Assembly: GCF_030646165.1 (NCBI RefSeq)
Contig: NZ_JAUTDO010000001.1
Span: 620,001 to 684,000, forward strand
Length of the DNA: 64,000 nt
Source of the DNA: Conexibacter sp. CPCC 206217
GTDB taxonomy: Bacteria > Actinomycetota > Thermoleophilia > Solirubrobacterales > Solirubrobacteraceae
Reading direction: 5' to 3'
Below are positions 1 to 64,000 of this stretch, in pieces. The translations under genes and the position numbers were made by a program. How positions within the stretch are numbered: position 1 is the first letter of the stretch; every line of letters begins with the position of its first letter. Below the pieces are notes generated by a model. That model was not told the origin of the DNA and did not search any database. It saw only the letters and a list, made by a program, of their open reading frames with translations.

Positions 1-1354
1 ACGACTCGTCGTACGGCTGCGCTTCCTCGTCGCCCGCCTCGGCGTGCGCGCGCTGCTGCTCGAAGCGGCGGCGCTGGTCGTCGGGATCGTTCAGCTCGGT
101 GAAGGCGTTCGCGATCTCCATCCCGTTGACGTACGCCTCGAAGCGCTCGACGAGGCGGTCGTCCTCGCGGTGGCGCTTGGCGAACGGCGACAGCGCGACG
201 GGATAGTCGAACAGGAAGGTCGGCTCGATCAGCGTCGGCTCGACGTGCTTGGTGACGAGCTCGTCGACCAGTTGCGCCCACGTGTCGTCGGGCGGGACTC
301 TCATCCCCTTCGCCGCCATCGCGGCCGCGAGCGCGTCGCGGTCCTCCAGTTCGAGGATGTCGATCCCGCTGCGGCTGAGGATCGCGCCCTGCAGCGTCTC
401 ACGTCTCCACGGCGGCGTGACGTCGATCTCGCCGTCGTAGCCGGCCGCCGCGGCCGCCGCGGCGACGAGCCGCTCGGTCCGCTGCGCCATGTCCTCGTAG
501 TCCGCGTAGGCCTCGTAGAACTCGACCATCGTGAACTCGGGGTTGTGCTTCTGCGAGATCCCCTCGTTGCGGAAGTCCTTGCCCATCTCGTAGACGCGCT
601 CGAGGCCGCCGACGATCAGCCGCTTGAGGTACAGCTCGGTTGCGATCCGCAGGAACAGGTCACGGTCCAGAGCGTTGTGATGGGTCGTGAACGGCCGCGC
701 GTTGGCGCCGCCGTAGAGCGGCTGCAGGACCGGCGTCTCGACCTCGACGTAGCCGTTGTCGTCGAGGAAGCGGCGCACGGCGGAGACGATTCTGGCGCGC
801 GCGATGAACAGCGCGCGCGTCTCCTCCGACGACAGCAGGTCCAGCTCGCGGTGGCGGAAGCGCGTCTCGACGTCCTGCACGCCGTGGTGCTTCTCCGGCG
901 GCGGGCGCAGCGACTTCGCCAGCAGCGTCCAGTCGTCGACGCGCAGCGACAGCTCGCCGCGGCGCGAGCGGAAGACGGTGCCGTCGACCCCGAGCAGGTC
1001 GCCGAGGTCGAGGCCGACGAGGCGGTCCAGCGACTCCTGCCCGAGCACGTCGACGCGCGCGTGCAGCTGGATCCGGCCGGAGCGGTCGACGAGATCGAGG
1101 AAGGCGGCCTTGCCCTGGCCGCGACGCGCCGCCAGGCGACCGGCGACGCGATACCTCGCGTCGGTCTCCTCGCCCGCCTCCAGCGCCTCGTGCGCCGCCT
1201 TCACGTCGACGACGTGGACGACGCCGTCGTAGTCGTGCGGGAACGGCTCGACGCCCTCCTCGCGGAGCCGTTCGAGCTTGCGGCGGCGGGCTGCGAGCAG
1301 CTCCGTGGTCTCCTCGCCGGTGGGCGAGGAGCCGTTCTCGTCTGTGTCGGCCAT
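1..1354 (-). CDS. lysS: Lysyl-tRNA synthetase, class II (3' end beyond window)
   Basis: Charges tRNA-Lys with lysine in the cytoplasm. The N-terminal part is an OB-fold anticodon-binding domain (about residues 55-160, including [20 protein letters not shown]). The class II catalytic core follows, with motif 2 visible as [14 protein letters not shown] and a later block [14 protein letters not shown] that is typical of LysRS. The gene starts at ATG 1354 ([15 protein letters not shown]). The last residues, with motif 3, lie left of the window, so about 451 codons of a roughly 500-codon gene are present. It sits 25 bp downstream of greA, so the two are probably co-transcribed, a common actinobacterial pairing. 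Identification is secure; only the C-terminus is unseen. Confidence 0.95.
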
Positions 1355-1379
1355 CAGGTGGGGCGGCGGCGAGCCGGGC

Positions 1380-1859
1380 CTACGCGAGGCCGACGTCGAT
1401 CTTCTTGATCTTGAACTCGCGCTGCTTGCCGTTGGGCAGCTGCACGGTGACCGTGTCGCCGGCCTTGGCGCCGAGCAGCGCCTTGCCGACGGGCGACTCG
1501 TTGGAGAGCTTGCGCTCCGCGGGGCTGGCCTCGGAGGAGCCGACGATCGTGTAGGTCGTCGACTTGCCGCTGTCCTCGACCTCCACGGAGGAGCCGATCC
1601 CGACGATGTCGGTTCTGAGCTCCTTCGAGTCGATCACCGTCGCGGCACGAAGCTTCTCTTCCAGCTGGGCGATCTTGGACTCGAGCATCGCCTGCTCGTT
1701 CTTCGCATCGTCGTACTCCGCGTTCTCGGAGATGTCCCCGAACTCGCGCGCCTCCTTGATGCGGGCTGCGACCTCACGGCGCTTTTCGGTCGCGAGGAAC
1801 TCGAGCTCGTTCTTGAGTCTCGTGAGACCGTCCGGCGTGAGGATGACGTCCTTGGGCAT
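1380..1859 (-). CDS. greA: Transcription elongation factor GreA
   Basis: Rescues backtracked RNA polymerase by stimulating transcript cleavage in the secondary channel. The 159-residue length is standard. The N-terminal coiled coil carries the GreA/B signature around residues 38-56 (EFGDISENAEYDDAKNEQA), with the acidic tip residues D and E present. The C-terminal FKBP-like domain follows and ends KKIDVGLA. The start at ATG 1859 (MPKDVILTPDG) matches the family N-terminus and has AAGGTC 6 nt upstream; a longer in-frame reading upstream has no family support. lysS follows after 25 bp. The leader contains a terminator-like hairpin, described separately. Confidence 0.95.
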   Translation of the reverse strand: MPKDVILTPDGLTRLKNELEFLATEKRREVAARIKEAREFGDISENAEYDDAKNEQAMLESKIAQLEEKLRAATVIDSKELRTDIVGIGSSVEVEDSGKSTTYTIVGSSEASPAERKLSNESPVGKALLGAKAGDTVTVQLPNGKQREFKIKKIDVGLA

Positions 1860-1911
1860 AGCGTGACCTTGCAGGTGCGATGGTGTGCAAAGCGTGCCGA
1901 TCCTGACAAGG

Positions 1912-1931
1912 AAAAACCCGCACATGGCGGG
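1912..1931 (-). terminator. Terminator-like hairpin in the greA leader
   Basis: On the minus strand a 5-bp all-GC stem (CCCGC/GCGGG, loop CATGT) is followed directly by TTTTT. It lies about 53 nt upstream of the greA start and downstream of a TATACT box. It could therefore terminate read-through from dus or attenuate greA itself. The stem is short, so efficiency is uncertain. Confidence 0.5.
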
Positions 1932-1963
1932 ATTCCGGTCCGATCAGGCCGACGGGGCGCGAC

Positions 1964-1969
1964 AGTATA
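1964..1969 (-). promoter_or_regulatory. Candidate -10 box for greA
   Basis: TATACT on the minus strand, a near-consensus sigma-70-type -10. No convincing -35 is visible 17 bp upstream. A start near 1957 would give a leader of about 100 nt that contains the hairpin at 1912-1931. Confidence 0.45.
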
Positions 1970-2070
1970 GCGCCGTCTCGGTAAGTACCCGCTAAGGGCG
2001 CTTCGCATTGCGAGTTCCACGCCAGGCCGATGGCGCCTGGGAGCGGTCGTGGGAGCTCGCGGGCGGCCGC

Positions 2071-3063
2071 TCAGGCCGTCGACGTCGCCAGCTCGCCGAT
2101 GCCGAACGCGGCGCGCGCCTCGGCCGTCGACTCGCTGCGCTGCAGCTGATCCTGCAGCTCCGCACCCTCGCCGAGACGCTCGACGTACCAGGGGTAGAAC
2201 TTGCGCAGGTAGCGCGCGGCGCGCGGCTCGCCGAGGTGCTCGACGGCGCGCTCCAGCACCCAGTCGACCTCGGCGAGGACCTCCTCGCGGCTCGGCTCGC
2301 CCTCGCGCGTGCCGAGCACCTGCTCGAACAGCCACGGGTTGCCGAGCGAGCCGCGCGCGAGCAGGACCGCCTCGGCGCCTGTGTATTCGAATACTTCTCT
2401 GACGACCTCAGCGCTTCTGAGTCCGCCTGAGATCAGCACCGGCACCGGCAGCTCCTCGACGAGCTGCTTGGCGAGGTCGTAGTCCGGTCTGCCTCTGTGC
2501 TGCTGGGAGGCGTGGCGCGGGTGGATGCAGAGGCCGGCGATGCCGGCGTCCTCGACGAGCCGGTAGGCCAGCTCGATCCCGTGGCGGTCGCCGGGGCGCA
2601 GGCCGGGGCGCAGCTTGACCGTGACCGGCAGGCCGCTGCCCTCGTGCGCGGCGCGAGCGATCGCGACGGCGAGGTCGGGATCCTTCACGAGCGCGGCGCC
2701 GGCGCCGGTCTTGCAGACCTTCGGAACCGGGCAGCCCATGTTGAGGTCGATCAGGTTCGCGCCCGTCTCGGCCGCTCTGGCGGCGGCGGAGCGCATGATC
2801 TCCGGGTCGTTGCCGAACAGCTGGATCGAGACCGGTCCGGTCAGCTGCTCGTCCGGGTGGACGCGCAGCAGCTCGGTGCACGTCTTCTCGTTGCCGTAGT
2901 GGATCGCGTGGCTGGAGACCATCTCCGAGACCGCCAGGCCGGCGCCGTAGCGCTTCGCCTGCAGGCGCACGAACCAGTTGCCGATGCCCGCCAGCGGGGC
3001 GAGCACGACGCGGTTGGGGATCTCGACGCCGCCGAGCGTCCAGGTGTCGTGAAGGGAGCGCAT
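2071..3063 (-). CDS. dusB: tRNA dihydrouridine synthase (DusB-like)
   Basis: FMN-dependent reductase that converts uridines to dihydrouridine in the tRNA D-loop. It is a 330-residue TIM barrel. Family marks include PNRVVLAPLAGIGNWFVR near the N-terminus, the active-site stretch DLNMGCPVPKVCKTGAGAAL (catalytic Cys in the VCKTG part), KLRPG, the IHPRHASQQHRG motif and the FMN-phosphate loop ISGGLRS with LLARGSLGNPW. It follows coaX with 21 bp between stop and start, so they probably share a transcript. A TAGAAT box (3073-3078) 9 nt before the ATG and a GGAG between them could give independent initiation. DusB rather than DusA/C is inferred from the overall motif pattern. Confidence 0.9.
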   Translation of the reverse strand: MRSLHDTWTLGGVEIPNRVVLAPLAGIGNWFVRLQAKRYGAGLAVSEMVSSHAIHYGNEKTCTELLRVHPDEQLTGPVSIQLFGNDPEIMRSAAARAAETGANLIDLNMGCPVPKVCKTGAGAALVKDPDLAVAIARAAHEGSGLPVTVKLRPGLRPGDRHGIELAYRLVEDAGIAGLCIHPRHASQQHRGRPDYDLAKQLVEELPVPVLISGGLRSAEVVREVFEYTGAEAVLLARGSLGNPWLFEQVLGTREGEPSREEVLAEVDWVLERAVEHLGEPRAARYLRKFYPWYVERLGEGAELQDQLQRSESTAEARAAFGIGELATSTA

Positions 3064-3084
3064 CAGGCTCCGATTCTATCCGGG

Positions 3085-3849
3085 CTAGGTGTTGCGCTCG
3101 TGCAGGAGGCGAAGGCCCGTGAGGGTCAGCAGGTCGTCGGTCTCGTCGATCTCCTTTGTGAACGGCACGACGGCGCCCGCGAGGCCGCCGGTCGCGATCG
3201 TCGTCGAGTCGGCGCCGAGCTCGGCGCGCAGCCGCCGCACGATCCCGTCGACCATGCCGGCGAAGCCGTAGACGATGCCGGAGCGGATCGCGTCGACGGT
3301 CGTCTTGCCGATCAGCGTGCGCGGCTCGACGAGGTCGATCTTCGGCAGCGCCGCGGCGCGCTCGGTCAGCGCCTCCATCGAGATCTCGATGCCCGGGGCG
3401 ATGATGCCGCCGAGGTACTCGCCGTCGGCGGAGACCGGGTCGAACGTGATCGCGGTGCCGAAGTCGACGACGACGCAGGCGTCGCCGACGCGCTCGTAGG
3501 CGGCGACGGCGTTGACGAGCCGGTCGGCGCCGATCTCGCGCGGGTTCTCGTAGCGGATCGGCATGCCGGTCTTGATGCCGGGGCCGACGACGAGCGTCTG
3601 GTGGCCGAGGTACCGCTCACCGGCCGCACGCCATTCGGCGCCCAGTTGCGGGACCGTGCTGGAGACGATCGAGCCCTGCACGTCGGCGAACGAGAGGCCG
3701 CGCAGGTCGAGCAGGGCGGCGAGCTTGGCGCCGAGCTCGTCAGCGGTCGAGTCGCGCACGGTGGCGAAGCGCCAGTGCTGCGTCAGTTCGGTCCCGTCGA
3801 AGGTCCCGAAGTGCGTCTGGGTGTTGCCGACGTCGAGCACGAGAAGCAT
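3085..3849 (-). CDS. coaX: Type III pantothenate kinase
   Basis: Catalyses the first step of coenzyme A synthesis, ATP-dependent phosphorylation of pantothenate, in the cytoplasm. The 254-residue protein starts with the ASKHA phosphate-binding motif LDVGNTQTHFGTFDG. It then shows the substrate loop around GADRLVNAVAAYER and the second phosphate motif VVDFGTAITFDPVS. The C-terminus (IATGGLAGAVVPFTKEID) is typical of the family. The start at ATG 3849 lies 7 nt downstream of a TACTGT box, so the mRNA may be leaderless. It is divergent from the GST-like gene and is followed by dus. Confidence 0.93.
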   Translation of the reverse strand: MLLVLDVGNTQTHFGTFDGTELTQHWRFATVRDSTADELGAKLAALLDLRGLSFADVQGSIVSSTVPQLGAEWRAAGERYLGHQTLVVGPGIKTGMPIRYENPREIGADRLVNAVAAYERVGDACVVVDFGTAITFDPVSADGEYLGGIIAPGIEISMEALTERAAALPKIDLVEPRTLIGKTTVDAIRSGIVYGFAGMVDGIVRRLRAELGADSTTIATGGLAGAVVPFTKEIDETDDLLTLTGLRLLHERNT

Positions 3850-3856
3850 GGGCGCG

Positions 3857-3862
3857 ACAGTA
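3857..3862 (-). promoter_or_regulatory. -10 box of leaderless coaX promoter
   Basis: TACTGT on the minus strand, separated from the coaX ATG by 7 nt (CGCGCCC). This spacing puts transcription start at or next to the A of ATG. Confidence 0.55.
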
Positions 3863-4012
3863 TCGCCGCTGGGGCGGCTGGGATGCCGCAACAGCCTGCC
3901 GACGCGCCGCCGGCGGCGCGCGAGCGGTCCTCCATGCGACGGCTGTCGCCGCAGCCGGCGACTGCTCGCGCCACCGCTCCCTGCAACTGCCGCAAAAGCG
4001 GTGCGCTGCGCG

Positions 4013-4018
4013 TATGCT
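4013..4018 (+). promoter_or_regulatory. -10 box of leaderless GST-like gene
   Basis: TATGCT followed by 6 nt (CGCGCG) and then the ATG at 4025. The arrangement is the same as at coaX, tilS and the glyoxalase gene. Confidence 0.6.
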
Positions 4019-4024
4019 CGCGCG

Positions 4025-4810
4025 ATGGGCCATCGACTGCATGTGATCCACGCCTCCCACCCGTGCGTCGCGGCCGAGCGGGCGCTGCAGCTGACGCGCC
4101 AGCCGTATCGCGTCGTCGAGTATCCGCCGGTGCTGCACGTGGCGGCGATGCAGCTGCGCTTCGGCCACCCGACCGTCCCGCTGCTGGTGCTCGGCAACGG
4201 CGAGCGCGTCGCCGGTTCGCGCGCGATCGTCCGGCGGCTCGACGAGCTGGTCCCGCAGGCTGGGCTGCTGCCGGCCGACGCCGTCGCACGCGAGCGCGTG
4301 CTGGCGGCCGAGCGCTGGGGCGACGAGGAGCTGCAGCCGGCGGTGCGGCGGCTCTTCTGGCTCGGGATCAAGCAGTCGCCGCGCGCGATCGACGGCTACG
4401 CGGCCGGCTCCAGACTGCCGCTGCCGCGCCCGCTGCGGACGCTCGTGACGCCCGTCGTCTGCCGCCTCGCGGCCTGGCGCAACAGAGCCGACGAGACGAG
4501 CCGCCGCGCCGACCTCGCCGCGCTGCCCGGCTGGCTCGACGACGTCGACCAGCTGATCGCCGACGGCGTCATCGGCGGTCCGCAGCCCAACGCCGCCGAC
4601 CTCCAGATCGGCTCCAGCCTGCGCATGCTCGCCACCTTCGCCGACGCCTGGCCCCTGCTGGCGGGACGCCCCGCCTGGCAGCTCGCGCGCCAGGTCTGCC
4701 CGGTCTATCCCGGTGAAGGGGGGCTGCCGCCGGGATCGTTGACGACGAGCGGCGGTCCGGCGAGCCGCACGTCGTCTCTCTCACCTGCTGGCAATCCCTC
4801 CAGCGCCTGA
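4025..4810 (+). CDS. Glutathione S-transferase-like protein
   Basis: Thioredoxin-fold N-terminal half (about residues 1-75: HRLHVIHASHPCVAAERAL, then cis-Pro in HPTVPLLVLGNGE, then GSRAIVRRLDEL) and an all-helical C-terminal half ending in the GST-type helix NAADLQIGSSLRML. Members of this superfamily conjugate or reduce substrates with a low-molecular-weight thiol; actinobacteria usually lack glutathione, so the real co-substrate is unknown. The protein has 261 residues. The last 35 residues are low-complexity, proline- and serine-rich, and read antisense through the end of folK (106-bp convergent overlap). This tail is therefore suspicious and may reflect a lost stop codon. The start is fixed by the TATGCT box 6 nt upstream. 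Confidence 0.8.
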   Translation: MGHRLHVIHASHPCVAAERALQLTRQPYRVVEYPPVLHVAAMQLRFGHPTVPLLVLGNGERVAGSRAIVRRLDELVPQAGLLPADAVARERVLAAERWGDEELQPAVRRLFWLGIKQSPRAIDGYAAGSRLPLPRPLRTLVTPVVCRLAAWRNRADETSRRADLAALPGWLDDVDQLIADGVIGGPQPNAADLQIGSSLRMLATFADAWPLLAGRPAWQLARQVCPVYPGEGGLPPGSLTTSGGPASRTSSLSPAGNPSSA

Positions 4811-5262
4811 GCGAGCCGGGTCCCGTCCGGAAGCGTGAGCGCCGGCTCCAACTCCAGCAGCGGCACCAGCACGAAGCGGCGGCTGGCGACTTCGCGGTGG
4901 GGCAGCCTGAGGCGCACGGAGGCGTATTGCAGCTCGCCCAGCAGCAGCAGGTCGACGTCGATCGGCCGCGGGCCGTGTCGGACGTAGGCGGGCGAGTCCT
5001 GCGCCGCCCGTCCCAGCTCCCGCTCGACCGCCTTGCAGGCGTCCAGCAGCGGCTCCGGCTCCAGCGCCGTGACGATCCGCAGGCAGGCGTTGAGGAAGTC
5101 CGGCTGGTCGAGGATCTCGCCGACCGGGTCGGTCTCGTACGTCGAGGACGACGCGACGACGCGCACGCCGTGCGCCGGCAGCGCCGCGACGGCGGCCGCG
5201 AGGTTCTCCCGCGGCACGCCGACGTTGGAGCCGAGTCCCAGGTAGCCGATCCGCTCGGCCAC
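4705..5262 (-). CDS. folK: 2-amino-4-hydroxy-6-hydroxymethyldihydropteridine pyrophosphokinase
   Basis: Transfers pyrophosphate from ATP to hydroxymethyl-dihydropterin, one step before FolP. The 185-residue protein begins GYLGLGSNVGVPRENLAAAV and shows SSTYETDPVG, FLNACLRIVT, the Mg/ATP motif RPIDVDLLLLG and the RRFVLVPLLEL block, all standard for HPPK. The start is GTG 5262 (VAERIGYLG), 4 nt after the folB stop; its ribosome site GGTAGG overlaps the end of folB. It is the last gene of folP-folB-folK. Its 3' end overlaps the convergent GST-like gene. Confidence 0.93.
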   Translation of the reverse strand: MAERIGYLGLGSNVGVPRENLAAAVAALPAHGVRVVASSSTYETDPVGEILDQPDFLNACLRIVTALEPEPLLDACKAVERELGRAAQDSPAYVRHGPRPIDVDLLLLGELQYASVRLRLPHREVASRRFVLVPLLELEPALTLPDGTRLAQALEGLPAGERDDVRLAGPPLVVNDPGGSPPSPG

Positions 5263-5266
5263 CGGC

Positions 5267-5704
5267 CTACCCGTCTGACTCGCGGAAGACCTCGACCGAG
5301 ACGTCGTCGACCGGCAGCGGGATCGGCGGCTCCGGCTTGGACGCCTTGACCCACACCGTCTCGGCCTCGTACTGGTCCAGCAGGCGGTCGGCGATCGCGG
5401 TGCAGAGCCGCTCCAGCGTTCTGTACGAGCGCTGCTGGGCGACGAGCGCGACGACCTGGCAGACCTCGCCGTAGTCGATCGTGTCCTCGACACGATCGGT
5501 GATCGTCGCGTCGCAGTCGCCGACCTCGAGCCTCAGGTCCAGCACGAGCCGCTGGCCGACCTCGCGCTCGGCGGCGCTGACGCCGTGGTGGGTGTAGAGC
5601 GAGAGACCGTTGATCTCGATCGTGACGACGGGCTCGGAGGGCTCGTCGTCTTCAAGCTCGTCGTCGAGGTCGTCCTCGAACTCGTCGTTGTCGTCAGGGC
5701 TCAT
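5267..5704 (-). CDS. folB: Dihydroneopterin aldolase with acidic N-terminal extension
   Basis: Cleaves dihydroneopterin to hydroxymethyl-dihydropterin plus glycolaldehyde. The enzyme domain begins about residue 27 (VTIEINGLSLYTHHGVSAAERE) with the catalytic-region motif LSLYTHHGVSAAE, then DTIDYGEVCQ, the SYRTLERLCTAIADRLL helix and VWVKASKPEPPIP. The first 25 residues are almost entirely Asp and Glu and are not part of the usual fold of about 120 residues. The ATG at 5704 overlaps the folP stop (ATGA), so translation is probably coupled and the start is well placed despite the odd N-terminus. Confidence 0.92.
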   Translation of the reverse strand: MSPDDNDEFEDDLDDELEDDEPSEPVVTIEINGLSLYTHHGVSAAEREVGQRLVLDLRLEVGDCDATITDRVEDTIDYGEVCQVVALVAQQRSYRTLERLCTAIADRLLDQYEAETVWVKASKPEPPIPLPVDDVSVEVFRESDG

Positions 5705-6516
5705 TGTCGGCGGACCGTAGCAGCAGCGACCGCGAGCGCGTCTCTCAGCGGCGCGACGTCGTGGACGCGGAAGACGGTCGCGCCCGCGACGTACGCGAGC
5801 ACGTTCGCGGCCAGCGTCGCGGCGAGGCGGTCGCCGACCTCGCGGCCCGTGATGCGGCCGAGGAACGTCTTGCGCGAAAGGCCGATCAGCAGCGGGCGCC
5901 CGAGCGTCAGCAGCTCCGGCAGACGCCGCATCAGCTCGAGGTTGTGCTCGGGCGTCTTGCCGAAGCCGATGCCGGGGTCGAGCAGGATCCGCTCCTCCGC
6001 GATCCCCTCCGCGACGGCGAACGCGAGCCGCTGCTCCAGGAACGCCTTCACGTCGGAGACGACGTCGTCGTAGGTCGGGTCGAGCTGCATCGTGCGGGGC
6101 TCGCCGCGCATGTGCATCAGGCAGCAGTCGAGGCCGCGCTCGGCGACGAGCCCGGCCAGCTGCGGCTCGTGCCGGAAGGCGGTCACGTCGTTGACGAACG
6201 TCGCGCCGGCGTCGACGGCGGCGCGCGCGACCTCCAGCTTGATCGTGTCGATCGAGATCTGCGCGCGTGTGCCGCCGGCGGCGAGCGCCTCGATCACCGG
6301 CACGACGCGCCGCAGCTCCTCGTCCTGCGCGACCGGCTGCGCGCCCGGCCGCGTCGACTCGCCGCCGATGTCCAGCAGCGCGGCGCCCTCCTCCTCCAAC
6401 GCGCGCGCGTGCGCGAGCGCCGCGGGCGCGTCGAGGAACTCGCCGCCGTCGGAGAACGAGTCGGGCGTCACGTTGACGATGCCCATGATGCGGAACGGAG
6501 GGGTCACCGCGCCCAT
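5701..6516 (-). CDS. folP: Dihydropteroate synthase
   Basis: Condenses the pterin pyrophosphate made by FolK with p-aminobenzoate to give dihydropteroate; target of sulfonamides. TIM barrel of 271 residues. Signatures are IMGIVNVTPDSFSDGG at the N-terminus, DIGGESTRPGA, the ISIDTIK strand, FVNDVTAF, LLDPGIGFGK and LIGLSRKTFLG with the conserved Ser-Arg-Lys. The start at ATG 6516 (MGAVTPPFRIMG) is the family-like choice; an in-frame start at 6561 would add 15 unsupported residues. It is first in the folP-folB-folK unit and overlaps folB by ATGA. Confidence 0.94.
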   Translation of the reverse strand: MGAVTPPFRIMGIVNVTPDSFSDGGEFLDAPAALAHARALEEEGAALLDIGGESTRPGAQPVAQDEELRRVVPVIEALAAGGTRAQISIDTIKLEVARAAVDAGATFVNDVTAFRHEPQLAGLVAERGLDCCLMHMRGEPRTMQLDPTYDDVVSDVKAFLEQRLAFAVAEGIAEERILLDPGIGFGKTPEHNLELMRRLPELLTLGRPLLIGLSRKTFLGRITGREVGDRLAATLAANVLAYVAGATVFRVHDVAPLRDALAVAAATVRRQ

Positions 6517-6564
6517 CCTGTCATCAGAGCCGCCTGCGGCGCCCGCTGAGGCGCTGCGCAACGA

Positions 6565-6590
6565 CGAGAGCCGCCCGGGGGCGGCTCTCG
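6565..6590 (-). terminator. GC-rich hairpin between ftsH and folP
   Basis: Perfect inverted repeat CGAGAGCCGCC/GGCGGCTCTCG with a 4-nt centre. It lies between the ftsH stop and folP start on the minus strand and could terminate or attenuate ftsH transcription. There is no T-run on either side, so an intrinsic-terminator role is not proven. Confidence 0.45.
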
Positions 6591-6636
6591 CTCAAAGCAT
6601 CGGTGCGGGGCGCTGTCGCGCGCGCCGCGCCCGCTG

Positions 6637-8604
<1,968 letters not shown>

Positions 8605-8656
8605 GAATGGCTTCCGGGCGCCCTCGGCGCCGATCTGACGGTGGACGGGGTGGTCA

Positions 8657-8662
8657 AGCGTA
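8657..8662 (-). promoter_or_regulatory. Candidate -10 box for ftsH
   Basis: TACGCT on the minus strand, about 52 nt upstream of the ftsH ATG. The -35 region is GC-rich and unconvincing. Confidence 0.35.
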
Positions 8663-8715
8663 GCATCTGGGTTTTCCCGCCCCCGCAGGCATCCCTGCAG
8701 TCTGGAGCGGGTGTT

Positions 8716-8735
8716 CTCCCTGCATCGGCAGGGAG
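8716..8735 (-). terminator. Hairpin downstream of hpt
   Basis: Perfect 8-bp stem CTCCCTGC/GCAGGGAG with tetraloop CGAT on the minus strand. A second small hairpin built on the same GCAGG/CCTGC words lies at about 8687-8700. They sit between the hpt stop and the ftsH -10 box. There is no T-run, so they could be a weak terminator or an ftsH leader element. Confidence 0.4.
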
Positions 8736-8772
8736 CGGGCGGAACCTGAGCCGGGGTTGCGCCCGCGGTCCG

Positions 8773-9312
8773 TCACTCAGTCTTCAACGCCGCGACGTAC
8801 GGGAGGTTGCGGTAGCGCTCGACGTAGTCGAGTCCGTAGCCGATCGCGAACCTGTCGGGGATCTCGAAGCCGACGTAGCGCGGCGAGAGGTCCACCTGCA
8901 GCCGCTCGGGCTTCGTCAGCAGCGCGCAGACGGCGAGCGAGGCGGGGCTGCGGGCGGTCAGGTTGCGCAGCAGATACTGGAGCGTCAGGCCGGAGTCGAC
9001 GATGTCCTCGACGATGATCACGTTGCGCCCCTCGATCGCGGCGTCGAGGTCCTTCAGGATCCGCACCACGCCCGAGGACTGCGTCGCGGAGCCGTAGGAG
9101 GCGACCGCCATGAAGTCGACCTCGCACGGCACGTCGATCTCGCGCATCAGGTCGGCGAGGAAGAAGACCGCGCCCTTCAGCACGCAGACGAGCAACGGCT
9201 CCCTGCCGGCGTAGTCGCGCGAGATCTCGCGCCCCAGCTCGCGCACCCGGTGGTGCAGATCGTCAGGTTGGACGAGAATCTCGCCGATCGACGCGTCGCG
9301 CATGGCAGCCAT
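8773..9312 (-). CDS. hpt: Hypoxanthine phosphoribosyltransferase
   Basis: Purine salvage: transfers the phosphoribosyl group of PRPP to hypoxanthine or guanine. 179 residues. The PRPP-binding motif is VIIVEDIVDSGLTLQYLL. Upstream are VCVLKGAVFFLADLMREI and the flexible-loop region VASYGSATQSSG, and the base-binding end is YVGFEIPDRFAIGYGLDY. Two in-frame ATGs (9312 and 9303) are possible; 9312 was chosen because TACACT lies 10 nt before it. It follows tilS by 22 bp in the classic tilS-hpt-ftsH arrangement. Confidence 0.93.
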   Translation of the reverse strand: MAAMRDASIGEILVQPDDLHHRVRELGREISRDYAGREPLLVCVLKGAVFFLADLMREIDVPCEVDFMAVASYGSATQSSGVVRILKDLDAAIEGRNVIIVEDIVDSGLTLQYLLRNLTARSPASLAVCALLTKPERLQVDLSPRYVGFEIPDRFAIGYGLDYVERYRNLPYVAALKTE

Positions 9313-9334
9313 GTGGGGCGGCAGTGTACGGAGG

Positions 9335-10699
9335 TCAGGGACCGGTCGCTGTCAGCCGCACCGCCGCGCGTGTGCTCGCGGTGACGCCGAAGCGGGCGGA
9401 GGTCGCAACGCCGGGGATCCACGCGATCTCCTCCCCGCAGACGACGACCGGCAGCGCCGCGCGCCGCGCGAGCGGGACGCGGCGGGCGGTGAAGAGGTCC
9501 TGCAGCGACTTCGTCCCGTCGAGGCCGATCGGCGCGATCCGGTCGCCCGTGCGCCACTGCCGCACGAGCAGCGCGCCGCCGTCGCCGAGCGCGGCGCGGT
9601 CGAGCACGCCGTCGACCGCCGCGACCGCGCTCGCCTCGCAGCGGAGCTGCCAGTCGCCGAACATGACGGCGCCGGGGATCGGCAGGACGACGGGTGGCAA
9701 CGGCGCGACCCGCTCCCCGCGCCCGCCGGCGCCCGCCTGGCCGCCTGCGCCCGTACGCGCGGCGCGTTCGCCGACGAGCTCGGCGCGCAGCACCCCGTAC
9801 TCCGCGACCGCGCGCACGCCGCCGCCGAGGTCGAGCCACGCGGTCCCCTGCCGTCTCAGGGCGGCGACCGCGTCGGCGCGGCGAGCGGCGCCGGACACGG
9901 GACGACCGGCGGCCGCGTCGGCGAGCCGCTGGACGACCAGCCGCCGCAGCGCGGGTGCGAGCGACGCGAGACGGTCGAGCGGGATCGTCTCGCCGTCGAA
10001 CTGCTCGTCGACGAGCGCGTCGAGCACGTCGGCTTCGTCGCGCAGCAGTTCGGCCAGCCGCAGCACGTTCGCCTCCGCGGCCGGGTGCGCCTCGCGCAGC
10101 GCCGCGACGAGCTGGTGGCGCACGCGGTTGCGCGCGTATCTGTCGCCGGCGTTGGTGACGTCGTCGCGCCAGCCGAGCCCGCGCGCCTCGCAGTAGGCGG
10201 TCGTCTGCGCGCGCGTCAGCTCCAGCAGCGGCCGCACGAGCCGCCCGTCGCGCGGGCGCATCCCCAGCAGCGCGCGCCGGCTCGGCGAGGAGGCGAGCCG
10301 GTAGAGGATCGTCTCGACCTGGTCGTCGGCGGTGTGACCCGCGGCGATGGCGGTGCAGTCGCCAAGCGCGCGCGCCAGCTCCTGCGCGGCCGCGTAACGC
10401 GCCTCGCGCGCCCACGCCTGGACGTTGCCGCCCCCGGCGAGCGGCGTCGCGCGGCGCACGACGAACGTAACGCCGAGCCGCTCGCAGAGCGCGGCGCAGT
10501 GGCGCTCGTCGTCGTCGGCCTCCGCGCGCAGGCCGTAGTTGACGTGCAGCGCGGTGACGGCTTGCTCGCCCACGATCCGCGCCGCGACGTCGAGCAGGCA
10601 GACGGAGTCGCGCCCGCCGGACAGCAGCAGGACGACAGGCGCGCCGGGCCGCAGCAGCCCGCCGGCCCGGATCTGCTCGACGACGCCGTCCGGGTCCAT
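9335..10699 (-). CDS. tilS: tRNA(Ile)-lysidine synthase
   Basis: Converts the wobble cytidine of the CAU-anticodon isoleucine tRNA to lysidine using ATP and lysine. 454 residues. The PP-loop is VVLLLSGGRDSVCLLD near residue 25, followed by ALHVNYGLRAEADDDE, AAGHTADDQVETILYR and RPLLELTRAQT. The C-terminal substrate-binding part contains WRTGDRIAPIGLDGTKSLQD, which matches the conserved TilS C-terminal domain. The start at ATG 10699 is placed 6 nt downstream of TAGACT, implying a leaderless transcript for the tilS-hpt run. Confidence 0.94.
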   Translation of the reverse strand: MDPDGVVEQIRAGGLLRPGAPVVLLLSGGRDSVCLLDVAARIVGEQAVTALHVNYGLRAEADDDERHCAALCERLGVTFVVRRATPLAGGGNVQAWAREARYAAAQELARALGDCTAIAAGHTADDQVETILYRLASSPSRRALLGMRPRDGRLVRPLLELTRAQTTAYCEARGLGWRDDVTNAGDRYARNRVRHQLVAALREAHPAAEANVLRLAELLRDEADVLDALVDEQFDGETIPLDRLASLAPALRRLVVQRLADAAAGRPVSGAARRADAVAALRRQGTAWLDLGGGVRAVAEYGVLRAELVGERAARTGAGGQAGAGGRGERVAPLPPVVLPIPGAVMFGDWQLRCEASAVAAVDGVLDRAALGDGGALLVRQWRTGDRIAPIGLDGTKSLQDLFTARRVPLARRAALPVVVCGEEIAWIPGVATSARFGVTASTRAAVRLTATGP

Positions 10700-10705
10700 C
10701 GCGCG

Positions 10706-10711
10706 AGTCTA
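10706..10711 (-). promoter_or_regulatory. -10 box of leaderless tilS promoter
   Basis: TAGACT on the minus strand, then 6 nt (CGCGCG), then the tilS ATG. Confidence 0.6.
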
Positions 10712-11081
10712 AGCGGCGACAGCGCCGCGCGGACGCGGACGCTCCGCCCACGGCCGGCACGCCGCGGCCGGCCGCGGACCGGCGTACGGGCCCCCACAAG
10801 CAGTTGACGGCGAGGCCTCGCTCGGAGACCCCGCCGTCATGCGGGCAAGACGGCCCGCCGCGCTCGGCCGACGGCGCTCGTTCCGCGCACGGTCGCGGCG
10901 CCTTGCGAGCCTCGCTGCGCCCTTCGCGCCGCCCTCTCGGACCGGCGCTCGAACGGCAGGCTCACTGCTCGGCTGTGCTTCACACCTAACTCCTCCGCAA
11001 CGTCCGCGTCAACGTGATCTGTCCGCGCACGCGCGGACTGGCGCGCACGCCGTCGGCCGCCGACAGCGGAGGTTTCGCGGC
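10712..11081. other. Intergenic region without a supported gene
   Basis: About 370 bp between the tilS promoter and the SCP2-like gene. It is GC-rich and contains short inverted repeats, including GTCCGCG/CGCGGAC around a 4-nt loop at about 11023-11040. That repeat may serve as a terminator for the SCP2-like gene on the minus strand. Open frames here have no start with a ribosome site and no recognisable product. Confidence 0.5.
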
Positions 11082-11507
11082 TCAGACCTTCAGGTGCGGA
11101 TACTCGCGCTCGACCAGCTCGACGTATCTCGCGTAGACCGGCTTGACGACAGGCATCAACGCGAGCGCGGCCTTGATGTCGCCGCCCGTCTTGATCCGCC
11201 GGCGCGCGATCGCCATCGCGATGTTCTCCTTGCCCTGGAAGTATTTGTTGGCCGTCTCGGAGGACATCTCCATGCGGACCTTCGGCTCCCAGTCGACCTC
11301 GTCGCTCCACTCCCACACGATGAAGCGACCGTCCTCGTCGGGCCGCGCCGCGCGCACGTTCACGACCAGGTCGAGGTCGTCGAACTCGAACCGCTGGGGA
11401 ACGTCGGCGTCGCGCAGCTGCGGCCCCATCTCGGGACCGTCCATCAGACCGAAGATCTGGTCGATCACCTCGCGAAACTCCGCCGGCGACCTGAAGCTGC
11501 TGCTCAT
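11082..11507 (-). CDS. SCP2-like sterol/lipid-binding domain protein
   Basis: A 141-residue soluble protein. The C-terminal half resembles the SCP2 fold, with the characteristic strand-helix block KENIAMAIARRRIKTGGDIKAAL that lines the hydrophobic cavity in this family. Such proteins bind acyl-CoA or other lipids; the substrate here is unknown. The start at ATG 11507 is well supported by AAAGGGAGGT 7 nt upstream. It is divergent from the purine phosphorylase gene. Confidence 0.75.
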   Translation of the reverse strand: MSSSFRSPAEFREVIDQIFGLMDGPEMGPQLRDADVPQRFEFDDLDLVVNVRAARPDEDGRFIVWEWSDEVDWEPKVRMEMSSETANKYFQGKENIAMAIARRRIKTGGDIKAALALMPVVKPVYARYVELVEREYPHLKV

Positions 11508-11564
11508 CTGAAGACCTCCCTTTCGACGACGCCCGCCGCCCGGGCTTCCGATGTGACCGGAGTC

Positions 11565-11570
11565 TATGCT
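11565..11570 (+). promoter_or_regulatory. Candidate -10 box for purine phosphorylase gene
   Basis: TATGCT, 10 nt before the ATG at 11581. The spacing is slightly longer than in the clear leaderless cases, so a very short leader is likely. Confidence 0.45.
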
Positions 11571-11580
11571 CGCTGGCCGC

Positions 11581-12312
11581 ATGCCGACCACGCTTCACAT
11601 CCACCCCACGGCCGAGCTGGCCGAGCGCGTGCTGCTGCCGGGCGACCCCGGCCGCGCGCTGCTGCTCGCGCAGTCGCTGCTCGCGAGACCGCTGATGTTC
11701 AACCACAACCGCGGGCTGTGGGGCTACACCGGCGCCGCCGCCGACGGCGAGCCGCTGACGATCCAGTCGACCGGGATGGGCGGTCCCAGCGCCGCGATCG
11801 TGATCGAGGAACTGCTGCGCCTCGGCGCCCGCCGGATCGTGCGCGTCGGCTCCTGCGGCGCACTCGCCGACGGCTTCGAGCTCGGCGACACGCTCGTCGT
11901 CGACCAAGCGATCGCGACCGACGGCACCAGCCGCGCGCTCGGCGCCGCCGAGCGCGTCGCGGGCGACCCCGCCCTGACCGAGGCGCTGGCGCTGGCCGCG
12001 GCCGCGGAGCCGCCGATCCCGCTGGAGGGCGGCGTCGGCGACGTCGTCGCCGTGCGTCAAGGCGCGGTCGTCACGACCGACCTCTTCTACGACCCCGCCG
12101 GCGAGCACGCCGACCCGCCCCCCGGCGACGCGCTCGCGATCGAGATGGAGACCGCGACGCTGTTCCAGCTCGGCGCGCTGCGCGACCTGCGGGCCGGCTG
12201 CGTGCTCGTCGTCAGCGACCTGCTGGGCGCACGGCGCGGCCGGATCGAGCCGGAGGCTATGGAAGCCGCGGCGATCCGCGCAGGCAAGATCGCCGTGACC
12301 GCACTCAGCTGA
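11581..12312 (+). CDS. deoD: Purine-nucleoside phosphorylase (DeoD/uridine phosphorylase family)
   Basis: Phosphorolyses nucleosides to the free base and (deoxy)ribose 1-phosphate. 243 residues from ATG 11581 (MPTTLHIHPTAELAE). Family marks: LPGDPGRALLLAQ (phosphate loop), TGMGGPSAAIVIEELL, RVGSCGAL, and the ribose-binding IEMETATLF with the Met-Glu pair. The C-terminal base-specificity loop reads VVSDLLGARRGRIEPEAM; the Asp after Ser favours purine rather than uridine specificity. An alternative in-frame ATG at 11566 overlaps the likely -10 box and is less probable. It ends 12 bp from the convergent coiled-coil gene. Confidence 0.85.
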   Translation: MPTTLHIHPTAELAERVLLPGDPGRALLLAQSLLARPLMFNHNRGLWGYTGAAADGEPLTIQSTGMGGPSAAIVIEELLRLGARRIVRVGSCGALADGFELGDTLVVDQAIATDGTSRALGAAERVAGDPALTEALALAAAAEPPIPLEGGVGDVVAVRQGAVVTTDLFYDPAGEHADPPPGDALAIEMETATLFQLGALRDLRAGCVLVVSDLLGARRGRIEPEAMEAAAIRAGKIAVTALS

Positions 12313-12324
12313 CGTCAGTCGCGG

Positions 12325-12825
12325 TCAGCCTCTTCTCGCGGCTGCCCGTCTCTCTGCAGCTCTCGCGCGCGTGCGCGAGGCGATCGGGCTTCTGGCGGCG
12401 GCCGAGGTGATCACCGGCTGCGGGGCGGACGGGGTGCCCTGGTCCGCGAGCCGGGAGAGCTGCGTCGAGAGCGCCTCGAGCTGCTGCTCGATCGACGCCA
12501 GCCGCTGCTCGACGGCGCCGGCGCCGCCGATCCCGTCGACCCTCTGCTCGACGCGGTCGAGCGCGTCCTCGATCCCCTCCAGCCGCTGCGAGACCGAGCG
12601 CACGCGGCGCGTCAGCTTCTCGAGGTCGGCCGCCGACGGCAGGTTGAGCGCGCCCATCGCGACCTCCTGCGCCGCCGACGCCTTCTCACGCGCGTCGAAC
12701 GCCCGCGTCAGCGCGCTGCTGACGAGCGGACTCTCCAGCAGCTCCTGTGCCAGCCTTCCGAGGGCGTCCTCGCCCTGCCTTGAGATGCGGGCGCGCAGCC
12801 CGTCGCTGGACGTCTCGTTCGTCAT
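12325..12825 (-). CDS. Predicted coiled-coil protein, phasin-like
   Basis: A 166-residue soluble protein without a recognised catalytic domain. Residues about 15-60 form an amphipathic region (GRLAQELLESPLVSSALTRA). Residues 65-150 carry heptad-like repeats, with two stretches QRLEGIEDALDRVEQRVDG and QRLASIEQQLEALSTQL. The C-terminus is Ala/Arg-rich (RARAAERRAAARRG), as in polyhydroxyalkanoate-granule or DNA-associated basic tails. The start at ATG 12825 has AGGGG 6 nt upstream. Function unknown; a granule-associated or scaffold role is only a guess. Confidence 0.65.
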   Translation of the reverse strand: MTNETSSDGLRARISRQGEDALGRLAQELLESPLVSSALTRAFDAREKASAAQEVAMGALNLPSAADLEKLTRRVRSVSQRLEGIEDALDRVEQRVDGIGGAGAVEQRLASIEQQLEALSTQLSRLADQGTPSAPQPVITSAAARSPIASRTRARAAERRAAARRG

Positions 12826-13050
12826 GTCGTCCCCTGCGGGTCGGGTCGGCGGGAAGGGGCCGACTGTAGCGCAGCGTCCCCGCCCGATCCGCCGGCAACG
12901 AACGTTGCAGGTGAGCTGGAGGGTCAGCGCGCACGTGTGTGCGAGCCGCAAATGGGAAGAGTTCGTGAACGGGAGTCACGAGAGCCCTTCAGGCGGTGTT
13001 AAACGAGCTGGTTACCCTTGGGCCAGACGTCGTGTGGTACTCAAGGTGGA

Positions 13051-13082
13051 GGAGCAGTCCGCCGAAACGCGGGTACTGCTCC
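13051..13082 (+). terminator. Terminator-like hairpin upstream of the wall hydrolase
   Basis: Outer stem GGAGCAGT/ACTGCTCC (8 bp) with an inner CGC/GCG extension, followed by TTT. It lies about 145 bp before the hydrolase ATG and upstream of the promoter at 13125-13153. It may insulate that promoter or belong to a longer regulated leader. Confidence 0.45.
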
Positions 13083-13124
13083 TTTCGCATGTGAACGCCT
13101 CATTACAAACACGCGGGTTCTTCT

Positions 13125-13153
13125 TTGCAAACGTCCAGAACAGCCGGTAGCTT
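13125..13153 (+). promoter_or_regulatory. Promoter of the wall hydrolase gene
   Basis: TTGCAA (-35), 17-bp spacer, TAGCTT (-10). Transcription would start near 13160, giving a 5' UTR of about 70 nt. Confidence 0.55.
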
Positions 13154-13188
13154 CCGAGTCGTCCGTCGCATCGACGGCTTTGTATTTA

Positions 13189-13204
13189 GGCCGCATATGC
13201 GGCC
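13189..13204 (+). promoter_or_regulatory. 16-bp perfect palindrome in hydrolase 5' UTR
   Basis: GGCCGCATATGCGGCC, between the predicted transcription start and the GGGAGGAG ribosome site. It may be a regulator-binding site or an mRNA hairpin affecting ribosome access. Confidence 0.4.
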
Positions 13205-13228
13205 CTGCGGGAGGAGCTCGTCGGTCCG

Positions 13229-16009
13229 ATGAAGAGAATGAAGCTGCGCATAGCCTCGCTTGTCGCGGGTGCGGCGCTCGTCATCGGAGTCACGTCGACG
13301 AACGCCTCCGCGGAGAAGCGCGCGGTCGTCGTCACGCTGCTGGGCGGCAGACAGGTCTCGCTGACGATCGAAGCGACGCCCGGCGTCCCGGTCAGCGCGA
13401 GCCAGCTGCCTGACCTCGGCGCGCCGGTCGTCTCGATCTCCGAGTCGGTGATCGAGGACGCACCGCCTGCGACGCAGACGACGCCGCCCTCGACCGCGAC
13501 GACGCCTCCCACGACCCTGCAGACGACGCCGATCGTCCCGACCACGCCGACGATCCCGTCGACGTCGACGATCACGCCGCCTCCGGCCGGCACGACGGGC
13601 GCCACGACGGTCCCGCCGACGACCGGCACGACCGGCACCACCACGAGCACGACCGGCACCACGGGCACGACCACCACGCCCGGCGCGACGACCAGAACGA
13701 CGACCACGACTCCGGGCAAGACGCAGCCGGACGCCGTCGGCGGTGTCGTCAAGCCGAAGGGTCAAGCTAAGGGTGAGGGTTCCGGCGGCGTCGTCGTGCC
13801 GGACGAGACCTCCGCCGACGCCGACGACGACGGCGCGCTGACCGACGCCAACCGCGACGGCACCGCCACGCCGGACGAGACGGTCGACACGCCGGACCAG
13901 ACCGCGGGCGCGCAGCCGACGCCCGACACGCCCGGCTTCACCGTCGCCCCCACGCTCGACCAGGGCCCCGCGGGCGTCCCGAACTTCTTCATCGAGCAGT
14001 TCCGCATCCCGCCGTTCCTGCTGCCGATCTACCAGGCCGCCGCGATGCAGTACGGCGTGCCGTGGCAGATCCTCGCCGCGATCAACGAGATCGAGACGGA
14101 CTACGGGCGCAACCTGTCCGTGTCGTCCGCCGGCGCGCTCGGCTGGATGCAGTTCATGCCGCCGACCTGGGACTCCTACGGCGTCGACGCCAACGGCGAC
14201 GGCGTCAAGGACCCGTACAACCCCGTCGACGCGATCTTCGCCGCCGGCCGCTACCTGAAGGCCGCCGGCGCCGAGACCGACCTCGAGAGAGCGATCTTCG
14301 CCTACAACCACGCCGACTGGTACGTCCAGTCGGTGCTGCTGCGGGCGCGCGTGATCGGCGGCATGCCGGCCGACCTCGTCGGCTCGCTGACCGGCCTCAC
14401 GCAGGGCCGCTTCCCGGTCGCCGCCCGCTCGACCTACGCCGACTCGATCGACGTCAGAAGAGCCGGCAGAAGAATCGTCGGCAGCAACGCGGCGGTCACC
14501 GTCGAGGGCGACGCGTCGCGGCGCTCGATCAACGTCTACGCCGCGAGAAACGCTCCCGTCGTCGCCGTCAACGACGGCACGATCGTGAGACTCGGCGAGA
14601 ACGACAGACTCGGCCGCTTCGTCGTGCTGCAGGACGTCTTCGGCAACCGCTACACGTACAGCGACCTCGGCTCGCTCGCGGAGAAGCACCCGGTGCCCAA
14701 GCCGCGGCAGGACGACGCGGACGCGGCGGCCGGCAGCGAGTTGGAGCAGGCGAGCGCGGACGCGGCGCCGACGCAGGCGGCGACCGACGGCAGACAGCAG
14801 CCGAGCGGCAGCGGCGCAGGCGCGGCCGACAGAGGCAGAGATGCCGTCAGCGGGGCCGTCACCAGCAGCACGGCCATCAGCGGCATCCCGACGCCGCCCG
14901 CCACGGGCGACGACGAGGCCGACGCGCCGGCGAAGACCGACAAGCCCGCCGGCAGAAGCGACACGGGCGTCAGAAGAGCCGGCGCCGCCGCCGCAAGAGC
15001 CGCCGCCGTGCAGGCCCCCGCCGTCACGAAGGAGCGGCTGTTCGCGCATCCCGGCCGCCCGGAGGCCTTCGCCGCCGGCGGCGAGCGGCAGATCGAGCAG
15101 ATGGGCGAGCGCCTGACGACGTTCGAGGGCTACTTCAGCGGACCGCTGGAGGCCGACCCGGCCGACTACGTGCTGAAGCCGCTGAGAGTCGGCTCGACCG
15201 TCATCGCGGGCACGATCCTCGGCCGCATCGGCAAGACCGACGACAGACTCGCGCCGCACGTCGAGTTCACGATCCGCCCGGCCGGCCGCGGCGCTCCGCG
15301 GATCGACCCGAAGCCGATCCTCGACGGCTGGAAGCTGCTCGAGTCGACGGCGATCTACAAGGCCGAGAACGACAGCGTCTTCGGCAGCGACGGCAGAGGC
15401 GGCCCGTCGATCGGGCAGATCCTGCTGATGAGCAAGGAAGAGCTGCAGGCACGCGTGCTCGCCGATCCGAACGTCGAGATCTACGAGGGCGGCCGCAACG
15501 ACATCCAGACCGGCCAGATCGACCGCCGCGTGCTCGCGACGATCGAGTTCCTCGCGGCCAGCGGCCTGAAGCCGACGATCACGTCGCTGAAGGGCAATCA
15601 CGGCCTGATGACGGCGTCCGGCAACGTCTCGGAGCACTCGACCGGGACCGCCGTCGACATCGGCTCGATCAACGGCATCCGCATCTCGCCCGCCACGCAG
15701 GGCGAGGGGTCGATCACCGACATCACGATCCGCCGGCTGCTGACGCTGCAGGGCACGATGAAGCCGCACCAGATCATCAGCCTCATGACGTACCCGGAGG
15801 CCGACAACACGCTCGCGCTGCCGGACCACGACGATCACATCCACGTCGGCTTCCACGCGGTCGAGACGCCGAGCAGCACTCCCACGCTGCAGACGCTGAT
15901 GAGACCGGAGCAGTGGACGAGACTGATGGCGCAGCTCGGCACGATCCAGAACCCGACCGTGCTGACGAGCCCGTCGAGATACGCGATCAAGGACAGAGAC
16001 GCGAGATAG
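13229..16009 (+). CDS. Exported multidomain peptidoglycan hydrolase (SLT + LytM-like + M15-like)
   Basis: 926 residues with signal peptide (cleavage after about NASA, residue 28). A Thr/Pro-rich spacer (about 80-165) is followed by an acidic linker. A lytic-transglycosylase domain spans about 255-370, with AAINEIETDYGRN carrying the catalytic Glu and the typical GALGWMQFMPPTW. A LytM/M23-like segment (about 430-720) is interrupted by a long Ala/Asp-rich insert. In that segment the usual HxH reads HVEF, so the zinc site looks incomplete. The C-terminal part (about 740-890) has SEHSTGTAVDI and DDHIHVGF, which match the M15 D,D-carboxypeptidase zinc motifs. Likely role: remodelling or turnover of wall peptidoglycan outside the membrane. 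GGGAGGAG 12 nt before ATG 13229. Arg codons are unusually often AGA. Confidence 0.85.
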   Translation: MKRMKLRIASLVAGAALVIGVTSTNASAEKRAVVVTLLGGRQVSLTIEATPGVPVSASQLPDLGAPVVSISESVIEDAPPATQTTPPSTATTPPTTLQTTPIVPTTPTIPSTSTITPPPAGTTGATTVPPTTGTTGTTTSTTGTTGTTTTPGATTRTTTTTPGKTQPDAVGGVVKPKGQAKGEGSGGVVVPDETSADADDDGALTDANRDGTATPDETVDTPDQTAGAQPTPDTPGFTVAPTLDQGPAGVPNFFIEQFRIPPFLLPIYQAAAMQYGVPWQILAAINEIETDYGRNLSVSSAGALGWMQFMPPTWDSYGVDANGDGVKDPYNPVDAIFAAGRYLKAAGAETDLERAIFAYNHADWYVQSVLLRARVIGGMPADLVGSLTGLTQGRFPVAARSTYADSIDVRRAGRRIVGSNAAVTVEGDASRRSINVYAARNAPVVAVNDGTIVRLGENDRLGRFVVLQDVFGNRYTYSDLGSLAEKHPVPKPRQDDADAAAGSELEQASADAAPTQAATDGRQQPSGSGAGAADRGRDAVSGAVTSSTAISGIPTPPATGDDEADAPAKTDKPAGRSDTGVRRAGAAAARAAAVQAPAVTKERLFAHPGRPEAFAAGGERQIEQMGERLTTFEGYFSGPLEADPADYVLKPLRVGSTVIAGTILGRIGKTDDRLAPHVEFTIRPAGRGAPRIDPKPILDGWKLLESTAIYKAENDSVFGSDGRGGPSIGQILLMSKEELQARVLADPNVEIYEGGRNDIQTGQIDRRVLATIEFLAASGLKPTITSLKGNHGLMTASGNVSEHSTGTAVDIGSINGIRISPATQGEGSITDITIRRLLTLQGTMKPHQIISLMTYPEADNTLALPDHDDHIHVGFHAVETPSSTPTLQTLMRPEQWTRLMAQLGTIQNPTVLTSPSRYAIKDRDAR

Positions 16010-16166
16010 GACGGAATCCGCCGGCGCCCCCACGGGCGCCGGTTCCGCTTCGGGCGCCGCGGCCGGCGCCCGCGGCGGCGAGCGGGAACGCGAGCGGCAG
16101 CAGGTCTTTCGCTTCGTCCAGCTGGAGTTCCCGTGGGCGGTCGGGCCGCAGGAGGGGCGCTACGTC

Positions 16167-16955
16167 GTGCGCCCCGACGGCGCGGACGGCGCCGCGACGC
16201 ACGTGATCGTCGTCGCGACGCTCGGCAGCGCGGAGCGGCGCCTGCTGCGCGGCCGCCGCGCAAAGCCGCGCGAGGCAGCGCCCGAGCCCTCCCCCGCGCC
16301 CGTCGCGACCGGTCGCGTGACCGTGATCGACGCGCAGCCGAGCGAACTGGCCGCGGCCGAGCGCTGGCTCTCCGGCGCCGGCCCCGAGGTCGCCGCGCCG
16401 GCGCTGGTCGAGCTGGGCCGGCTCGTGCGCGCCCACCGGATCTCCAGCGCCGACCCCGGCGTGCCGCTGCCGCACCAGTCGCAGGCGCTCGTCGTGCGGG
16501 TCGGCTACGGCGCCGGCGAGGAGGTCGCGCACGGCCGCTGGAGCGAGGCGCGCGAACTGCCGCCCGCCGACGCCGAGCGCACCCGCCGCCGCAGCCACGC
16601 GCTGCGCCCGCAGGAGCGGATCGCGGCGCTGCTGAGCGGTCGCTCGCACGCGCTGGCGTGCGAGGAGCTGGCGCTGCGCGCCCGCCACGATCTCGACCAC
16701 GCCCAGCTGCGCGAGGCCGCCCTGCAGCTGCGCACCGCGCTCGACGCCGCGCTCGCCGAGCTGCCGAGGACGCCGCAGGCCGCCGAGCTGACCGAGCGCG
16801 TCGAGGAGCTGCGCAGACTGCACGGCCCCGTCGTCGCGCTCGCCGACGACGCGCTCGGCGGCGTGATCCCACCAGAGGCCGCCCAGACGCTCGAGGAGAC
16901 GCTCAGACGGCTGGAGGCGGCGTTACGCGCCCGAACGGTCGCTGAAGGCCGCTGA
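16167..16955 (+). CDS. Hypothetical protein, N-terminus uncertain
   Basis: 262 residues from GTG 16167. Predicted to be mostly helical in the second half, with Glu/Arg/Leu-rich helices (RHDLDHAQLREAALQLRTAL, ELTERVEELRRL), and beta-rich at the start (THVIVVATLGSAERR). The same frame stays open upstream to about 16011 and looks coding (QQVFRFVQLEFPWAVGPQEG directly before the GTG). It contains no ATG, GTG or TTG before an in-frame TGA at 15963. The real start may therefore be a rare codon such as CTG 16122, or the 5' end may be damaged. It begins close after the wall hydrolase. I do not recognise the family. Confidence 0.65.
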   Translation: MRPDGADGAATHVIVVATLGSAERRLLRGRRAKPREAAPEPSPAPVATGRVTVIDAQPSELAAAERWLSGAGPEVAAPALVELGRLVRAHRISSADPGVPLPHQSQALVVRVGYGAGEEVAHGRWSEARELPPADAERTRRRSHALRPQERIAALLSGRSHALACEELALRARHDLDHAQLREAALQLRTALDAALAELPRTPQAAELTERVEELRRLHGPVVALADDALGGVIPPEAAQTLEETLRRLEAALRARTVAEGR

Positions 16956-17050
16956 CGGCCGCCTCGCCGCCGCTGGCGGTGTCCTCGGTCGCTCACGGGC
17001 TGGCGCCCGCAGCGCTCCCTGCGTCCTTGCCAGCGACGACGATCCGGCCG

Positions 17051-17827
17051 TCAGAGTGCTGCGCTCAGGGCTTCCAGCTCCGCGACCACGTCCCCCTCCA
17101 GCTTCACCACCGCATCCCTGTCGTAGCGCGTCGGGCCCTGCGTCAGGATCGCCAGCTCGCCGCCGGCGCGCAGCGTCAGCGCGGGCAGCTCGCCGACCGG
17201 CCAGACCTCCAGCGAGGAGCCCATGCAGAGCAGCAGGTCGGCGCGCACGGCGAGCGCCTGCGCCCGCTCCAGCGCCGCCTGCGGCAGGAACTCGCCGAAC
17301 AGCACGACGTCGGGCTTCAGCGGCTGCCCGCAGTCGCAGCGCGGCACGCCCTGCGGATCGTCCTCCAAGCGCCGCTGGACCTCCGCGAGCGCGTACGCAG
17401 CGCCGCAGGCCTGGCACGACGACGAGGCGATCGAGCCGTGCAGCTCGATCAGCTCGCCCGCACCCTCGGCGGCCGTGCCGCTCGGGTCCCCCGCCCCGCT
17501 CCCCGCCTGTGCGTGCAGTCGGTCGATGTTCTGCGTCACGACTGCGTCGAGCAGGCCGCGGCGCTGCAGCTCGACCAGCAGCTCGTGCGCGCGGTTGGGG
17601 CGCTTGTCGCGCAGCGACTGGAAGCGCTCGCCGTAGAAGGCCCAGAAGCGGGCCGGGTCGCGCCGCCAGGCGTCGATGTGCGCGACCTCCATCGGGTCGA
17701 CGTTCTCCCACAGCCCGGTGCGCGGCGTGCGGAAGTCGGGGATCCCGGATGGCACCGAGATCCCCGCGCCGGTCAGCGCGACGACCGATCTGGCGCAGCG
17801 GATCCGCTGCGCCAGAAGCTCGATCAC
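17051..17827 (-). CDS. cobB: NAD-dependent protein deacylase (sirtuin)
   Basis: Removes acyl groups from lysine using NAD+, producing O-acyl-ADP-ribose and nicotinamide. 258 residues, start GTG 17827. Motifs: VVALTGAGISVPSGIPDFR (NAD binding), VVTQNIDRLHAQAG, the catalytic His in LIELHGSI, a zinc knuckle formed by CQAC and CDC, and LLCMGSSLEVWPV. The TGA of the preceding beta-oxidation fusion gene overlaps the GTG (GTGA), so translation is coupled. That neighbourhood suggests it may deacylate fatty-acid-oxidation or acyl-CoA enzymes. Lys-deacylase identity is secure; the target is inferred. Confidence 0.9.
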   Translation of the reverse strand: MIELLAQRIRCARSVVALTGAGISVPSGIPDFRTPRTGLWENVDPMEVAHIDAWRRDPARFWAFYGERFQSLRDKRPNRAHELLVELQRRGLLDAVVTQNIDRLHAQAGSGAGDPSGTAAEGAGELIELHGSIASSSCQACGAAYALAEVQRRLEDDPQGVPRCDCGQPLKPDVVLFGEFLPQAALERAQALAVRADLLLCMGSSLEVWPVGELPALTLRAGGELAILTQGPTRYDRDAVVKLEGDVVAELEALSAAL

Positions 17828-19806
17828 TTGCCCTGCCACCTCGGCGTGCGCTTCTTCAGGAACGCGCCGATGCCCTCCTGCGCGTCCTCGGAGGCGAACA
17901 CGAGCGCGAAGCCCTTCTTCTCCTCCGCGATCCCCTCGTCGAGGTCCGCCACGGCCGAGACCTGCTTGATCTGCTGCACCGCCAGCGGCGCCTGCCCCGC
18001 CAGCTTGCGCGCCCACGCGAGCGCCGTGTCGAGCAGCTCGTGATCGGGCACGAGGCGGTTGACGAGTCCGAACTCGTACGCCTCCTCGGCCGACATCGGC
18101 TCGCCGGTGAGGTTCAGCTCCAGCGCCTTCGCCTCGCCGACCAGCCGCGGCAGCCGCTGCGTGCCGCCGAAGCCGGGGATGATGCCGAGGCTGACCTCCG
18201 GCTGGCCGAAGCTCGCAGACGCCGCCGCGATCCGCACGTCGGTCGCCATCGCCAGCTCGCAGCCGCCGCCGAAGGCGAGCGCGTTGACCGCCGCGATCGT
18301 GACCGTCGAGCTCTGCTCCCAGGAGCGGAACAGCTTGTGCGCGTCGTCCAGCAGCGCGCGCCCGGTCGCCTCGTCCATCGTCGTGAACGCCTTCACGTCG
18401 GCGCCGGCGCAGAACAGCGCCGGGTTGGCGGAGGCGAACACGACCGCGCGCACCGCCGCGTCGCCGTCGACCTGCGCCCACGCTCTTGCCAGCTCGGCGA
18501 TGACCGCGGGCGAGAGCGAGTTGGCCGGCGGCCGGTCGAGCCAGACGATCGCGGTCGCGCCGCGCGTCTGGAGCTTGATCGGACCCTCCTCCCAGCCCGC
18601 GTCGGGCTGCGGGTAGGCGAAGAAGCCCTGGCCGCTCTTGGCGCCCAGGCGCCCCTGCGCGACCAGCCGCCGCAGGATCGCCGGCGGCGCGAAGTGCTCG
18701 CCCCACGCTTCCTGCGCGCGCTCCAGCCGCGCCAGCACGGTGTCGAGCCCCTCCTGGTCGGCGCGCGCGAACGGCGGCGGGATCAGGCCGGCGCCGGCCA
18801 TCAGGCCGAGGTCGATGTCCTTCGTCGACGCGATCCCCTCCTCCAGCACGAGGCAGGCCTCGACGAGCGCCTTCAGCTGGAAGCGCTCGACGACCTGCTC
18901 GATCCCGGCGACGGGAGCCTCCGCGGCGGCGGCGTCCGCGCCGCCGGCCGAAGCCCCGCCGCCGTGCGAGTAGAACCCCTGCCCGGTCTTCGCCCCCAGC
19001 TCGCCGCGCTCGATGTGCTCGAGCATCCCCTGGTGCAGCGGGAAGCGGTCGCCGAAGCTCTCGTTGAGGTAGCGACCGACGTGGCCGACGGTGTCGAGGC
19101 CGAGCAGGTCGACGAGGAAGAACGGCCCCATCGGCGTCGCTCTCGCGTCGGTCATCGCTCTGTCGATCGCCTCGATCGGGGCGCCGCTCTGCTCCTGGAA
19201 GCGGAAGACCTCGCCGAAGGAGGAGTTGAGGATCCGGTTGACGACGAAGCCGGGCGCCTCGTCGCAGCGGATCGGCAGCTTGCGGATCGACTGCGCGAAG
19301 CTGCTCGCGGTCTGCGTCGTCTCCGGCGACGTCTCCAGCCCCTCGATCACCTCGATCAGGCGCATCATCGACGCCGGATAGAAGTAGTGGAAGCCGACGA
19401 CGCGGTCCGGCCGGCTGGTCGCCTCGGCGATCTCGGTGATCGACAGCGCGGAGGTGTTGGAGGCGAGGATCGCGTGGCCGGGCGTGACGTCGTCCAGCTC
19501 GGCGAAGACCGCCTGCTTGATCTCCATCCGCTCCGGCACGGCCTCGATCACGAAATCGACGTCGCCGAACTCCTCGTAGCTGGTCGTGCCGGTGATCAGC
19601 GCGAGCTTCTGCTCCAGCCCCTCGGGCGTCAGCTTGCCGGCGTCGACCTGGCCCTGCCAGATCGAGCGGGCTTTCGCCAGCCCTTGGTCGACGAATCTCT
19701 GGTCGACGTCCTTCAACACGACGGGGATGTCGGCCGAGGCGATCGTGTAGGCGATCTCCCCTCCCATCGTGCCGGCCCCGACGACCGCGGCCTTGAACAC
19801 GAACAT
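17824..19806 (-). CDS. 3-hydroxyacyl-CoA dehydrogenase / enoyl-CoA hydratase fusion
   Basis: Bifunctional beta-oxidation enzyme of 660 residues. The N-terminal Rossmann domain begins KAAVVGAGTMGGEIAY. It is followed by the dehydrogenase catalytic region (FHYFYPASMMRLIEVIEG, with the His-Glu pair, and PGFVVNRIL) and a duplicated C-terminal 3HCDH domain ending in GLGAKTGQGFY- and LGAKSGQGFF-type motifs. A crotonase domain occupies about 415-660, with oxyanion-hole segments NPALFCAGADVKAF and FGQPEVSLGIIPGFGGTQRL. The order is the reverse of E. coli FadB/FadJ, where the hydratase is N-terminal. AGGAAGGG precedes ATG 19806. The sirtuin gene overlaps its stop. Confidence 0.92.
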   Translation of the reverse strand: MFVFKAAVVGAGTMGGEIAYTIASADIPVVLKDVDQRFVDQGLAKARSIWQGQVDAGKLTPEGLEQKLALITGTTSYEEFGDVDFVIEAVPERMEIKQAVFAELDDVTPGHAILASNTSALSITEIAEATSRPDRVVGFHYFYPASMMRLIEVIEGLETSPETTQTASSFAQSIRKLPIRCDEAPGFVVNRILNSSFGEVFRFQEQSGAPIEAIDRAMTDARATPMGPFFLVDLLGLDTVGHVGRYLNESFGDRFPLHQGMLEHIERGELGAKTGQGFYSHGGGASAGGADAAAAEAPVAGIEQVVERFQLKALVEACLVLEEGIASTKDIDLGLMAGAGLIPPPFARADQEGLDTVLARLERAQEAWGEHFAPPAILRRLVAQGRLGAKSGQGFFAYPQPDAGWEEGPIKLQTRGATAIVWLDRPPANSLSPAVIAELARAWAQVDGDAAVRAVVFASANPALFCAGADVKAFTTMDEATGRALLDDAHKLFRSWEQSSTVTIAAVNALAFGGGCELAMATDVRIAAASASFGQPEVSLGIIPGFGGTQRLPRLVGEAKALELNLTGEPMSAEEAYEFGLVNRLVPDHELLDTALAWARKLAGQAPLAVQQIKQVSAVADLDEGIAEEKKGFALVFASEDAQEGIGAFLKKRTPRWQGK

Positions 19807-19837
19807 GCTTGCCCTTCCTCGGGTTGCGGTGCGGCGC

Positions 19838-19843
19838 AGTCTA
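19838..19843 (-). promoter_or_regulatory. Candidate -10 box for the beta-oxidation fusion gene
   Basis: TAGACT on the minus strand, 31 nt before the ATG. Its TAG is also the stop codon of the upstream SRPBCC gene, so the promoter overlaps that gene's end. Confidence 0.45.
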
Positions 19844-20299
19844 TGACCGCGAGGCGGCGCGAACCCCCAGCTCAGTCGACAGTCCCTGCAGCGTGCGGCG
19901 CAGCGAGTCGCGCAGCGCGCGGCGTACGAACAACGGGTCGGCGAGCAGCATGAACGGCCCGCGTCTGACGAGCACGTAGTCCAGCTCCAGCGCGACGCCG
20001 ACGCGGTCGACGGCGGGCGCGAACGCGAGCCGCTGCACGCCGCGCAGGGTCGGATCCTCGAGCTCCGTCACCAACTCGACGCCCGGCTCGTGTCTGAGCA
20101 CCTTCTCGACGACGCGCCCGCGCCCGCCGGGGTGCGACTCCCACACCAGCCGCGTGCCGACCGCCGGCCAGCCGGGAGCGGCCTCGACGACGCGGTCGAA
20201 GCCGTCGACGAACGCGCTCCAGCCGGCCGGATCGGCCCACAGCCGCTCGACCGCGACCGCCGTCGTCGGCAGTTCGAGCGCGGCGCGCGCAACGCTCAT
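19841..20299 (-). CDS. SRPBCC (polyketide cyclase/START-like) family protein
   Basis: 152 residues with the pattern of the SRPBCC/Bet v 1-like fold: an N-terminal strand and helix (ALELPTTAVAVERLWADPAGW), then alternating strands (GTRLVWESHPGGRGRVVEKV, VALELDYVLVRRG), and a long C-terminal helix (FVRRALRDSLRRTLQGLSTEL). These proteins bind hydrophobic ligands, but the ligand cannot be read from sequence. The start at ATG 20299 was chosen because translation upstream of it is not conserved-looking. The gene lies just upstream of the beta-oxidation fusion and is divergent from the FN3-like secreted protein. Confidence 0.7.
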   Translation of the reverse strand: MSVARAALELPTTAVAVERLWADPAGWSAFVDGFDRVVEAAPGWPAVGTRLVWESHPGGRGRVVEKVLRHEPGVELVTELEDPTLRGVQRLAFAPAVDRVGVALELDYVLVRRGPFMLLADPLFVRRALRDSLRRTLQGLSTELGVRAASRS

Positions 20300-20377
20300 C
20301 GGCGTGGGCTTCGCATGCGAAAGGGGCTCACGGGGCACGGATGTTCGCAGAGCAACCGACCCGAGGAGCGAGTTCAG

Positions 20378-21379
20378 ATGCGACGGCGATTGGCCGCGGC
20401 CGCGCTCGCGAGCTTGACGCTCGCGACCGTCACGACGGCGACAGCACGGGCGGCGAGCCCGGCGGCGAGCACGCGACCCGCCGACGCGATCGGCCAGACG
20501 GCGGCGACGCTGCGCGGCGCGGTCGACCCCAACGGGGTCGCGACGAGCTTCGCCTTCCAGTGGGGCACGACGACGAGCTACGGCCAGCAGACGGCGAACC
20601 GCGCGGCCGGCGCCGGAGCGAGAGCGAGAGACGTCACGCAGCGGCTGACGGGGCTCGTGCCGGGCACGACCTACCACTACCGGATCGTCGCGACCAACGC
20701 CGACGGCACGACCGTCGGCGGCGACCGCGCGTTCAGAACGACGCTGCCGCCGGCGACGGCCCCGGCGATCCTCGCCACGGCGCCGTTCTCGCCGCAGGCC
20801 AACAGCGTCACGCTGACGGCGACGGTCAACCCCGGCGGCGCCGCGACGACGTACAAGTTCCAGTTCGGCACGACCAACACCTATGGCGCCGAGACGTTCG
20901 CCGCGTCGGTGCCCGCGGGCGTGCAGCCGGTCGCGGTGAAGCTGCCGCTGAACGGGCTGCAGGAGCGGACGCTCTACCACTTCCGCACCGTCGTCTCCAA
21001 CCGCATCGGCACGGTCGTCGGCCCCGACGCGACGTTCACGACCGGTCCGTATCCGCCCGCGAAGATCGACGTCCACACGCGGCCGACGACGCAGCGCCGC
21101 TCGCACCCGTACTTCGTCACGACCGGCGCGCTGCGGCTCGGCTCCGGCGTCGGCGTCGCGGACGGCTGCACCGGCATCGTCGGCGTCCGCTTCACGTCCG
21201 GCTCGCGCACGGTCGCGAGCAAGCGCGTGCGGCTGGCGCCCGGCCATTGCAGCTACCGCCTGCGCGTGCGGGCGCTGCCACCGGCCGGCACGTCGAAGCT
21301 GCGCGTGCACGTGCGCTTCTACGGCAACGCGATCCTCTCCCCGCACGACGCGCGCACGTTCCTCGTCAGCGTGCGCTGA
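20378..21379 (+). CDS. Secreted protein with two FN3-like repeats
   Basis: 333 residues with a signal peptide (MRRRLAAAALASLTLATVTT, cleavage near ARA, residue 26). Two tandem beta-sandwich repeats of about 90 residues follow. Each contains a VNP/VDP-N-G motif, an FQ(W/F)GTT.(S/T)YG block and a final TTYHYRIVATN or TLYHFRTVVSN strand. This repeat resembles fibronectin type III domains common in exported proteins of soil actinobacteria. The C-terminal 110 residues contain two cysteines (DGCTGIVG and PGHCSYRL) likely to form a disulfide. No catalytic motif is visible. GAGGAG lies 10 nt before ATG 20378. Probable surface or matrix protein. Confidence 0.75.
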   Translation: MRRRLAAAALASLTLATVTTATARAASPAASTRPADAIGQTAATLRGAVDPNGVATSFAFQWGTTTSYGQQTANRAAGAGARARDVTQRLTGLVPGTTYHYRIVATNADGTTVGGDRAFRTTLPPATAPAILATAPFSPQANSVTLTATVNPGGAATTYKFQFGTTNTYGAETFAASVPAGVQPVAVKLPLNGLQERTLYHFRTVVSNRIGTVVGPDATFTTGPYPPAKIDVHTRPTTQRRSHPYFVTTGALRLGSGVGVADGCTGIVGVRFTSGSRTVASKRVRLAPGHCSYRLRVRALPPAGTSKLRVHVRFYGNAILSPHDARTFLVSVR

Positions 21380-21456
21380 CGCACGTTGCGAGTTCCGCGC
21401 CGCGCCGTGCCGCGCTGCGCCGGCGGGAACTCGCGGGAGCGAGTGCAGAAACGAGA

Positions 21457-21484
21457 GAGCCCCGGAGCTGCTGCTCCGGGGCTC
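21457..21484. terminator. Bidirectional terminator hairpin
   Basis: 12-bp perfect stem GAGCCCCGGAGC/GCTCCGGGGCTC with loop TGCT. It is located between convergent genes (secreted FN3 protein and acyl-CoA dehydrogenase), the expected place for a shared terminator. There is no long T-run. Confidence 0.65.
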
Positions 21485-21540
21485 GATCTCTCACCACCAC
21501 ATAGTGTGTGCGAAAGCGTACTACCTATGTGGCGGTCTGG

Positions 21541-22713
21541 CTAGGCGGTCGCGGCGGCGGGCGTCTCCGCGCGGCGCGGCAACAGCGTCTCGCGGGCGAT
21601 CACGAGGCGCTGGATCTGGGCGGTGCCCTCGTACAGCTGCATGATCTTCGCGTCGCGCATCAGCTTCTCGACGGGGTACTCCTTGATGAAGCCGTAGCCG
21701 CCGTAGACCTGCACCGCGTCGGTCGCGACTCTCATCGCGGTGTCGGCGGCGAAGCGCTTGGCGTGCGAGGAGACGAGCGTGTTGCGCTCGCCGTTGTCGA
21801 GCTGGAAGGCGGCCTTCCAGGTCAGCAGGCGGCTCGCCTCGACCTCGGTCGCCATGTCGGCGATGATGAACTGGATCGCCTGGTGCATCGCGATCGGCAC
21901 GCCGAACTGCACGCGCTCCTTGGAGTAGTCGATCGCGAACTCCATCGCGGCGCGCGCGATGCCGGTCGCCATCGCGGCGACGCCCGGACGCGTCCGGTCG
22001 AGCGTCATCATCGCGAGCTTGAAGCCCTTGTTCTCCTCGCCGATGAGGTGGTCGGCCGGGATCTCGACGTCGTTGAAGGAGATGGTCGCGGTGTTGGACG
22101 CCCGCTGGCCCATCTTGTCTTCCTTCTTGTCGACCACGACGCCCGCGTCACGCGGGACGATGAAGGCCGAGATGCCGCGGTGGCCGGCGTCCTTGTCCGT
22201 CTTCGCGTAGACGGTGTAGAAGTTCGCGTGGCTGCCGTTGGTGATGAAGCACTTGGAGCCGTTGATGACCCACTTGTCGCCCTTCTTGACGGCAGTGGTC
22301 TTCATGCCGGAGACATCGGAGCCGGCGTCGGGCTCGGTGAGGCAGAAGGAGGCCAGCAGCGGCGCCTCCGTGAGGCGGCCGAGGTACTCCTTCTTCAGCT
22401 CGTGCGAGCCGCCGAGGATCAGCGGCGCGGTCGCGAGACCGTTGCAGCCGACTGACGTCTGGATGCCGGAGCAGCCCCAGGCCAGCTCCTCCTCGATGAC
22501 ACAACCGTCGAGGTAGCCGAGGCCGACGCCGCCGTACTCCTCGGGGATGTGGTTGTTCATCAGGCCGACTTCCCAGGCCTTCTTGATGACGTTCTCGGGC
22601 CAGACGGAGTCTCTGTCGTACTCCCAGGCGACCGGACGCATCTCCTTCTCGGCGAAGTCGTGCGCGACCTCGCGCAGGTTCTTCTGCTCGTCGGTGAGCG
22701 TGAAATCGACCAC
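21541..22713 (-). CDS. Acyl-CoA dehydrogenase
   Basis: FAD-dependent alpha,beta-dehydrogenation of acyl-CoA, the first step of beta-oxidation or branched-chain acyl-CoA breakdown. 390 residues. Visible are the N-terminal helical domain, the middle-domain motif FCLTEPDAGSDVSGMKTTA, INGSKCFITNG, the C-terminal domain with KERVQFGVPIAMHQAIQF, and VQVYGGYGFIKEYPVEKLMRDAKIMQLYEGTA with the catalytic Glu in YEGTA. The start is GTG 22713 (VVDFTLTDEQ), with AAGGAG 9 nt upstream; an in-frame TTG at 22794 would place the operator inside the gene. A TetR-type palindrome lies about 65 bp upstream. Confidence 0.94.
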   Translation of the reverse strand: MVDFTLTDEQKNLREVAHDFAEKEMRPVAWEYDRDSVWPENVIKKAWEVGLMNNHIPEEYGGVGLGYLDGCVIEEELAWGCSGIQTSVGCNGLATAPLILGGSHELKKEYLGRLTEAPLLASFCLTEPDAGSDVSGMKTTAVKKGDKWVINGSKCFITNGSHANFYTVYAKTDKDAGHRGISAFIVPRDAGVVVDKKEDKMGQRASNTATISFNDVEIPADHLIGEENKGFKLAMMTLDRTRPGVAAMATGIARAAMEFAIDYSKERVQFGVPIAMHQAIQFIIADMATEVEASRLLTWKAAFQLDNGERNTLVSSHAKRFAADTAMRVATDAVQVYGGYGFIKEYPVEKLMRDAKIMQLYEGTAQIQRLVIARETLLPRRAETPAAATA

Positions 22714-22777
22714 GGTGATTGCTCCTTGAAGCGGTGCGGGTGTTCCGCGGCGGCTCCTGGCCCCCTGCGGACAGCAG

Positions 22778-22795
22778 ATTGACTGGTCAGTCAAT
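22778..22795. promoter_or_regulatory. Palindromic operator upstream of acyl-CoA dehydrogenase
   Basis: ATTGACTG-GT-CAGTCAAT, perfect 8-bp arms around 2 nt. Size and form fit operators of TetR-family regulators that sense acyl-CoAs. No such regulator gene is seen in the window. The site lies between the dehydrogenase and the divergent small acidic protein gene. Confidence 0.6.
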
Positions 22796-22904
22796 GGGTT
22801 GTGGCAAGGGTAGCGAACCCCGCCCGCGATCTACAAGCGCGAGCTGCAAAGGCCGCTGCGACGGGCCGCATGACGTGTCCGATGCCTGACGTGCGGCGAC
22901 GGGG

Positions 22905-22910
22905 TACCCT
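22905..22910 (+). promoter_or_regulatory. -10 box of leaderless gene at 22918
   Basis: TACCCT, 7 nt (CCCGGGC) before the ATG. Confidence 0.55.
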
Positions 22911-22917
22911 CCCGGGC

Positions 22918-23238
22918 ATGGCCGATCTTCGCCGTTTCGAGCTGGACGAGCTGCTCGTCCGACCGGGTACCTACTTCAACCCGCAGACCGAGGTCCTCGT
23001 CGTCGTCGACGACTCGCCTGAGATGGACCAGGCGGTCTTCAACATGGAGGGCGCCGAAGGCGCCGACTGGGTGCTCGTCTCCGACGAGTCGCCGATCGAC
23101 GAGGCCGAGCGCGACGAGATGCTGGAGCGCTTCCAGGTCACCTACCACGCCGGTGCCGCGAACTCGATCACCGACGACGGCGACGAGCCCGACGACGAGC
23201 TCGAAGAGGACGAGCAGGAAGTCGGCCGCGAAGACTAG
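22918..23238 (+). CDS. Conserved-looking small acidic protein of unknown function
   Basis: 106 residues, start MADLRRFELDELLVRPGTYF. The central part (NPQTEVLVVVDDSPEMDQAVF, DWVLVSDESPIDEAERDEML) suggests a compact alpha/beta fold. The final 25 residues are mainly Asp and Glu. No signal peptide or membrane segment. A TACCCT box 7 nt upstream fixes the start, and codon use matches its neighbours. Its stop abuts the stop of the convergent antiporter gene with no spacer. I do not recognise the family. Confidence 0.75.
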   Translation: MADLRRFELDELLVRPGTYFNPQTEVLVVVDDSPEMDQAVFNMEGAEGADWVLVSDESPIDEAERDEMLERFQVTYHAGAANSITDDGDEPDDELEEDEQEVGRED

Positions 23239-24381
23239 TCAGGCGAACGCGAAGGTCAGCGCCAGCACGGCGTAGACCGCCAGCAGCTGCACGCCTTCGA
23301 ACCACGTCGACTCGCCCTCGTTGGTGACGTGGTTGGCGATGATCACGGCGATCAGGAACGCGCCCAGCTCGAAGCCGTTGAAGACGAGCGCGAGCGGGTT
23401 GGGCCCGATGAAGAACGAGCACAGCACCAGCACGGGCACGACGAACAGCGCGATCTGCGCGCTCGACCCGATCGCGATGTTGACCGACAGGTCCATCTTG
23501 TCCTTGCGCGCGACCAGCACCGCGACCCAGTGCTCGGCGGCGTTGCCGACGATCGCGACGACGATCGCGCCGACGAAGAACTCCGTCAGGCCGATCGACT
23601 CGGTCGCCTCGGAGATCGAGCCGACGAGGATCTCCGACATCACGCCGACCGCGACGCCGGCCAGCGCCAGCGCGCCGATCGATCTGCGCACCGACCACGC
23701 CTCGTGCGCCTCGCCCTCGTCGTGCGAGCCGGGCGGGTTGAAGAGGCCGCGGTGGGTCTTGAGCGAGAACAGCAGACCCGCCGCGTAGGAGACGATCAGC
23801 ACGATCGCGACCGCCAGCGAGAGGTGCTCGACGGTCGAGTCGTAGGAGATCCGCTCGTCGCCCGGCAGCGGCAGCCCCTTGCCCTCGACCAGCTCGAAGA
23901 TCGCCGGCATGATCAGCGCGGCGCCGGCCAGCAGCAGCATCGACGACTGCGCGCTGGCGGCCGCGCGGCTGAAGGTCTGTCTGTCGCGCCCGATCCCGCC
24001 GGCCAGCATCGAGGCGCCGAGCACCAGCAGGATGTTGCCGATCACGGAGCCTATGAGCGAGGCCTTCACGACCTCGTGCAGGCCCTTCTGAAGCGCGAAC
24101 AGCGCGATGATCAGCTCCGGCGCGTTGCCGAACGTGACGTTCAGCAGGCCGCCGATGCCGGGGCCCGAGCGGGCCGCCAGCTCCTCCGTCGCGCGGCCCA
24201 TCAGCGCCGCGGTCGGGATCACGCCGAGCGCCGACGTGAAGAAGATCGCGACCGGCGAGACGCCGAGCACGTCGAGGAGGATCGCCAGCGGGATGAAGGG
24301 GACGAGCAGGAACGGCCAGCCGTCGCTGGAGAGGATCAGGCGACGGAGCGAGAACTGCTGCTCGTGACGGGGGCTCGACAC
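23239..24381 (-). CDS. Ca2+/H+ antiporter (CaCA superfamily, CAX type)
   Basis: Exports calcium in exchange for protons across the cytoplasmic membrane. 380 residues, about 11 predicted TM segments. The two alpha-repeat signatures are present: LLNVTFGNAPELIIALFAL in the first half and VAIVGNAAEHWVAVLVA in the second. Between the halves is an acidic/His loop (SHDEGEAHEAW). Start is GTG 24381. The closest known group is the CAX/ChaA antiporters rather than Na+/Ca2+ exchangers; the ion is inferred from the GNAPE and GNAAEH motifs. Confidence 0.9.
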   Translation of the reverse strand: MSSPRHEQQFSLRRLILSSDGWPFLLVPFIPLAILLDVLGVSPVAIFFTSALGVIPTAALMGRATEELAARSGPGIGGLLNVTFGNAPELIIALFALQKGLHEVVKASLIGSVIGNILLVLGASMLAGGIGRDRQTFSRAAASAQSSMLLLAGAALIMPAIFELVEGKGLPLPGDERISYDSTVEHLSLAVAIVLIVSYAAGLLFSLKTHRGLFNPPGSHDEGEAHEAWSVRRSIGALALAGVAVGVMSEILVGSISEATESIGLTEFFVGAIVVAIVGNAAEHWVAVLVARKDKMDLSVNIAIGSSAQIALFVVPVLVLCSFFIGPNPLALVFNGFELGAFLIAVIIANHVTNEGESTWFEGVQLLAVYAVLALTFAFA

Positions 24382-24458
24382 GCGCGGGACCTTACCCGTC
24401 GCCGCGGTCGCGCGTGCGGCGCGCGCGTTGCGACGCGCGCGCCGCGTCCGGGCGCACG

Positions 24459-24486
24459 GCGGGTCCCGCCGGCCGGCGGGACCCGC
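24459..24486 (-). terminator. 28-bp perfect palindrome downstream of lipoprotein gene
   Basis: Arms GCGGGTCCCGCCGG/CCGGCGGGACCCGC, 14 bp each. It lies just after the stop of the minus-strand lipoprotein gene and upstream of the antiporter start, consistent with a terminator hairpin. There is no T-run. Confidence 0.55.
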
Positions 24487-24500
24487 GCATGCTCAGTGCG

Positions 24501-25568
24501 TCATCTGGCCTGCAGCAGTCTCGTGCACTGCTGCACCTTCGCGACGTCGGAACCGGCGTCGACGACACATCTCTGGTACTCGCCGAGCGCGTCGGAGGAG
24601 GCGCTCGGGTCGTTGCCGCCGCTATCAGTGCCGGGGCTCACCGCGCTGCCGAGCAGCCCGCTGACCGCGCCGAGCAGCTCGTCGATCGGTCTCGTGTTCG
24701 CGGGCGGCTCAATCGTCTGCGCCTCGTTGAGGTCAGACAGCTCCAGCGAGAAGGAGGCGGTGCCGCTTCTGCCGGCCTCCGGCTCGATGCCGGTGTCGAC
24801 CTGCAGCTTGCGCAGCGTCTTGTCGTCGCTGCCGGTCCATATGTCGACTCTCGGATCTCTGACCGCTCTCTCGATCTGCGCGCGCGTGTCGGCGGGGATC
24901 GAGCTCGGCACCTGGCCGCCGGCGGCCGCGCCGAGGCCCTGTCTGCCGACTTCGGCGAGCACTCTGTCGATCGAGTCCATCAGCGCGGTCACGTTCAGCC
25001 CGGCGCTGATGTGCTGTGTCTCGACGCCGCCGACGTCCTCGGTGCCGACGACGGTCGGGTCGGTGACCCAGCTGAGCGGATCGAAGTCCGGCAGCTCCGG
25101 GATCGCTCTGTCCTGCGTGCCCGTCTGCTGTCTGGCCAGATCGAGGTACTCGGCGGGGACCTCGTAGGCGTTGCCGCCGTACTCGACGTACAGTCTGTCG
25201 CTCGTCGAGGTCAGCCCGCCGCTGATGTCGAGGCCGCCGCCTCTGACGACCGCCGTGATCGCGAACTTCGGGTAGGCGTCGCCGCCGATCGACTCGAACG
25301 GGCCGCCGATGCTGACGGCGATCTGCTCGCCGCCGCTCTCGCCCGCTCTGAGGCTGAGCGCGAATCTGCCGCTTCTGACGTCCTTCGTGCCGCTGAAGGT
25401 CTCTCTCAGCAGCGTCTGCGCGTCGGCCGTGTCGCCGCCACCGCCACCGCTGCTGCCGGAGCTGTCCTTGTCGTCGCTGCCGCAGGCCGCGAGCGTCACC
25501 GCCGCGAGCAGCGCGAGCAGCAGCGCGACAACGGCGCGTGCTCGGTGTTCCAGGACACGATGGTTCAC
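24501..25568 (-). CDS. Predicted lipoprotein of unknown function (LppX/LprG-like pattern)
   Basis: 355 residues. A type II signal peptide ends with lipobox LAAC, followed by GSDDKDSSGSS and a Gly-rich linker. The mature part alternates beta strands with a pattern (TLLRETFSGTKDVRSGRFAL, ITAVVRGGGLDISGG, DRLYVEYGGNAYEV, TLRKLQVDTGIEPEA) that recalls half-barrel lipid-carrier lipoproteins such as LppX/LprG, but I cannot confirm homology. The C-terminus has two cysteines (YQRCVVDAG and VQQCTRLL). The start GTG 25568 has AAGGAG 7 nt upstream. It is divergent from, and 9 bp overlapping with, the C5-epimerase-like gene if that starts at 25560. AGA codons are frequent. Confidence 0.7.
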   Translation of the reverse strand: MNHRVLEHRARAVVALLLALLAAVTLAACGSDDKDSSGSSGGGGGDTADAQTLLRETFSGTKDVRSGRFALSLRAGESGGEQIAVSIGGPFESIGGDAYPKFAITAVVRGGGLDISGGLTSTSDRLYVEYGGNAYEVPAEYLDLARQQTGTQDRAIPELPDFDPLSWVTDPTVVGTEDVGGVETQHISAGLNVTALMDSIDRVLAEVGRQGLGAAAGGQVPSSIPADTRAQIERAVRDPRVDIWTGSDDKTLRKLQVDTGIEPEAGRSGTASFSLELSDLNEAQTIEPPANTRPIDELLGAVSGLLGSAVSPGTDSGGNDPSASSDALGEYQRCVVDAGSDVAKVQQCTRLLQAR

Positions 25569-27158
25569 GTGCAATCTCCTTCTCACTGGTGGCGACGGGC
25601 GGCAGCGGGCGTAAGACTCAGCCGCGTGCCTTCTCTGCCCACGTTGTCGGCATGCATCGTCGCAGGTGCATTGCTTTCAAGTTCCGCTTCAGCCGCCGCC
25701 AGCCCCGTTCTCGTGATGGACGGACAGGGCAGAGTGCATCAGCGCACCGATCGCGCGCTGCCGCCGATCGGCAGCCCGCTGGCAGATCTGCCGACGCCGC
25801 GGCAGTTCAGAGCGGCCGCCGCGCGCGCCGCCAGCCCGGCCGCGCAGGCGCGGCTGGCGCGCAGCAGCACGCCCCAAGCCCGGCGCGCCGCCGCTCTCAC
25901 CGTCCGCGGCGAGCTGAAGAAGCTGCTGAGCCGCGGTCAGATCACGGACGCGCAGCACGACGAGTACCGCGCGATCTACGACGACGCGCTGCGGACCCGC
26001 AGCAGACTGTCCGGCAGCCGCGGCGACGCGCTGCAGGGCGTCATCAACAACACGAACTTCATGGCCTCGCGCGGCGACCTGACCGCCTCGCGGCTGCCGG
26101 CGATCTTCACGACGCTGAAGCGCAACCGCGAGTGGTGGACGACCGGCCGACTGCTGTCCTACGGCGAGCGGGTCGAGTTCAACGACAGCGAACTGGTGTG
26201 GCAGTACTACCCCGGCGAGGGGATCCAGCTGCAGGTGCTCGGCACGTTCGGCAAGGGCAACGGGCTGTGGATGTCCAGAGACGGCCGCAGACTCGGCGAG
26301 CTGCTCGACGAGATGACGTCGCTGGCGTCCACGCGCGGCGGCGCGCTCGCCTGGGAGTACTACTTCTACTTCGGCGGCGGCCGGCCGCCGTGGGCGAGCG
26401 CGATGGCGCAGGCGACCGGCCTGCAGGTCTACGCGCGCGCCGCCGAGCTGCTGAAGAAGCCCGCCTACCTCGCGACCGCGAAGAAGGGCGTGCAGCTGTT
26501 CAGCGTCAACGCGACGACGGGCGTCGGCGTCAAGACGAGCAGCGGGCGCCGCTTCCTGCTCTATTCCTTCGCCCCCAGCCAGCAGGTCATCAACGGCTTC
26601 GTGCAGACGCTCGTCGGGCTCAACGACTACTGGGAGATCTCCAGAGACGCCCGCGCACGCACGCTGTTCAAGGCCGGCGAGCGCCAGGCGCGGCTCGACC
26701 TCGCCGCGACCGACACGGGCGCCTGGTCGCTCTACCAGATCGGTGGTGCGGAGGCCGACCTCAACTACCAGACCGAGGTCACGACCTTCATCCACAACCT
26801 CTGCGACCGCTCCGAGATCGCCTTCTGGTGCCAGGCCGACAGACGCTTCAGCGGCTACCTGAAGGCGCCGCCCGAGCTGGAGCTGCTGACGACGCGCGTG
26901 CGCGCCGGCTCGACCGCGCTCGTGCGCTTCGAGGTCTCGAAGATGTCGAAGGTCGGCCTGACGATCCGCCGCGACGGCGCGACGGCGCTGGCGACCAGCG
27001 CGACCGTCTCCCGCGGCCCGCACGGTTACGCGTGGAAGGTGCCGTCGGCGCCCGGGACCTACGACCTCGTGTTGTCGGGCACCGACCTCGCCGGCAACTA
27101 CGGCACGACGAAGGCGACGATCACCGTCGTCGGCAGACCCGGCAGAGCGAGAGTCTGA
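25560..27158 (+). CDS. Exported D-glucuronyl C5-epimerase-domain protein
   Basis: 532 residues from ATG 25560; a shorter version from GTG 25626 is possible, because both keep the hydrophobic export segment (SACIVAGALLSSSASAAA). The central region (about 200-430) has the helical-barrel motifs of the glucuronyl C5-epimerase C-terminal domain: WQYYPGEGIQLQVLGTFGKG, LAWEYYFYFGGGRPPWASAM, and GAWSLYQIGG. The last 95 residues form an Ig/FlgD-like beta domain (SKVGLTIRRDGATALATSA, GTYDLVLSGTDLAGNYGTT). Characterised relatives epimerise uronic acids in heparan-type or alginate-like polysaccharides. The substrate here is unknown and the protein acts outside the membrane. Confidence 0.8.
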   Translation: MVHVQSPSHWWRRAAAGVRLSRVPSLPTLSACIVAGALLSSSASAAASPVLVMDGQGRVHQRTDRALPPIGSPLADLPTPRQFRAAAARAASPAAQARLARSSTPQARRAAALTVRGELKKLLSRGQITDAQHDEYRAIYDDALRTRSRLSGSRGDALQGVINNTNFMASRGDLTASRLPAIFTTLKRNREWWTTGRLLSYGERVEFNDSELVWQYYPGEGIQLQVLGTFGKGNGLWMSRDGRRLGELLDEMTSLASTRGGALAWEYYFYFGGGRPPWASAMAQATGLQVYARAAELLKKPAYLATAKKGVQLFSVNATTGVGVKTSSGRRFLLYSFAPSQQVINGFVQTLVGLNDYWEISRDARARTLFKAGERQARLDLAATDTGAWSLYQIGGAEADLNYQTEVTTFIHNLCDRSEIAFWCQADRRFSGYLKAPPELELLTTRVRAGSTALVRFEVSKMSKVGLTIRRDGATALATSATVSRGPHGYAWKVPSAPGTYDLVLSGTDLAGNYGTTKATITVVGRPGRARV

Positions 27159-27165
27159 TCCGCCG

Positions 27166-27206
27166 CACGCGCCGTGCCGCCCGTCCGCCGGACGGCACGG
27201 CGCGTG
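27166..27206 (+). terminator. Strong hairpin after the epimerase-like gene
   Basis: 13-bp perfect stem CACGCGCCGTGCC/GGCACGGCGCGTG enclosing a second small stem CGTCC/GGACG. It starts 8 bp after the stop. No T-run. Confidence 0.6.
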
Positions 27207-27226
27207 TGGCGAAACGCGCCCACGCG

Positions 27227-27232
27227 TACAAT
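27227..27232 (+). promoter_or_regulatory. -10 box of leaderless EVE-domain gene
   Basis: TACAAT, 7 nt (CGCGTTG) before the GTG at 27240. It supports GTG, not a downstream ATG, as the start codon. Confidence 0.6.
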
Positions 27233-27239
27233 CGCGTTG

Positions 27240-27743
27240 GTGGTCGACGAGACGCCCAAGACGTGGGTCCTGACGTGTTCTCCGGAGAACTACGCCGCGA
27301 CGCGGGCACACGCCCACGGCGTGATCGGCGTGAAGGAGCGCAACCGCAACCGCGCACTGCGGATCGCCGTCGGCGACCGCATCGTGCTCTACCTCACGCG
27401 CGTCTCGTCTTTCGCGGCGAGCATCGTCGTGACCGGCGAGCTGTTCGAGCAGCGCACGGTGCTGTGGCCGGGCCGGACGGGCCGTGCCGACATCTATCCG
27501 TGGCGCTTTGCGACGCGGCCGGAGATCGTCGTTCCCGAGCAGGAGTGGGTCCCGGCCGAGACGCTGGCGGACACGCTCGACCACGTCGCAAAGTGGCCGC
27601 GCGAGCACTGGACGCTCGCCTTTCAGGGGCAGCTGAGGACCGTCTCCGAGCACGACACGGGGGTCCTGTTGGCGCGCCTGCGGGCGGCAGCGGGCGCGCC
27701 CGCCGCCGCGGACGCGCGTCTGGGCGCCGGCATGCGCGCATGA
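27240..27743 (+). CDS. EVE-domain protein
   Basis: 167 residues beginning VVDETPKTWVLTCSPENYAATR. The PUA-like EVE fold is recognisable from the initial W-x-L-x-x-SPENY block, the RNRALRIAVGDRIVLYLTR strand-loop and the FAASIVVTGELFEQ strand; EVE domains bind modified bases in DNA or RNA. Archaeal-type family members start with the same SPEN motif. The GTG start is supported by the TACAAT box 7 nt before it, which makes the mRNA leaderless. A role in modified-nucleotide recognition is inferred from the fold only; no restriction enzyme is next to it. Confidence 0.82.
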   Translation: MVDETPKTWVLTCSPENYAATRAHAHGVIGVKERNRNRALRIAVGDRIVLYLTRVSSFAASIVVTGELFEQRTVLWPGRTGRADIYPWRFATRPEIVVPEQEWVPAETLADTLDHVAKWPREHWTLAFQGQLRTVSEHDTGVLLARLRAAAGAPAAADARLGAGMRA

Positions 27744-27759
27744 GCGGGGAGCGGACGCG

Positions 27760-28653
27760 GTGTTGACACGACTGAGCAGAGCGTGGCGCGGACTGGCGCC
27801 CGACGGGCGGATGGCGGCGGGCGCGGCGCTGCTGCTGTTCCTGACGATGTTCCTGCCGTGGTACCAGCTCAACGCGGTCGTCAACGACAGAACGGGCGGC
27901 AAGCTCGTCGGCGACAACATGAACGCGTTCGGCGTCTTCTCGTTCGTCGAAGCGGCCGTGCTGCTGGTCGCGATCGCGGTCCTGTTCCTGCTGTTCGCGC
28001 GCGCTGAGGGCCGCAGCTTCCACCTGCCGGGCGGCGACGGCACGATTGTCATGATCGCCGGCGGCTGGACGGCGCTGCTGCTGATCTGGCGCCTGTTCGA
28101 CAAGCCCGACGTCGACGGCAGCGGCGTCGGCAACGTCGGGATCCAGTGGGGGATCTTCTTCGCGCTCGGCGCCGCGGGGCTGCTGACCTACGCGGGCGCG
28201 CGGATGCGCGCCGCCCACAGGCCGGAGCCGGAGGGTCCCGCCGCCGAGACGAGTCCCGAGGAGCGCGCCGCGCGCCGGCGCCGTCCGCGGCCGGCGCCGG
28301 GCACCGAGCCGACGCGCCCGCTCGCGTCGGAGCGCGCCGTGTGGGAGGACGCCCCCGCGGATCCCCCGCCCGGGCCCCCGCGCGAGCGCATGCCCGAGCG
28401 CGCGCGGGAGCCCGACGACGCGCCCGAGAAGCGCGCGATCTGGGACGACGCGCCGTCCGATCCGCCGCCGGACTGGGAGGAGGCGCCGACGAAGCGCGTG
28501 CCCTCCTCAGACGCTCCAACGAAGCGAATCCCCTCCCCGCCACCACCTCCGCCCGTGGTGCGTAGACGTGCCCGTCCGCCGCTCGACGTCGACGAGGAGC
28601 CGCCGACGCAGCGGCTGCCGCAGCCCGAGCGGCTGTGGGACGACAACAGCTGA
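27760..28653 (+). CDS. Integral membrane protein with charged Pro-rich tail
   Basis: 297 residues from GTG 27760. It has four predicted TM segments: about 19-40 (MAAGAALLLFLTMFLPWYQ), 65-87 (FSFVEAAVLLVAIAVLFLLF), 98-113 and 125-147. A cytoplasmic tail of 150 residues follows, rich in Pro, Arg, Asp and Glu. The tail holds repeated short motifs AVWEDAP, AIWDDAP and RLWDDNS, and DAPTKR and EAPTKR, spaced irregularly. These repeats look like linear binding motifs. It begins 16 bp after the EVE gene and ends 1 bp from the convergent response-regulator gene. Family not recognised. Confidence 0.7.
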   Translation: MLTRLSRAWRGLAPDGRMAAGAALLLFLTMFLPWYQLNAVVNDRTGGKLVGDNMNAFGVFSFVEAAVLLVAIAVLFLLFARAEGRSFHLPGGDGTIVMIAGGWTALLLIWRLFDKPDVDGSGVGNVGIQWGIFFALGAAGLLTYAGARMRAAHRPEPEGPAAETSPEERAARRRRPRPAPGTEPTRPLASERAVWEDAPADPPPGPPRERMPERAREPDDAPEKRAIWDDAPSDPPPDWEEAPTKRVPSSDAPTKRIPSPPPPPPVVRRRARPPLDVDEEPPTQRLPQPERLWDDNS

Positions 28654-28654
28654 G

Positions 28655-29356
28655 TCAGTCGTCGCCGTCGAGCATCCGCCGCTCGACCGCCCAGCGGCTC
28701 AGCTCGTGGCGGTTGGACAGCTGCAGCTTGCGCAGCACCGCGGAGACGTGCGCCTCGACCGTCTTCGTCGAGATCCCCAGTCGCAGCGCCACCTCCTTGT
28801 ACATGTAGCCGCGCGCGATGTGGCGCAGGACCTCGCGCTCGCGCGCGGTCAGCTGGTCGAGGTCGTCGTCCTGCGCGGCCGGGTCGGCCGACACACCGGC
28901 GGGCGCCGTGCCGTGGGGCGCCGCCGTCTGCCCCGCGCCGAGCGAGAAGGCGTCGAGCACGAAGCCGGCCAGCCGCGGCGAGAAGACCGCGTCGCCGTCG
29001 GCGACCCGCTGGACCGCCTCGACCAGCTCGTCCGCGGAGATCGTCTTCGTCACGTAGCCGCGCGCGCCGGCGCGGATCACGGCGATCACGTCGTCGGGCG
29101 CGTCGGAGACCGACAGCGCGAGGAAGCGCACGCCCGGCTGCGCGGGCGCGGTCTGGCGGATCACCTCGACCCCGCCGCCGCCGGGCATGTGCACGTCGAG
29201 CAGCACGACGTCCGGCGTCAGCTCGGCGATCAGCGCGACCGCCTGCTCGACCCCGTCCGCCTCCCCCACGACCTCGACGCGATCCCCCAGCTCGGCCCGC
29301 ACGCCCGCGCGGAACAGCTGGTGGTCGTCGACGATCAGCACGCGCACACCGCTCAT
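28655..29356 (-). CDS. NarL/LuxR-type response regulator
   Basis: 233 residues. The receiver domain (about 4-120) has the acidic pocket DD at 10-11, phosphoacceptor Asp54 in VVLLDVHMPG, the Thr/Ser position ALSVSDAPDD and Lys in GYVTKTISADE. A 40-residue linker leads to a LuxR-type HTH (about 170-230: LTAREREVLRHIARGYMYKE, LGISTKTVEAHVSAVLRKL). It is the partner of the upstream kinase, whose stop overlaps this ATG (ATGA). It probably controls the PspC cluster; the palindrome at 32193-32206 is a candidate target. Confidence 0.92.
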   Translation of the reverse strand: MSGVRVLIVDDHQLFRAGVRAELGDRVEVVGEADGVEQAVALIAELTPDVVLLDVHMPGGGGVEVIRQTAPAQPGVRFLALSVSDAPDDVIAVIRAGARGYVTKTISADELVEAVQRVADGDAVFSPRLAGFVLDAFSLGAGQTAAPHGTAPAGVSADPAAQDDDLDQLTAREREVLRHIARGYMYKEVALRLGISTKTVEAHVSAVLRKLQLSNRHELSRWAVERRMLDGDD

Positions 29357-30609
29357 GTTCGCTCCTCGGGCGGTTCCACCGGCAGCTCCATCGTCAGCTC
29401 GATCTCCGTTCCCTCGCCCGGCGCCGCGTGCACGACCGCGCGGCCGCCGTGGCGCTCCATCCGGCCGACGATCGACTCGCGCACGCCGCGGCGGTCGGCT
29501 GGGATCGCGGCCGGGTCGAAGCCGACGCCGCGGTCGCGCACGTAGACCTCGACGCGGCCCGGCGAGACCTCGGCGTAGAGGTCGACCTTCGCGCTGCGGG
29601 CGAACTTCGCCGCGTTCGACATCGCCTCGCGCGCGGCCGAGACGAGCGCCGCGAGCCGCTCGTCGACGGGGCTGTCGCCGACCATCACGACCTCGATCGG
29701 GACGCCGTGCAACCGCTCGACCTCGCTCGCCGCCTCCTCCAGCGCCGCGGCGAGGCTCTCCCCCGCCGGCTTCGCCGGCCGGTCGCTGAGCCAGTGGCGC
29801 AGCTCGCGCTCCTGCTGGCGCGCGAGGCTGGCGACCTCGCGCGGATCCTCCGCGCGCTTCTGGATCAGCGCCAGCGTCTGCAGGACCGAGTCGTGCAGAT
29901 GGGCGGCGACCTCGGCGCGCTCCTGCGAGCGGATCCGCTCCGCGCGCTCGTCCGCCAGCGAACGGCCCATCCGCACCAGCCACGGGCCGAACACGAGCGC
30001 GACCGCGCCCGCCAGCACGACGACGCCGCCGATCGCGTTGCCGAGCGCCCGCAGCGCGCCGGTCGAGCTGAGCAGCACGAACGCGGCCAGCAGCACGAGC
30101 GCCGCGCCGAGCGCCGTGCGACGGCCGTCGGCGCCGCGCTCGCCGCGCATGCGGGCGCGCAGCCCGTCGAGCGGGTGGCGCAACTCGGCCGGCGTCCAGG
30201 CCGCGGCCTTGTCGGCCTGGCGCCAGATCAGCCCGACGCCGGCGGACGCGAGCAGCAGCGGCCAGACCAGCTCGTCGCCGAACCAGAAGCCGAACTGGCG
30301 CAGGATCAGCAGGCCCGCTGCGGTCAACAGCACGGCGCCGATCACCTCGCGCGTGAAGCCGCCACGATCGTTCCAGGCGCGCCGCTGCTCCGGCGGCTGC
30401 GTGTGGATCGCCGGCAGCAGCGCCCAGCCGAGTGCATAGACGACGACGCCGACCCCGCCGAAGATCGTCAGCAGCATGAAGACGACCTGCACGTACATCG
30501 TCTCGACGCCGAGGTGGCGGGCGATGCCGGCGCAGACGCCGGCCAGCGACGCCTCGTCCGGCAGCCGGCGCAACGGCGGCTTCGCCGCCGTGGCTTCGTC
30601 GCGCGACAT
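29353..30609 (-). CDS. PspC-domain-fused sensor histidine kinase (HisKA_3)
   Basis: 418 residues from ATG 30609. The N-terminal PspC domain (about 15-70) has PDEASLAGVCAGIARHLGV and one TM. Further hydrophobic segments lie at about 88-130 and 165-210. The dimerisation/phosphotransfer part has HLHDSVLQTLALIQ with His239 as phosphoacceptor, and the ATPase domain follows (REAMSNAAKFARSAKVDLY as N-box, RDRGVGFDP as G1 box). PspC domains sense or bind envelope-stress partners, so this kinase likely reports membrane stress to the coupled NarL regulator. GACAAT lies 8 nt before the start. Confidence 0.9.
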   Translation of the reverse strand: MSRDEATAAKPPLRRLPDEASLAGVCAGIARHLGVETMYVQVVFMLLTIFGGVGVVVYALGWALLPAIHTQPPEQRRAWNDRGGFTREVIGAVLLTAAGLLILRQFGFWFGDELVWPLLLASAGVGLIWRQADKAAAWTPAELRHPLDGLRARMRGERGADGRRTALGAALVLLAAFVLLSSTGALRALGNAIGGVVVLAGAVALVFGPWLVRMGRSLADERAERIRSQERAEVAAHLHDSVLQTLALIQKRAEDPREVASLARQQERELRHWLSDRPAKPAGESLAAALEEAASEVERLHGVPIEVVMVGDSPVDERLAALVSAAREAMSNAAKFARSAKVDLYAEVSPGRVEVYVRDRGVGFDPAAIPADRRGVRESIVGRMERHGGRAVVHAAPGEGTEIELTMELPVEPPEERT

Positions 30610-30623
30610 CGCGGTCGATTGTC

Positions 30624-30815
30624 TCAACGCCGCTGCCGGTCGCGCAGGCCGCTGGCGAGCAGGCCGGCGCCGGCGACCGCCAGCAGCACGGGGCCGATCG
30701 CGCCGGCGCTGAGGTCGAGCACGTCGAGCGAGTCCAGCAGCAGCCCGATCCCGATGAGGACCAGCCCGATCCCGACGACCAGGGACGGCAGGTGCAGCTC
30801 CCGTTCACGCCGCAT
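30624..30815 (-). CDS. Small membrane protein (63 aa)
   Basis: Two hydrophobic helices (LVVGIGLVLIGIGLLLDSLDV and IGPVLLAVAGAGLLASGL) following a charged N-terminus MRRERELHLP, and a basic end RDRQRR. The ATG at 30815 lies 1 nt after the stop of the PspC/LiaF-like gene, and the kinase follows after 14 bp, so it belongs to the operon. It resembles the DUF5668/LiaF N-terminal-type two-helix membrane units seen in such clusters, by pattern only. Confidence 0.7.
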   Translation of the reverse strand: MRRERELHLPSLVVGIGLVLIGIGLLLDSLDVLDLSAGAIGPVLLAVAGAGLLASGLRDRQRR

Positions 30816-30816
30816 C

Positions 30817-32148
30817 TCAGGCACCTTCGCAGGACGGCTGGGTGGTCGCAAAGCCGAGTTTGATGCAGCGGCGCCCACCCGTCGACCCGATCGTGCGGCT
30901 CGACCAGTTGAGGTCGTCGCCGCTGAGGTTGTTCTTCGCCGTCAGGGCGCCGACGCCGACGTGGGCGTCGATCTCCAACAGGCGGTCGCCCCTGCCGACG
31001 ACGATCGTGCGACGCACGTCGAGGCCGCCGTCGCCGCTGCCGTCGCGGCCGGAGCGCAGCGTCGTGTCGCCGTCCTCCATCCGCGCGTCGGCGCCGACGA
31101 TCTCCAGCAGCCCGACGTCGAGGTCCGCTCTCACGTGCGTGACGCCGCGTGCCAGCTCGATCCCGCGCAGGTCGAGCATCAGGTGCCCGATCCCCAGCTC
31201 GTAGCGGGCGCGCAGCATGTCGCCGTCGGTGACGCGGTACTCGCGCTCGCCGATCCCGCCGTTGAGCGAGACGCCGGCGGCCGCGGCGCCGCCGAGCACG
31301 ACCGCGAGCAGCAGCCCGACCGGGATCAGCCCGCGCGCGCCGCCGTAGAAGGCGCTGACGACGAGCGCGACGCCGGTCAGCACGATCGCGACCGCGACGA
31401 TCCCGCCCCAGCCGAGGTCGACCGCGTCGGTCGCGTCGAGCCCGATCGCGGCGGCCAGCAGCACGAGCACGCCGCCCGTCGCGAGCGCGGTGACGCCCGC
31501 CGAGCCCCGGCGGCGCGCCGCCTCCGGCGGCACGTCCGGCGCGGGGTCGGCGATCAGCGTCGGGTCCTCGGGGGCGTTCGCCCCGTCAGCGACGAAGGTC
31601 TCGGCATCGGGATCGACGGTCGCGCGCTCGGTCGACAGGCCGGCGGCACTCGCGCGCACCACGGACGTGCTCGGTCCGGCGGCGGGCTGAGTCGGGCGCG
31701 GCGGCGCGGCGGTCGCACCGCCAGACAGCGGCGCGTCCGTGTTGACATCCCCCCGCTCGCTCACGAACCAGACGACTGCTCCGCCAGCGACCAACAGCAG
31801 CAGCGGCCAGCCGCCGAACCACAGGCCGAGCGCCGACCACGCGGCGACGGCGGCGATCGCGAGCAGCGAGAACGCCGCGATCGCGGCGGCCTGCACGCTG
31901 CGGCGCTGGTCGGAGCGGCCCAGCAGCGGCCGCGCCTCACCCTGCTCGGGCACCAGCAGCCAGGCTGCCAGGTAAAGAAACGCGCCGAAGCCGCCGAAGG
32001 CCAGCAGCGCGACGGTCACGACGCGCACGATCGTCGCGTCGACGCTGAAGTAGCGGGCGACGCCGCCGCAGACGCCGGCGATCACCTTGTCGTCGCGGCT
32101 GCGCTCCAGGCGCCGCGGTCCTCTCTCGGTGCTGTCGGTCGTGGTCAT
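30817..32148 (-). CDS. PspC-domain protein with LiaF-like C-terminus
   Basis: 443 residues. The N-terminal PspC domain (about 14-70) reads RSRDDKVIAGVCGGVARYF then VRVVTVALLAFGGFGAFLYLAAWLLVP. Further TM segments follow, with a Pro/Ala/Thr-rich linker (about 135-215) and three more helices (about 218-300). The last 140 residues are a beta-rich domain (LGIGHLMLDLRGIELA, VRADLDVGLLEIVGADA, IDAHVGVGALTAKN) with the repeating G-x-G-x-L pattern of LiaF/toast-rack-type domains. First gene of the operon feeding the kinase and regulator; LiaF-type proteins inhibit their kinase in Firmicutes, so a similar role is inferred. Confidence 0.85.
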   Translation of the reverse strand: MTTTDSTERGPRRLERSRDDKVIAGVCGGVARYFSVDATIVRVVTVALLAFGGFGAFLYLAAWLLVPEQGEARPLLGRSDQRRSVQAAAIAAFSLLAIAAVAAWSALGLWFGGWPLLLLVAGGAVVWFVSERGDVNTDAPLSGGATAAPPRPTQPAAGPSTSVVRASAAGLSTERATVDPDAETFVADGANAPEDPTLIADPAPDVPPEAARRRGSAGVTALATGGVLVLLAAAIGLDATDAVDLGWGGIVAVAIVLTGVALVVSAFYGGARGLIPVGLLLAVVLGGAAAAGVSLNGGIGEREYRVTDGDMLRARYELGIGHLMLDLRGIELARGVTHVRADLDVGLLEIVGADARMEDGDTTLRSGRDGSGDGGLDVRRTIVVGRGDRLLEIDAHVGVGALTAKNNLSGDDLNWSSRTIGSTGGRRCIKLGFATTQPSCEGA

Positions 32149-32192
32149 GGCAGCAAGACTGCCGTTCGGCGTCGCCCGTGCCTATTGGGAAT

Positions 32193-32206
32193 GCTCCCTA
32201 GGGAGC
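32193..32206. promoter_or_regulatory. 14-bp perfect palindrome upstream of the PspC operon
   Basis: GCTCCCTAGGGAGC, about 45 bp upstream of the first PspC gene. Candidate binding site for the operon's own LuxR-type regulator, or a terminator for the 54-aa gene on the other side. Confidence 0.4.
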
Positions 32207-32221
32207 GACCCCGACGGGCCC

Positions 32222-32386
32222 TCAGTCAGGTTGCCCGAAACGCAGCAGCGGCAGCACCACGGCGACCGCGAAGATGATCGCGATCCCCGTTGCGATCAAG
32301 GTTCTGGACTTGATCACGTGGCCGAACGTCCCGACCACGAAGCCGAGCGCCATTCCGATCACGTAAGGGGCGAGCGCCGGGTCCAT
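32222..32386 (-). CDS. Small membrane protein (54 aa)
   Basis: MDPALAPYVIGMALGF begins the first hydrophobic helix and IATGIAIIFAVAVVLPLLRF the second, separated by GHVIKSRTL. Two-helix inner-membrane miniprotein, divergent from the MoxR gene and upstream of the PspC operon. No ribosome site is obvious. Coding nature is inferred from the clean two-helix pattern and position; function unknown. Confidence 0.55.
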   Translation of the reverse strand: MDPALAPYVIGMALGFVVGTFGHVIKSRTLIATGIAIIFAVAVVLPLLRFGQPD

Positions 32387-32436
32387 CGAGGCGGGGATCT
32401 TCCCAGGTGTCGGCGAGTCGCGTGCCGGCCAGCCCC

Positions 32437-32442
32437 TATCAT
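32437..32442 (+). promoter_or_regulatory. Candidate -10 box for moxR-vwa operon
   Basis: TATCAT, 10 nt before the ATG at 32453. Confidence 0.5.
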
Positions 32443-32452
32443 TCGCCGTCGC

Positions 32453-33361
32453 ATGCCGATCGAGCCCACATCGGTCGCGGAGGTCGCCGCGGGCCTGCGC
32501 GCCGCCGGCTACCTTCCCGGCGAGTCGACCGCACTCGTCGCCTACCTCGCCGCGAAGCTCGGCAAGCCGGTGCTGGTCGAGGGTCCCGCGGGCGTCGGCA
32601 AGACCGAGCTGGCGAAGGCGCTGTCGAAGTACCTGGGCCGCGAACTGGTGCGGCTGCAGTGCTACGAGGGCCTCGACGAGGCGAAGGCGCTGTACGAGTG
32701 GAACTACCGCAAGCAGCTGCTGCGGATCCAGGCGGAGGCGGCCGGCACCGGCTGGGAAGCGGTGCAGGACGACATCTTCGGCGAGGAGTTCCTGCTCGCC
32801 CGCCCGCTGATGACGGCGATCGCGTCGCCCGAGCCGGTCGTGCTGCTGATCGACGAGATCGACAAGACCGACCAAGAGTTCGAGGCGATGCTGCTCGAGC
32901 TGCTGTCCGACTTCCAGATCTCGATCCCCGAGCTGGGCCGCATCGACGCGCGCACGCAGCCGGTCGTGCTGCTGACGTCGAACAACTCGCGCGAGCTGAC
33001 CGAGGCGCTCAAGCGCCGCTGCCTCTACCTCTGGGTCGACTACCCCGACGCCGAGCACGAGCTCGAGATCGTGCGCCTGCACACGCCGGAGCTGAGTGAG
33101 ACGATCTCGCGCAAGCTCGTCGAGATCGTCCACGAGGTGCGCGCGCTGGACCTGAAGAAGCCGCCCTCGATCGCGGAGTCGATCGACTGGGCGCGCGCGC
33201 TGCTGCTGCTCGGCGCCGACGACCTCGACGCGAGAATCTTCCGCGAGACGATGAGCGTGATCGTCAAGCACCGCACCGACCTCGAGCTGGTCGCCGCGCG
33301 CGTCGGCGTGCGGCTCGAAGGAGCGCCCGATGGCGCCCTCGGATCCGCCCGCCGCGGCTGA
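32453..33361 (+). CDS. MoxR-family AAA+ ATPase
   Basis: 302 residues. Walker A GPAGVGKT (44-51), Walker B VVLLIDEIDKTD, sensor 1 VVLLTSNNSRELTEALKRRC, and the C-terminal lid with SIAESIDWARALLLL. MoxR ATPases act as chaperones that load metals or cofactors or remodel a VWA-bound substrate. The next gene, a CoxE-like VWA protein, overlaps by 32 bp, forming the standard MoxR/VWA pair. No CO-dehydrogenase or other client genes are adjacent, so the client is unknown. Confidence 0.9.
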   Translation: MPIEPTSVAEVAAGLRAAGYLPGESTALVAYLAAKLGKPVLVEGPAGVGKTELAKALSKYLGRELVRLQCYEGLDEAKALYEWNYRKQLLRIQAEAAGTGWEAVQDDIFGEEFLLARPLMTAIASPEPVVLLIDEIDKTDQEFEAMLLELLSDFQISIPELGRIDARTQPVVLLTSNNSRELTEALKRRCLYLWVDYPDAEHELEIVRLHTPELSETISRKLVEIVHEVRALDLKKPPSIAESIDWARALLLLGADDLDARIFRETMSVIVKHRTDLELVAARVGVRLEGAPDGALGSARRG

Positions 33362-34751
33362 CCCGCAGCCCCCGGCGCCGCGCCCGGACGCCGGCATCGA
33401 CGCGCAGCTGATCGGCTTCGCGGACCAGCTGCGCAGCGAGGGCGTCTCGATCGGGACCTCCGAGCTGCTGGACTCGTTCGCCGCGCTGAGAGAGGTCGGC
33501 TGGGGGCAGCGCGACGACTTCCGCGAGGCGCTCGCGGCGACGCTTGCGAAATCTCCAGACGACCGCCGCATCTTCGAGCTGGTCTTCGACCGCTTCTTCT
33601 TCCGCGCCGCCGAGCACCAGGCGGCGCAGCACCAGATCAGAGAGGGCGCGGGCTTCGACGGCTCCGAGCAGATCGACCTCGACGAACTGCGCCAGCAGAT
33701 CGCGCAGGCGCTGCAGGACGGCGGCGAGGGCGGCATGCAGGACCTCGCGCGGCTCGCGATCGCTGCGTTCGGCGACCGCGGCGACGGCTCCGGCGTGATC
33801 GGCGTCGACGTGCAGCGGATCCGCCGCCAGCTCGGCCTGAGGGCGGAGCCGCAGCCGGAGCTGCCGCAGGACGACCCGCGCCACGACGGGATCCCGCGCG
33901 ACCAGCTGCGCCGCTTCGAGCAGCAGCTGCGCAGAGAGCTGGAGCGGGCGATGATCGAGCGCACGCGGAGACTGCCGCCGGCGCGGCCGCTGAGCGACCT
34001 CGACCGCTCGCTGCCGGGCGGCCCGATCCAGGATCTCGCGGCGGTCCACAAGGTCGTCGTGCAGCTGAAGCGCCGGCTCGCGACGCAGGGTCACGAGAAG
34101 AAGGGCCACCGCAGCCACGCGCACGTCGACGTGCGCCGCACGATGCGCGCGTCGCTGGAGACCGGCGGCGTGCCGGTGGTGCTGAGATACCGCCCGAAGC
34201 GGCCGCGGCGGCCGGAGCTGTTCGTGCTGTGCGACGTCTCGACCAGCGTCGCGTCAGCGTCGGTCTTCTTCCTGTCGGTGCTGCACGCGCTGCACGACTC
34301 GTTCCGCAAGCTGCGCTCGTTCGTCTTCATCGAGCGGATCAGCGAGGTGACGGAGGTGTTCGAGCGCGAGCGCGACTTCGAGGCCGCGAGCCTCGCGATA
34401 TCGCGCGACGCGGGCGTCGCCGACGTCTCCGGCTACACCGACTACGGCCGCGTCTGGACCGAGTTCCTCGCCGAACTGGAGGACGACCTCGGCCCGCGCG
34501 CGACCGTGATCGTGCTCGGCGACGCGCGCACCAACGGCCGCCCGCCGCGCGACGACGTCTTCGCCGCGATCGCCGCGAAGGCCGGCCGCACCTTCTGGCT
34601 CAACCCCGAGCCGAAGCTCTACTGGAACTACGGCGACTCGGTGATCGCCGCCTACGCCAAGCACTGCATCGCGTTCGAGTGCTGGACGACGGCCCAGCTG
34701 GAGGACTTCGTCAAGGCCCTGACAGGACCGGCATCCGACCTGCCGCGCTGA
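33330..34751 (+). CDS. VWA-domain protein (CoxE-like)
   Basis: 473 residues. The N-terminal part is helical and charged (residues 20-230, including DELRQQIAQALQDGGEGGM). The C-terminal von Willebrand A domain carries the metal-ion-dependent adhesion site DVSTS in LFVLCDVSTSVASASVFFL, then VIVLGDARTNGRPP. CoxE-like proteins work with MoxR ATPases in enzyme maturation. AAGGAG lies 7 nt before ATG 33330, inside the moxR gene, so the overlap is genuine. A 280-bp regulatory gap to the transporter genes follows. Confidence 0.88.
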   Translation: MAPSDPPAAADPQPPAPRPDAGIDAQLIGFADQLRSEGVSIGTSELLDSFAALREVGWGQRDDFREALAATLAKSPDDRRIFELVFDRFFFRAAEHQAAQHQIREGAGFDGSEQIDLDELRQQIAQALQDGGEGGMQDLARLAIAAFGDRGDGSGVIGVDVQRIRRQLGLRAEPQPELPQDDPRHDGIPRDQLRRFEQQLRRELERAMIERTRRLPPARPLSDLDRSLPGGPIQDLAAVHKVVVQLKRRLATQGHEKKGHRSHAHVDVRRTMRASLETGGVPVVLRYRPKRPRRPELFVLCDVSTSVASASVFFLSVLHALHDSFRKLRSFVFIERISEVTEVFERERDFEAASLAISRDAGVADVSGYTDYGRVWTEFLAELEDDLGPRATVIVLGDARTNGRPPRDDVFAAIAAKAGRTFWLNPEPKLYWNYGDSVIAAYAKHCIAFECWTTAQLEDFVKALTGPASDLPR

Positions 34752-34909
34752 AGCGCCTGCAGACCTTCAGAGATCACCTGGCTCCAGCTCTACGTGACTG
34801 CGCAGTCCGTACCCGTTCGAGGAGACCGGTACGACCGCGACCATCCCGCCGGGCCCGTTGTTGACCGCATCGCTGGAGCACGACGCACCTCACATCCGAC
34901 GCGCCGCGC

Positions 34910-34915
34910 TAAGCT
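34910..34915 (+). promoter_or_regulatory. Candidate -10 box for riboswitch transcript
   Basis: TAAGCT about 20 nt before the TPP aptamer; transcription would start near 34922. The rest of 34752-34935 contains no supported gene. Confidence 0.4.
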
Positions 34916-34935
34916 GCCGTCGTAGACGTGCACAT

Positions 34936-35028
34936 ACAGGGGGGCTGGCGGGTGAGCCGGCTGAGATAGCGCCTTCAAAGACCTGGCGCTGACCCTTCGA
35001 ACCTGTGGGGTAATGCCCGCGGAGGGAG
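34936..35028 (+). ncRNA. TPP riboswitch (THI element)
   Basis: The conserved aptamer core is readable in order: GGGGGGCTGGCGGGTGAGCC, CTGAGA (34961-34966), the GCGCC/GGCGC variable stem, GACCCTTCGAACCTG, then GGGGTAATGCCCGCGGAGGG. The final GGAGGGA is also the ribosome site of the ABC ATPase gene, whose ATG comes 3 nt later. TPP binding is therefore expected to block translation directly. No terminator follows the aptamer. Confidence 0.95.
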
Positions 35029-35030
35029 CG

Positions 35031-35804
35031 ATGCCAGAGACAACCGAGGCTCCCGTGATGGAGCCTCGACCCGTTTCAGCCCCGATCGGGGTGTTGGTGG
35101 AAGGCGCAGGACGCACTTTTCACGGCCGCGACGGCGCCGTCGAGGCGCTGCGCGGGATGGAGCTGCGCGCGCGGCCGGGCGAGCTGGTCGCGGTCGTCGG
35201 CGCCAGCGGCTGCGGCAAGTCGACGCTGCTGGAGCTGATCTGCGGGCTGCAGCCGCCGGACAGCGGCAGCGTCAGATCCGACCCTGCGGTGCTGATGCCG
35301 CAACGCGACCTGCTGCTGCCGTGGGCCTCCGCGCTCGACAACGCGGCGCTGGCGCTGCGGGCGAGAGGGCTCGGGCGCGACGAGGCGCGCGCGCAGGCGC
35401 AGCCGCTGTTCACGCGCTTCGGCCTCGCCGGTTTCGAGCGCGCGCGGCCCGCGGCGCTGTCGGGCGGGATGCGCCAGCGCGTCGCGTTCGTGCGCACGCT
35501 GCTGGCGGGCAAGCCGGTGCTCGCGCTCGACGAGCCGTTCGCCGCGCTCGACGCGCTCACACGCCAGGAGCTGCACGGCTGGCTGATCGCGACGCTCGCG
35601 GCCGAGCCGCGCACGGTCGTGCTCGTCACCCACGACGTCGAGGAGGCGGTCCTGCTGGCCGATCGCGTCGTCGTGATGTCGCCGCGCCCGGGCCGCGCGG
35701 TGCTGACCCTGGAGATCCCGCTGCCGCACCCGCGCAAGCGCACGGACGCGGCGGTCGTGGAGCTGCGCGAACGGGCGCTGCAGGCGCTGGGGCTGGCCGC
35801 GTGA
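35031..35804 (+). CDS. thiZ: ABC transporter ATP-binding protein, thiamine-precursor type (ThiZ-like)
   Basis: 257 residues from ATG 35031. Walker A GASGCGKS, Q-loop MPQRDLLLPW, signature LSGGMRQRVAF, Walker B VLALDEPFAALD and switch His in VLVTHDVEEA. The sequence type is that of the nitrate/taurine/ThiZ group. The TPP riboswitch ends in its ribosome site, so it is repressed by thiamine pyrophosphate. With the permease and binding protein downstream it probably imports a pyrimidine precursor of thiamine (formylaminopyrimidine or HMP). The substrate is inferred from riboswitch and family. Confidence 0.9.
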   Translation: MPETTEAPVMEPRPVSAPIGVLVEGAGRTFHGRDGAVEALRGMELRARPGELVAVVGASGCGKSTLLELICGLQPPDSGSVRSDPAVLMPQRDLLLPWASALDNAALALRARGLGRDEARAQAQPLFTRFGLAGFERARPAALSGGMRQRVAFVRTLLAGKPVLALDEPFAALDALTRQELHGWLIATLAAEPRTVVLVTHDVEEAVLLADRVVVMSPRPGRAVLTLEIPLPHPRKRTDAAVVELRERALQALGLAA

Positions 35805-35859
35805 GCCGCGCCGCAGCGATCCGCCGCCACGCCGCTCGCCCCGCACCGGGAGCGGCCGC

Positions 35860-36630
35860 GTGAGCAAGCCCCTCCGCTACCTCCCCGCCCTCGCGATCCT
35901 CGTCGCGCTCATCGGCGCGTGGCAGCTGTACGCGACCTACGGCAACGTCGATCCGCTGCTGCTGCCGTCGCCCGCCGACGTCGCCACCGCCCTGTGGGAC
36001 GACCGCGCGCTGCTGTGGGACAACTTCAAGGTGACCGCGGGCGAGGTGCTGCTGGGAATCGTCGTCGCGGCGATCGCCGGGCTCGCGTGCGCGGTCGCGA
36101 TCCACCTCTCCCCCACGCTGCGACGCGCGACCTACCCCCTGCTGGTCGCCTCGCAGACGATCCCGATCCCGATCGTGGCGTCGCTGCTGGTCGTCTGGCT
36201 CGGCTTCGACCTCGCGCCGAAGCTCGTGATCATCGGGCTCGTGTCGTTCTTCCCGATCGCCGTCACGACACTCGACGCGCTCGCCGGCGTCGACCCCGAG
36301 CTGCGCCGCCTGATGCGCACGCTCGACTCCCCGCGCCTGCGCACGTTCCGCTTCGTCGAGGCACCGGCCGCGCTGCCGGGCCTCTTCAGCGGTGCCAAGA
36401 TCGCCGTCGCCGTCGCCGTCATCGGCGCCGTCTTCGCCGAGCAGTCCGGCTCCGACGCCGGCCTCGGGCACCTCGTGCAACAGGCCGTGCCCCAACTGCT
36501 GACCGCACGCGCGTACGCCGCCGTGCTGATCCTGTCCGCCTTCGCGATCGTGCTGTTCGGCCTGCTGTCCTGGGCCGAGCGGCGCATGCTGCCATGGGCG
36601 TTTGAATCCAGAGGAGGACCCACACGATGA
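35860..36630 (+). CDS. thiX: ABC transporter permease, thiamine-precursor type (ThiX-like)
   Basis: 256 residues, six predicted TM segments, starting GTG 35860. The cytoplasmic coupling helix motif is recognisable (ALAGVDPELRRLMRTLDSPR, similar to the EAA loop), and the order YPLLVASQTIPIPIVASLLVVW is characteristic of the SsuC/ThiX permease family. It lies 55 bp after the ATPase gene and overlaps the binding-protein gene by ATGA. Works in the cytoplasmic membrane with the other two subunits. Confidence 0.9.
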   Translation: MSKPLRYLPALAILVALIGAWQLYATYGNVDPLLLPSPADVATALWDDRALLWDNFKVTAGEVLLGIVVAAIAGLACAVAIHLSPTLRRATYPLLVASQTIPIPIVASLLVVWLGFDLAPKLVIIGLVSFFPIAVTTLDALAGVDPELRRLMRTLDSPRLRTFRFVEAPAALPGLFSGAKIAVAVAVIGAVFAEQSGSDAGLGHLVQQAVPQLLTARAYAAVLILSAFAIVLFGLLSWAERRMLPWAFESRGGPTR

Positions 36631-37640
36631 AACGCGCGCTCACGCTCCTCGCCCTCGCCGCCACGGCGATGCTCGGCCTCACGGCCTGCGGCGAGAAGCA
36701 GGAGACGACCACCCCCTCGGCGCAGAAGCGCACGATCACGGTGATGCTCGACTACCTGCCCAACCCCGACCACGTCGGCCTCTACGCCGCGCTCGCCAAC
36801 GGCGACTTCGACGAGGCCGGGCTCGACGTCAAGGTCGAGACCCCGGGCGATCCGGCCGCACCGCTGAAGCTGCTGCAGGCCGGTCGCGTCGACGTCGCGA
36901 TCTCCTACGAGCCCGAGGTGCTGATCGCGCGCGACAAGGGCGCGCAGGTCGTCTCGATCGGCGCGGTCGCGCAGACGCCGCTGACGTCGCTGATGACGCT
37001 CGACAGAAGAGTCAGAGCGCCGGCCGACCTCAGAGGCGGCCGCGTCGGCACCGCCGGGATCCCCTACCAGAGCGCGTATCTCAGAACGATCCTCGAGACC
37101 GCCAGAGTCCCGCTCGACTCCGTCAAGGAGACCAGCGTCGGCTTCAACCTCGTGCCGGCGATGCTGTCGAGAAGAGTCAACGCGACGCTCGGCGCCTTCT
37201 GGAACGTCGAGGGCGTGCAGTTGCAGCGCGCCAGAAGAAACCCGACGATCATCAGAATGGAGGACGTCGGCGTGCCGACGTACAACGAGCTGGTGCTCGC
37301 CTCCACGAAGGACTTCGTCGGCGAGCGCGGCGACGACGTGCGCGCGTTCGTGCAGGCGCTCGCGCGCGGCTACGAGGCGACGCGCGAGGACCCGCAGGCG
37401 GCGACCGACTCGCTCGTGGCGGCCGCGCCCGACCTCGACCCCGGCTTCGCGCTCGCGAGCGTGAGAGCGACGCTGCCGGTCTTCTTCCCGTCCGACAGCT
37501 CGAAGCCGTGGGGCTGGCAGGATCCGGACGACTGGACCACCTATGGCAGATGGATGTTCAACCAGGGCCTGCTGACGACGAACCCGAACGCGGGCGCTTC
37601 GGCGATCACGAACGAGTTCCTCGCCGGCCAGTCCGGCTGA
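36627..37640 (+). CDS. thiY: Substrate-binding lipoprotein (ThiY/NMT1-like)
   Basis: 337 residues. The lipoprotein signal ends at LTAC (Cys about 20). The NMT1/THI5-type fold begins ITVMLDYLPNPDHVGLYAAL, followed by GDPAAPLKLLQAGRVDVAIS and the GTAGIPYQSAYL region that contacts the pyrimidine in ThiY relatives. It captures the precursor outside the membrane and delivers it to the permease. ATG 36627 overlaps the permease stop. Arg is encoded by AGA unusually often, unlike in the two upstream genes. Confidence 0.9.
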   Translation: MKRALTLLALAATAMLGLTACGEKQETTTPSAQKRTITVMLDYLPNPDHVGLYAALANGDFDEAGLDVKVETPGDPAAPLKLLQAGRVDVAISYEPEVLIARDKGAQVVSIGAVAQTPLTSLMTLDRRVRAPADLRGGRVGTAGIPYQSAYLRTILETARVPLDSVKETSVGFNLVPAMLSRRVNATLGAFWNVEGVQLQRARRNPTIIRMEDVGVPTYNELVLASTKDFVGERGDDVRAFVQALARGYEATREDPQAATDSLVAAAPDLDPGFALASVRATLPVFFPSDSSKPWGWQDPDDWTTYGRWMFNQGLLTTNPNAGASAITNEFLAGQSG

Positions 37641-37648
37641 TTCGCCGT

Positions 37649-37669
37649 GGGCGCCCGCCGCGGGCGCCC
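37649..37669. terminator. Hairpin between convergent transporter and PucR genes
   Basis: 9-bp perfect stem GGGCGCCCG/CGGGCGCCC with loop CCG, starting 8 bp after the binding-protein stop. Confidence 0.55.
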
Positions 37670-37688
37670 CGCGGCGACGGTCACCGCA

Positions 37689-38867
37689 TCAGTGCGCCGG
37701 CGGCAGCGTCGGCGCGATGATGCGGTAGGCCTTCAGGCCGAGCCCGAGCCGCTCGCGGTCCTCCGAGCGCAGCGGGTCGAGCTGCGTCAGCTCCTTCACG
37801 CGGTCCAGCCGATGGGCGATCGTGTGGCGGTGGGCGCCGATCGCGGCGGCGGTCGCGTTGACGTTGCAGTCCTGCGCGAGGTACGCCTCGACCGTCTTGA
37901 CCAGCTCGCTGCTGTGACGTTCGTCGTAGCGCACCAGCGGCGCGACGGTCTCCTGGTAGAAGCTGCTCAGCTCCTCCGGGTGCGAGGCGAGCACGCGGAA
38001 CAGCAGCCGGTACGTGCCCTGGCCGACGTCCTCGGCGATCGGCGCGTTGGAGCGGCGCAGCACGTCGAGCACCAGCTCCGCCTCCTGGATCGCGCGCGGC
38101 AGCGCCGCGGGATCGGCGCAGAAGCTGGAGATGCCGGCGACGCCGTTGGTCTGCAGCCGCAGCGACAGACGCCGGGCGGCCGTCAGCGTGCGCGCGGCGA
38201 CGTCGTCGCCCGCGTCGCCGTTCTGCGGCGGCAGCGGCGGCAGGATCGCGTAGACGAGCCCGTCGAGCGCCTGCGCGAGCGCGCCCGGATGCTGCTCGGC
38301 GATCAGCGCGACGGCGCGCCGCTGCGCGCTCTCGTCGTCGCCCTCGAAGCTTGCGCAGAGCGCGACCGCGCCCTGCGACAGGTCGCAGCCCAGGCGCGCC
38401 GCGCGACGCACGACCTGGCGCGCGTCGAGCTGCTCGGCGGGCGAGCGCAGCTCCTCCAGCAGCGAGCCGCGCAATCTCTGCTCGACCTCGCGCTTGGCCT
38501 GCTCGACCGCGACCTCGGTCAGCGAGGCGACGGCCGCGAACTGCAGCAGCTCCTGCGCCTCGGCCGGCGGCGGCTGCGATCCGCGCAGCAGCGCGACGAC
38601 GCCGATCAGATCTTCGCCGGCGACCACGGGGGCCTCGTCGACCAGCTCCAGCGGGCGCGCGGCGCGACGGCCCTCGACACGTTCGTTCGCGTAGCGACGC
38701 AGCGCTCCCAGCTCGATCGAGGCGGGAAACGCGGCGGCGACGGCGATCCGCGGCACGAGGATCGCGACGGGCGCGCGCACGGCAGCGGAGACGAGCTGCG
38801 CGACGCGCACGAGCCCCTCACCACCGAGCACGGCGCCGACGAGCTGGAGATGCAGCTCGTGGGACAT
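37689..38867 (-). CDS. PucR-family transcriptional regulator
   Basis: 392 residues from ATG 38867 with GGAGGG 9 nt upstream. A GAF-like sensory half (VRAPVAILVPRIAVAAAFPA, then VVAGEDLIGVVALLRG) is followed by a GGDEF-like CdaR region. The C-terminal PucR HTH is VEAYLAQDCNVNATAAAIGA plus HRHTIAHRLDRVKELT. Such regulators usually control amino-acid or purine nitrogen catabolism. Here it is next to the glnB-amt ammonium module, which makes nitrogen-responsive control likely but unproven. Confidence 0.87.
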   Translation of the reverse strand: MSHELHLQLVGAVLGGEGLVRVAQLVSAAVRAPVAILVPRIAVAAAFPASIELGALRRYANERVEGRRAARPLELVDEAPVVAGEDLIGVVALLRGSQPPPAEAQELLQFAAVASLTEVAVEQAKREVEQRLRGSLLEELRSPAEQLDARQVVRRAARLGCDLSQGAVALCASFEGDDESAQRRAVALIAEQHPGALAQALDGLVYAILPPLPPQNGDAGDDVAARTLTAARRLSLRLQTNGVAGISSFCADPAALPRAIQEAELVLDVLRRSNAPIAEDVGQGTYRLLFRVLASHPEELSSFYQETVAPLVRYDERHSSELVKTVEAYLAQDCNVNATAAAIGAHRHTIAHRLDRVKELTQLDPLRSEDRERLGLGLKAYRIIAPTLPPAH

Positions 38868-38910
38868 TGGCGACACCCTCCGGTTCACGCGCACGGCACA
38901 CGGCGCACGG

Positions 38911-38939
38911 CGGGTGGTGGGCACTGCGCCCACCACCCG
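38911..38939 (-). terminator. Terminator hairpin after glnB
   Basis: 12-bp perfect stem CGGGTGGTGGGC/GCCCACCACCCG, 5-nt loop, 26 bp after the glnB stop on the minus strand. Confidence 0.6.
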
Positions 38940-38964
38940 GCGATGCCGTGCTCGCGCGTCGTGC

Positions 38965-39336
38965 TCAGGTCGCGGCTGCCGCCGCGTCCGGGTGGATCTG
39001 GAGAGTCTCCTCACCGGACTCGCCGGTGCGGATCCGGTACGCCTGCTCGACGGGTATGACGAACACCTTGCCGTCCCCGATCGAGCCAGTCCTCGCGTGC
39101 TTGAGGATCGAGTCGACGATCGTCTGGACGTCGCTGTCGGCGACGACGCATTCGATCTTGATCTTCGGCCGCAGGTAGTTCGTCACCGCCGAGCCGCGGT
39201 ACTGCTCGGTGATGCCCTTCTGGCGTCCCGATCCCTTGACCTCGATGATCGTCAGGGACGGGAACCCCAGCTCGAGCAGCTCCGTGCGGATCGGCTCGAA
39301 GGCCTCATGCCGGATGTACGCCACGACGAGCTTCAT
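38965..39336 (-). CDS. glnB: Nitrogen regulatory protein PII
   Basis: 123 residues. Trimeric signal protein that binds ATP/ADP and 2-oxoglutarate and controls the Amt channel. MKLVVAYIRHEAFEPIRTEL is the first strand-helix. The T-loop reads KGSGRQKGITEQYRGSAVTN, the B-loop is RTGSIGDGKVFV, and the C-loop is EQAYRIRTGESGEE. Aligned to E. coli GlnB, Tyr46 is kept but position 51, the uridylylation/adenylylation tyrosine, is Val. Covalent modification at that site is therefore not possible. The ATG overlaps the amt stop (ATGA). Confidence 0.92.
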   Translation of the reverse strand: MKLVVAYIRHEAFEPIRTELLELGFPSLTIIEVKGSGRQKGITEQYRGSAVTNYLRPKIKIECVVADSDVQTIVDSILKHARTGSIGDGKVFVIPVEQAYRIRTGESGEETLQIHPDAAAAAT

Positions 39337-40775
39337 GCGGTGACCTCCGTGGTGCTGCCGACCGGGGCGGCCACACCGGACTGGGGACGGGGCGAGCCGA
39401 CGCCGATCAGCTCAGGGGCGGGGATGAACTGCTCGGGGTAGCCGTACATGCCGTGCTCGGCGATGTCGAGACCCGCGTCCTCTTCCTCTTCGCTGACGCG
39501 CATCCCGATCGTCGCCTTGATGATCCCGAACGTGATCGCCGAGAGGATGAAGACGCCGAAGAACGTCACCAGGACCGCGACGGCCTGGACGCCCAGCTGC
39601 TCGAGCCCGCCGCCGTAGAAGAGGCCGGCCTTGCCGACGCCGAGCGACTCCGCGAGGCGGTCGGACGTGAAGAGACCGCACGACAGCGTGCCCCAGATGC
39701 CCGCGAGCCCGTGCGCCGACAGCGCGCCGACCGGGTCGTCGAGCTTCTTCTCGATCGCGAGCACGCCCGCGACGACGACGAGACCGCCGACGAGGCCGAT
39801 GATCGGTGCCGCCCACATCTCGACGTAGCCGGCCGGGGCCGTGATCGCGACGAGACCGGCGATCGCGCCGTTGCCCATCATGCCGACGTCGAGCTTTCTC
39901 GACAGCATGTAGATCAGGAAGGTGGCGCCGATGACGCCGCCGATCGCGCCCATGTTCGTGACCGCGATGACCTCGGCGAAGCTGTTGCCGCTGGTGCCCA
40001 GCGTCGAGCCGCCGTTGAAGCCGAACCAGCCGAGCCACAGGATCAGCACGCCGAGCCCGAGCAGCGGCATGCTGTGGCCCGGGATCGCGCGCGGTCTGCC
40101 GTCGGGGCCGAACTTGCCCTTGCGCGGGCCGAGGAACACCAGGGCCGCGAACGCCGCGGTCGCGCCCGTGAGGTGCACGACGGACGATCCGGCGAAGTCC
40201 TGCACGCCGCCGCCGACTCTCGAGAGGATGCCCGAGCCGCTCCATGCCGCGTGCGCGACGAGCGGGTAGATGAGGCCGACGAAGACGGCGCCGAAGATGA
40301 TGTAGACACCGAACTTGATGCGCTCGAGCGTCGAGCCCCAGACGATCGCGAGCGAGACGCAGGCGAACATCAGCTGGAAGGCGAAGAAGCCCAGCTCAGC
40401 TGAATCGGCCGGAGTGCCGGCGACATCTGTTCCGTTGCCGATGAAGAATCCGCTTGATCCGATGATCGTGTGGTCTCCACCGAATGCAAAACCGAAGCCG
40501 ACCGCCCACCACAGGAGCGAGCCGATCGAGAAGTTGATGAGGATCTTGGCGATTCCCATGCCGGCGTTCTTGCCGCGCGACAGGCCGATCTCGAGGAACG
40601 CGAAACCTGCCTGCATGAAGAAGACGAGACACGCGGCGACCATCACCCACGTGGTGTCGAGCTCGCTCTTGAGCGAGTCGAGCGTCGGGCCGTCCTGGGC
40701 GAGGGCGGAGGCCGGCAAGAGAAGCGTCACGAGCACGCCGAGAACGGCGGCCCGCCCCAAACGGGATTTAGGCAC
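39333..40775 (-). CDS. amt: Ammonium transporter
   Basis: 480 residues from GTG 40775, with GGAGGG 7 nt upstream. A predicted signal-like first helix (AAVLGVLVTLLLPASALAQ) precedes the 11 TM segments of the Amt channel. Signatures include MQAGFAFLEIGLSRGKNAGM, DFAGSSVVHLTGATAAFAAL with a pore His, and LGWFGFNGGSTLGTSGN. Trimeric NH3/NH4+ channel gated by PII, encoded by the overlapping next gene. The C-terminal cytoplasmic tail is longer than in E. coli AmtB and acidic (VSEEEEDAGLDIAEHGMYGY). Confidence 0.95.
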   Translation of the reverse strand: MPKSRLGRAAVLGVLVTLLLPASALAQDGPTLDSLKSELDTTWVMVAACLVFFMQAGFAFLEIGLSRGKNAGMGIAKILINFSIGSLLWWAVGFGFAFGGDHTIIGSSGFFIGNGTDVAGTPADSAELGFFAFQLMFACVSLAIVWGSTLERIKFGVYIIFGAVFVGLIYPLVAHAAWSGSGILSRVGGGVQDFAGSSVVHLTGATAAFAALVFLGPRKGKFGPDGRPRAIPGHSMPLLGLGVLILWLGWFGFNGGSTLGTSGNSFAEVIAVTNMGAIGGVIGATFLIYMLSRKLDVGMMGNGAIAGLVAITAPAGYVEMWAAPIIGLVGGLVVVAGVLAIEKKLDDPVGALSAHGLAGIWGTLSCGLFTSDRLAESLGVGKAGLFYGGGLEQLGVQAVAVLVTFFGVFILSAITFGIIKATIGMRVSEEEEDAGLDIAEHGMYGYPEQFIPAPELIGVGSPRPQSGVAAPVGSTTEVTA

Positions 40776-40911
40776 TGCGAACCCTCCTGAATCGATTGCG
40801 AGCGTCGCAAATCCTCCGCAACCTTGGGGGGCGAAACATTGGACGGGTGTCGAAGATTCCTGGGCCACCCGTTGTCCACGCGGTAGAACGGGGGTGGACC
40901 AAGATGTGAAT

Positions 40912-40934
40912 GGACCTCCGATCGGAGGGGGTCC
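40912..40934 (-). terminator. Hairpin between the glycosylase and amt
   Basis: Contains a 14-bp perfect palindrome CCTCCGATCGGAGG (40915-40928), with GGACC/GGTCC outer arms. It lies just after the glycosylase gene on the minus strand and upstream of the amt promoter region. Terminator or amt operator. Confidence 0.4.
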
Positions 40935-40941
40935 GAGGGCG

Positions 40942-41859
40942 CTAAGCCGCTGCTGCGACGGCCTTCAGCTCGGGCGCGGCGGCGCGCAACGCGTACGCCC
41001 CCGCCAACCCGGCCCACTGTCCATATGGCGCGAAGAAGGTCCGCACGTCCTGCTCGTCGACGCGAGCGCGCGGGTCGCCGGTCAACAGCCGCCCGACGAG
41101 CTTGCGATACGCGAGGTCGCCGGCGGGCAGCTGATCCATCCGGCCCTGGCCCAGCAGCGCGGTCACCTCCAGCGTCCAGCTGCCGATCTCCGGGATCGCG
41201 CGCAGGCGTCTCCAGGCGCGCTCCTGATCGGTCGCGTGGAGGTCGACGCGGCCGCTGGCGACCTCGCGCGCGGCGCGGCGCAGCGCGAGCGCGCGCTTGT
41301 CGGCGAGGTCGAAGGAGCACAGCAGCGCGGGCGCCTGCGCCGCCAGCAGTGCGGGTGACGGCAGGTCGCGCAGGCCGCTGGCCTCGTCGCGGCGGCCGAG
41401 CCGCACGACGATCCGCCGCTGTATCGCGGCGGCGCGCACGTACTCGATCAGCTGCTCCGTCACCGCCCACGCGAGCGCCTCGAACGGCTGCGGGCGGCGC
41501 CGCAGCCGCAGCGCCGGCTGCGCGCGCACCGCGCCGCCGATCAGCGGGTCGTCGCGAAAGGTCTCGTGGAAGGCGCGCAGGTCGTCGTCGACGCCGAGCG
41601 CGAAGCGCATCCGCTCGATCCCCCACGCGGCCGTCCGCTCACTGCGCGAGCGCGCGCCGAACAGGACGCGGTCCGGCGCCGTCTGCGCCACGCGCACGAC
41701 GACCGGCTCGCCGTCGTCGTCGTGCAGCAGCCGCTGCAGCACCCCGTGGCGGCAGCGCAGAACGCCGTCCATCCCGCTCCCGCGCGGCAGCCGGAAGGCC
41801 CAGGGCGGCGTCACCTCGATGCGCAGTTCGCGCAGTGCTGCCAGTGGCGTGTCAGGCAA
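40942..41859 (-). CDS. DNA-3-methyladenine glycosylase II-like (HhH-GPD) protein
   Basis: 305 residues from TTG 41859 (start uncertain; nearby GTG codons are possible). It has a beta-rich N-terminal AlkA-like domain (about 10-75). The helix-hairpin-helix GPD domain follows, visible as AWAVTEQLIEYVRAAAIQRR, the hairpin LRAIPEIGSWTLEVTALLGQ and the catalytic Asp in LPAGDLAYRK. This pattern is AlkA-type, which excises alkylated purines by a monofunctional mechanism. It is a lone gene between amt and a small membrane protein. Confidence 0.85.
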   Translation of the reverse strand: MPDTPLAALRELRIEVTPPWAFRLPRGSGMDGVLRCRHGVLQRLLHDDDGEPVVVRVAQTAPDRVLFGARSRSERTAAWGIERMRFALGVDDDLRAFHETFRDDPLIGGAVRAQPALRLRRRPQPFEALAWAVTEQLIEYVRAAAIQRRIVVRLGRRDEASGLRDLPSPALLAAQAPALLCSFDLADKRALALRRAAREVASGRVDLHATDQERAWRRLRAIPEIGSWTLEVTALLGQGRMDQLPAGDLAYRKLVGRLLTGDPRARVDEQDVRTFFAPYGQWAGLAGAYALRAAAPELKAVAAAA

Positions 41860-41910
41860 CGGTCACCGGGTCGGGCTCGTCGGACCCGGCAAACGTCACC
41901 GGACGCACCA

Positions 41911-42231
41911 CTAGTCGCGACCCAGCAGGTGGATGTCGAGCAGGACCGAGCGCGTCGCGACGATCGGCAGCGCGTCGGCGCCCTTGCCACGACGGCGACC
42001 GCCGCCGAGCAGCCGCCCGCCGTTGCGCTTGCGCGCATGGTGGGAGATCGCCACGACCGTCGCCGCGCCGGCGACGAAGCTCGTCGCCGCGACCGCGGCC
42101 GCCGTCTTGACCGCCGGCAGCTGGGCGCGGGTGCGTTCGATCGCGCGCACCTCGTCGATGACGGGGACGGCGTCGACCGTCTCCTCTTCGTCGAGCGGCA
42201 GCGGGTGATGGTCTGCGGTGGTCTCGCTCAT
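41911..42231 (-). CDS. Hypothetical single-pass membrane protein (106 aa)
   Basis: Acidic N-terminus (about residues 1-25, LDEEETVDAVPVIDE), one TM (about 44-62, AAAVAATSFVAGAATVVAIS), and a basic segment HHARKRNGGRLLGGGRRRGK followed by a hydrophobic end (ALPIVATRSVLLDIHLLGRD). A TAGCGT box and GAAG lie upstream of ATG 42231. It ends 51 bp from the glycosylase start and begins 33 bp from the GNAT stop. It may be the last gene of the putative ceramide transcription unit; function unknown. Confidence 0.6.
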   Translation of the reverse strand: MSETTADHHPLPLDEEETVDAVPVIDEVRAIERTRAQLPAVKTAAAVAATSFVAGAATVVAISHHARKRNGGRLLGGGRRRGKGADALPIVATRSVLLDIHLLGRD

Positions 42232-42264
42232 CGCGCTTCGGACACGCTACGCGATGCGGCGGCG

Positions 42265-43434
42265 TTATGTCGACACTGGGTCAGCGGGCGCGATCGACGG
42301 GATCGCGTCGGCGTCGAACAGCTTCTCGAAGAGGCGGTAGCGGCGCACGACTCTGCCGCCCATCCCTTCCATCGCGCGGTTCATCGACTTGTTCGTCTCG
42401 AGGATCCAGCCCATCTCGCCGTAGGTCTGCGGGGTGACCTCGGCGGAGTCGAAGTGCAGCTCGTAGAAGCGCGCGGCGACGCCGGTGTGCTGCCACTCGC
42501 GCTTGACGCCGAGCGCGAACACGCGCACGCGATCGATCTTTCTGCGGTGGAGCAGGAACTGCAGCCAGCCGAACGGCAGGATCCGCCCGTTCATGCGCTT
42601 GAAGACCTGGTTGTAGTCCGGCACCGACAGCGCGGCGCCGACGGTCTCCCCGTCCTTCTCGGCGACGAACGCCCAGTGCTCGTCGAGGATCGGCTTCAGC
42701 GTCTTGGCGTAGTGGCGGACCTCGTTCTCCGTCAGCGGCGAGAAGCCCCAGTTTCTCTCCCACGCCTCGTTGTAGACCTCGAGAAAGCGGTCGATCTCGG
42801 CGTTGATGTCCTTCTTGCGCATCGGCCGCACGGTGATCCCGTACTTCGACTCGACGCGCTCGGCGACTCTCCAGATCGTCGGGTGGACTCTGTCGCGGCC
42901 CGAGATCTCCAGGTGCCACATCAGCGTGTCCATCGCTCTGACGAGGCCCGCCGACTCGATGAGTCTCGGGTAGTACGGCTTGGTCCAGTTCGTCAGCACG
43001 ATCGGATCGAGCTTGAAGCCCTCGACGAGCACCCCGCACTCGTCGTTCATCGTGAAGTCGGCCGGGCCGACCATGCGGTCGCGACCGCGGCCGCGCAGCC
43101 ACTGCTCGGCGGCGTCGAGCAGGGCGGCGGCCGTGCGCGGATCGTCCTCGCATTCGAAGAAGCCGAAGAGGCCCCATCTGTTGTCCTGGAACTCGTTGAG
43201 GACGTGGTCGACCTGAGCGGTGATGCGCCCGACCGCTCTGCCGTCGCGCCAGGCGAGGAAGTACTGCGCCTCGCCGTGCTCGAACCACGGGTTCTTGCGC
43301 CGGTCCAAGAAGCTGCGCCGCTCGGAGATCAAGGGCGGCACCCAGTGCGGCTCGTTACGATAGAGCCGCCATGGCAGCTTGATGAAGGTTGTGAGGTCGC
43401 GCTTGGAAGCGACCGGCCGGACTTCGAGAGCCAT
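42265..43434 (-). CDS. GNAT-fold acyltransferase, candidate bacterial ceramide synthase
   Basis: 389 residues, about twice the length of a simple GNAT enzyme. The N-terminal part has KLPWRLYRNEPHWVPPLISE and the acceptor-like FFECEDDPRTAAALLDAAEQ block. The central and C-terminal parts hold GNAT-like strands (HWAFVAEKDGETVGAALSVP, RVRVFALGVKREWQHTGVAA). In Caulobacter, the ceramide synthase that N-acylates the SPT-derived base is a GNAT-superfamily protein found near spt. Divergence from an SPT-like gene by 13 bp is the main reason for this call. TAGATT 6 nt before ATG 43434 suggests a leaderless mRNA. Assignment to ceramide synthesis is inference. Confidence 0.6.
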   Translation of the reverse strand: MALEVRPVASKRDLTTFIKLPWRLYRNEPHWVPPLISERRSFLDRRKNPWFEHGEAQYFLAWRDGRAVGRITAQVDHVLNEFQDNRWGLFGFFECEDDPRTAAALLDAAEQWLRGRGRDRMVGPADFTMNDECGVLVEGFKLDPIVLTNWTKPYYPRLIESAGLVRAMDTLMWHLEISGRDRVHPTIWRVAERVESKYGITVRPMRKKDINAEIDRFLEVYNEAWERNWGFSPLTENEVRHYAKTLKPILDEHWAFVAEKDGETVGAALSVPDYNQVFKRMNGRILPFGWLQFLLHRRKIDRVRVFALGVKREWQHTGVAARFYELHFDSAEVTPQTYGEMGWILETNKSMNRAMEGMGGRVVRRYRLFEKLFDADAIPSIAPADPVST

Positions 43435-43440
43435 CCGGCC

Positions 43441-43446
43441 AATCTA
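43441..43446 (-). promoter_or_regulatory. -10 box of the leaderless GNAT gene
   Basis: TAGATT on the minus strand, 6 nt before the GNAT ATG and 1 nt from the ATG of the divergent SPT-like gene. The two start regions therefore overlap. Confidence 0.55.
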
Positions 43447-43447
43447 T

Positions 43448-44716
43448 ATGCCGACCACCACAGACGTCTTCGACAAGGCCCGCACCCACGAGCGCGTTCT
43501 CCAGCTGAGAGCGGCCCGTGACATCGATGCGGTCCCCTACTTCCGCCGGCTCGAATCGGCGACGGCCCCCGTCGTGGAGATGGAGGGGCAGCCGCGCATC
43601 ATGCTCGGCTCCAACAACTACCTCGGGTTGACGAGCGACCCGCGCGTGATCGAGGGCGCCCACGACGCGATCCGCCGCTACGGCACCGGCGTGACCGGCT
43701 CGCGCCTGCTCAACGGCACGCTCGACCTGCACCTGGAACTGGAGCAGGAGCTGGCCGAGTGGTTCGGCACCGAGGACGCGATCGTCTACACGACGGGGCA
43801 CCAGGCGAACCTCGGCGCGATCGGGACGATCCTCGGCCCGGGCGACACCGTCGTCGTCGACTCCGGCGACCACGCCTCGATCCTCGACGGCGTGATCCTC
43901 TCGCGCGCGAAGATGCGCGTCTTCCGCCACAACCGGCTCGACCTGCTGGAGAAGCGGCTGCAGCAGGCGGAGTCCGACGGCGGCGGGATCATGGTCGTCG
44001 TCGACGGCGTCTTCTCGATGGAGGGCGACGTCGCGCCGCTGCCGCAGATCGCGGACCTGGCGGAGCGCTACGGCGCGCGCCTGATGGTCGACGAGGCGCA
44101 CGGCCTCGGCGTGCTCGGCGCGCGCGGCGCGGGTGCGTCGGAGCTGCTCGGGGTCGAGGACCGCGTCGACCTGCGGATGGCGACGTTCTCGAAGTCGCTC
44201 GCCTCCTGCGGCGGCGTGATCGCGGGCCCGACCGACGTGATCGACTTCCTGCGGATCCAGTCGCGGCCGTTCCTGTTCACGGCATCGGCGGTGCCGGCGG
44301 CGGTCGGCTCGGCGCTGGCGGCGGTGCGCGTCTGCCGCTCGGACGAGGGCAGAGCGCTGTTCGCGCGCGTGCTCGACAACGCGGCCTACCTGAACGCCGG
44401 GCTGCGCTCGCTCGGCTTCCACACGGTCGAGCCGACGGCGCTGCCGGACGGCTCGGTCGTCGCGACGCCCGTCGTGCCGGTGCTGGTCGCCGACGACTGG
44501 AAGGCGGCGCTGATGTGGAAGGCGCTCTACGAGGAAGGCGTGTACGTCAACGTCGCGTTGCACCCGGCGGTGCCGCCGGGCGGGGCGCTGCTGCGCACGA
44601 GCGTGATGGCAACGCACGAGCGCTCGCAGCTGGATGAGGCGATCGCGAAGTTCGCCAGCGTCAAGCGCAGCTTCGAGGCGGAGCACGGGCCGCTGCCCGG
44701 CCCGCTCGCCGCGTGA
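43448..44716 (+). CDS. spt: Serine palmitoyltransferase-like alpha-oxoamine synthase
   Basis: 422 residues, PLP-dependent. Key residues: His142 in SGDHASI stacks on PLP, Asp215 in MVDEAHG, and the Schiff-base Lys249 in TFSKSLASCGG. The FSKSLAS form and the GSNNYLGLTSDP and TGVTGSRLLNGTLDLHLELE blocks are those of bacterial SPT (Bacteroides, Sphingomonas type). KBL and BioF instead have TLGKA/TFGKA. SPT condenses serine with acyl-CoA to 3-keto-sphinganine. KBL or BioF remain alternatives, but no threonine or biotin genes are near. No ribosome site is obvious before ATG 43448. Confidence 0.8.
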   Translation: MPTTTDVFDKARTHERVLQLRAARDIDAVPYFRRLESATAPVVEMEGQPRIMLGSNNYLGLTSDPRVIEGAHDAIRRYGTGVTGSRLLNGTLDLHLELEQELAEWFGTEDAIVYTTGHQANLGAIGTILGPGDTVVVDSGDHASILDGVILSRAKMRVFRHNRLDLLEKRLQQAESDGGGIMVVVDGVFSMEGDVAPLPQIADLAERYGARLMVDEAHGLGVLGARGAGASELLGVEDRVDLRMATFSKSLASCGGVIAGPTDVIDFLRIQSRPFLFTASAVPAAVGSALAAVRVCRSDEGRALFARVLDNAAYLNAGLRSLGFHTVEPTALPDGSVVATPVVPVLVADDWKAALMWKALYEEGVYVNVALHPAVPPGGALLRTSVMATHERSQLDEAIAKFASVKRSFEAEHGPLPGPLAA

Positions 44717-44752
44717 GTCGCACCGTTCACGTCTGACCTCTCAATCGAGTTC

Positions 44753-44788
44753 GTCACCTGCCGAACCTCTCCTTGAGGTGCAGGTGAC
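44753..44788 (+). terminator. Compound hairpin after the SPT-like gene
   Basis: Outer stem GTCACCTGC/GCAGGTGAC (9 bp), inner stem ACCTC/GAGGT (5 bp) with a 3-nt CGA bulge and TCCTT loop. It begins 37 bp after the stop. No T-run follows, so it is either a terminator of unusual form or a structured RNA element. Confidence 0.5.
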
Positions 44789-45185
44789 GGACCGATTGCG
44801 GATGAGGGAACTCTAAGACTTTGCTCCGATTCTCTCTCTGTCAAAGCTCTCATTTTTCGCTTGGTCCTGCGACCTCGTTCGCGACACTCTGATATGGGCG
44901 TGGCGCACCTTCGTTGCACTGCTTTGTGCGGCACAAAAAAAGGCCGCTCCTAGCGCACGTTCAGACAGTTCGGCATTGACCGCCGCGGGGCGAAGGGCAT
45001 AGCTTCTGCGGACGTTGTTGGGGCTGACTCGCACCGGGGCCACGGCGTCTCTTACGAGGGAGAGCGCTCACGTCAAGGAAGGTGCCCGAGACTCGTTCCG
45101 CGACGCGACAGTGCGTTCTGATCCCCCTTAGTTCAGTCGCCTGTCGGTGGTCTACTCGTATCGGAGGCAGGGAGAAAGAGTGCAG
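44789..45185. other. AT-richer intergenic region, no supported gene
   Basis: About 400 bp between the SPT-like gene and the mIHF-like gene. 44811-44960 is clearly less GC-rich than its surroundings and holds an A7 run between GCGGC and GCCGC (about 44930-44958). It probably contains the promoter and leader of the mIHF-like gene. No tRNA-like fold or coding frame was found. Confidence 0.5.
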
Positions 45186-45557
45186 ATGGACGGGTTGCCG
45201 ACGATGACCCCTGGGCCGCAGCACATGCGTGCCCTCCAGAGAGCAAACCGCGTGCGTCTCGCTCGCGCGGAGCTCAAACGCCGTATCGCGGACGGGGAGG
45301 TCTCCGCAGCGGAGGTTCTCCTCTCTTCCCCGTGGGAGGCTGACAGCATGGCGATCGGGGACGTCCTGATGAGCCAGCGCCGGTGGGGTAGCACCCGCTG
45401 TCGCAAGTTCCTCGCGATGTTCCGGATCCAGGAGACCAAGAGCGTCGGTTCGCTCACGGAGCGCCAGAGGCTGGCCCTCGCCGCGCAGTTGGATGCGCAC
45501 GCGAAGATAGAGCGCTCGTGCCGCCTCGAGGTGGCAGGAGCGTTGGTCAGCGCCTGA
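45186..45557 (+). CDS. mIHF-like nucleoid/DNA-binding protein
   Basis: 123 residues from ATG 45186 (GTG 45180 also possible; GGGAGAAA precedes both). The region AELKRRIADGEVSAAEVLLS, then IGDVLMSQRRWGSTRCRKFL and VGSLTERQRLALAAQL, follows the mycobacterial integration host factor pattern (helix, helix-two-turns-helix). The usual GxGxxRA segment is replaced by WGSTRCRKF. It is longer and more divergent than the housekeeping mIHF (about 105 residues), so it is likely a second paralogue. Binds DNA non-specifically in known relatives; the role here is unknown. Confidence 0.75.
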   Translation: MDGLPTMTPGPQHMRALQRANRVRLARAELKRRIADGEVSAAEVLLSSPWEADSMAIGDVLMSQRRWGSTRCRKFLAMFRIQETKSVGSLTERQRLALAAQLDAHAKIERSCRLEVAGALVSA

Positions 45558-45592
45558 CGCAGGTGTTGGTGCAGGTGCAGTGAACGCTGCGA

Positions 45593-45632
45593 CGCGCCCC
45601 GTGCCCGAGGACTTCCGCGGGCACGGGGCGCG
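45593..45632. terminator. Bidirectional terminator hairpin
   Basis: 15-bp perfect stem CGCGCCCCGTGCCCG/CGGGCACGGGGCGCG, 10-nt loop, between the convergent mIHF-like and glyoxalase-family genes. Confidence 0.7.
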
Positions 45633-45650
45633 CCGTGCGGGCGGGGATGC

Positions 45651-46106
45651 TCAGATGCGGTCGGCCGCGAAGCCGGGCCCGCGCGTGGCGATCTCGACGA
45701 TGTGCCCGTCCGGGTCGCGGACGTAGATCGAGCGGAACGCGCCGCGGTCGAAGACGTCGGTGCAGCCGACGCCGCGCTCGCGCAGATAGTCGCGCCACGC
45801 GAGCTGCTCGTCCGCGGTGTCGACGGTGAACGCGACGTGGTGCACGGAGCCGGCGCCGGTGACGCCGTCGGGCAGCTGCGGGTACTCCATGAAGGTGATC
45901 AGCGTGCCGGGCGTGGCGCCGGCGTCGCCGAACCAGAAGTGGCGCGTGTTGGGGTCGTCGTCGTTGACCCCTTCCTCGACGAGCGCGAGCCCGAGCACGT
46001 CACGGTAGAACGCGGTGGTACGGCTGAGGTCACGACAGATCGCGGTGACGTGGTGAAGCCCGGTCAGCCGCATCCGCCGCGGCTCGCTCGGTGGATCGGC
46101 AGTCAT
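45651..46106 (-). CDS. Glyoxalase/bleomycin-resistance (VOC) family protein
   Basis: 151 residues. The N-terminal beta-alpha-beta module reads LTGLHHVTAICRDLSRTTAF then YRDVLGLALVEEG, and the C-terminal module VHHVAFTVDTADEQL, ending FRSIYVRDPDGHIVEIAT. Metal ligands His (LHHVT), His (VHHVAF) and Glu (IVEIAT) are in the usual VOC places, resembling the ring-cleaving or glyoxalase-like hydroxylase subgroup. The reaction is unknown. ATG 46106 is 7 nt after TATGCT, so the leaderless start is clear although the frame stays open further upstream. Confidence 0.85.
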   Translation of the reverse strand: MTADPPSEPRRMRLTGLHHVTAICRDLSRTTAFYRDVLGLALVEEGVNDDDPNTRHFWFGDAGATPGTLITFMEYPQLPDGVTGAGSVHHVAFTVDTADEQLAWRDYLRERGVGCTDVFDRGAFRSIYVRDPDGHIVEIATRGPGFAADRI

Positions 46107-46113
46107 CGAGCGC

Positions 46114-46119
46114 AGCATA
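46114..46119 (-). promoter_or_regulatory. -10 box of leaderless VOC gene
   Basis: TATGCT on the minus strand, then GCGCTCG, then ATG. Confidence 0.6.
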
Positions 46120-46256
46120 TAGGCGCGAGAGGCGGCTCCCCCGCACTCATCCGCCACAAAACCCGCCAGATCCCATATCTATCGGGTAGCGCATCGCTCC
46201 CGACCGCCCTAGAGTTGCTCGTGGTTGTCAAGCGCTCCGGGCCAACCACCCGCGTC

Positions 46257-46285
46257 TCGACCCGTTCCGTCTCGGAGCGGGTCGA
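46257..46285 (-). terminator. Hairpin after the membrane protein gene
   Basis: 13-bp stem TCGACCCGTTCCG/CGGAGCGGGTCGA with one T-G pair and loop TCT, 34 bp after the stop of the minus-strand gene. Confidence 0.55.
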
Positions 46286-46319
46286 TGTCGTTGTGGGGCG
46301 GTTCGGCCTCTCCTGCCCC

Positions 46320-46841
46320 TCAGCGGACCTTGATCCCGAACCCGCCGGAGCGCTTCTTGAACAGCGCCCGCCAGCCGAGGAACCCGAGCGCAAGGACGCC
46401 GACGGCGATAGGGACCATCGTCGCTCTGTCGACTCTCAGGAAGAACAGCACCGCCATCGTCGCCACCGCTCCCACCGCCGACAGCAGCAGGGTGTGCGAC
46501 CGGTACCCCCCGATGTGCTCGCGCAGTGCAACCTCCAGCCCCGCCACGGATCCCATCAGCACGGCCCCGGTCAGCAGCACGTTCCCCGGCCGCCCCCCGA
46601 CGAAGAACCCCGCGATCCCGAGCACGATCGCCGACAGCACGGCAAGCTCGACAAGCGGAAACGCCCCCCAAGGCGCCGCCGGCGCCTCCTCCCGCCGCGA
46701 AGGCGCCCGCGCCGCCCGCACCCGCTCCCCCCGAGCCCGAGCCGTCACCTCATGTCGCCCGGGAACGACCGGCGCCGGCGGCTGCTCAGCAACCACCGGC
46801 GTCTCGGGTGCGGTTATGCGCTTTCGGCTACGGCGGCCCAT
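46320..46841 (-). CDS. Hypothetical integral membrane protein (173 aa)
   Basis: Positively charged 55-residue N-terminus (MGRRSRKRITAPE, RHEVTARARGERVRAARAPS), then four TM segments: about 62-80 (FPLVELAVLSAIVLGIAGFF), 87-105, 117-134 and 141-157. Ends RALFKKRSGGFGIKVR. No family recognised. TACGCT lies 9 nt upstream of the ATG at 46841. It borders the lower-GC segment to its right. Confidence 0.65.
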   Translation of the reverse strand: MGRRSRKRITAPETPVVAEQPPAPVVPGRHEVTARARGERVRAARAPSRREEAPAAPWGAFPLVELAVLSAIVLGIAGFFVGGRPGNVLLTGAVLMGSVAGLEVALREHIGGYRSHTLLLSAVGAVATMAVLFFLRVDRATMVPIAVGVLALGFLGWRALFKKRSGGFGIKVR

Positions 46842-46908
46842 ATGGGAGCCAGCGTAACGGAGCCGAGGAGCTCGGCATTCAGGTTCCTCTCGAACGCCTA
46901 GACCACGA

Positions 46909-47343
46909 TCACGGACTTCCCCAGTTCATGAGGCCCGCGCCGTAGATGCCGCGCGCTTCCTGGTTGATGTACGTCGGATAGCCGTAGTTCGACAGCCCCC
47001 CGGGCGTCCATCTCGCAGTATTCGGTGCGACATATACGCATGTGAAGGGAATCGCGTTCCCGCCAGACCCGTCGGCATTTGTCTTGGCGCCGACACACAC
47101 GTTGTCTCCCACGGTCTCGGTCCAAGGCGCCTCGTAGCCCACGCCGAACAGGTACTTGTACGGACCCACGAACCGTCCGCCTGCTCCCACCGAAATCCCA
47201 CCAAAGTATTGCGTTATGGCGTGAGCCCTCTCCGCCCCGACGATCGGCACGTTGCTCGCAAGGGCAACGCCTACGATCAGCGAGATCGCCGCTGCGATCA
47301 ACGGCACATATCGCCGGAACCCCCAACTCTCCTGATGCAACAT
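46909..47343 (-). CDS. Small exported protein of unknown function
   Basis: 144 residues from ATG 47343, with an AGGGGG ribosome site 7 nt upstream. A predicted signal peptide (YVPLIAAAISLIVGVALASN) is followed by a mature part rich in Gly, Tyr, Asn and Trp. It has two cysteines (DNVCVGAK and PFTCVYVA) that could pair, and ends IYGAGLMNWGSP. No catalytic motif. The coding sequence is visibly lower in GC than its neighbours. The nature of the mature part (short, aromatic, disulfide-capable) suits a secreted matrix or effector-type protein, but nothing more can be said. Confidence 0.6.
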   Translation of the reverse strand: MLHQESWGFRRYVPLIAAAISLIVGVALASNVPIVGAERAHAITQYFGGISVGAGGRFVGPYKYLFGVGYEAPWTETVGDNVCVGAKTNADGSGGNAIPFTCVYVAPNTARWTPGGLSNYGYPTYINQEARGIYGAGLMNWGSP

Positions 47344-47478
47344 ACGGACACCCCCTGGCGTCTCGTCATACTTCGTCCGGCGCACTCGTCGTGCGCCCTA
47401 TCATTTAAGCGCCGGTACCGCCGGCACCGCTGGTTAAGAGATCTGCAACAAACGCAATTCTCGCTTCGCCGCGCGAAG

Positions 47479-48144
47479 TCAGCAATCCCGACATCCGCTC
47501 ACGGGGAGCAGTTCCACTTCTCCGCCGGGTCGCGATGCTTCAATGCCTGTGAGATCTCTTCGCGTGAGAAGCACGAATCCACCGTCCTCTGTTCTCATTG
47601 GCGTCCTGTCTCCTCGGCGTGAGATCATTCGCACTTCACGAACGCCGTCCGGCACCAAGCCCGCAAGAACGATTTCATGCGGGCGCAGACCTGGTGCGCC
47701 GACTGCTCCACCGCTGAGCAACGTGAACACTCTGCCGAGTTCGGTTGCCTCACCACGGGGCGCGCATCGGAACGCAACCGGCGCGGCACGACGATCGAAC
47801 AAATGCAGACAGACCACGTTGGGATCGAAATCCGAACGCCAGTTCGAATTCCCCGGCCTCGTACCGTTTGTGACCCACATGCGGTAGCGCTTGGTTTCAG
47901 CGCGGACACGCCGTGCGGAATCGAAGTCGACAGTCACGTCTCCATAGCCGCTTGCATAGGCCGATGGCGGCAGGCGATCTCGATCCAACTGCGGACGCTC
48001 GAACAAGGCAATCGATTCAGTTGACACGCCGTCGTCGTGCGTGCGTGCAACGTGATCCTTGCTTCCACATGAGGAGCATAACCCACCAACGAGCAATACT
48101 ACGACGACCCATACCGTTCTTCGCAAACGCGCACTGATCAACAA
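47479..48144 (-). CDS. Hypothetical lipoprotein-like exported protein
   Basis: 221 residues, start TTG 48144 or 48141 with AGGGGG just upstream. The signal segment VWVVVVLLVGGLCSSCGS resembles a type II signal with Cys near residue 23-26, although the lipobox is not canonical. The mature part has a beta-sandwich look (PNVVCLHLFDRRAAPVAFRC, HEIVLAGLVPDGVREVRMIS) and ends in SGCRDC. GC content is lower and codon use is more mixed than in the surrounding genes. A promoter with TTGCAA and TAAGAT 18 bp apart precedes it. Function unknown. Confidence 0.6.
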   Translation of the reverse strand: MLISARLRRTVWVVVVLLVGGLCSSCGSKDHVARTHDDGVSTESIALFERPQLDRDRLPPSAYASGYGDVTVDFDSARRVRAETKRYRMWVTNGTRPGNSNWRSDFDPNVVCLHLFDRRAAPVAFRCAPRGEATELGRVFTLLSGGAVGAPGLRPHEIVLAGLVPDGVREVRMISRRGDRTPMRTEDGGFVLLTRRDLTGIEASRPGGEVELLPVSGCRDC

Positions 48145-48193
48145 ACCCCCTGACCTCGGCCAATCGTTGCTGGAGTCGACCTTCTACAAGGCC

Positions 48194-48216
48194 GGTCTCG
48201 CTTCCCAAGCGAGACC
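48194..48216. repeat. Perfect 10-bp inverted repeat
   Basis: GGTCTCGCTT-CCC-AAGCGAGACC in the leader of the lipoprotein-like gene. Hairpin or operator; no T-run. Confidence 0.5.
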
Positions 48217-48243
48217 TCCGATCAACGATCTGTATTGCCGAAG

Positions 48244-48273
48244 ATCTTACACACGGAGTTTAGGCATTTGCAA
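48244..48273 (-). promoter_or_regulatory. Promoter of the lipoprotein-like gene
   Basis: TTGCAA (-35), 18-bp spacer, TAAGAT (-10) on the minus strand. The -35 is the same word as in the wall-hydrolase promoter at 13125. Confidence 0.5.
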
Positions 48274-48305
48274 GCAATGCCAGTTATCTGTTGTCTAATG
48301 CCGAA

Positions 48306-48875
48306 TCAACGCCGTACTGCGCCGGCTAGCGGACAGCCGGATGAGACCTTGACGTGCCACCAGCCGGCGAGCATGCCGATCAGCCCAAGGCGGGGCTTGG
48401 ACTCCCAGCCGCCGCAACCTGGCTCGCCGATCTCGCGGCGGGAGATGCGCACGCCGGGGTAGTCAGCGGGGTCGCGCAGGAGACGGGCCAGCTCGTCGCG
48501 CTTGAGCACTTCACGGGCGGCTCGTTCGCGGTGCGCAGTGCGGACCTCGTGGAGGCGCTCGGCGAGGTCGTCGCGGGTGCGCTCCAACTCGCCGAGGTCG
48601 AGCAGGTGCGGGCCGCGTTCGCTCGGGGTGCCGATCGACCAGACGATCCGATCGTGCGGCGCCGTTCGCGCGGCCGCTGCAGCCAGTTGGCCCTCCAGCT
48701 TGGCGATCTGGGCGCGCAGCGTGCGGCGCGCCGCGGACTCGTCGACGCCCACCCAATCGGGGGTGACCTGCGTGTTCGGCTGATCGATTACGCGCTCCAT
48801 CGCCGGGCATTCTACCCGCGTCACGCCGCTTTCGAGTGCGCAACCTACGAGGTGCGGGTCGAGGCCGCGCATCAT
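48306..48875 (-). CDS. Hypothetical coiled-coil protein
   Basis: 189 residues. ATG 48875 overlaps the stop of the B3/B4 gene (ATGA), supporting the start and operon membership. The middle (about 60-140) has heptad-like helices (LRAQIAKLEGQLAAAAART, LDLGELERTRDDLAERLHEV). The C-terminal 45 residues are Gly/Trp-rich with two cysteines (GEPGCGGWESK, GMLAGWWHVKVSSGCP), probably a small folded unit. No recognised family. Last gene of the long Mce-containing unit. Confidence 0.65.
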   Translation of the reverse strand: MMRGLDPHLVGCALESGVTRVECPAMERVIDQPNTQVTPDWVGVDESAARRTLRAQIAKLEGQLAAAAARTAPHDRIVWSIGTPSERGPHLLDLGELERTRDDLAERLHEVRTAHRERAAREVLKRDELARLLRDPADYPGVRISRREIGEPGCGGWESKPRLGLIGMLAGWWHVKVSSGCPLAGAVRR

Positions 48876-49522
48876 GACCGCAGCGTCTCTGCGCACGCCC
48901 ACATCGCCTCTTCGACTTCGAGCGCCGAGACGCCGGCGACGACGACCGCGAACAGCTGCACGCGGCGCGTCCTCTTCGTCACCGATCGCTCGGCCGCAAC
49001 GTCGCCGAACAGCAGCGAGATCGGGCCGCGCTCGTCAGCGATCACGATGCGGCCCGGCGGGAGCGGCGTGGCGTCGTTCCCCTCCCCCAACTGTTCGCGC
49101 TCGCCGGAGAGACGCAGGCCGAGGCGGCCTTCGACCTGGTCCCCGTCGAGCGCCCACAGCGGGACGCCCGTCTCCATCAGCCCGATCGTCAGCGCGTCGT
49201 CGAGCAGCCCGTGCGACACGAAGCCGCCCTTCACCAGGCGCTCCACCGCGGCCGCCTCGACCGGCACACGCGTCACATCCGGGTCGAGGCCGATGTGGCG
49301 GAAGAAGACGCGATACGCGTGCGGCACGGGCCGCTGGCGCAGCACCAGCGCATCAGCACCGCGGAAGCGGTTGGCCATCAGCGCCAGCCGCTCTCTGACG
49401 CCTCTCGGGCTGCGGCCGAGCTTGCGCTCCAACTCGACGTCGAGCAGCGTCAGACCGAGTTGCGGGAACTCGTCCCGCAGCCGATCGGAGACCCAGCCGG
49501 GGCGGGTGGTCGGCTCGCTCAC
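48872..49522 (-). CDS. B3/B4 tRNA-binding-domain protein
   Basis: 216 residues from GTG 49522. It matches the stand-alone B3/B4 domain of the phenylalanyl-tRNA synthetase beta subunit in outline: RVFFRHIGLDPDVTRVPVEA, then LVKGGFVSHGLLDDALTIGL, GVPLWALDGDQVEG and FAVVVAGVSALEVEEAM. Stand-alone members are thought to act in editing or amino-acid/tRNA recognition, but their role is poorly defined. GTG overlaps the redoxin stop (GTGA) and its own stop overlaps the next ATG. Its presence at the end of an Mce operon is unexplained. Confidence 0.8.
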   Translation of the reverse strand: MSEPTTRPGWVSDRLRDEFPQLGLTLLDVELERKLGRSPRGVRERLALMANRFRGADALVLRQRPVPHAYRVFFRHIGLDPDVTRVPVEAAAVERLVKGGFVSHGLLDDALTIGLMETGVPLWALDGDQVEGRLGLRLSGEREQLGEGNDATPLPPGRIVIADERGPISLLFGDVAAERSVTKRTRRVQLFAVVVAGVSALEVEEAMWACAETLRS

Positions 49523-50283
49523 TGTCTCACCAGCGCCTGCACCTGGGCCGCCAGCACACGTGGCGTCGAGGCCTCGTCCCCCAGCAGCGTCTCCGTCACT
49601 CTCCCGCCTCTCGCCGCCAGCACGACCGTCGGGCAGACCGCGATCCCGTAAAGGTTGGCGACGGCGCCGTCGCGATCCTGCGCGAGCGGGAAGGTCCAGC
49701 CGTGGGTTCTTGCGAGTTGGCGGAAGTCGTCGCGCTTGCCCTTGATCCCGACCGCGGCGAACGCGACCTGCGGGAAGTCCGCGGCAACCGACTGCATCAC
49801 GTCCAGCTCGCGGGTGCACTTGTCCGCGCCGGAGGTCAGGAAGGCGAGCACGAGCGGTCGGTCTCTCGCGAGCGTGCAGGCGTTGAGCGCGCGCGGGTCG
49901 GTCACGTCGCAGGCGGGCACGGCGCCCGCGTCACCCTGGTCGGGTCTCGTGGCGACGTTGGCGTCACCTTCGAGGTCGCTCGTCACCAGCGGGGCGGCGA
50001 AGGGCGGGAGCGTCTTGCCGACCACGGGACCGGTCGACCCCGGTCCCTCCGTGCGCAGCGTGTTGAGCGAGATGTAGGCGATGACGATCAGGCCGACGAT
50101 GCCGACGATCCAGCCATATCGCACGCGCCCAGGCGGCTGGGCCGATGGTGGATGCGCTCCCCCGGGCTCCGCTGGCGAGCGAACGGTCTCAGGATCCGAC
50201 GGCGTGCCAGACGTACGCGCGGGTGTTCGCGGCGCCGGCGGCCACGCCGCGCCTGGCTCGCCCGGCTCTGGCTCGCGCGTCAT
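49519..50283 (-). CDS. Membrane-anchored thioredoxin-fold (TlpA/redoxin-like) protein
   Basis: 254 residues. Pro-rich cytoplasmic N-terminus (1-55), one TM (about 57-73, IVGIVGLIVIAYISLNTL), then an exported thioredoxin-like domain (about 85-254). The usual CxxC is missing: the site reads SGADKCTRELDVM, with only the second cysteine. A second Cys precedes the cis-Pro (IAVCPTVVLAA), and two more lie in an insert (PACDVTDPRALNACTLAR). It may therefore form a non-standard disulfide or be a thiol peroxidase-like variant. It overlaps MMPL by ATGA and the B3/B4 gene by GTGA. Confidence 0.8.
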   Translation of the reverse strand: MTREPEPGEPGAAWPPAPRTPARTSGTPSDPETVRSPAEPGGAHPPSAQPPGRVRYGWIVGIVGLIVIAYISLNTLRTEGPGSTGPVVGKTLPPFAAPLVTSDLEGDANVATRPDQGDAGAVPACDVTDPRALNACTLARDRPLVLAFLTSGADKCTRELDVMQSVAADFPQVAFAAVGIKGKRDDFRQLARTHGWTFPLAQDRDGAVANLYGIAVCPTVVLAARGGRVTETLLGDEASTPRVLAAQVQALVRQ

Positions 50284-53066
50284 GCGAACGGCGCGTCAGA
50301 CCGCGCCGTCGAGCGGCGGCGGCGCCGGCCCGGCAGCGGCAGCCGCTGCGCGACGCGGGCGAAGACGCCGCGCTCGGCCAGCACCAGGACCGACGGCAGC
50401 ACGACCAGCACGCCGATCAGCGACGCCGCCAGGTCGACCACGGTCACGATCCCGAAGTCGCGCAGCATCCGGATGTCGGAGAAGGCGAGCACGCCGAAGC
50501 CAGCGATTGCGGTCACGCCCGAGGCAACGACCGCGCGACCGGTCGAGCGGTACGTGCGCGCGAGCGCGTCACCGAGGTCGCGGCCGTCCGCGCGCTCCTG
50601 GCGGAAGCGCTCGGACAGCAGCACGCTGAACTCCGTCGAGATCGCGATCACGAGCGCTCCGAGCGTCGCCGACAGCGGGTTCAGCGGCACGCGCGTCAGG
50701 AACAGCACGAGCGCCGACCAGCCGGTCGCGAGCGCGATCGGCAGCAGCGGCACGAGCGCGCGGCCCGCGCTGCGGAAGATCGCGAACAGGACAGCAGCAA
50801 CCGCCAGCAGGCCCAGCACGACGGTCAGCAGCCGGCGCGTCGCCGACGACAGGTCCGCGTTGGCCTGCGCGGTCACGACGGGGAGGCCGGCAAGCTGCGC
50901 CTCGACGCCCTTGGGCGGATTCAGCTCCGCGCGCAGCACGTCGACGACACGCTGCTGCTCGTCGAGCGGCATCAGTCGGATCCCGAACGCGAGCGTCGCG
51001 GCGCGGCGGTCGCTCGACAGCACCGCAGAGGCGAAGTACGGCGGGACCGCGTCCAGCAGCGCGTCGATCTGTCTCTGCGTGGAGGCAGCCGACCCGGAGA
51101 ACAGATCCGGCAGAGAGAACGCTGGGCACAGTTTCGCGTCCGTGCAGCCGCTTCTAGCGTCGTAGCCGAGGCGTCTGAGCACGCGGCCCTGGTAGTCGCT
51201 CATCCAGCTCACGACGGCCGGGCTCGCAACGTCGTCGCCCCGCACGACGATGTCGATCTCGCCCGATGATCTGGTCGCGTCCTGCAGCGTCGTCAGATCC
51301 GCGAGCGCGGGCATGTCGGCCGGCACGAGTTTCGTCACGTCGGAGACGACATCGGTCTGCGTCTCCACGCACCAGCCGACGACCGCAAGCGCCAGCGCGA
51401 CCGCGAGGATGCGGCCCGGGCGGCGCAGCGAGACGGCGATCAGGCCGGCGGAGGTCGGGCGACGGCGGACGAGGGCGCGGACCGGGCGGGGTCGCGCGAG
51501 CGTGTGGCCGACGCCGGCGAGCAGGTCACGGGCTCCGGCGAGCGAGGCGGAGAGGGCGCGGCCGAGTGCTGCGAATGCCCGAGCGGGAACGGAGAACAGG
51601 CGTGTGGTGGCCGCCGTGATGCGGCTGCCGCGGCGCGACGAGCGGTCGCCGATCCCGCCGTTTCGGGTGACGGGGCCTGGCGCAACATCCCGGCGCGCGC
51701 TCAGCGCCAGCGCCGCCGACCCCGCCGTGATCGTCACGAGGAACGCGATCGCGATGCCGACGACGAGCAGCAGGCCGAAGCCGCGCACCATCGGCACGGG
51801 CGACAGCAGCAGCACGAGGAAGCCGGTCGCCGTCGCAAGTCCGGCGGTGGCGATCGTCGGCGCGCCGGCGCGCGCCGCCAACCCGACAGCATCCGCCCCG
51901 CGGACACCCGCCTCCCGCTGCTCCTCCACGCGCGACTGGAACTGGATCGCGTAGTCGACCGCAAGACCGATCAGTACGGGCAGCACCGCGATCGACGCCA
52001 TCGTCAGCTCGGCGCCGGCGAGACGCATCAGGCCGAACGTGAGGCCGGCGGCTGAGAGGGCAAGCGCGAGCGGCAGCAGACGCAGGCGCGCGCGGAAGAC
52101 GAGCAGCAGCACGAGCGCCATCGCCGCGACGGCGGCGCCGAGCAGCAGCGTCAGCTCGCCGGTGACGGAGTCGGCGAGGTCGTCGACGACGACCGGGACG
52201 CCCGAGACGGTGTACGTCCCGCCGCGTCTGAGTCTGAACATCGGCATCGCAACCGCGTCGCGCACGAGGCTGATCGCCTGCGCCCGGTCAGCCTGCGAGA
52301 GGTCGTCGCGCAGCCGCACCTGGATCAGCGCGGAGTCTCTGCTCGGGAACAGATAGGTGAAACGCGACTTCGGCACATCTGCGCCACGGGCCGGATCGAA
52401 GACGATCTGCGAGACGAAGTCTCTGTTGTCGATCTGCGGCATCCCTCTCAGGCCGCTGTCGAGCGCGAGTCTGGCGACCGCCGCGAGCACCTGCTGCGAA
52501 GCTTTGTTAGCCGCCGCGTCGCCAGCACGCTGCTGCTCGGCCGCGCTGCCCCCGGCTCTCGCGACCCGCTGCTCGGCCGCTCTGCGCGCCGTCGCCGCCT
52601 CCGCTCTCGCGCGCGTCAGCTCTGCGAAGAGGGTGTCCTGCAACGCGCGCGCGGCCTCGTTCAGGAAGGTGCCTGGTCCATACACGACGCGCGCGGGCTT
52701 GAGGGCGGCGAGCTTCGCGCACGGACTGTCGTCGCCGCCGTACGGTCTCGCGCCGGCCGGGACGTTGCCGCCGAGGCAGCCTTCGAGCTGAACCGCGCGA
52801 CCGAGGTCGTCGGTCAGGACGAAGTCTGCAACGCGCTCTCGCACGAGCACGAGGATCGCGTCGTCGCCGAAGTCGCGATGGAAATCGGCCGTCGCCTTGC
52901 CGGCATCGGACGAGCGGCCGGCGAGCGTGTCGGTGCTCGTGCTCGCCTGCAGCCCCAGCGCCAACACGCCGCCCCCGACGGCGAGCGCAAACACCGCGAG
53001 CAGCACAACGAGCGGGCGGCCCGCAGCGGCCCGGGCGACGCGCTCGAGACCCTCTCGCATCCGCAC
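50280..53066 (-). CDS. MMPL/RND-family lipid transporter
   Basis: 928 residues, start GTG 53066 or ATG 53060. Two similar halves, each with a leading TM, a large exported loop and about five to six TM segments. Typical segments are MASIAVLPVLIGLAVDYAIQ in the first half and LGALVIAISTEFSVLLSERF in the second, plus GAPTIATAGLATATGFLVLL. MMPL and HpnN-type members export lipids or hydrophobic compounds using the proton gradient. Placed 67 bp after the last Mce gene and coupled to the redoxin gene, it probably handles the same envelope lipids as the Mce system; direction and substrate unknown. Confidence 0.88.
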   Translation of the reverse strand: MRMREGLERVARAAAGRPLVVLLAVFALAVGGGVLALGLQASTSTDTLAGRSSDAGKATADFHRDFGDDAILVLVRERVADFVLTDDLGRAVQLEGCLGGNVPAGARPYGGDDSPCAKLAALKPARVVYGPGTFLNEAARALQDTLFAELTRARAEAATARRAAEQRVARAGGSAAEQQRAGDAAANKASQQVLAAVARLALDSGLRGMPQIDNRDFVSQIVFDPARGADVPKSRFTYLFPSRDSALIQVRLRDDLSQADRAQAISLVRDAVAMPMFRLRRGGTYTVSGVPVVVDDLADSVTGELTLLLGAAVAAMALVLLLVFRARLRLLPLALALSAAGLTFGLMRLAGAELTMASIAVLPVLIGLAVDYAIQFQSRVEEQREAGVRGADAVGLAARAGAPTIATAGLATATGFLVLLLSPVPMVRGFGLLLVVGIAIAFLVTITAGSAALALSARRDVAPGPVTRNGGIGDRSSRRGSRITAATTRLFSVPARAFAALGRALSASLAGARDLLAGVGHTLARPRPVRALVRRRPTSAGLIAVSLRRPGRILAVALALAVVGWCVETQTDVVSDVTKLVPADMPALADLTTLQDATRSSGEIDIVVRGDDVASPAVVSWMSDYQGRVLRRLGYDARSGCTDAKLCPAFSLPDLFSGSAASTQRQIDALLDAVPPYFASAVLSSDRRAATLAFGIRLMPLDEQQRVVDVLRAELNPPKGVEAQLAGLPVVTAQANADLSSATRRLLTVVLGLLAVAAVLFAIFRSAGRALVPLLPIALATGWSALVLFLTRVPLNPLSATLGALVIAISTEFSVLLSERFRQERADGRDLGDALARTYRSTGRAVVASGVTAIAGFGVLAFSDIRMLRDFGIVTVVDLAASLIGVLVVLPSVLVLAERGVFARVAQRLPLPGRRRRRSTARSDAPFA

Positions 53067-53133
53067 GGTCAGCCGAGGCTAGCGCGCGCCTGAGCGGCGC
53101 GCGTCAGCCGGACGGATGCCGCAGCGCGCTGGC

Positions 53134-54669
53134 TCACGGCTGCGATGGCGGATCAGCGACCACGTGCGGGTAGTCGCCGGAGAAGCCGGGGAATCTGCCT
53201 TGCAGGCGGCAGGCGGGTGCGGGGACGTCGGTGTAGCTGCCGCTGGTCAGGTTCGAGGAGCCAGGCGGGTCAGCGGTCGCACGGAATGCGAGCAGTTGGA
53301 GGAACTGCGGAGCGTCCGGTCCGATGCCGCCGATAATCGATGCTGTGTCGGCAGGGAAATTCGGCACCGGGCGCAGGCCGTCAACACATTGGCGCGTCTC
53401 GAACGATGCCAGGCCGCGAGCGAGATCCCCGCCAGTGCCCGGCGAGCGATAGGGATTGCCGCGGTTGTATGCGAGGCGTTTCGGATATGTCGCGAGCATC
53501 TCAGGTGTGAAAGGCGTCGTCCCGCGAAGCGCGCCGTTGGCACCATTGATGCCGATGCCGTTCGCGGCCGCCGTGAAGTTGCCGAAGAACGCGTCGATCT
53601 CCGGCAGGTAGTCGCCGACGAACGCGAGCACCGGGTTCAATGTGCGCGTGAATGGGTCGAGCTGACCCAGCGCCGGCCGCAGGTCGTCGAGGAAACGTGA
53701 GAATGCCGGCAGGCCTCTGTATGAAGCAGTGATGAGTGGCCCGAGATCGACGAAGAAGTCACGGAAGGGTGGCGCGACTCTCGACAAGGACGCGAGCGTC
53801 GGGCTCAACTGCCGCGCGACGGGCTGCAGTTGCAGGACGAGCGGATCGGTGTTTCTGGCGAACTCGTTGAGACGCTCGACCGTCAGCTGCCCCTCGCGCT
53901 CGAACGTCGGCAACGCACGGAACGTCGCCTGCAGTGCCTCGTTGCGATCGGCGATCGTCCCAAAGACCTGGTTGGAGTTGCTGATCAGGTCGCGCAGCTC
54001 GCCGTTGCGGCCAGCCAGCGCGTCGAACACGACGCCGGTGTTCTTGATCAATGCCTGCACCTCGGGTCTCTGTCTGTCGAGCACCTCCAGCAGGTTGTTG
54101 GTCCCCTCCGCGAACGGCGCGAGGTTGCCGAGCGCGTCGTTGAAGTCCTGCCCGCGGCCTCTGAGCCCCTCCGCGGTCGACTGCATCCAGACCTGGAACG
54201 CGCGCCGCGTCGGCTCGTCGAACGAGCGGAAGATCTCGTCCAGCTCGACCGTTCTCTGCACGTTCGCAGCCGGCAGCACGCCGCCCTCGGCCAGGAGTCC
54301 GTCGGACTTGTTGCCCGGTGTCAGCTCAACGTAGGTCTCGCCCAAGAGCGTCTTCTGCCGCAGGATCGCCCGCGCGTCTCTCGGTATCGGTGCGTAGCGC
54401 TCGTCGATCTGAAGCGTGGCGTCGGTCGTGTCGTTCGGACCCAGCTCAAGCTTGGCGACCTTACCGACGGGCACGCCGGAGATCCGCACGTCAGCCTGCT
54501 GCGCGAGCTGCGCAGCTTCGGGGAAGTACGCGTGGAACTGGTAGCCCTTCGGCTTCAGCGGGACAGATCCGCCGAACGAGATCCAGAGGTAGAGCAGCAG
54601 ACCAAAGCACGACAGTGCGAAGCCCGCCATGACGAGGATGCGACCGAGTGTCGGAGCTTGCTTCTGCAT
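53134..54669 (-). CDS. Mce-family protein 6 of operon (MceF position)
   Basis: 511 residues. One N-terminal TM (about 10-31, LGRILVMAGFALSCFGLLLY) is followed by the MlaD/Mce domain (about 42-120: YQFHAYFPEAAQLAQQADVR, ISGVPVGKVAKLEL, LLGETYVELTPG). A long helical region then runs to about 400. The last 110 residues hold four cysteine-containing, Pro-rich segments. Six Mce subunits assemble with the YrbE permease to form a lipid conduit across the envelope. ATG 54669 has GGAG in the 9-bp gap after the fifth Mce gene. Confidence 0.9.
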   Translation of the reverse strand: MQKQAPTLGRILVMAGFALSCFGLLLYLWISFGGSVPLKPKGYQFHAYFPEAAQLAQQADVRISGVPVGKVAKLELGPNDTTDATLQIDERYAPIPRDARAILRQKTLLGETYVELTPGNKSDGLLAEGGVLPAANVQRTVELDEIFRSFDEPTRRAFQVWMQSTAEGLRGRGQDFNDALGNLAPFAEGTNNLLEVLDRQRPEVQALIKNTGVVFDALAGRNGELRDLISNSNQVFGTIADRNEALQATFRALPTFEREGQLTVERLNEFARNTDPLVLQLQPVARQLSPTLASLSRVAPPFRDFFVDLGPLITASYRGLPAFSRFLDDLRPALGQLDPFTRTLNPVLAFVGDYLPEIDAFFGNFTAAANGIGINGANGALRGTTPFTPEMLATYPKRLAYNRGNPYRSPGTGGDLARGLASFETRQCVDGLRPVPNFPADTASIIGGIGPDAPQFLQLLAFRATADPPGSSNLTSGSYTDVPAPACRLQGRFPGFSGDYPHVVADPPSQP

Positions 54670-54678
54670 CTCAGCTCC

Positions 54679-56007
54679 TCATCTCCCACAAAACGCTGGC
54701 GAGGTGTCGGGCAGATTGGAAAGCTGCGTGGCGAGTGTGATGGCGGCACCAGCTGGCTCGTCAGCGCCCTTGACGCCTCCGATCGCTCTCAGGTTGAAGC
54801 AGTTGACGTAGAGCGCCGCACGCAGGTTCGCGCCCATCGCGTCCTGAGTCCCGAGCGCCGAGTTCGCAAGATGGCCGAGCCAGGTCAAGTAGAAGAGGTA
54901 GCCCTCCTGCCCGCCTCTGTACGCAAGCGCGTTGAAGAACTCGTTGAGGATCCCGAACGTTCTGACGAGATCAGGCGATGCCGCCGCGAGCTTCTGCGCC
55001 GCCGGGCGCAGCTCCTCGATCACCGGCGTGGCGGCGACGGTGAAGGGCCGGATCTGATCACGGATGATCGGCGTCGTCTCCTTCAGGAACGGCCGCGTCG
55101 CGGTCAGTGCCGGGCCGAGCTCGCGCGCGAACGGCCGCAGGCTCTCCAACGCGGGGCCAGCCGTGTCGGCGAACTCTCTCGTCGCCGACAGCGCCGACTG
55201 CGTCTGCTGCAGCGTGGACGGCAGCAGCGCAAGCGTCTGCTCGATGTTGTCGCCCTGCGCGGCGAAGCGTCTGAAGACCGCCTGCGAGCTGTCGACGAAC
55301 TGTGCGAGCTTCTGGTCGTCTCTGCTGAGCGAATTCGTCAGCACGCCGAAGTTCGTGATCGCGCGTCGGATGTGTCTACGGCGCGTTCTCAGCAGCTCGG
55401 TCGCGCGCTGCGCGTCTCTGGCGAGCGGGTCGAAGCGACGGAAGACCTGCGCCAGCTCTCTGCCGTTGCCGGTCAAGCCGACGGCGGCGCTGTTGAGCAG
55501 CAGTTGCAGGTAGGTGCGCGTGTCGCCGTCGAGCACGGCCAGGATCTCGTCGAGGTTCACGTCGGGCAGCGTCTGCGAGACGGGCACGGTGTAGCCATCC
55601 GGCACGCGTCTGCCCCCGCCTCTTCTGGAGCCGGGGTCGAGTTCCACGACCATGTCCTTCAGGCCCGTCTTCGGCCGCAGCAGCATGGTCGCGTTGTCGT
55701 AGATCTGGTCGTATCTGCGATCGACGCGCATCGTCACGATCGCGCGACCGTTCTCGAGCTGGACGTTGGAGATCTCGCCGACCTGCACGCCGGCGACGTC
55801 GACCGTCTGGCCCTGGCCCGGCGTGATCGCCTGCGCCGTGGAGAACTCGCCTTTCAGGATGAAGTCGTCCTGCCCGAGCACCGGCACCCAGCTCGGGAAG
55901 TAGATCCGCTGATTGGAGAGGATGTAGCCGCCGACTATCGCCGCGACGATGACGAGGCCGAGGATCGCTATGAAGTCGCGCAGATGCTTGCGGATCGCCG
56001 TCTTCAT
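54679..56007 (-). CDS. Mce-family protein 5 of operon
   Basis: 442 residues. TM at about 11-30 (DFIAILGLVIVAAIVGGYIL), MlaD domain about 45-130 (FILKGEFSTAQAITPGQGQT, VDVAGVQVGEISNVQLENG, LLRPKTGLKDMVVELDPG), then a long alpha-helical stretch. It ends with LSNLPDTSPAFCGR. No lipobox, unlike the MceE lipoproteins of mycobacteria. ATG 56007 overlaps the previous gene's stop (ATGA). Confidence 0.9.
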   Translation of the reverse strand: MKTAIRKHLRDFIAILGLVIVAAIVGGYILSNQRIYFPSWVPVLGQDDFILKGEFSTAQAITPGQGQTVDVAGVQVGEISNVQLENGRAIVTMRVDRRYDQIYDNATMLLRPKTGLKDMVVELDPGSRRGGGRRVPDGYTVPVSQTLPDVNLDEILAVLDGDTRTYLQLLLNSAAVGLTGNGRELAQVFRRFDPLARDAQRATELLRTRRRHIRRAITNFGVLTNSLSRDDQKLAQFVDSSQAVFRRFAAQGDNIEQTLALLPSTLQQTQSALSATREFADTAGPALESLRPFARELGPALTATRPFLKETTPIIRDQIRPFTVAATPVIEELRPAAQKLAAASPDLVRTFGILNEFFNALAYRGGQEGYLFYLTWLGHLANSALGTQDAMGANLRAALYVNCFNLRAIGGVKGADEPAGAAITLATQLSNLPDTSPAFCGR

Positions 56008-57710
56008 CTGCCGCCACCGTTCGCGAGCGGGTTGAGGCGCTGGAGCAGCTGGGCGCCGAGCGAGTCCGAGTTTGCGGCTGCCTGCTGGTCTACAGAACTG
56101 GTGGCGGGAGCTGGCGACGGCGTCGCGCCCGTCGTGGTCGTGGTGTCCGTGCTGGTCTCTCTGATAATCGGCGGAGGCGTCGGCACGACGATGCTTCGCG
56201 GCGCCGCCCCCGGACCAGCTTGGGGTCCGTTGAGGTTCGGAACGCCGTTGCTCTTGCAAGGACGGCTCGTCGTGATCAGTGGAGCACTTCTCGGGTAGAG
56301 CGGACGAGTGCCGAGCGGTCTGTCCGTGGCATTGCCGACGAGCGTTCTGCCTCGTCTGTCGCCGATCGCCGAGTACTTCGAGTAGCCGGGCTGGACCTGC
56401 CATTCGCCGCTACCTGCGTTGGCGCGAAGAGACGCCCCATTCCCATCGAAGCTCTGCCCGCCACTGGCCATACCGACGAGGCCGTACCAAAACTCCTTGT
56501 ACGCCTCTACGACGCTGCCATCCGAGCGACGAGTGCTGAGCGCACCATCGTCGAGCTTCACGTTGCCCGCGGGCAGGATCACCTTGTCGAAGCACTGCGC
56601 GAAGTTGTCGATCTGGGGCAGCAGCTTGATCGACTGGTTCGTCAACGCGGCGAGGTCCTTCGTCGCAGGGGTCAGCTGCGCCATCAGCCCCTGCAGCTCA
56701 TCGGGGCCGAGCAGCGCGCGCGTCTGCTCTATCCACGGGAACGAGGCGTTGACGGTCGCAGCGGTCTGCTCGACGCCTGGCAGGATCTCCTTCGCGAACG
56801 CACGGGTCGACGGAAGCGCGGCGTCGACGCTCTGCAGCGCGTCTCTCGCGGTCGCAAGCGTGGCGGGCAGCAGCTGAAGCGTCCGGCTGAGGGCGCCGCT
56901 CTGGTTCGCGAACGCGCTGGCGGTGAGGTTGAAGTTCACGATCAGGTCCTGCAGCTGGCCTTCGCGACTGTCCAGCGCTCTTGCCAGTCTCGCGATCCCC
57001 GCGATCGTGCGCGCCAGGTCCCCGGGTCTGTCACCGAGGAGTGCGTCGTTGACGACTGCCGTGCCCTGCAACGCCGGACCGGCGGAGTCGTAGGAGCGGT
57101 TTATCGCCTCCGCGCCGCTCAGCCCCTGCACAGACGGCGGCAGCTCCGCGTCCTGCTCAGGTGTCGGCTTCGAGTTCAGCGCGGTGCCGTACTCCTCCAG
57201 CACGTGCTGGAGGTCTTCGCGAGAATCTGACTGCAAGGCGGTCAGCAACTGGTCGAGCTGGACCGGCGTCGACGTCTGCGCGACGGGGATCGTGCCGCCG
57301 TCCGGAATGTCAGGCGAGCCCGGCGTGCCCGGTCTCAGATCGACGAAGAAGTTGCCCTCGAGGAAGATGCGCGGCCGGATCTTCGCTGTCGCGTCTCTAT
57401 GGATCGGCAGCCCGGAATCGCCGATCTCCATCGTGACCTGCGACAGGTTCGTGTCCTTGTACTGGCCGACCGACTTGACTCTGCCGACGTTGACGCCGGC
57501 GATCCGCACCGGCGACCCGGCCCGCAGGTTGTTCGAGGTCTCGAAGACGGCCGTGACGCGATAGCCGTGCGTGAACGGGATGTCCTTCGTGAACGCCAGG
57601 TAGACCGGAACGATCAGAACGATCAGAGCGATCAGGCCGATGCGGAAGCGGCTCCAGTGTCTGCGACGCGTCGGCGGCACCGCTCGGCTGTCTCCTCTCG
57701 CGGGCGTCAC
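56004..57710 (-). CDS. Mce-family protein 4 of operon
   Basis: 568 residues, start GTG 57710 overlapping the preceding stop (GTGA). Basic N-terminus, TM about 23-40 (RIGLIALIVLIVPVYLAF), MlaD domain about 50-135 (YRVTAVFETSNNLRAGSPVR, IAGVNVGRVKSVGQYKD, IRPRIFLEGNFFVDLRPG), helical region to about 370, and a Pro/Thr/Ser-rich C-terminus (TSTDTTTTTGATPSPAPATS) that may span the wall. Confidence 0.9.
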   Translation of the reverse strand: MTPARGDSRAVPPTRRRHWSRFRIGLIALIVLIVPVYLAFTKDIPFTHGYRVTAVFETSNNLRAGSPVRIAGVNVGRVKSVGQYKDTNLSQVTMEIGDSGLPIHRDATAKIRPRIFLEGNFFVDLRPGTPGSPDIPDGGTIPVAQTSTPVQLDQLLTALQSDSREDLQHVLEEYGTALNSKPTPEQDAELPPSVQGLSGAEAINRSYDSAGPALQGTAVVNDALLGDRPGDLARTIAGIARLARALDSREGQLQDLIVNFNLTASAFANQSGALSRTLQLLPATLATARDALQSVDAALPSTRAFAKEILPGVEQTAATVNASFPWIEQTRALLGPDELQGLMAQLTPATKDLAALTNQSIKLLPQIDNFAQCFDKVILPAGNVKLDDGALSTRRSDGSVVEAYKEFWYGLVGMASGGQSFDGNGASLRANAGSGEWQVQPGYSKYSAIGDRRGRTLVGNATDRPLGTRPLYPRSAPLITTSRPCKSNGVPNLNGPQAGPGAAPRSIVVPTPPPIIRETSTDTTTTTGATPSPAPATSSVDQQAAANSDSLGAQLLQRLNPLANGGGR

Positions 57711-59173
57711 GGGGTGTCGTTTTCGCTGTAGGACTCGAACGGGACTCTGTTGACTCTGGCGGTCCGTCTCGGCTGCTGACCAGCCGGGTTACCTATAACC
57801 GTTCTGCCAATCACGTATCTCTCGTTGCCCGGCATGCAGATGCCGTTCTGCCCGGGCGCACCCACGTACGGGTAGGGGTTCGAGTGCAGATGGTTGACCG
57901 GCTCTGCGCTGAAGGTTGATGCACCGTTGGCTGGGGCCGACGCAGGTCCCGCCTCGCTGTTCGGACCAATCGGTGCGCCCATTGGTGCAAGTGAGAGCCA
58001 CGAGCCGGACGGCGTCGGGCTCGAGTCACGGTCACCGAGCACCGAAGCGGCGTTATTCAGCAACAGCGCGATGTAATTGCAATTCTGCTGCATCCCGGAG
58101 AGGTTCGCGATCGTCGGCGACAACACATTGACGGTGTTGTTGAGGCCCTTGATGCCGAGCGGCACCTGCGGATCGGTGGCGAACGCCTCCAGCGATCTCA
58201 TCGAGCGGCCGAGCCGCTCGTTCAAAGCGGAGGCACGCGTAATCGTTCTGGTGCCGACCGTGAACGCCTCTGCCAACAGCGGCGCGGTACTCGGCAGTTC
58301 GGCGGCGCCTGGCTGGAGAAGCCGGAAGAACTCGGCCGAGTCGGCCAGGAACGTGCGCTGGAACGGGAAGTCGCGGATCGCGGTCTCCATCGCCGGCGGG
58401 CCGCCCGTGATCGAGTCCTGCAGGTACGGGCGTGCGACCGCGGCGAAGGCGTCGAACGTCGTCGACAGGTTCACGAACAGCTGCCCCTGCTGCTCGGCGA
58501 CCGGCACGATCGCCTCGGCCGTGCGCCCGAGCCCGCGGAAGAAGCCGCGCAGGTCGGTCTCCGGCGAGATCAGGTTCTGCATCACCGGTATGAGGTTTCT
58601 CGTCAGCGGGTCGAGCTCGACGATCGCCTCGTTGAGGTCGACGCCGCGCCCGGCGAGCGCGTCGCCGAAGATCTTCAGGTTCGCCTGGTTCGCCGCGCGC
58701 GTTCTCTCGTCGAACATGTTGAAGAACTCGTCGATCTCGACCGGTCTCGGCGTCGCGTTCGCGAGCGGGATCGTCGCGCCGTCGGCGAGTCCTCTGCTGG
58801 AGTTGCCACGCGTGACCTCGAGGTACTTGAGGCCGACCGCCGAGCGCGGGCGCACGATGAACGTCGAGTTCGCCGGCAGCGGATCGACCGTGGTGTCGAG
58901 CTTCAGCGTGAGTCTTGCCGTGACGCGACCGTTTCTGTGCACGACCGGGTCGATCGAGGAGATGATCCCGATCCGGTCGCCGCCCATCCGCACCTCGTTG
59001 CCCGTCACGAGGTTGGCGGCATCGGGCACCTGCGCGTAGAGCCGGTAGGTCGGCACGAACGGCAGGCCGTTGTTCGCGTTGTAGGCGAGGAAGACCGCGA
59101 CGATCACGACCAGCACGGTGGCCGCGCCGATCAGGATCGGGTTCGCCGCCACGGATGTGCTGCGGCGGTTCAT
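57707..59173 (-). CDS. Mce-family protein 3 of operon
   Basis: 488 residues. TM about 12-30 (ILIGAATVLVVIVAVFLAY), MlaD domain about 42-125 (YRLYAQVPDAANLVTGNEVR, MGGDRIGIISSIDPVV, VRPRSAVGLKYLEVTRG), then long helices. The C-terminal 110 residues are Pro/Asn/Gly-rich with PYVGAPGQNGICMPGNE. ATG 59173 overlaps the second Mce gene's stop. Confidence 0.9.
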   Translation of the reverse strand: MNRRSTSVAANPILIGAATVLVVIVAVFLAYNANNGLPFVPTYRLYAQVPDAANLVTGNEVRMGGDRIGIISSIDPVVHRNGRVTARLTLKLDTTVDPLPANSTFIVRPRSAVGLKYLEVTRGNSSRGLADGATIPLANATPRPVEIDEFFNMFDERTRAANQANLKIFGDALAGRGVDLNEAIVELDPLTRNLIPVMQNLISPETDLRGFFRGLGRTAEAIVPVAEQQGQLFVNLSTTFDAFAAVARPYLQDSITGGPPAMETAIRDFPFQRTFLADSAEFFRLLQPGAAELPSTAPLLAEAFTVGTRTITRASALNERLGRSMRSLEAFATDPQVPLGIKGLNNTVNVLSPTIANLSGMQQNCNYIALLLNNAASVLGDRDSSPTPSGSWLSLAPMGAPIGPNSEAGPASAPANGASTFSAEPVNHLHSNPYPYVGAPGQNGICMPGNERYVIGRTVIGNPAGQQPRRTARVNRVPFESYSENDTP

Positions 59174-60675
59174 CGCACGGCCTCGCTCCCGAGCAGGTAG
59201 CCGAGCACACCCGCGCGCGGGTCCTCGGTGGCCTCGGCCGGCACTTGCTGTTCCTCAGTCGCGTCAGCGGTGGGCGCTTCGGTTGCCTGGTCGTCGGTGA
59301 CCGGAGGCTCATCGACCTGCGCGGCGGGCAGCGTCACGGTCGGAAATCTCAGAGCTCCATCGGGCGGCGGCGTTTGGGCCGTGGAGGCGTCGGGCGCCGT
59401 TGCCGTCTGCGCGTTCGCCGCGTCCTCGTCTTCGATGAATTGTCTGTTGGCAAAGTGGACGTCGCAGCTGCTCGTCGGCTCAACGACATATCTGAGACAC
59501 AGGCCGAGCTGAACGAACGTCCGCAAGTAATGGCTCACCGAGTCATAGCCGTTGGTCGCCCCCGCAAAGCCCAGCACCGTCCGCATGAAGTTCTGGATCC
59601 CGTACTGGTCTCTCAGGCTCGCCAGACCCAGCGAGAAGTCTCTCGCCAGCGGGCCGCTCGCTCTCGCCAGCTGGTCGACGTCCTGGATCACCGGTCTGGC
59701 GGCGAGCAGCGCTCTTCTGCTGATCTCCGCCGCGTCGCCGAGCGTGCGGAAGGTCGGCAGCGCGGCGGTCGAGAACGGGCCGAGCTGGGCGAACAGCTGG
59801 TTGATCGACGGCGCGGCCTCGCCGAGGTCGCTGAAGACCGGGGTCGCCGCGTCGGAGAACTGCTCGAGTCTCGCCATCGTCGGGCCGAGCTCCTGCAGGA
59901 ATTGCGGGAACAGCTCGAAGTTGCGCTCCAGCGCGTCGCCCTTCTCGGCGGTCGCGGTCGCGGTCGCGCCGGCCTTGTCGATGAAGTTGCTGATCGACTC
60001 GCGCTCGCGGGCGAGCGGCGTCAGGTCGATGTCCGAGTCGCGCGCGAGGTTCGCCAGCGTGACGTTCTCGTCGGCCAGCACTCTGAGGAATCTGTCGAAG
60101 TTGTCGAGCGCCGGGTTCGCACGCCGGATCACGCGTCTGAGCTCGTCGCCGTTGCCCGCCAGGCCGGTGCCCAGCTCGTTCAGGATCAGCGCGAACCGCT
60201 GCCGCTCGGGCAGCCGCATGATGTTGTTCAGCATGTCGAGGTCGACCGGCGACGAGTTGCGCTCCAGCGGCAGCAGGTACTCGCCCTTGCCCGGGCCGTC
60301 TCTGATCTGTCTCAGCGACGGCGACGGCGCCTCGCCCTCGTTGCGCGGCTGGGTCGTCTCGCAGGCGACGTACTTCTCGCCCAGCAGCGACTGCAGCCGC
60401 ACCGCGCATCTGGCGTCCTGCTTGAAGTCCTTGAAGGCGGGATCGGTGATGTCGAGCACGACCGCGGCCTTCTTCTGCGGCGTCACGTCGAGCGAGTCGA
60501 TCCGGCCGATCACGACGCCTGCGGACTTCACGTCCTCCCCGGCGACGAGGAAGCCGGCGTTGTCGAAGATCGCGCGCACCTTGTAGCTGCCGTCGTCGGA
60601 GCGCGCGCCGGTGCCGATCACCAGCACGACGAGCACCGCCGCGACGACGCCTGCGATCGCGAGCAGCCGCTTCAT
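59170..60675 (-). CDS. Mce-family protein 2 of operon
   Basis: 501 residues from ATG 60675, overlapping the first Mce gene's stop (ATGA). TM about 3-22 (RLLAIAGVVAAVLVVLVIGT), MlaD domain about 30-120 (YKVRAIFDNAGFLVAGEDVK, SAGVVIGRIDSLDV, LQSLLGEKYVACETTQ), helical region to about 350, and a Pro/Ala/Thr-rich acidic tail of 100 residues (DDQATEAPTADATEEQQVPA). Confidence 0.9.
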   Translation of the reverse strand: MKRLLAIAGVVAAVLVVLVIGTGARSDDGSYKVRAIFDNAGFLVAGEDVKSAGVVIGRIDSLDVTPQKKAAVVLDITDPAFKDFKQDARCAVRLQSLLGEKYVACETTQPRNEGEAPSPSLRQIRDGPGKGEYLLPLERNSSPVDLDMLNNIMRLPERQRFALILNELGTGLAGNGDELRRVIRRANPALDNFDRFLRVLADENVTLANLARDSDIDLTPLARERESISNFIDKAGATATATAEKGDALERNFELFPQFLQELGPTMARLEQFSDAATPVFSDLGEAAPSINQLFAQLGPFSTAALPTFRTLGDAAEISRRALLAARPVIQDVDQLARASGPLARDFSLGLASLRDQYGIQNFMRTVLGFAGATNGYDSVSHYLRTFVQLGLCLRYVVEPTSSCDVHFANRQFIEDEDAANAQTATAPDASTAQTPPPDGALRFPTVTLPAAQVDEPPVTDDQATEAPTADATEEQQVPAEATEDPRAGVLGYLLGSEAVR

Positions 60676-62012
60676 GGGCCGGTGAGGGTGTCGGAGGGAT
60701 CGCAGTCGCCGCCCGGCGCGACCCACGGGTTGGAGCCGTCCGGCCGCGCCTGGCTGGCGCCGCCCGGGCAGCGCCGCGTCGCGTCGGCTCTCTGGTCGAC
60801 GAAGCGCTGGTTCGGCGAGACCGGGTTGAGCACCTCGGAGCCGTCCGCGCCCTGCGAGTACTGGAACGCGCCGAAGTCGGCCAGCGCGCGCGTGTAGTGG
60901 CCGTTGGCGTCGTAGTTGGCGGACGCCTGCCCGAAGCTGCGCAGCCAGCCGACCAGCTCCGGCGTGTACGGGCGGAAGAAGTCGACAACCGGCTGGCCTC
61001 TGCGCATCGCGCTGACGGAGTTCGCGAACGCCGGCGATCCGACCCGCTGCAGCTCCGGCAGCTGGCGCATGATGTCGGTCAGGTCGTTGTTCGGGCCGCT
61101 CGTGTTGACGAACGCGCTGAGGTCGGTGAACGTCGGCACGGCCGCATCGACGAGCGGGCGGAACTCGGCGAAGAATCTCGCGAGGTTCTTCGTCGCCGGC
61201 TTCGACGCGTCGACGAGCGGGTCGAGGTCGTCGAGCGCGGAGCGCAGGTCGCGGAACGTCGAGCTCCCCTCGCGCAGCGTCCCGGGCAGCTCGTCGAGCG
61301 TCGCCGCGAGGCTGCGGTTCTGGCCCGAGATCGCGCCCATCATGATGTTGAGGCTGCTGATCAGCGACGACAGCTGCTCGCGCCGCTCGGCGACCGAGCT
61401 GACGACATGCGCGCCGCTGACGATCGCGGCCTCGAGGTTCTGCTGGTCGTGCGTCAGCTCGCGCACGAGTCTGTTCGTCGCCGACAGCGCGGGGCTGAAG
61501 TACTTCGCCGCCTCCGAGACCTCTCTCGTCTTGCCCTGGTACTGCGTCGCCGAGCCCTGGATCACGTCCTGCAGGCCTCTGCGCGTTCTCTCGTCGAGCG
61601 TGTTGAAGAGCTGGTCGATGTCGACCACCGATGTCGTCTCGGTGGTGTCGAGCGTCGAGTTGGCTGCCAGCTCGGGCGCGCTGTTGGGGCCCGGCGTGAG
61701 TGAGATGTAGCGGTTGGCGACGCTGGAGAGCGACGCGAGCCGGATCACCGCGGTCGTGCCTCTGTGCAGCGGCGCGTACGGCTTCTGGACGCTGATCGTG
61801 ACCTCGGCGAGGTTGTTGTCGGTCAGCGAGATGTCCTCGACGCTGCCGATGCGACGTCCGCCGATCTGCACGTCGTTGCCTCTGACGAGCTGGCCGGCCG
61901 TCTCGAAGACGAGCTTGTAGCGCTCGCTGCCGCCACCGCCGAGCAGCACGATCAGGACGATCGCGACGACCAGCAGCAGCGCGCCGAGCGCGGCACCGCG
62001 CGCAACGGTCAC
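60672..62012 (-). CDS. Mce-family protein 1 of operon (MceA position)
   Basis: 446 residues from GTG 62012 with GGGAGG 7 nt upstream. TM about 7-25 (AALGALLLVVAIVLIVLLGG), MlaD domain about 30-115 (YKLVFETAGQLVRGNDVQIG, GRRIGSVEDISLTDNN, SLSSVANRYISLTPG), followed by long helices and a Cys-containing C-terminus (ATRRCPGGASQ, APGGDCDPSD). First Mce subunit after the ATPase gene; 68 bp separate them. Confidence 0.9.
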   Translation of the reverse strand: MTVARGAALGALLLVVAIVLIVLLGGGGSERYKLVFETAGQLVRGNDVQIGGRRIGSVEDISLTDNNLAEVTISVQKPYAPLHRGTTAVIRLASLSSVANRYISLTPGPNSAPELAANSTLDTTETTSVVDIDQLFNTLDERTRRGLQDVIQGSATQYQGKTREVSEAAKYFSPALSATNRLVRELTHDQQNLEAAIVSGAHVVSSVAERREQLSSLISSLNIMMGAISGQNRSLAATLDELPGTLREGSSTFRDLRSALDDLDPLVDASKPATKNLARFFAEFRPLVDAAVPTFTDLSAFVNTSGPNNDLTDIMRQLPELQRVGSPAFANSVSAMRRGQPVVDFFRPYTPELVGWLRSFGQASANYDANGHYTRALADFGAFQYSQGADGSEVLNPVSPNQRFVDQRADATRRCPGGASQARPDGSNPWVAPGGDCDPSDTLTGP

Positions 62013-62080
62013 GTGCGCGCCTCCCGGCAAGCCGGTTCGATGACGTGGACGACGGTCAAGAGGATGGGTCCGGGGGCGTC

Positions 62081-63106
62081 CTACTCCATCCCGAGCGGGC
62101 CCTGGGACTCCCCGCTCAGAAACTGACGGACGAAGGGGTTCTCGGAGCTGAAGAGGTCTCTCGCAGGTCCGGATTCGACGATCCGCCCGCGCCACAGCAC
62201 CGCGATGAACTCCGCGACGCGACGCGCGCTGGCGATGTCGTGGGTGATCACGACGTAGGCGCCGCCGTTCTCGGCGTGCACCTCCTTGATCAGCTCGCAC
62301 AGCAGCGCGGTGCGGACCGGGTCGAGGCCCGAGTCGGGCTCGTCGAACAGCACGATCTCCGGATCGAGCACGAGCGCGCGTGCGAAGCCGGCGCGCTTGC
62401 GCATGCCGCCGGACAGCTCGTTGGGCATCTTCTCGTGCGACTGAGCGAGGCCGACCTCGACGAGCCGTCTGTTGACGATCTCGGCGATCTCGTCCTCGCC
62501 CTTGTCCGTGTGCTGGCGCAACGGGAAGGCGACGTTGTCGTAGAGGTTCATCGAGCCGAACAGCGCGCCGTCCTGGAACAGCACGCCGAACTTCTTGCGC
62601 ATCTCGAAGAGGTCGTCGTCGACCATGTTCGGGACCGAGTCGCCGTGCACGAGGATGTCGCCCTGGTCGGGGTAGAGCAGCCCGACCATGTGCTTGATGC
62701 AGACCGACTTGCCCGTGCCGGACGGGCCGAGGATCATCGAGATTCTGCCCTCGGGGATGCCGAGGTTGAGGCCGCGCAGCACCTCGTTGCGCCCGAACGC
62801 CTTGTGCACGTCGATGAACTCGACGGCGTCCTCGACGCCCTCGACGCTGTGGCGATCCTCGGTGTGCCAGCGGAACTCGTCCTCGTCCGCGCCGACGACG
62901 TCGGCCGGCGGCTGCTCGGAGACGACCGAGACGCGCGGCTCCAGCGCCCGACTCTCAGGCTCGAGCTCAGCTTCAGGGTAGAGGTCGTGATCCCCGCTGG
63001 GATCGTCGTTCTCGCCGATCACGTCGCCGTGTTCCACGGCGGCGTCGTCGTAGCGCTCGACGACGTCGTCGTCGAGGCGGTCTCTGTCGGAGTCCGAGCG
63101 GCTCAC
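62081..63106 (-). CDS. Mce-system ABC ATPase (Mkl/MlaF type)
   Basis: 341 residues from GTG 63106 with AGGAGAG 6 nt upstream. The first 93 residues are a highly acidic extension (Asp/Glu-rich, no fold evident) that ordinary MlaF proteins lack. The ATPase domain then begins AVEFIDVHKAFGRNEVLRGL, with Walker A GPSGTGKS, signature LSGGMRKRAGFARAL, Walker B IVLFDEPDSGLD and switch THDIASARRVA. It energises lipid transport through the YrbE permease. The extension may contact the membrane or a regulator. Confidence 0.93.
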   Translation of the reverse strand: MSRSDSDRDRLDDDVVERYDDAAVEHGDVIGENDDPSGDHDLYPEAELEPESRALEPRVSVVSEQPPADVVGADEDEFRWHTEDRHSVEGVEDAVEFIDVHKAFGRNEVLRGLNLGIPEGRISMILGPSGTGKSVCIKHMVGLLYPDQGDILVHGDSVPNMVDDDLFEMRKKFGVLFQDGALFGSMNLYDNVAFPLRQHTDKGEDEIAEIVNRRLVEVGLAQSHEKMPNELSGGMRKRAGFARALVLDPEIVLFDEPDSGLDPVRTALLCELIKEVHAENGGAYVVITHDIASARRVAEFIAVLWRGRIVESGPARDLFSSENPFVRQFLSGESQGPLGME

Positions 63107-63140
63107 GAAACTCTCCTGGTGTCGGTTCCGGGCGCCATCG

Positions 63141-63947
63141 TCAACGGATCAGGTTGATCTCGGGATGGGTCGCGAGCAGCGTCTGCGTGAAGACGTAGTT
63201 GAACGCGAAGATGCCCATGAAAGCTATGACGACCGCCTGGTTGACTGCGCGACCGACGCCCTCTGCGCCGCCTGAGGCGGTCATACCCTTGTAACAGCAG
63301 ACGATCGCGATGATCGCGCCGAAGAGCGTCGTCTTCAGCATCGAGCCCCACAGGTCTGTCGTCGACGCGCTCGTCAGGAAGGTCGCGAAGAACGGACCCA
63401 GCGGCGCGCCGTAGACGATCGTCGCGATGATCCCGCCGAAGATGCCGAACAGCAGCGCGTAGACGTTGAAGAGGCCGGTCACGAGCATCAGCGCGAGGAA
63501 GCGCGGCACGACGAGGTTCTTGACCGGGTCGACGCCGAGCACCTGCAGCGCGTCGAGCTCCTCGCGGATCTTGCGCGCGCCGAGATCGGCCGTGATCGCG
63601 GTGCCGGCGACGCCGGCCAGCACGATCGCGGTCACGAACGGCGCGAATTCGCGGATCGAGGCGAGCACGAAGAATCCGCCGAGGCGATCGAGCGCCCCGA
63701 ACAGGACGAGGAAGTTGGCCGCCTGCAGCCCCGGTGCGCCGTAGCCGAACGCCACGGTCGAGACCAGCAGCGGGAACCAGCACAGCTTCAGGGCGAACAA
63801 GAACTGCGAGATGAACTCGCCGCCGTAGGGGTACGGCGGCCGAATCGCAGAGACGATCGTCTTGCCCGTCAGGATCATCATGTCGCCGATTTCCTCGAGG
63901 GCGTTCCTCGTGGGAAGCAACGCGCGGTCGGCGACCGTTCGGACCAT
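63141..63947 (-). CDS. YrbE/MlaE-family permease of the Mce system
   Basis: 268 residues from ATG 63947 (MVRTVADRALLP), chosen because AGGGAGGA lies upstream; an in-frame GTG at 63998 would add 17 residues. Hydrophobic segments cover about 60-85, 90-120, 135-165, 185-210 and 235-260. The family motifs are IREFAPFVTAIVLAGVAGTA, ADLGARKIREELDALQVLG and DPVKNLVVPRFLAL. Canonical operons have two YrbE genes; only this one is in view, and the other may lie beyond the right edge. Confidence 0.9.
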   Translation of the reverse strand: MVRTVADRALLPTRNALEEIGDMMILTGKTIVSAIRPPYPYGGEFISQFLFALKLCWFPLLVSTVAFGYGAPGLQAANFLVLFGALDRLGGFFVLASIREFAPFVTAIVLAGVAGTAITADLGARKIREELDALQVLGVDPVKNLVVPRFLALMLVTGLFNVYALLFGIFGGIIATIVYGAPLGPFFATFLTSASTTDLWGSMLKTTLFGAIIAIVCCYKGMTASGGAEGVGRAVNQAVVIAFMGIFAFNYVFTQTLLATHPEINLIR

Positions 63948-64000
63948 CTCTCTCTCGTCCTCCCTGGAAAACACGGGTAGAAGGGGCTCAACCGGCACCT

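What the first reader, a model, noticed from the sequence alone, without database searches (positions are those of the whole stretch)
42265..44716. Divergent SPT-like and GNAT-fold genes: possible sphingolipid synthesis in an actinobacterium
The SPT-like protein has the TFSKSLASCGG Schiff-base block and TGSRLLNGTLDLHLELE, which are bacterial-SPT rather than KBL or BioF forms. It is divergent by 13 bp from a 389-residue GNAT-type acyltransferase. In Caulobacter, ceramide synthase is a GNAT-superfamily protein encoded near spt, and published analysis predicted sphingolipid potential in some Gram-positive Actinobacteria. The two genes have overlapping start regions, so they are probably co-regulated. 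A ceramide reductase (CerR-like) was not seen in this window. Enzyme identity rests on motifs; the pathway is inference.
Basis: partly seen in the sequence, partly recalled or inferred. Interest (0 to 1): 0.75.

Follow-up and report, generated by a model that had tools for sequence, protein, structure and literature searches.

The report
Ceramide-building gene pair in soil actinobacteria
Two back-to-back genes in a Conexibacter-like soil bacterium look like the first two enzymes of sphingolipid (ceramide) synthesis, and the pair recurs across its order of Gram-positive bacteria although the usual third enzyme was not found, so lipid analysis could test whether these bacteria make sphingolipids by a shortened or altered route.

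Summary
The PLP enzyme (43448-44716 +) groups with known serine palmitoyltransferases (SPTs), apart from KBL, BioF and ALAS, with TFSKS, GSRLLNGT and 12 of 14 active-site contacts of Sphingobacterium SPT. It meets no curated NCBIfam cut-off: a separate SPT lineage. The divergent 389-residue protein is full-length homologous to E. coli YghO (34%), the published counterpart of Caulobacter ceramide synthase CC_1154. Its homologues follow lptF/lptG in 17 of 19 proteobacterial loci and stand in an spt-GNAT-cerR row in an Eisenbacteria MAG. Its model is a tandem GNAT. Both genes are in all 53 genomes printed for the order, divergent neighbours in 43; at the cut-offs used no sampled genome of the class has the SPT without the GNAT. 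No CerR orthologue was identified: none of the 22 reductases of this genome, Conexibacter kin and the order that I placed joins the CerR clade. Best reading: a two-gene ceramide core making N-acyl-3-ketosphinganine; the reducing enzyme is absent, diverged or unrelated. Potential in Actinobacteria was already published in general terms.

The parts
43448..44716 (+). SPT-like alpha-oxoamine synthase (422 aa from the ATG; the longer TTG ORF opens at 43379)
   Evidence: Best NCBIfam models are SPT (408 and 395 bits, cut-offs 640 and 500 not met); best PDB match Sphingobacterium SPT 8guh, 324 bits against 254 for the best KBL; in the SPT clade; active-site residues.
42265..43434 (-). Tandem-GNAT acyltransferase, bacterial ceramide synthase (bCerS/YghO) family
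   Evidence: 34% identity over 378 columns to E. coli BL21 YghO, 223 bits; 36-39% to Sphingomonadales homologues, which follow lptF/lptG and in L119 share one stretch with cerR-acp-spt; AlphaFold model pLDDT 91.2 matches tandem GNATs.
43435..43447 (.). 13-bp gap between the two divergent start codons
   Evidence: Sequence and alignment of 14 upstream regions.
41911..42231 (-). 106-aa protein directly downstream of the GNAT, function unknown
   Evidence: Homologue in 32 of 49 loci (of L043-L095) with more than 500 bp beyond the GNAT; no Pfam, NCBIfam or PHROGs match.
50283..53066 (-). MMPL/RND-family transporter, linked in the order; possible lipid exporter (inference only)
   Evidence: Pfam MMPL E 3.4e-51; homologue on the SPT side in 27 of 29 loci that reach more than 6 kb beyond the SPT.

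Best explanation
The two genes encode the first two steps of a bacterial ceramide pathway. The PLP enzyme condenses L-serine with a long-chain acyl thioester to 3-ketosphinganine. The tandem-GNAT enzyme N-acylates this amino-ketone with a second acyl chain, giving an N-acyl-3-ketosphinganine (oxidised dihydroceramide). This is the order of steps proposed for Caulobacter, where bCerS acts before CerR. Shown here: homology, clade, active-site residues, predicted fold, conserved linkage, co-occurrence. Inferred: substrates, activities, order of steps. Unknown: who reduces the ketone, the acyl carrier, the head group and the export route.
For: SPT: a 100/100 branch with all 6 reference SPTs parts it from 3 KBL, 6 BioF and 3 ALAS (99/98 with more rows). 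TFSKS is in 45 of 49 and GSR[LF]LNGT in 49 of 49 SPT ORFs of loci L043-L095, in 7 of 7 reference SPT rows (6 genomes or chains; L204 repeats L108's genome) and in 0 of 12 KBL/BioF/ALAS rows. 17 of 22 positions checked match Sphingobacterium SPT, 12 of the 14 that PMC10196870 passages name as contacts. GNAT. Linkage: 53 of 53 printed order genomes have both, 43 divergent and adjacent; 49 of 53 loci L043-L095 hold both genes. Class: 58 of 199 genomes have the SPT-like gene at E<=1e-85 and all 58 have the GNAT.
Against: The SPT misses the curated cut-off of all 25 NCBIfam models listed. No CerR-clade reductase was identified, and no AcpR, AasR, CerR, LptF or LptG homologue lies in L043-L095 or the window. 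Four of 62 GNAT-bearing genomes lack an SPT-like hit at E<=1e-85 (G080, G086, G132, G167). In Aquificota locus L096 the GNAT sits beside an oxoamine synthase with GTLGKA outside the SPT clade, so the GNAT family is not tied to SPT alone. [quoted passage not shown] TLC of polar lipids does not settle the matter.
Confidence: 0.75

Rival explanations
1. The PLP enzyme uses another small amino acid (alanine or glycine), and the pair makes 1-deoxy-type N-acyl aminoketones, not serine-based ceramides.
For: SPT also takes L-Ala and Gly at much lower efficiency (PMC10196870, abstract start in the listing). Position 240 is A, not G, in window, L043, L045 and L047; 6 of 49 locus ORFs have ATFSKS.
Against: N52, G80, S81, H138 and S243, which contact the serine in Sphingobacterium SPT, are conserved; 39 of 49 locus ORFs keep GTFSKS.
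Confidence: 0.1
2. The PLP enzyme is a KBL/BioF-type enzyme of amino-acid or biotin metabolism, and the GNAT a chance neighbour.
For: KBL and BioF models also score high (359 and 340 bits), and the only other strong alpha-oxoamine synthase found in the genome is BioF-like, so no separate KBL was seen.
Against: Clade, motifs and order-wide linkage with the GNAT.
Confidence: 0.05
3. The pair makes an N-acylated long-chain aminoketone that is not a membrane sphingolipid (a secondary metabolite or signal).
For: No CerR, AcpR or AasR beside it; no ceramide head-group gene was recognised among the window neighbours scanned with Pfam.
Against: Presence in all 53 printed genomes of the order and a stable neighbourhood fit a core function better than a patchy secondary metabolite.
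Confidence: 0.1

Closest known systems
Bacterial ceramide pathway Spt-bCerS-CerR of Caulobacter (CC_1162, CC_1154, CC_1164) and its E. coli BL21 counterpart (spt, yghO, epimerase gene)
   Same: Spt homologue (39-42% to reference SPTs) and bCerS homologue (34% to YghO).
   Different: Two genes only, divergent and adjacent; no CerR identified; no CerR, AcpR, AasR or LptF/G homologue in the window or L043-L095.
Sphingobacterium multivorum SPT (8guh, 3a2b)
   Same: Best PDB match, 324 bits; active-site residues.
   Different: 42% identity; the Solirubrobacterales enzymes form their own supported lineage, nearer the proteobacterial SPTs in the 45-row tree (98/92).
spt-GNAT-cerR row in an Eisenbacteria MAG (L111)
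   Same: SPT and GNAT neighbours; GNAT 39% identical.
   Different: Co-directional, with a CerR-clade reductase next to the GNAT.

Membership tests
Serine palmitoyltransferase | Falls with characterised SPTs, apart from KBL, BioF and ALAS | tested here: met
   100/100 branch in 31 rows; 99/98 and 100/99 branches in 45 rows.
Serine palmitoyltransferase | PLP lysine in the TFSKS motif, stacking His, Asp on pyridine N, serine contacts | tested here: met
   12 of 14 residues that PMC10196870 passages name as contacts are identical; A79 is T and M271 is L (other reference SPTs vary there too); G240 of the motif is A.
Serine palmitoyltransferase | Curated NCBIfam equivalog cut-off | tested here: not met
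   408/640, 395/500, 320/670 bits. The Eisenbacteria (L111) and Aquificota (L099) proteins of the SPT clade miss them too.
Serine palmitoyltransferase | Makes 3-ketosphinganine from L-serine | not testable with these tools
   Needs an assay.
Bacterial ceramide synthase (bCerS) | Full-length homology to a bCerS family member | tested here: met
   YghO 34%, 223 bits, E 7e-74. YghO's own activity is a prediction in PMC9386255. CC_1154 itself was not compared (sequence not available); L112, a Caulobacteraceae homologue, is 38%.
Bacterial ceramide synthase (bCerS) | Linked to spt | tested here: met
   Divergent and adjacent in 43 of 53 genomes of the order.
Bacterial ceramide synthase (bCerS) | GNAT fold | tested here: met
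   Model pLDDT 91.2; top Foldseek hits are tandem GNATs, TMq up to 0.61.
Bacterial ceramide synthase (bCerS) | N-acylates 3-ketosphinganine or sphinganine | not testable with these tools
   Needs an assay.
Three-gene bacterial ceramide pathway | CerR orthologue in the genome | tested here: inconclusive
   Own best 94 bits; six sphingomonad CerRs outside profile A1 score 270-374, Eisenbacteria 187, Aquificota 145. None of the 6 own rows placed (of 33 own matches) lies in the CerR clade. Some genomes of the order have SDRs scoring up to 194.5 bits (G139), also outside the clade. A diverged or unrelated reductase is not excluded.
Rhodobacterial AcpR/AasR-dependent SPT system | acpR and aasR beside spt | tested here: not met
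   No homologue at E<=1e-5 in six-frame ORFs of L043-L095 or the window; L108, L119 and L104 ring for AcpR. Not searched genome-wide.
KBL / BioF / ALAS | Falls in that clade | tested here: not met

The most novel reading that the evidence does not exclude
A whole order of Gram-positive bacteria (Solirubrobacterales) makes sphingolipids as a core membrane component by a CerR-less route: either 3-keto-ceramides are the final lipids, or an unrelated reductase has replaced CerR; the linked MMPL transporter may export them.
Probability: 0.35. Interest if true: 0.78.

Novelty: new variant of a known kind. Interest (0 to 1): 0.6.

Why it matters
Known sphingolipid makers are mostly Gram-negative, and in Caulobacter the lipids go to the outer membrane. 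An order-wide SPT-bCerS pair in Gram-positive actinobacteria would put sphingolipids in cells without that destination, may show a ceramide route without CerR, and gives cultured genera (Conexibacter, Solirubrobacter) in which both points can be tested. Surveys that ask for all three genes could miss these bacteria.

Tried and rejected
KBL/BioF/ALAS identity of the PLP enzyme: rejected by trees and motifs. SulA (cysteate acyltransferase): not placed in a tree; 28eh scores 195 bits against 324 for SPT, so taken as unlikely. CerR elsewhere in the genome: 33 matches to profile A1, best 94 bits. I placed 22 rows of this side in a tree: 6 own (L170, L183, L124, L127, L128, L129), 6 of Conexibacter and SZAS-16, and the 10 best places of the order (L187-L196); none lies in the CerR clade (95/90). 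Against this: the order's best place scores 194.5 bits with A1 and 121 with a profile of the E. coli and L119 CerRs alone, more than the 103 and 106 of the two Aquificota rows, so a diverged CerR in some members stays possible. A1 held three rows, one of which (L100, Spirochaetales) later fell outside the CerR clade and may draw such hits. The label 'trueCerR' (E. coli, 7 sphingomonads, the Eisenbacteria neighbour) is mine; several rows have long branches. Literature: one search gave 0 papers; 'sphingolipid' with 'Conexibacter', 'Solirubrobacterales' or 'Thermoleophilia' gave 9, 3 and 4 listed papers, none of whose titles or abstract starts concern sphingolipid synthesis by these bacteria; they were not opened.

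Limits on counts: the SPT cut of E<=1e-85 was chosen after seeing scores (328-355 bits for five class genomes, 262 or less for their other matches); the GNAT cut was E<=1e-3. leave 117, 126 and 121 non-matching genomes unprinted; all rows printed as genus, family or order kin have a match, and the non-matches printed are all 'same class'. Of the 10 order genomes not counted as adjacent, G163, G182 and G194 have the genes on different contigs, G188 and G059 are divergent at 2.8 and 3.5 kb, the rest lie far apart. Tree rows: 10 Solirubrobacterales SPTs (window plus 9 of the 49 available); L204 (same genome as L108) was dropped though it is in the motif list. GNAT alignment A2 used the window and 36 of 80 loci; I offered 37, and L058 was missed by my rough gene caller, which also missed the reductases of L111 and L108 (found in six frames). 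In one search four of 49 SPT ORFs gave no TFSKS-type match; I did not check whether they are the ones cut by contig ends.

Full report
Where it is. The window is C1:620001-684000 of a 5.94-Mb, 28-contig genome. Its closest named relatives by the GNAT protein are Conexibacter (91% in Conexibacter sp. CPCC 205762, 86% in C. arvalis); NCBI places Conexibacter in Actinomycetota, Thermoleophilia, Solirubrobacterales.

The PLP enzyme. NCBIfam ranks two serine palmitoyltransferase models first (408 and 395 bits), above glycine C-acetyltransferase (359) and bioF (340), but below the curated cut-offs, as for all 25 models listed. The best PDB matches are Sphingobacterium SPT (324 bits), then Sphingomonas-type SPTs (283), then KBL (254). 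In a maximum-likelihood tree of 31 rows the window protein, nine other Solirubrobacterales proteins, all six reference SPTs, one Aquificota and one Eisenbacteria protein are separated from KBL, BioF, ALAS and the Aquificota protein of L096 by a 100/100 branch. With 14 added rows the split keeps 99/98, and the Solirubrobacterales group, with one class relative (G061), is sister to the proteobacterial SPTs (98/92). I compared 22 positions with Sphingobacterium SPT: 17 are identical; 53, 79, 240, 271 and 370 differ. Of the 14 that passages of PMC10196870 name as PLP or substrate contacts, 12 are identical; Ala79 is Thr and Met271 is Leu, positions where E. coli and sphingomonad SPTs vary as well. 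That paper calls GTFSKS SPT-characteristic; the window has ATFSKS, and among 49 SPT ORFs of loci L043-L095, 39 have GTFSKS, 6 ATFSKS and 4 gave no match, while GSR[LF]LNGT is in all 49. TFSKS is in 0 of 12 KBL/BioF/ALAS rows.

The GNAT. Pfam gives two GNAT models slightly over their cut-offs (25.2 and 23.8 bits) and FemAB_like below its own; no solved relative is found by sequence. The protein aligns end to end with E. coli BL21 YghO (34%, 223 bits). PMC9386255 (passages) lists yghO as the counterpart of Caulobacter CC_1154, and PMC11324152 (passages) reports CC_1154 as required for dihydroceramide. In BL21 yghO stands beside a fatty acyl-AMP ligase, an epimerase/dehydratase-family gene, an ACP and spt. 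Among the 19 proteobacterial loci (L101-L122 without L102, L106 and L111), 17 carry lptF and lptG homologues beside the GNAT; in L119 one 9-kb stretch holds cerR, acp, spt, a DAG-kinase-like gene, lptF, lptG and the GNAT, much as passages of PMC11324152 describe for Caulobacter. In an Eisenbacteria MAG (L111) SPT, GNAT and a reductase of 30% identity to the E. coli CerR candidate follow one another on one strand. The AlphaFold model (37 sequences, pLDDT 91.2, pTM 0.89) matches tandem GNATs first (TMq up to 0.61); N-myristoyltransferase also appears (ranks 43, 45).

Linkage and spread. Among 199 sampled genomes of the class, 62 have the GNAT at E<=1e-3 and 58 the SPT-like gene at E<=1e-85. All 53 genomes printed as same genus, family or order have both; in 43 they are divergent neighbours, with gaps from -56 to 214 bp between the matched stretches; in 10 they are not. 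Outside the order, 9 of 146 have the GNAT and 5 of 146 the SPT-like gene, all five among the nine. The five lie in the SPT clade. GNAT without SPT: G080, G086, G132, G167, of which G086 and G167 are about 80% complete and G132's match is a 119-residue fragment. Of 53 genome-contig loci L043-L095 (51-91% identity; most titled as Solirubrobacterales or other Actinomycetota, three only as 'bacterium'), 49 hold both genes; of the other four, three GNATs lie at a contig edge and L059 has 2.7 kb upstream without an SPT hit.

What is missing. CerR: profile A1 finds six sphingomonad CerRs outside its own rows at 270-374 bits, Eisenbacteria 187, Aquificota 145, Conexibacter relatives 122-123, this genome 94. 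In 61 genomes of the order the best place reaches 194.5 bits (G139). In a 42-row tree the CerR clade (95/90) holds E. coli, seven sphingomonads, the Eisenbacteria and an Aquificota protein, and none of the 22 rows of this genome, its Conexibacter kin and the order that I placed. So no orthologue was identified, but a diverged CerR in part of the order is not excluded. AcpR, AasR, CerR, LptF and LptG homologues are absent from the window and from L043-L095; AcpR and AasR were not sought genome-wide. As far as identified enzymes go, the pathway stops at the N-acyl keto-base. PMC11087976 (passages) places bCerS before CerR in Caulobacter, so a CerR-less pair would end in keto-ceramide; PMC10191378 (passages) describes a separate 3-ketosphinganine reductase route in Bacteroides, and a reference title in PMC12134224 names BT_0972 for it, so replacement is also plausible.

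Neighbourhood. On the SPT side the loci keep a 136-aa protein (42 of 42 with room), a redoxin (30 of 31) and an MMPL transporter (27 of 29); on the GNAT side a 106-aa protein (32 of 49) and an AlkA-like glycosylase (29 of 40; Pfam AlkA_N is below its cut-off). The MMPL transporter as a lipid exporter is a guess; the whole region is conserved.

What was known. PMC12134224 (passage) says, citing Stankeviciute 2022, that phylogenetic analysis of the three genes found several Gram-positive Actinobacteria with sphingolipid potential; that paper itself is not held, so whether it names this order is unknown to me. The Black Sea survey PMC11334938 (passages) uses the same clade logic, and words beginning Actinobact- or Actinomyc- do not occur in its main text. 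My searches for sphingolipids with Conexibacter, Solirubrobacterales or Thermoleophilia listed no paper whose title or abstract start is on the subject.

Verdict. Ordinary in kind, since the enzymes are known; new in setting: an SPT lineage and bCerS as a linked pair across an actinobacterial order, with no CerR identified. Enzyme assignments about 0.75; CerR-less sphingolipids as core lipids about 0.35.

Noticed in passing
43440-43460 and upstream regions of L043-L054, L060, L092: In 13 of 14 aligned upstream regions a TATAG, TGTAG or TATAC stretch begins 14-18 bases before the GNAT start, like a -10 box of a leaderless transcript; in the window it overlaps the SPT start codon. Read by eye, not tested against chance.
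   Followed up: no
41911-42231: A 106-aa protein with one hydrophobic stretch (VAATSFVAGAATVVAI) and conserved ends (EETVD, TRSVLLDIHLLG) follows the GNAT in many relatives; no family match.
   Followed up: partly
45147-45557: A 136-aa protein that resembles the actinobacterial integration host factor (recalled, no Pfam match) follows the SPT in 42 of 42 loci with room.
   Followed up: partly
50283-53066: MMPL/RND transporter with a sterol-sensing-domain match, conserved near the pair.
   Followed up: partly
L060, L067, L071: Records titled Bifidobacterium breve carry Solirubrobacterales-type genes at 62-64% identity; the titles look wrong.
   Followed up: no
L096:5557-9146: In this Aquificota MAG an AMP-binding enzyme, an oxoamine synthase with GTLGKA (outside the SPT clade) and the GNAT stand in a row: possibly a different N-acyl aminoketone.
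   Followed up: partly
L027 (G190:C244:734-4482): Two GNAT copies in tandem beside one SPT; perhaps two acyltransferases of different chain length.
   Followed up: no
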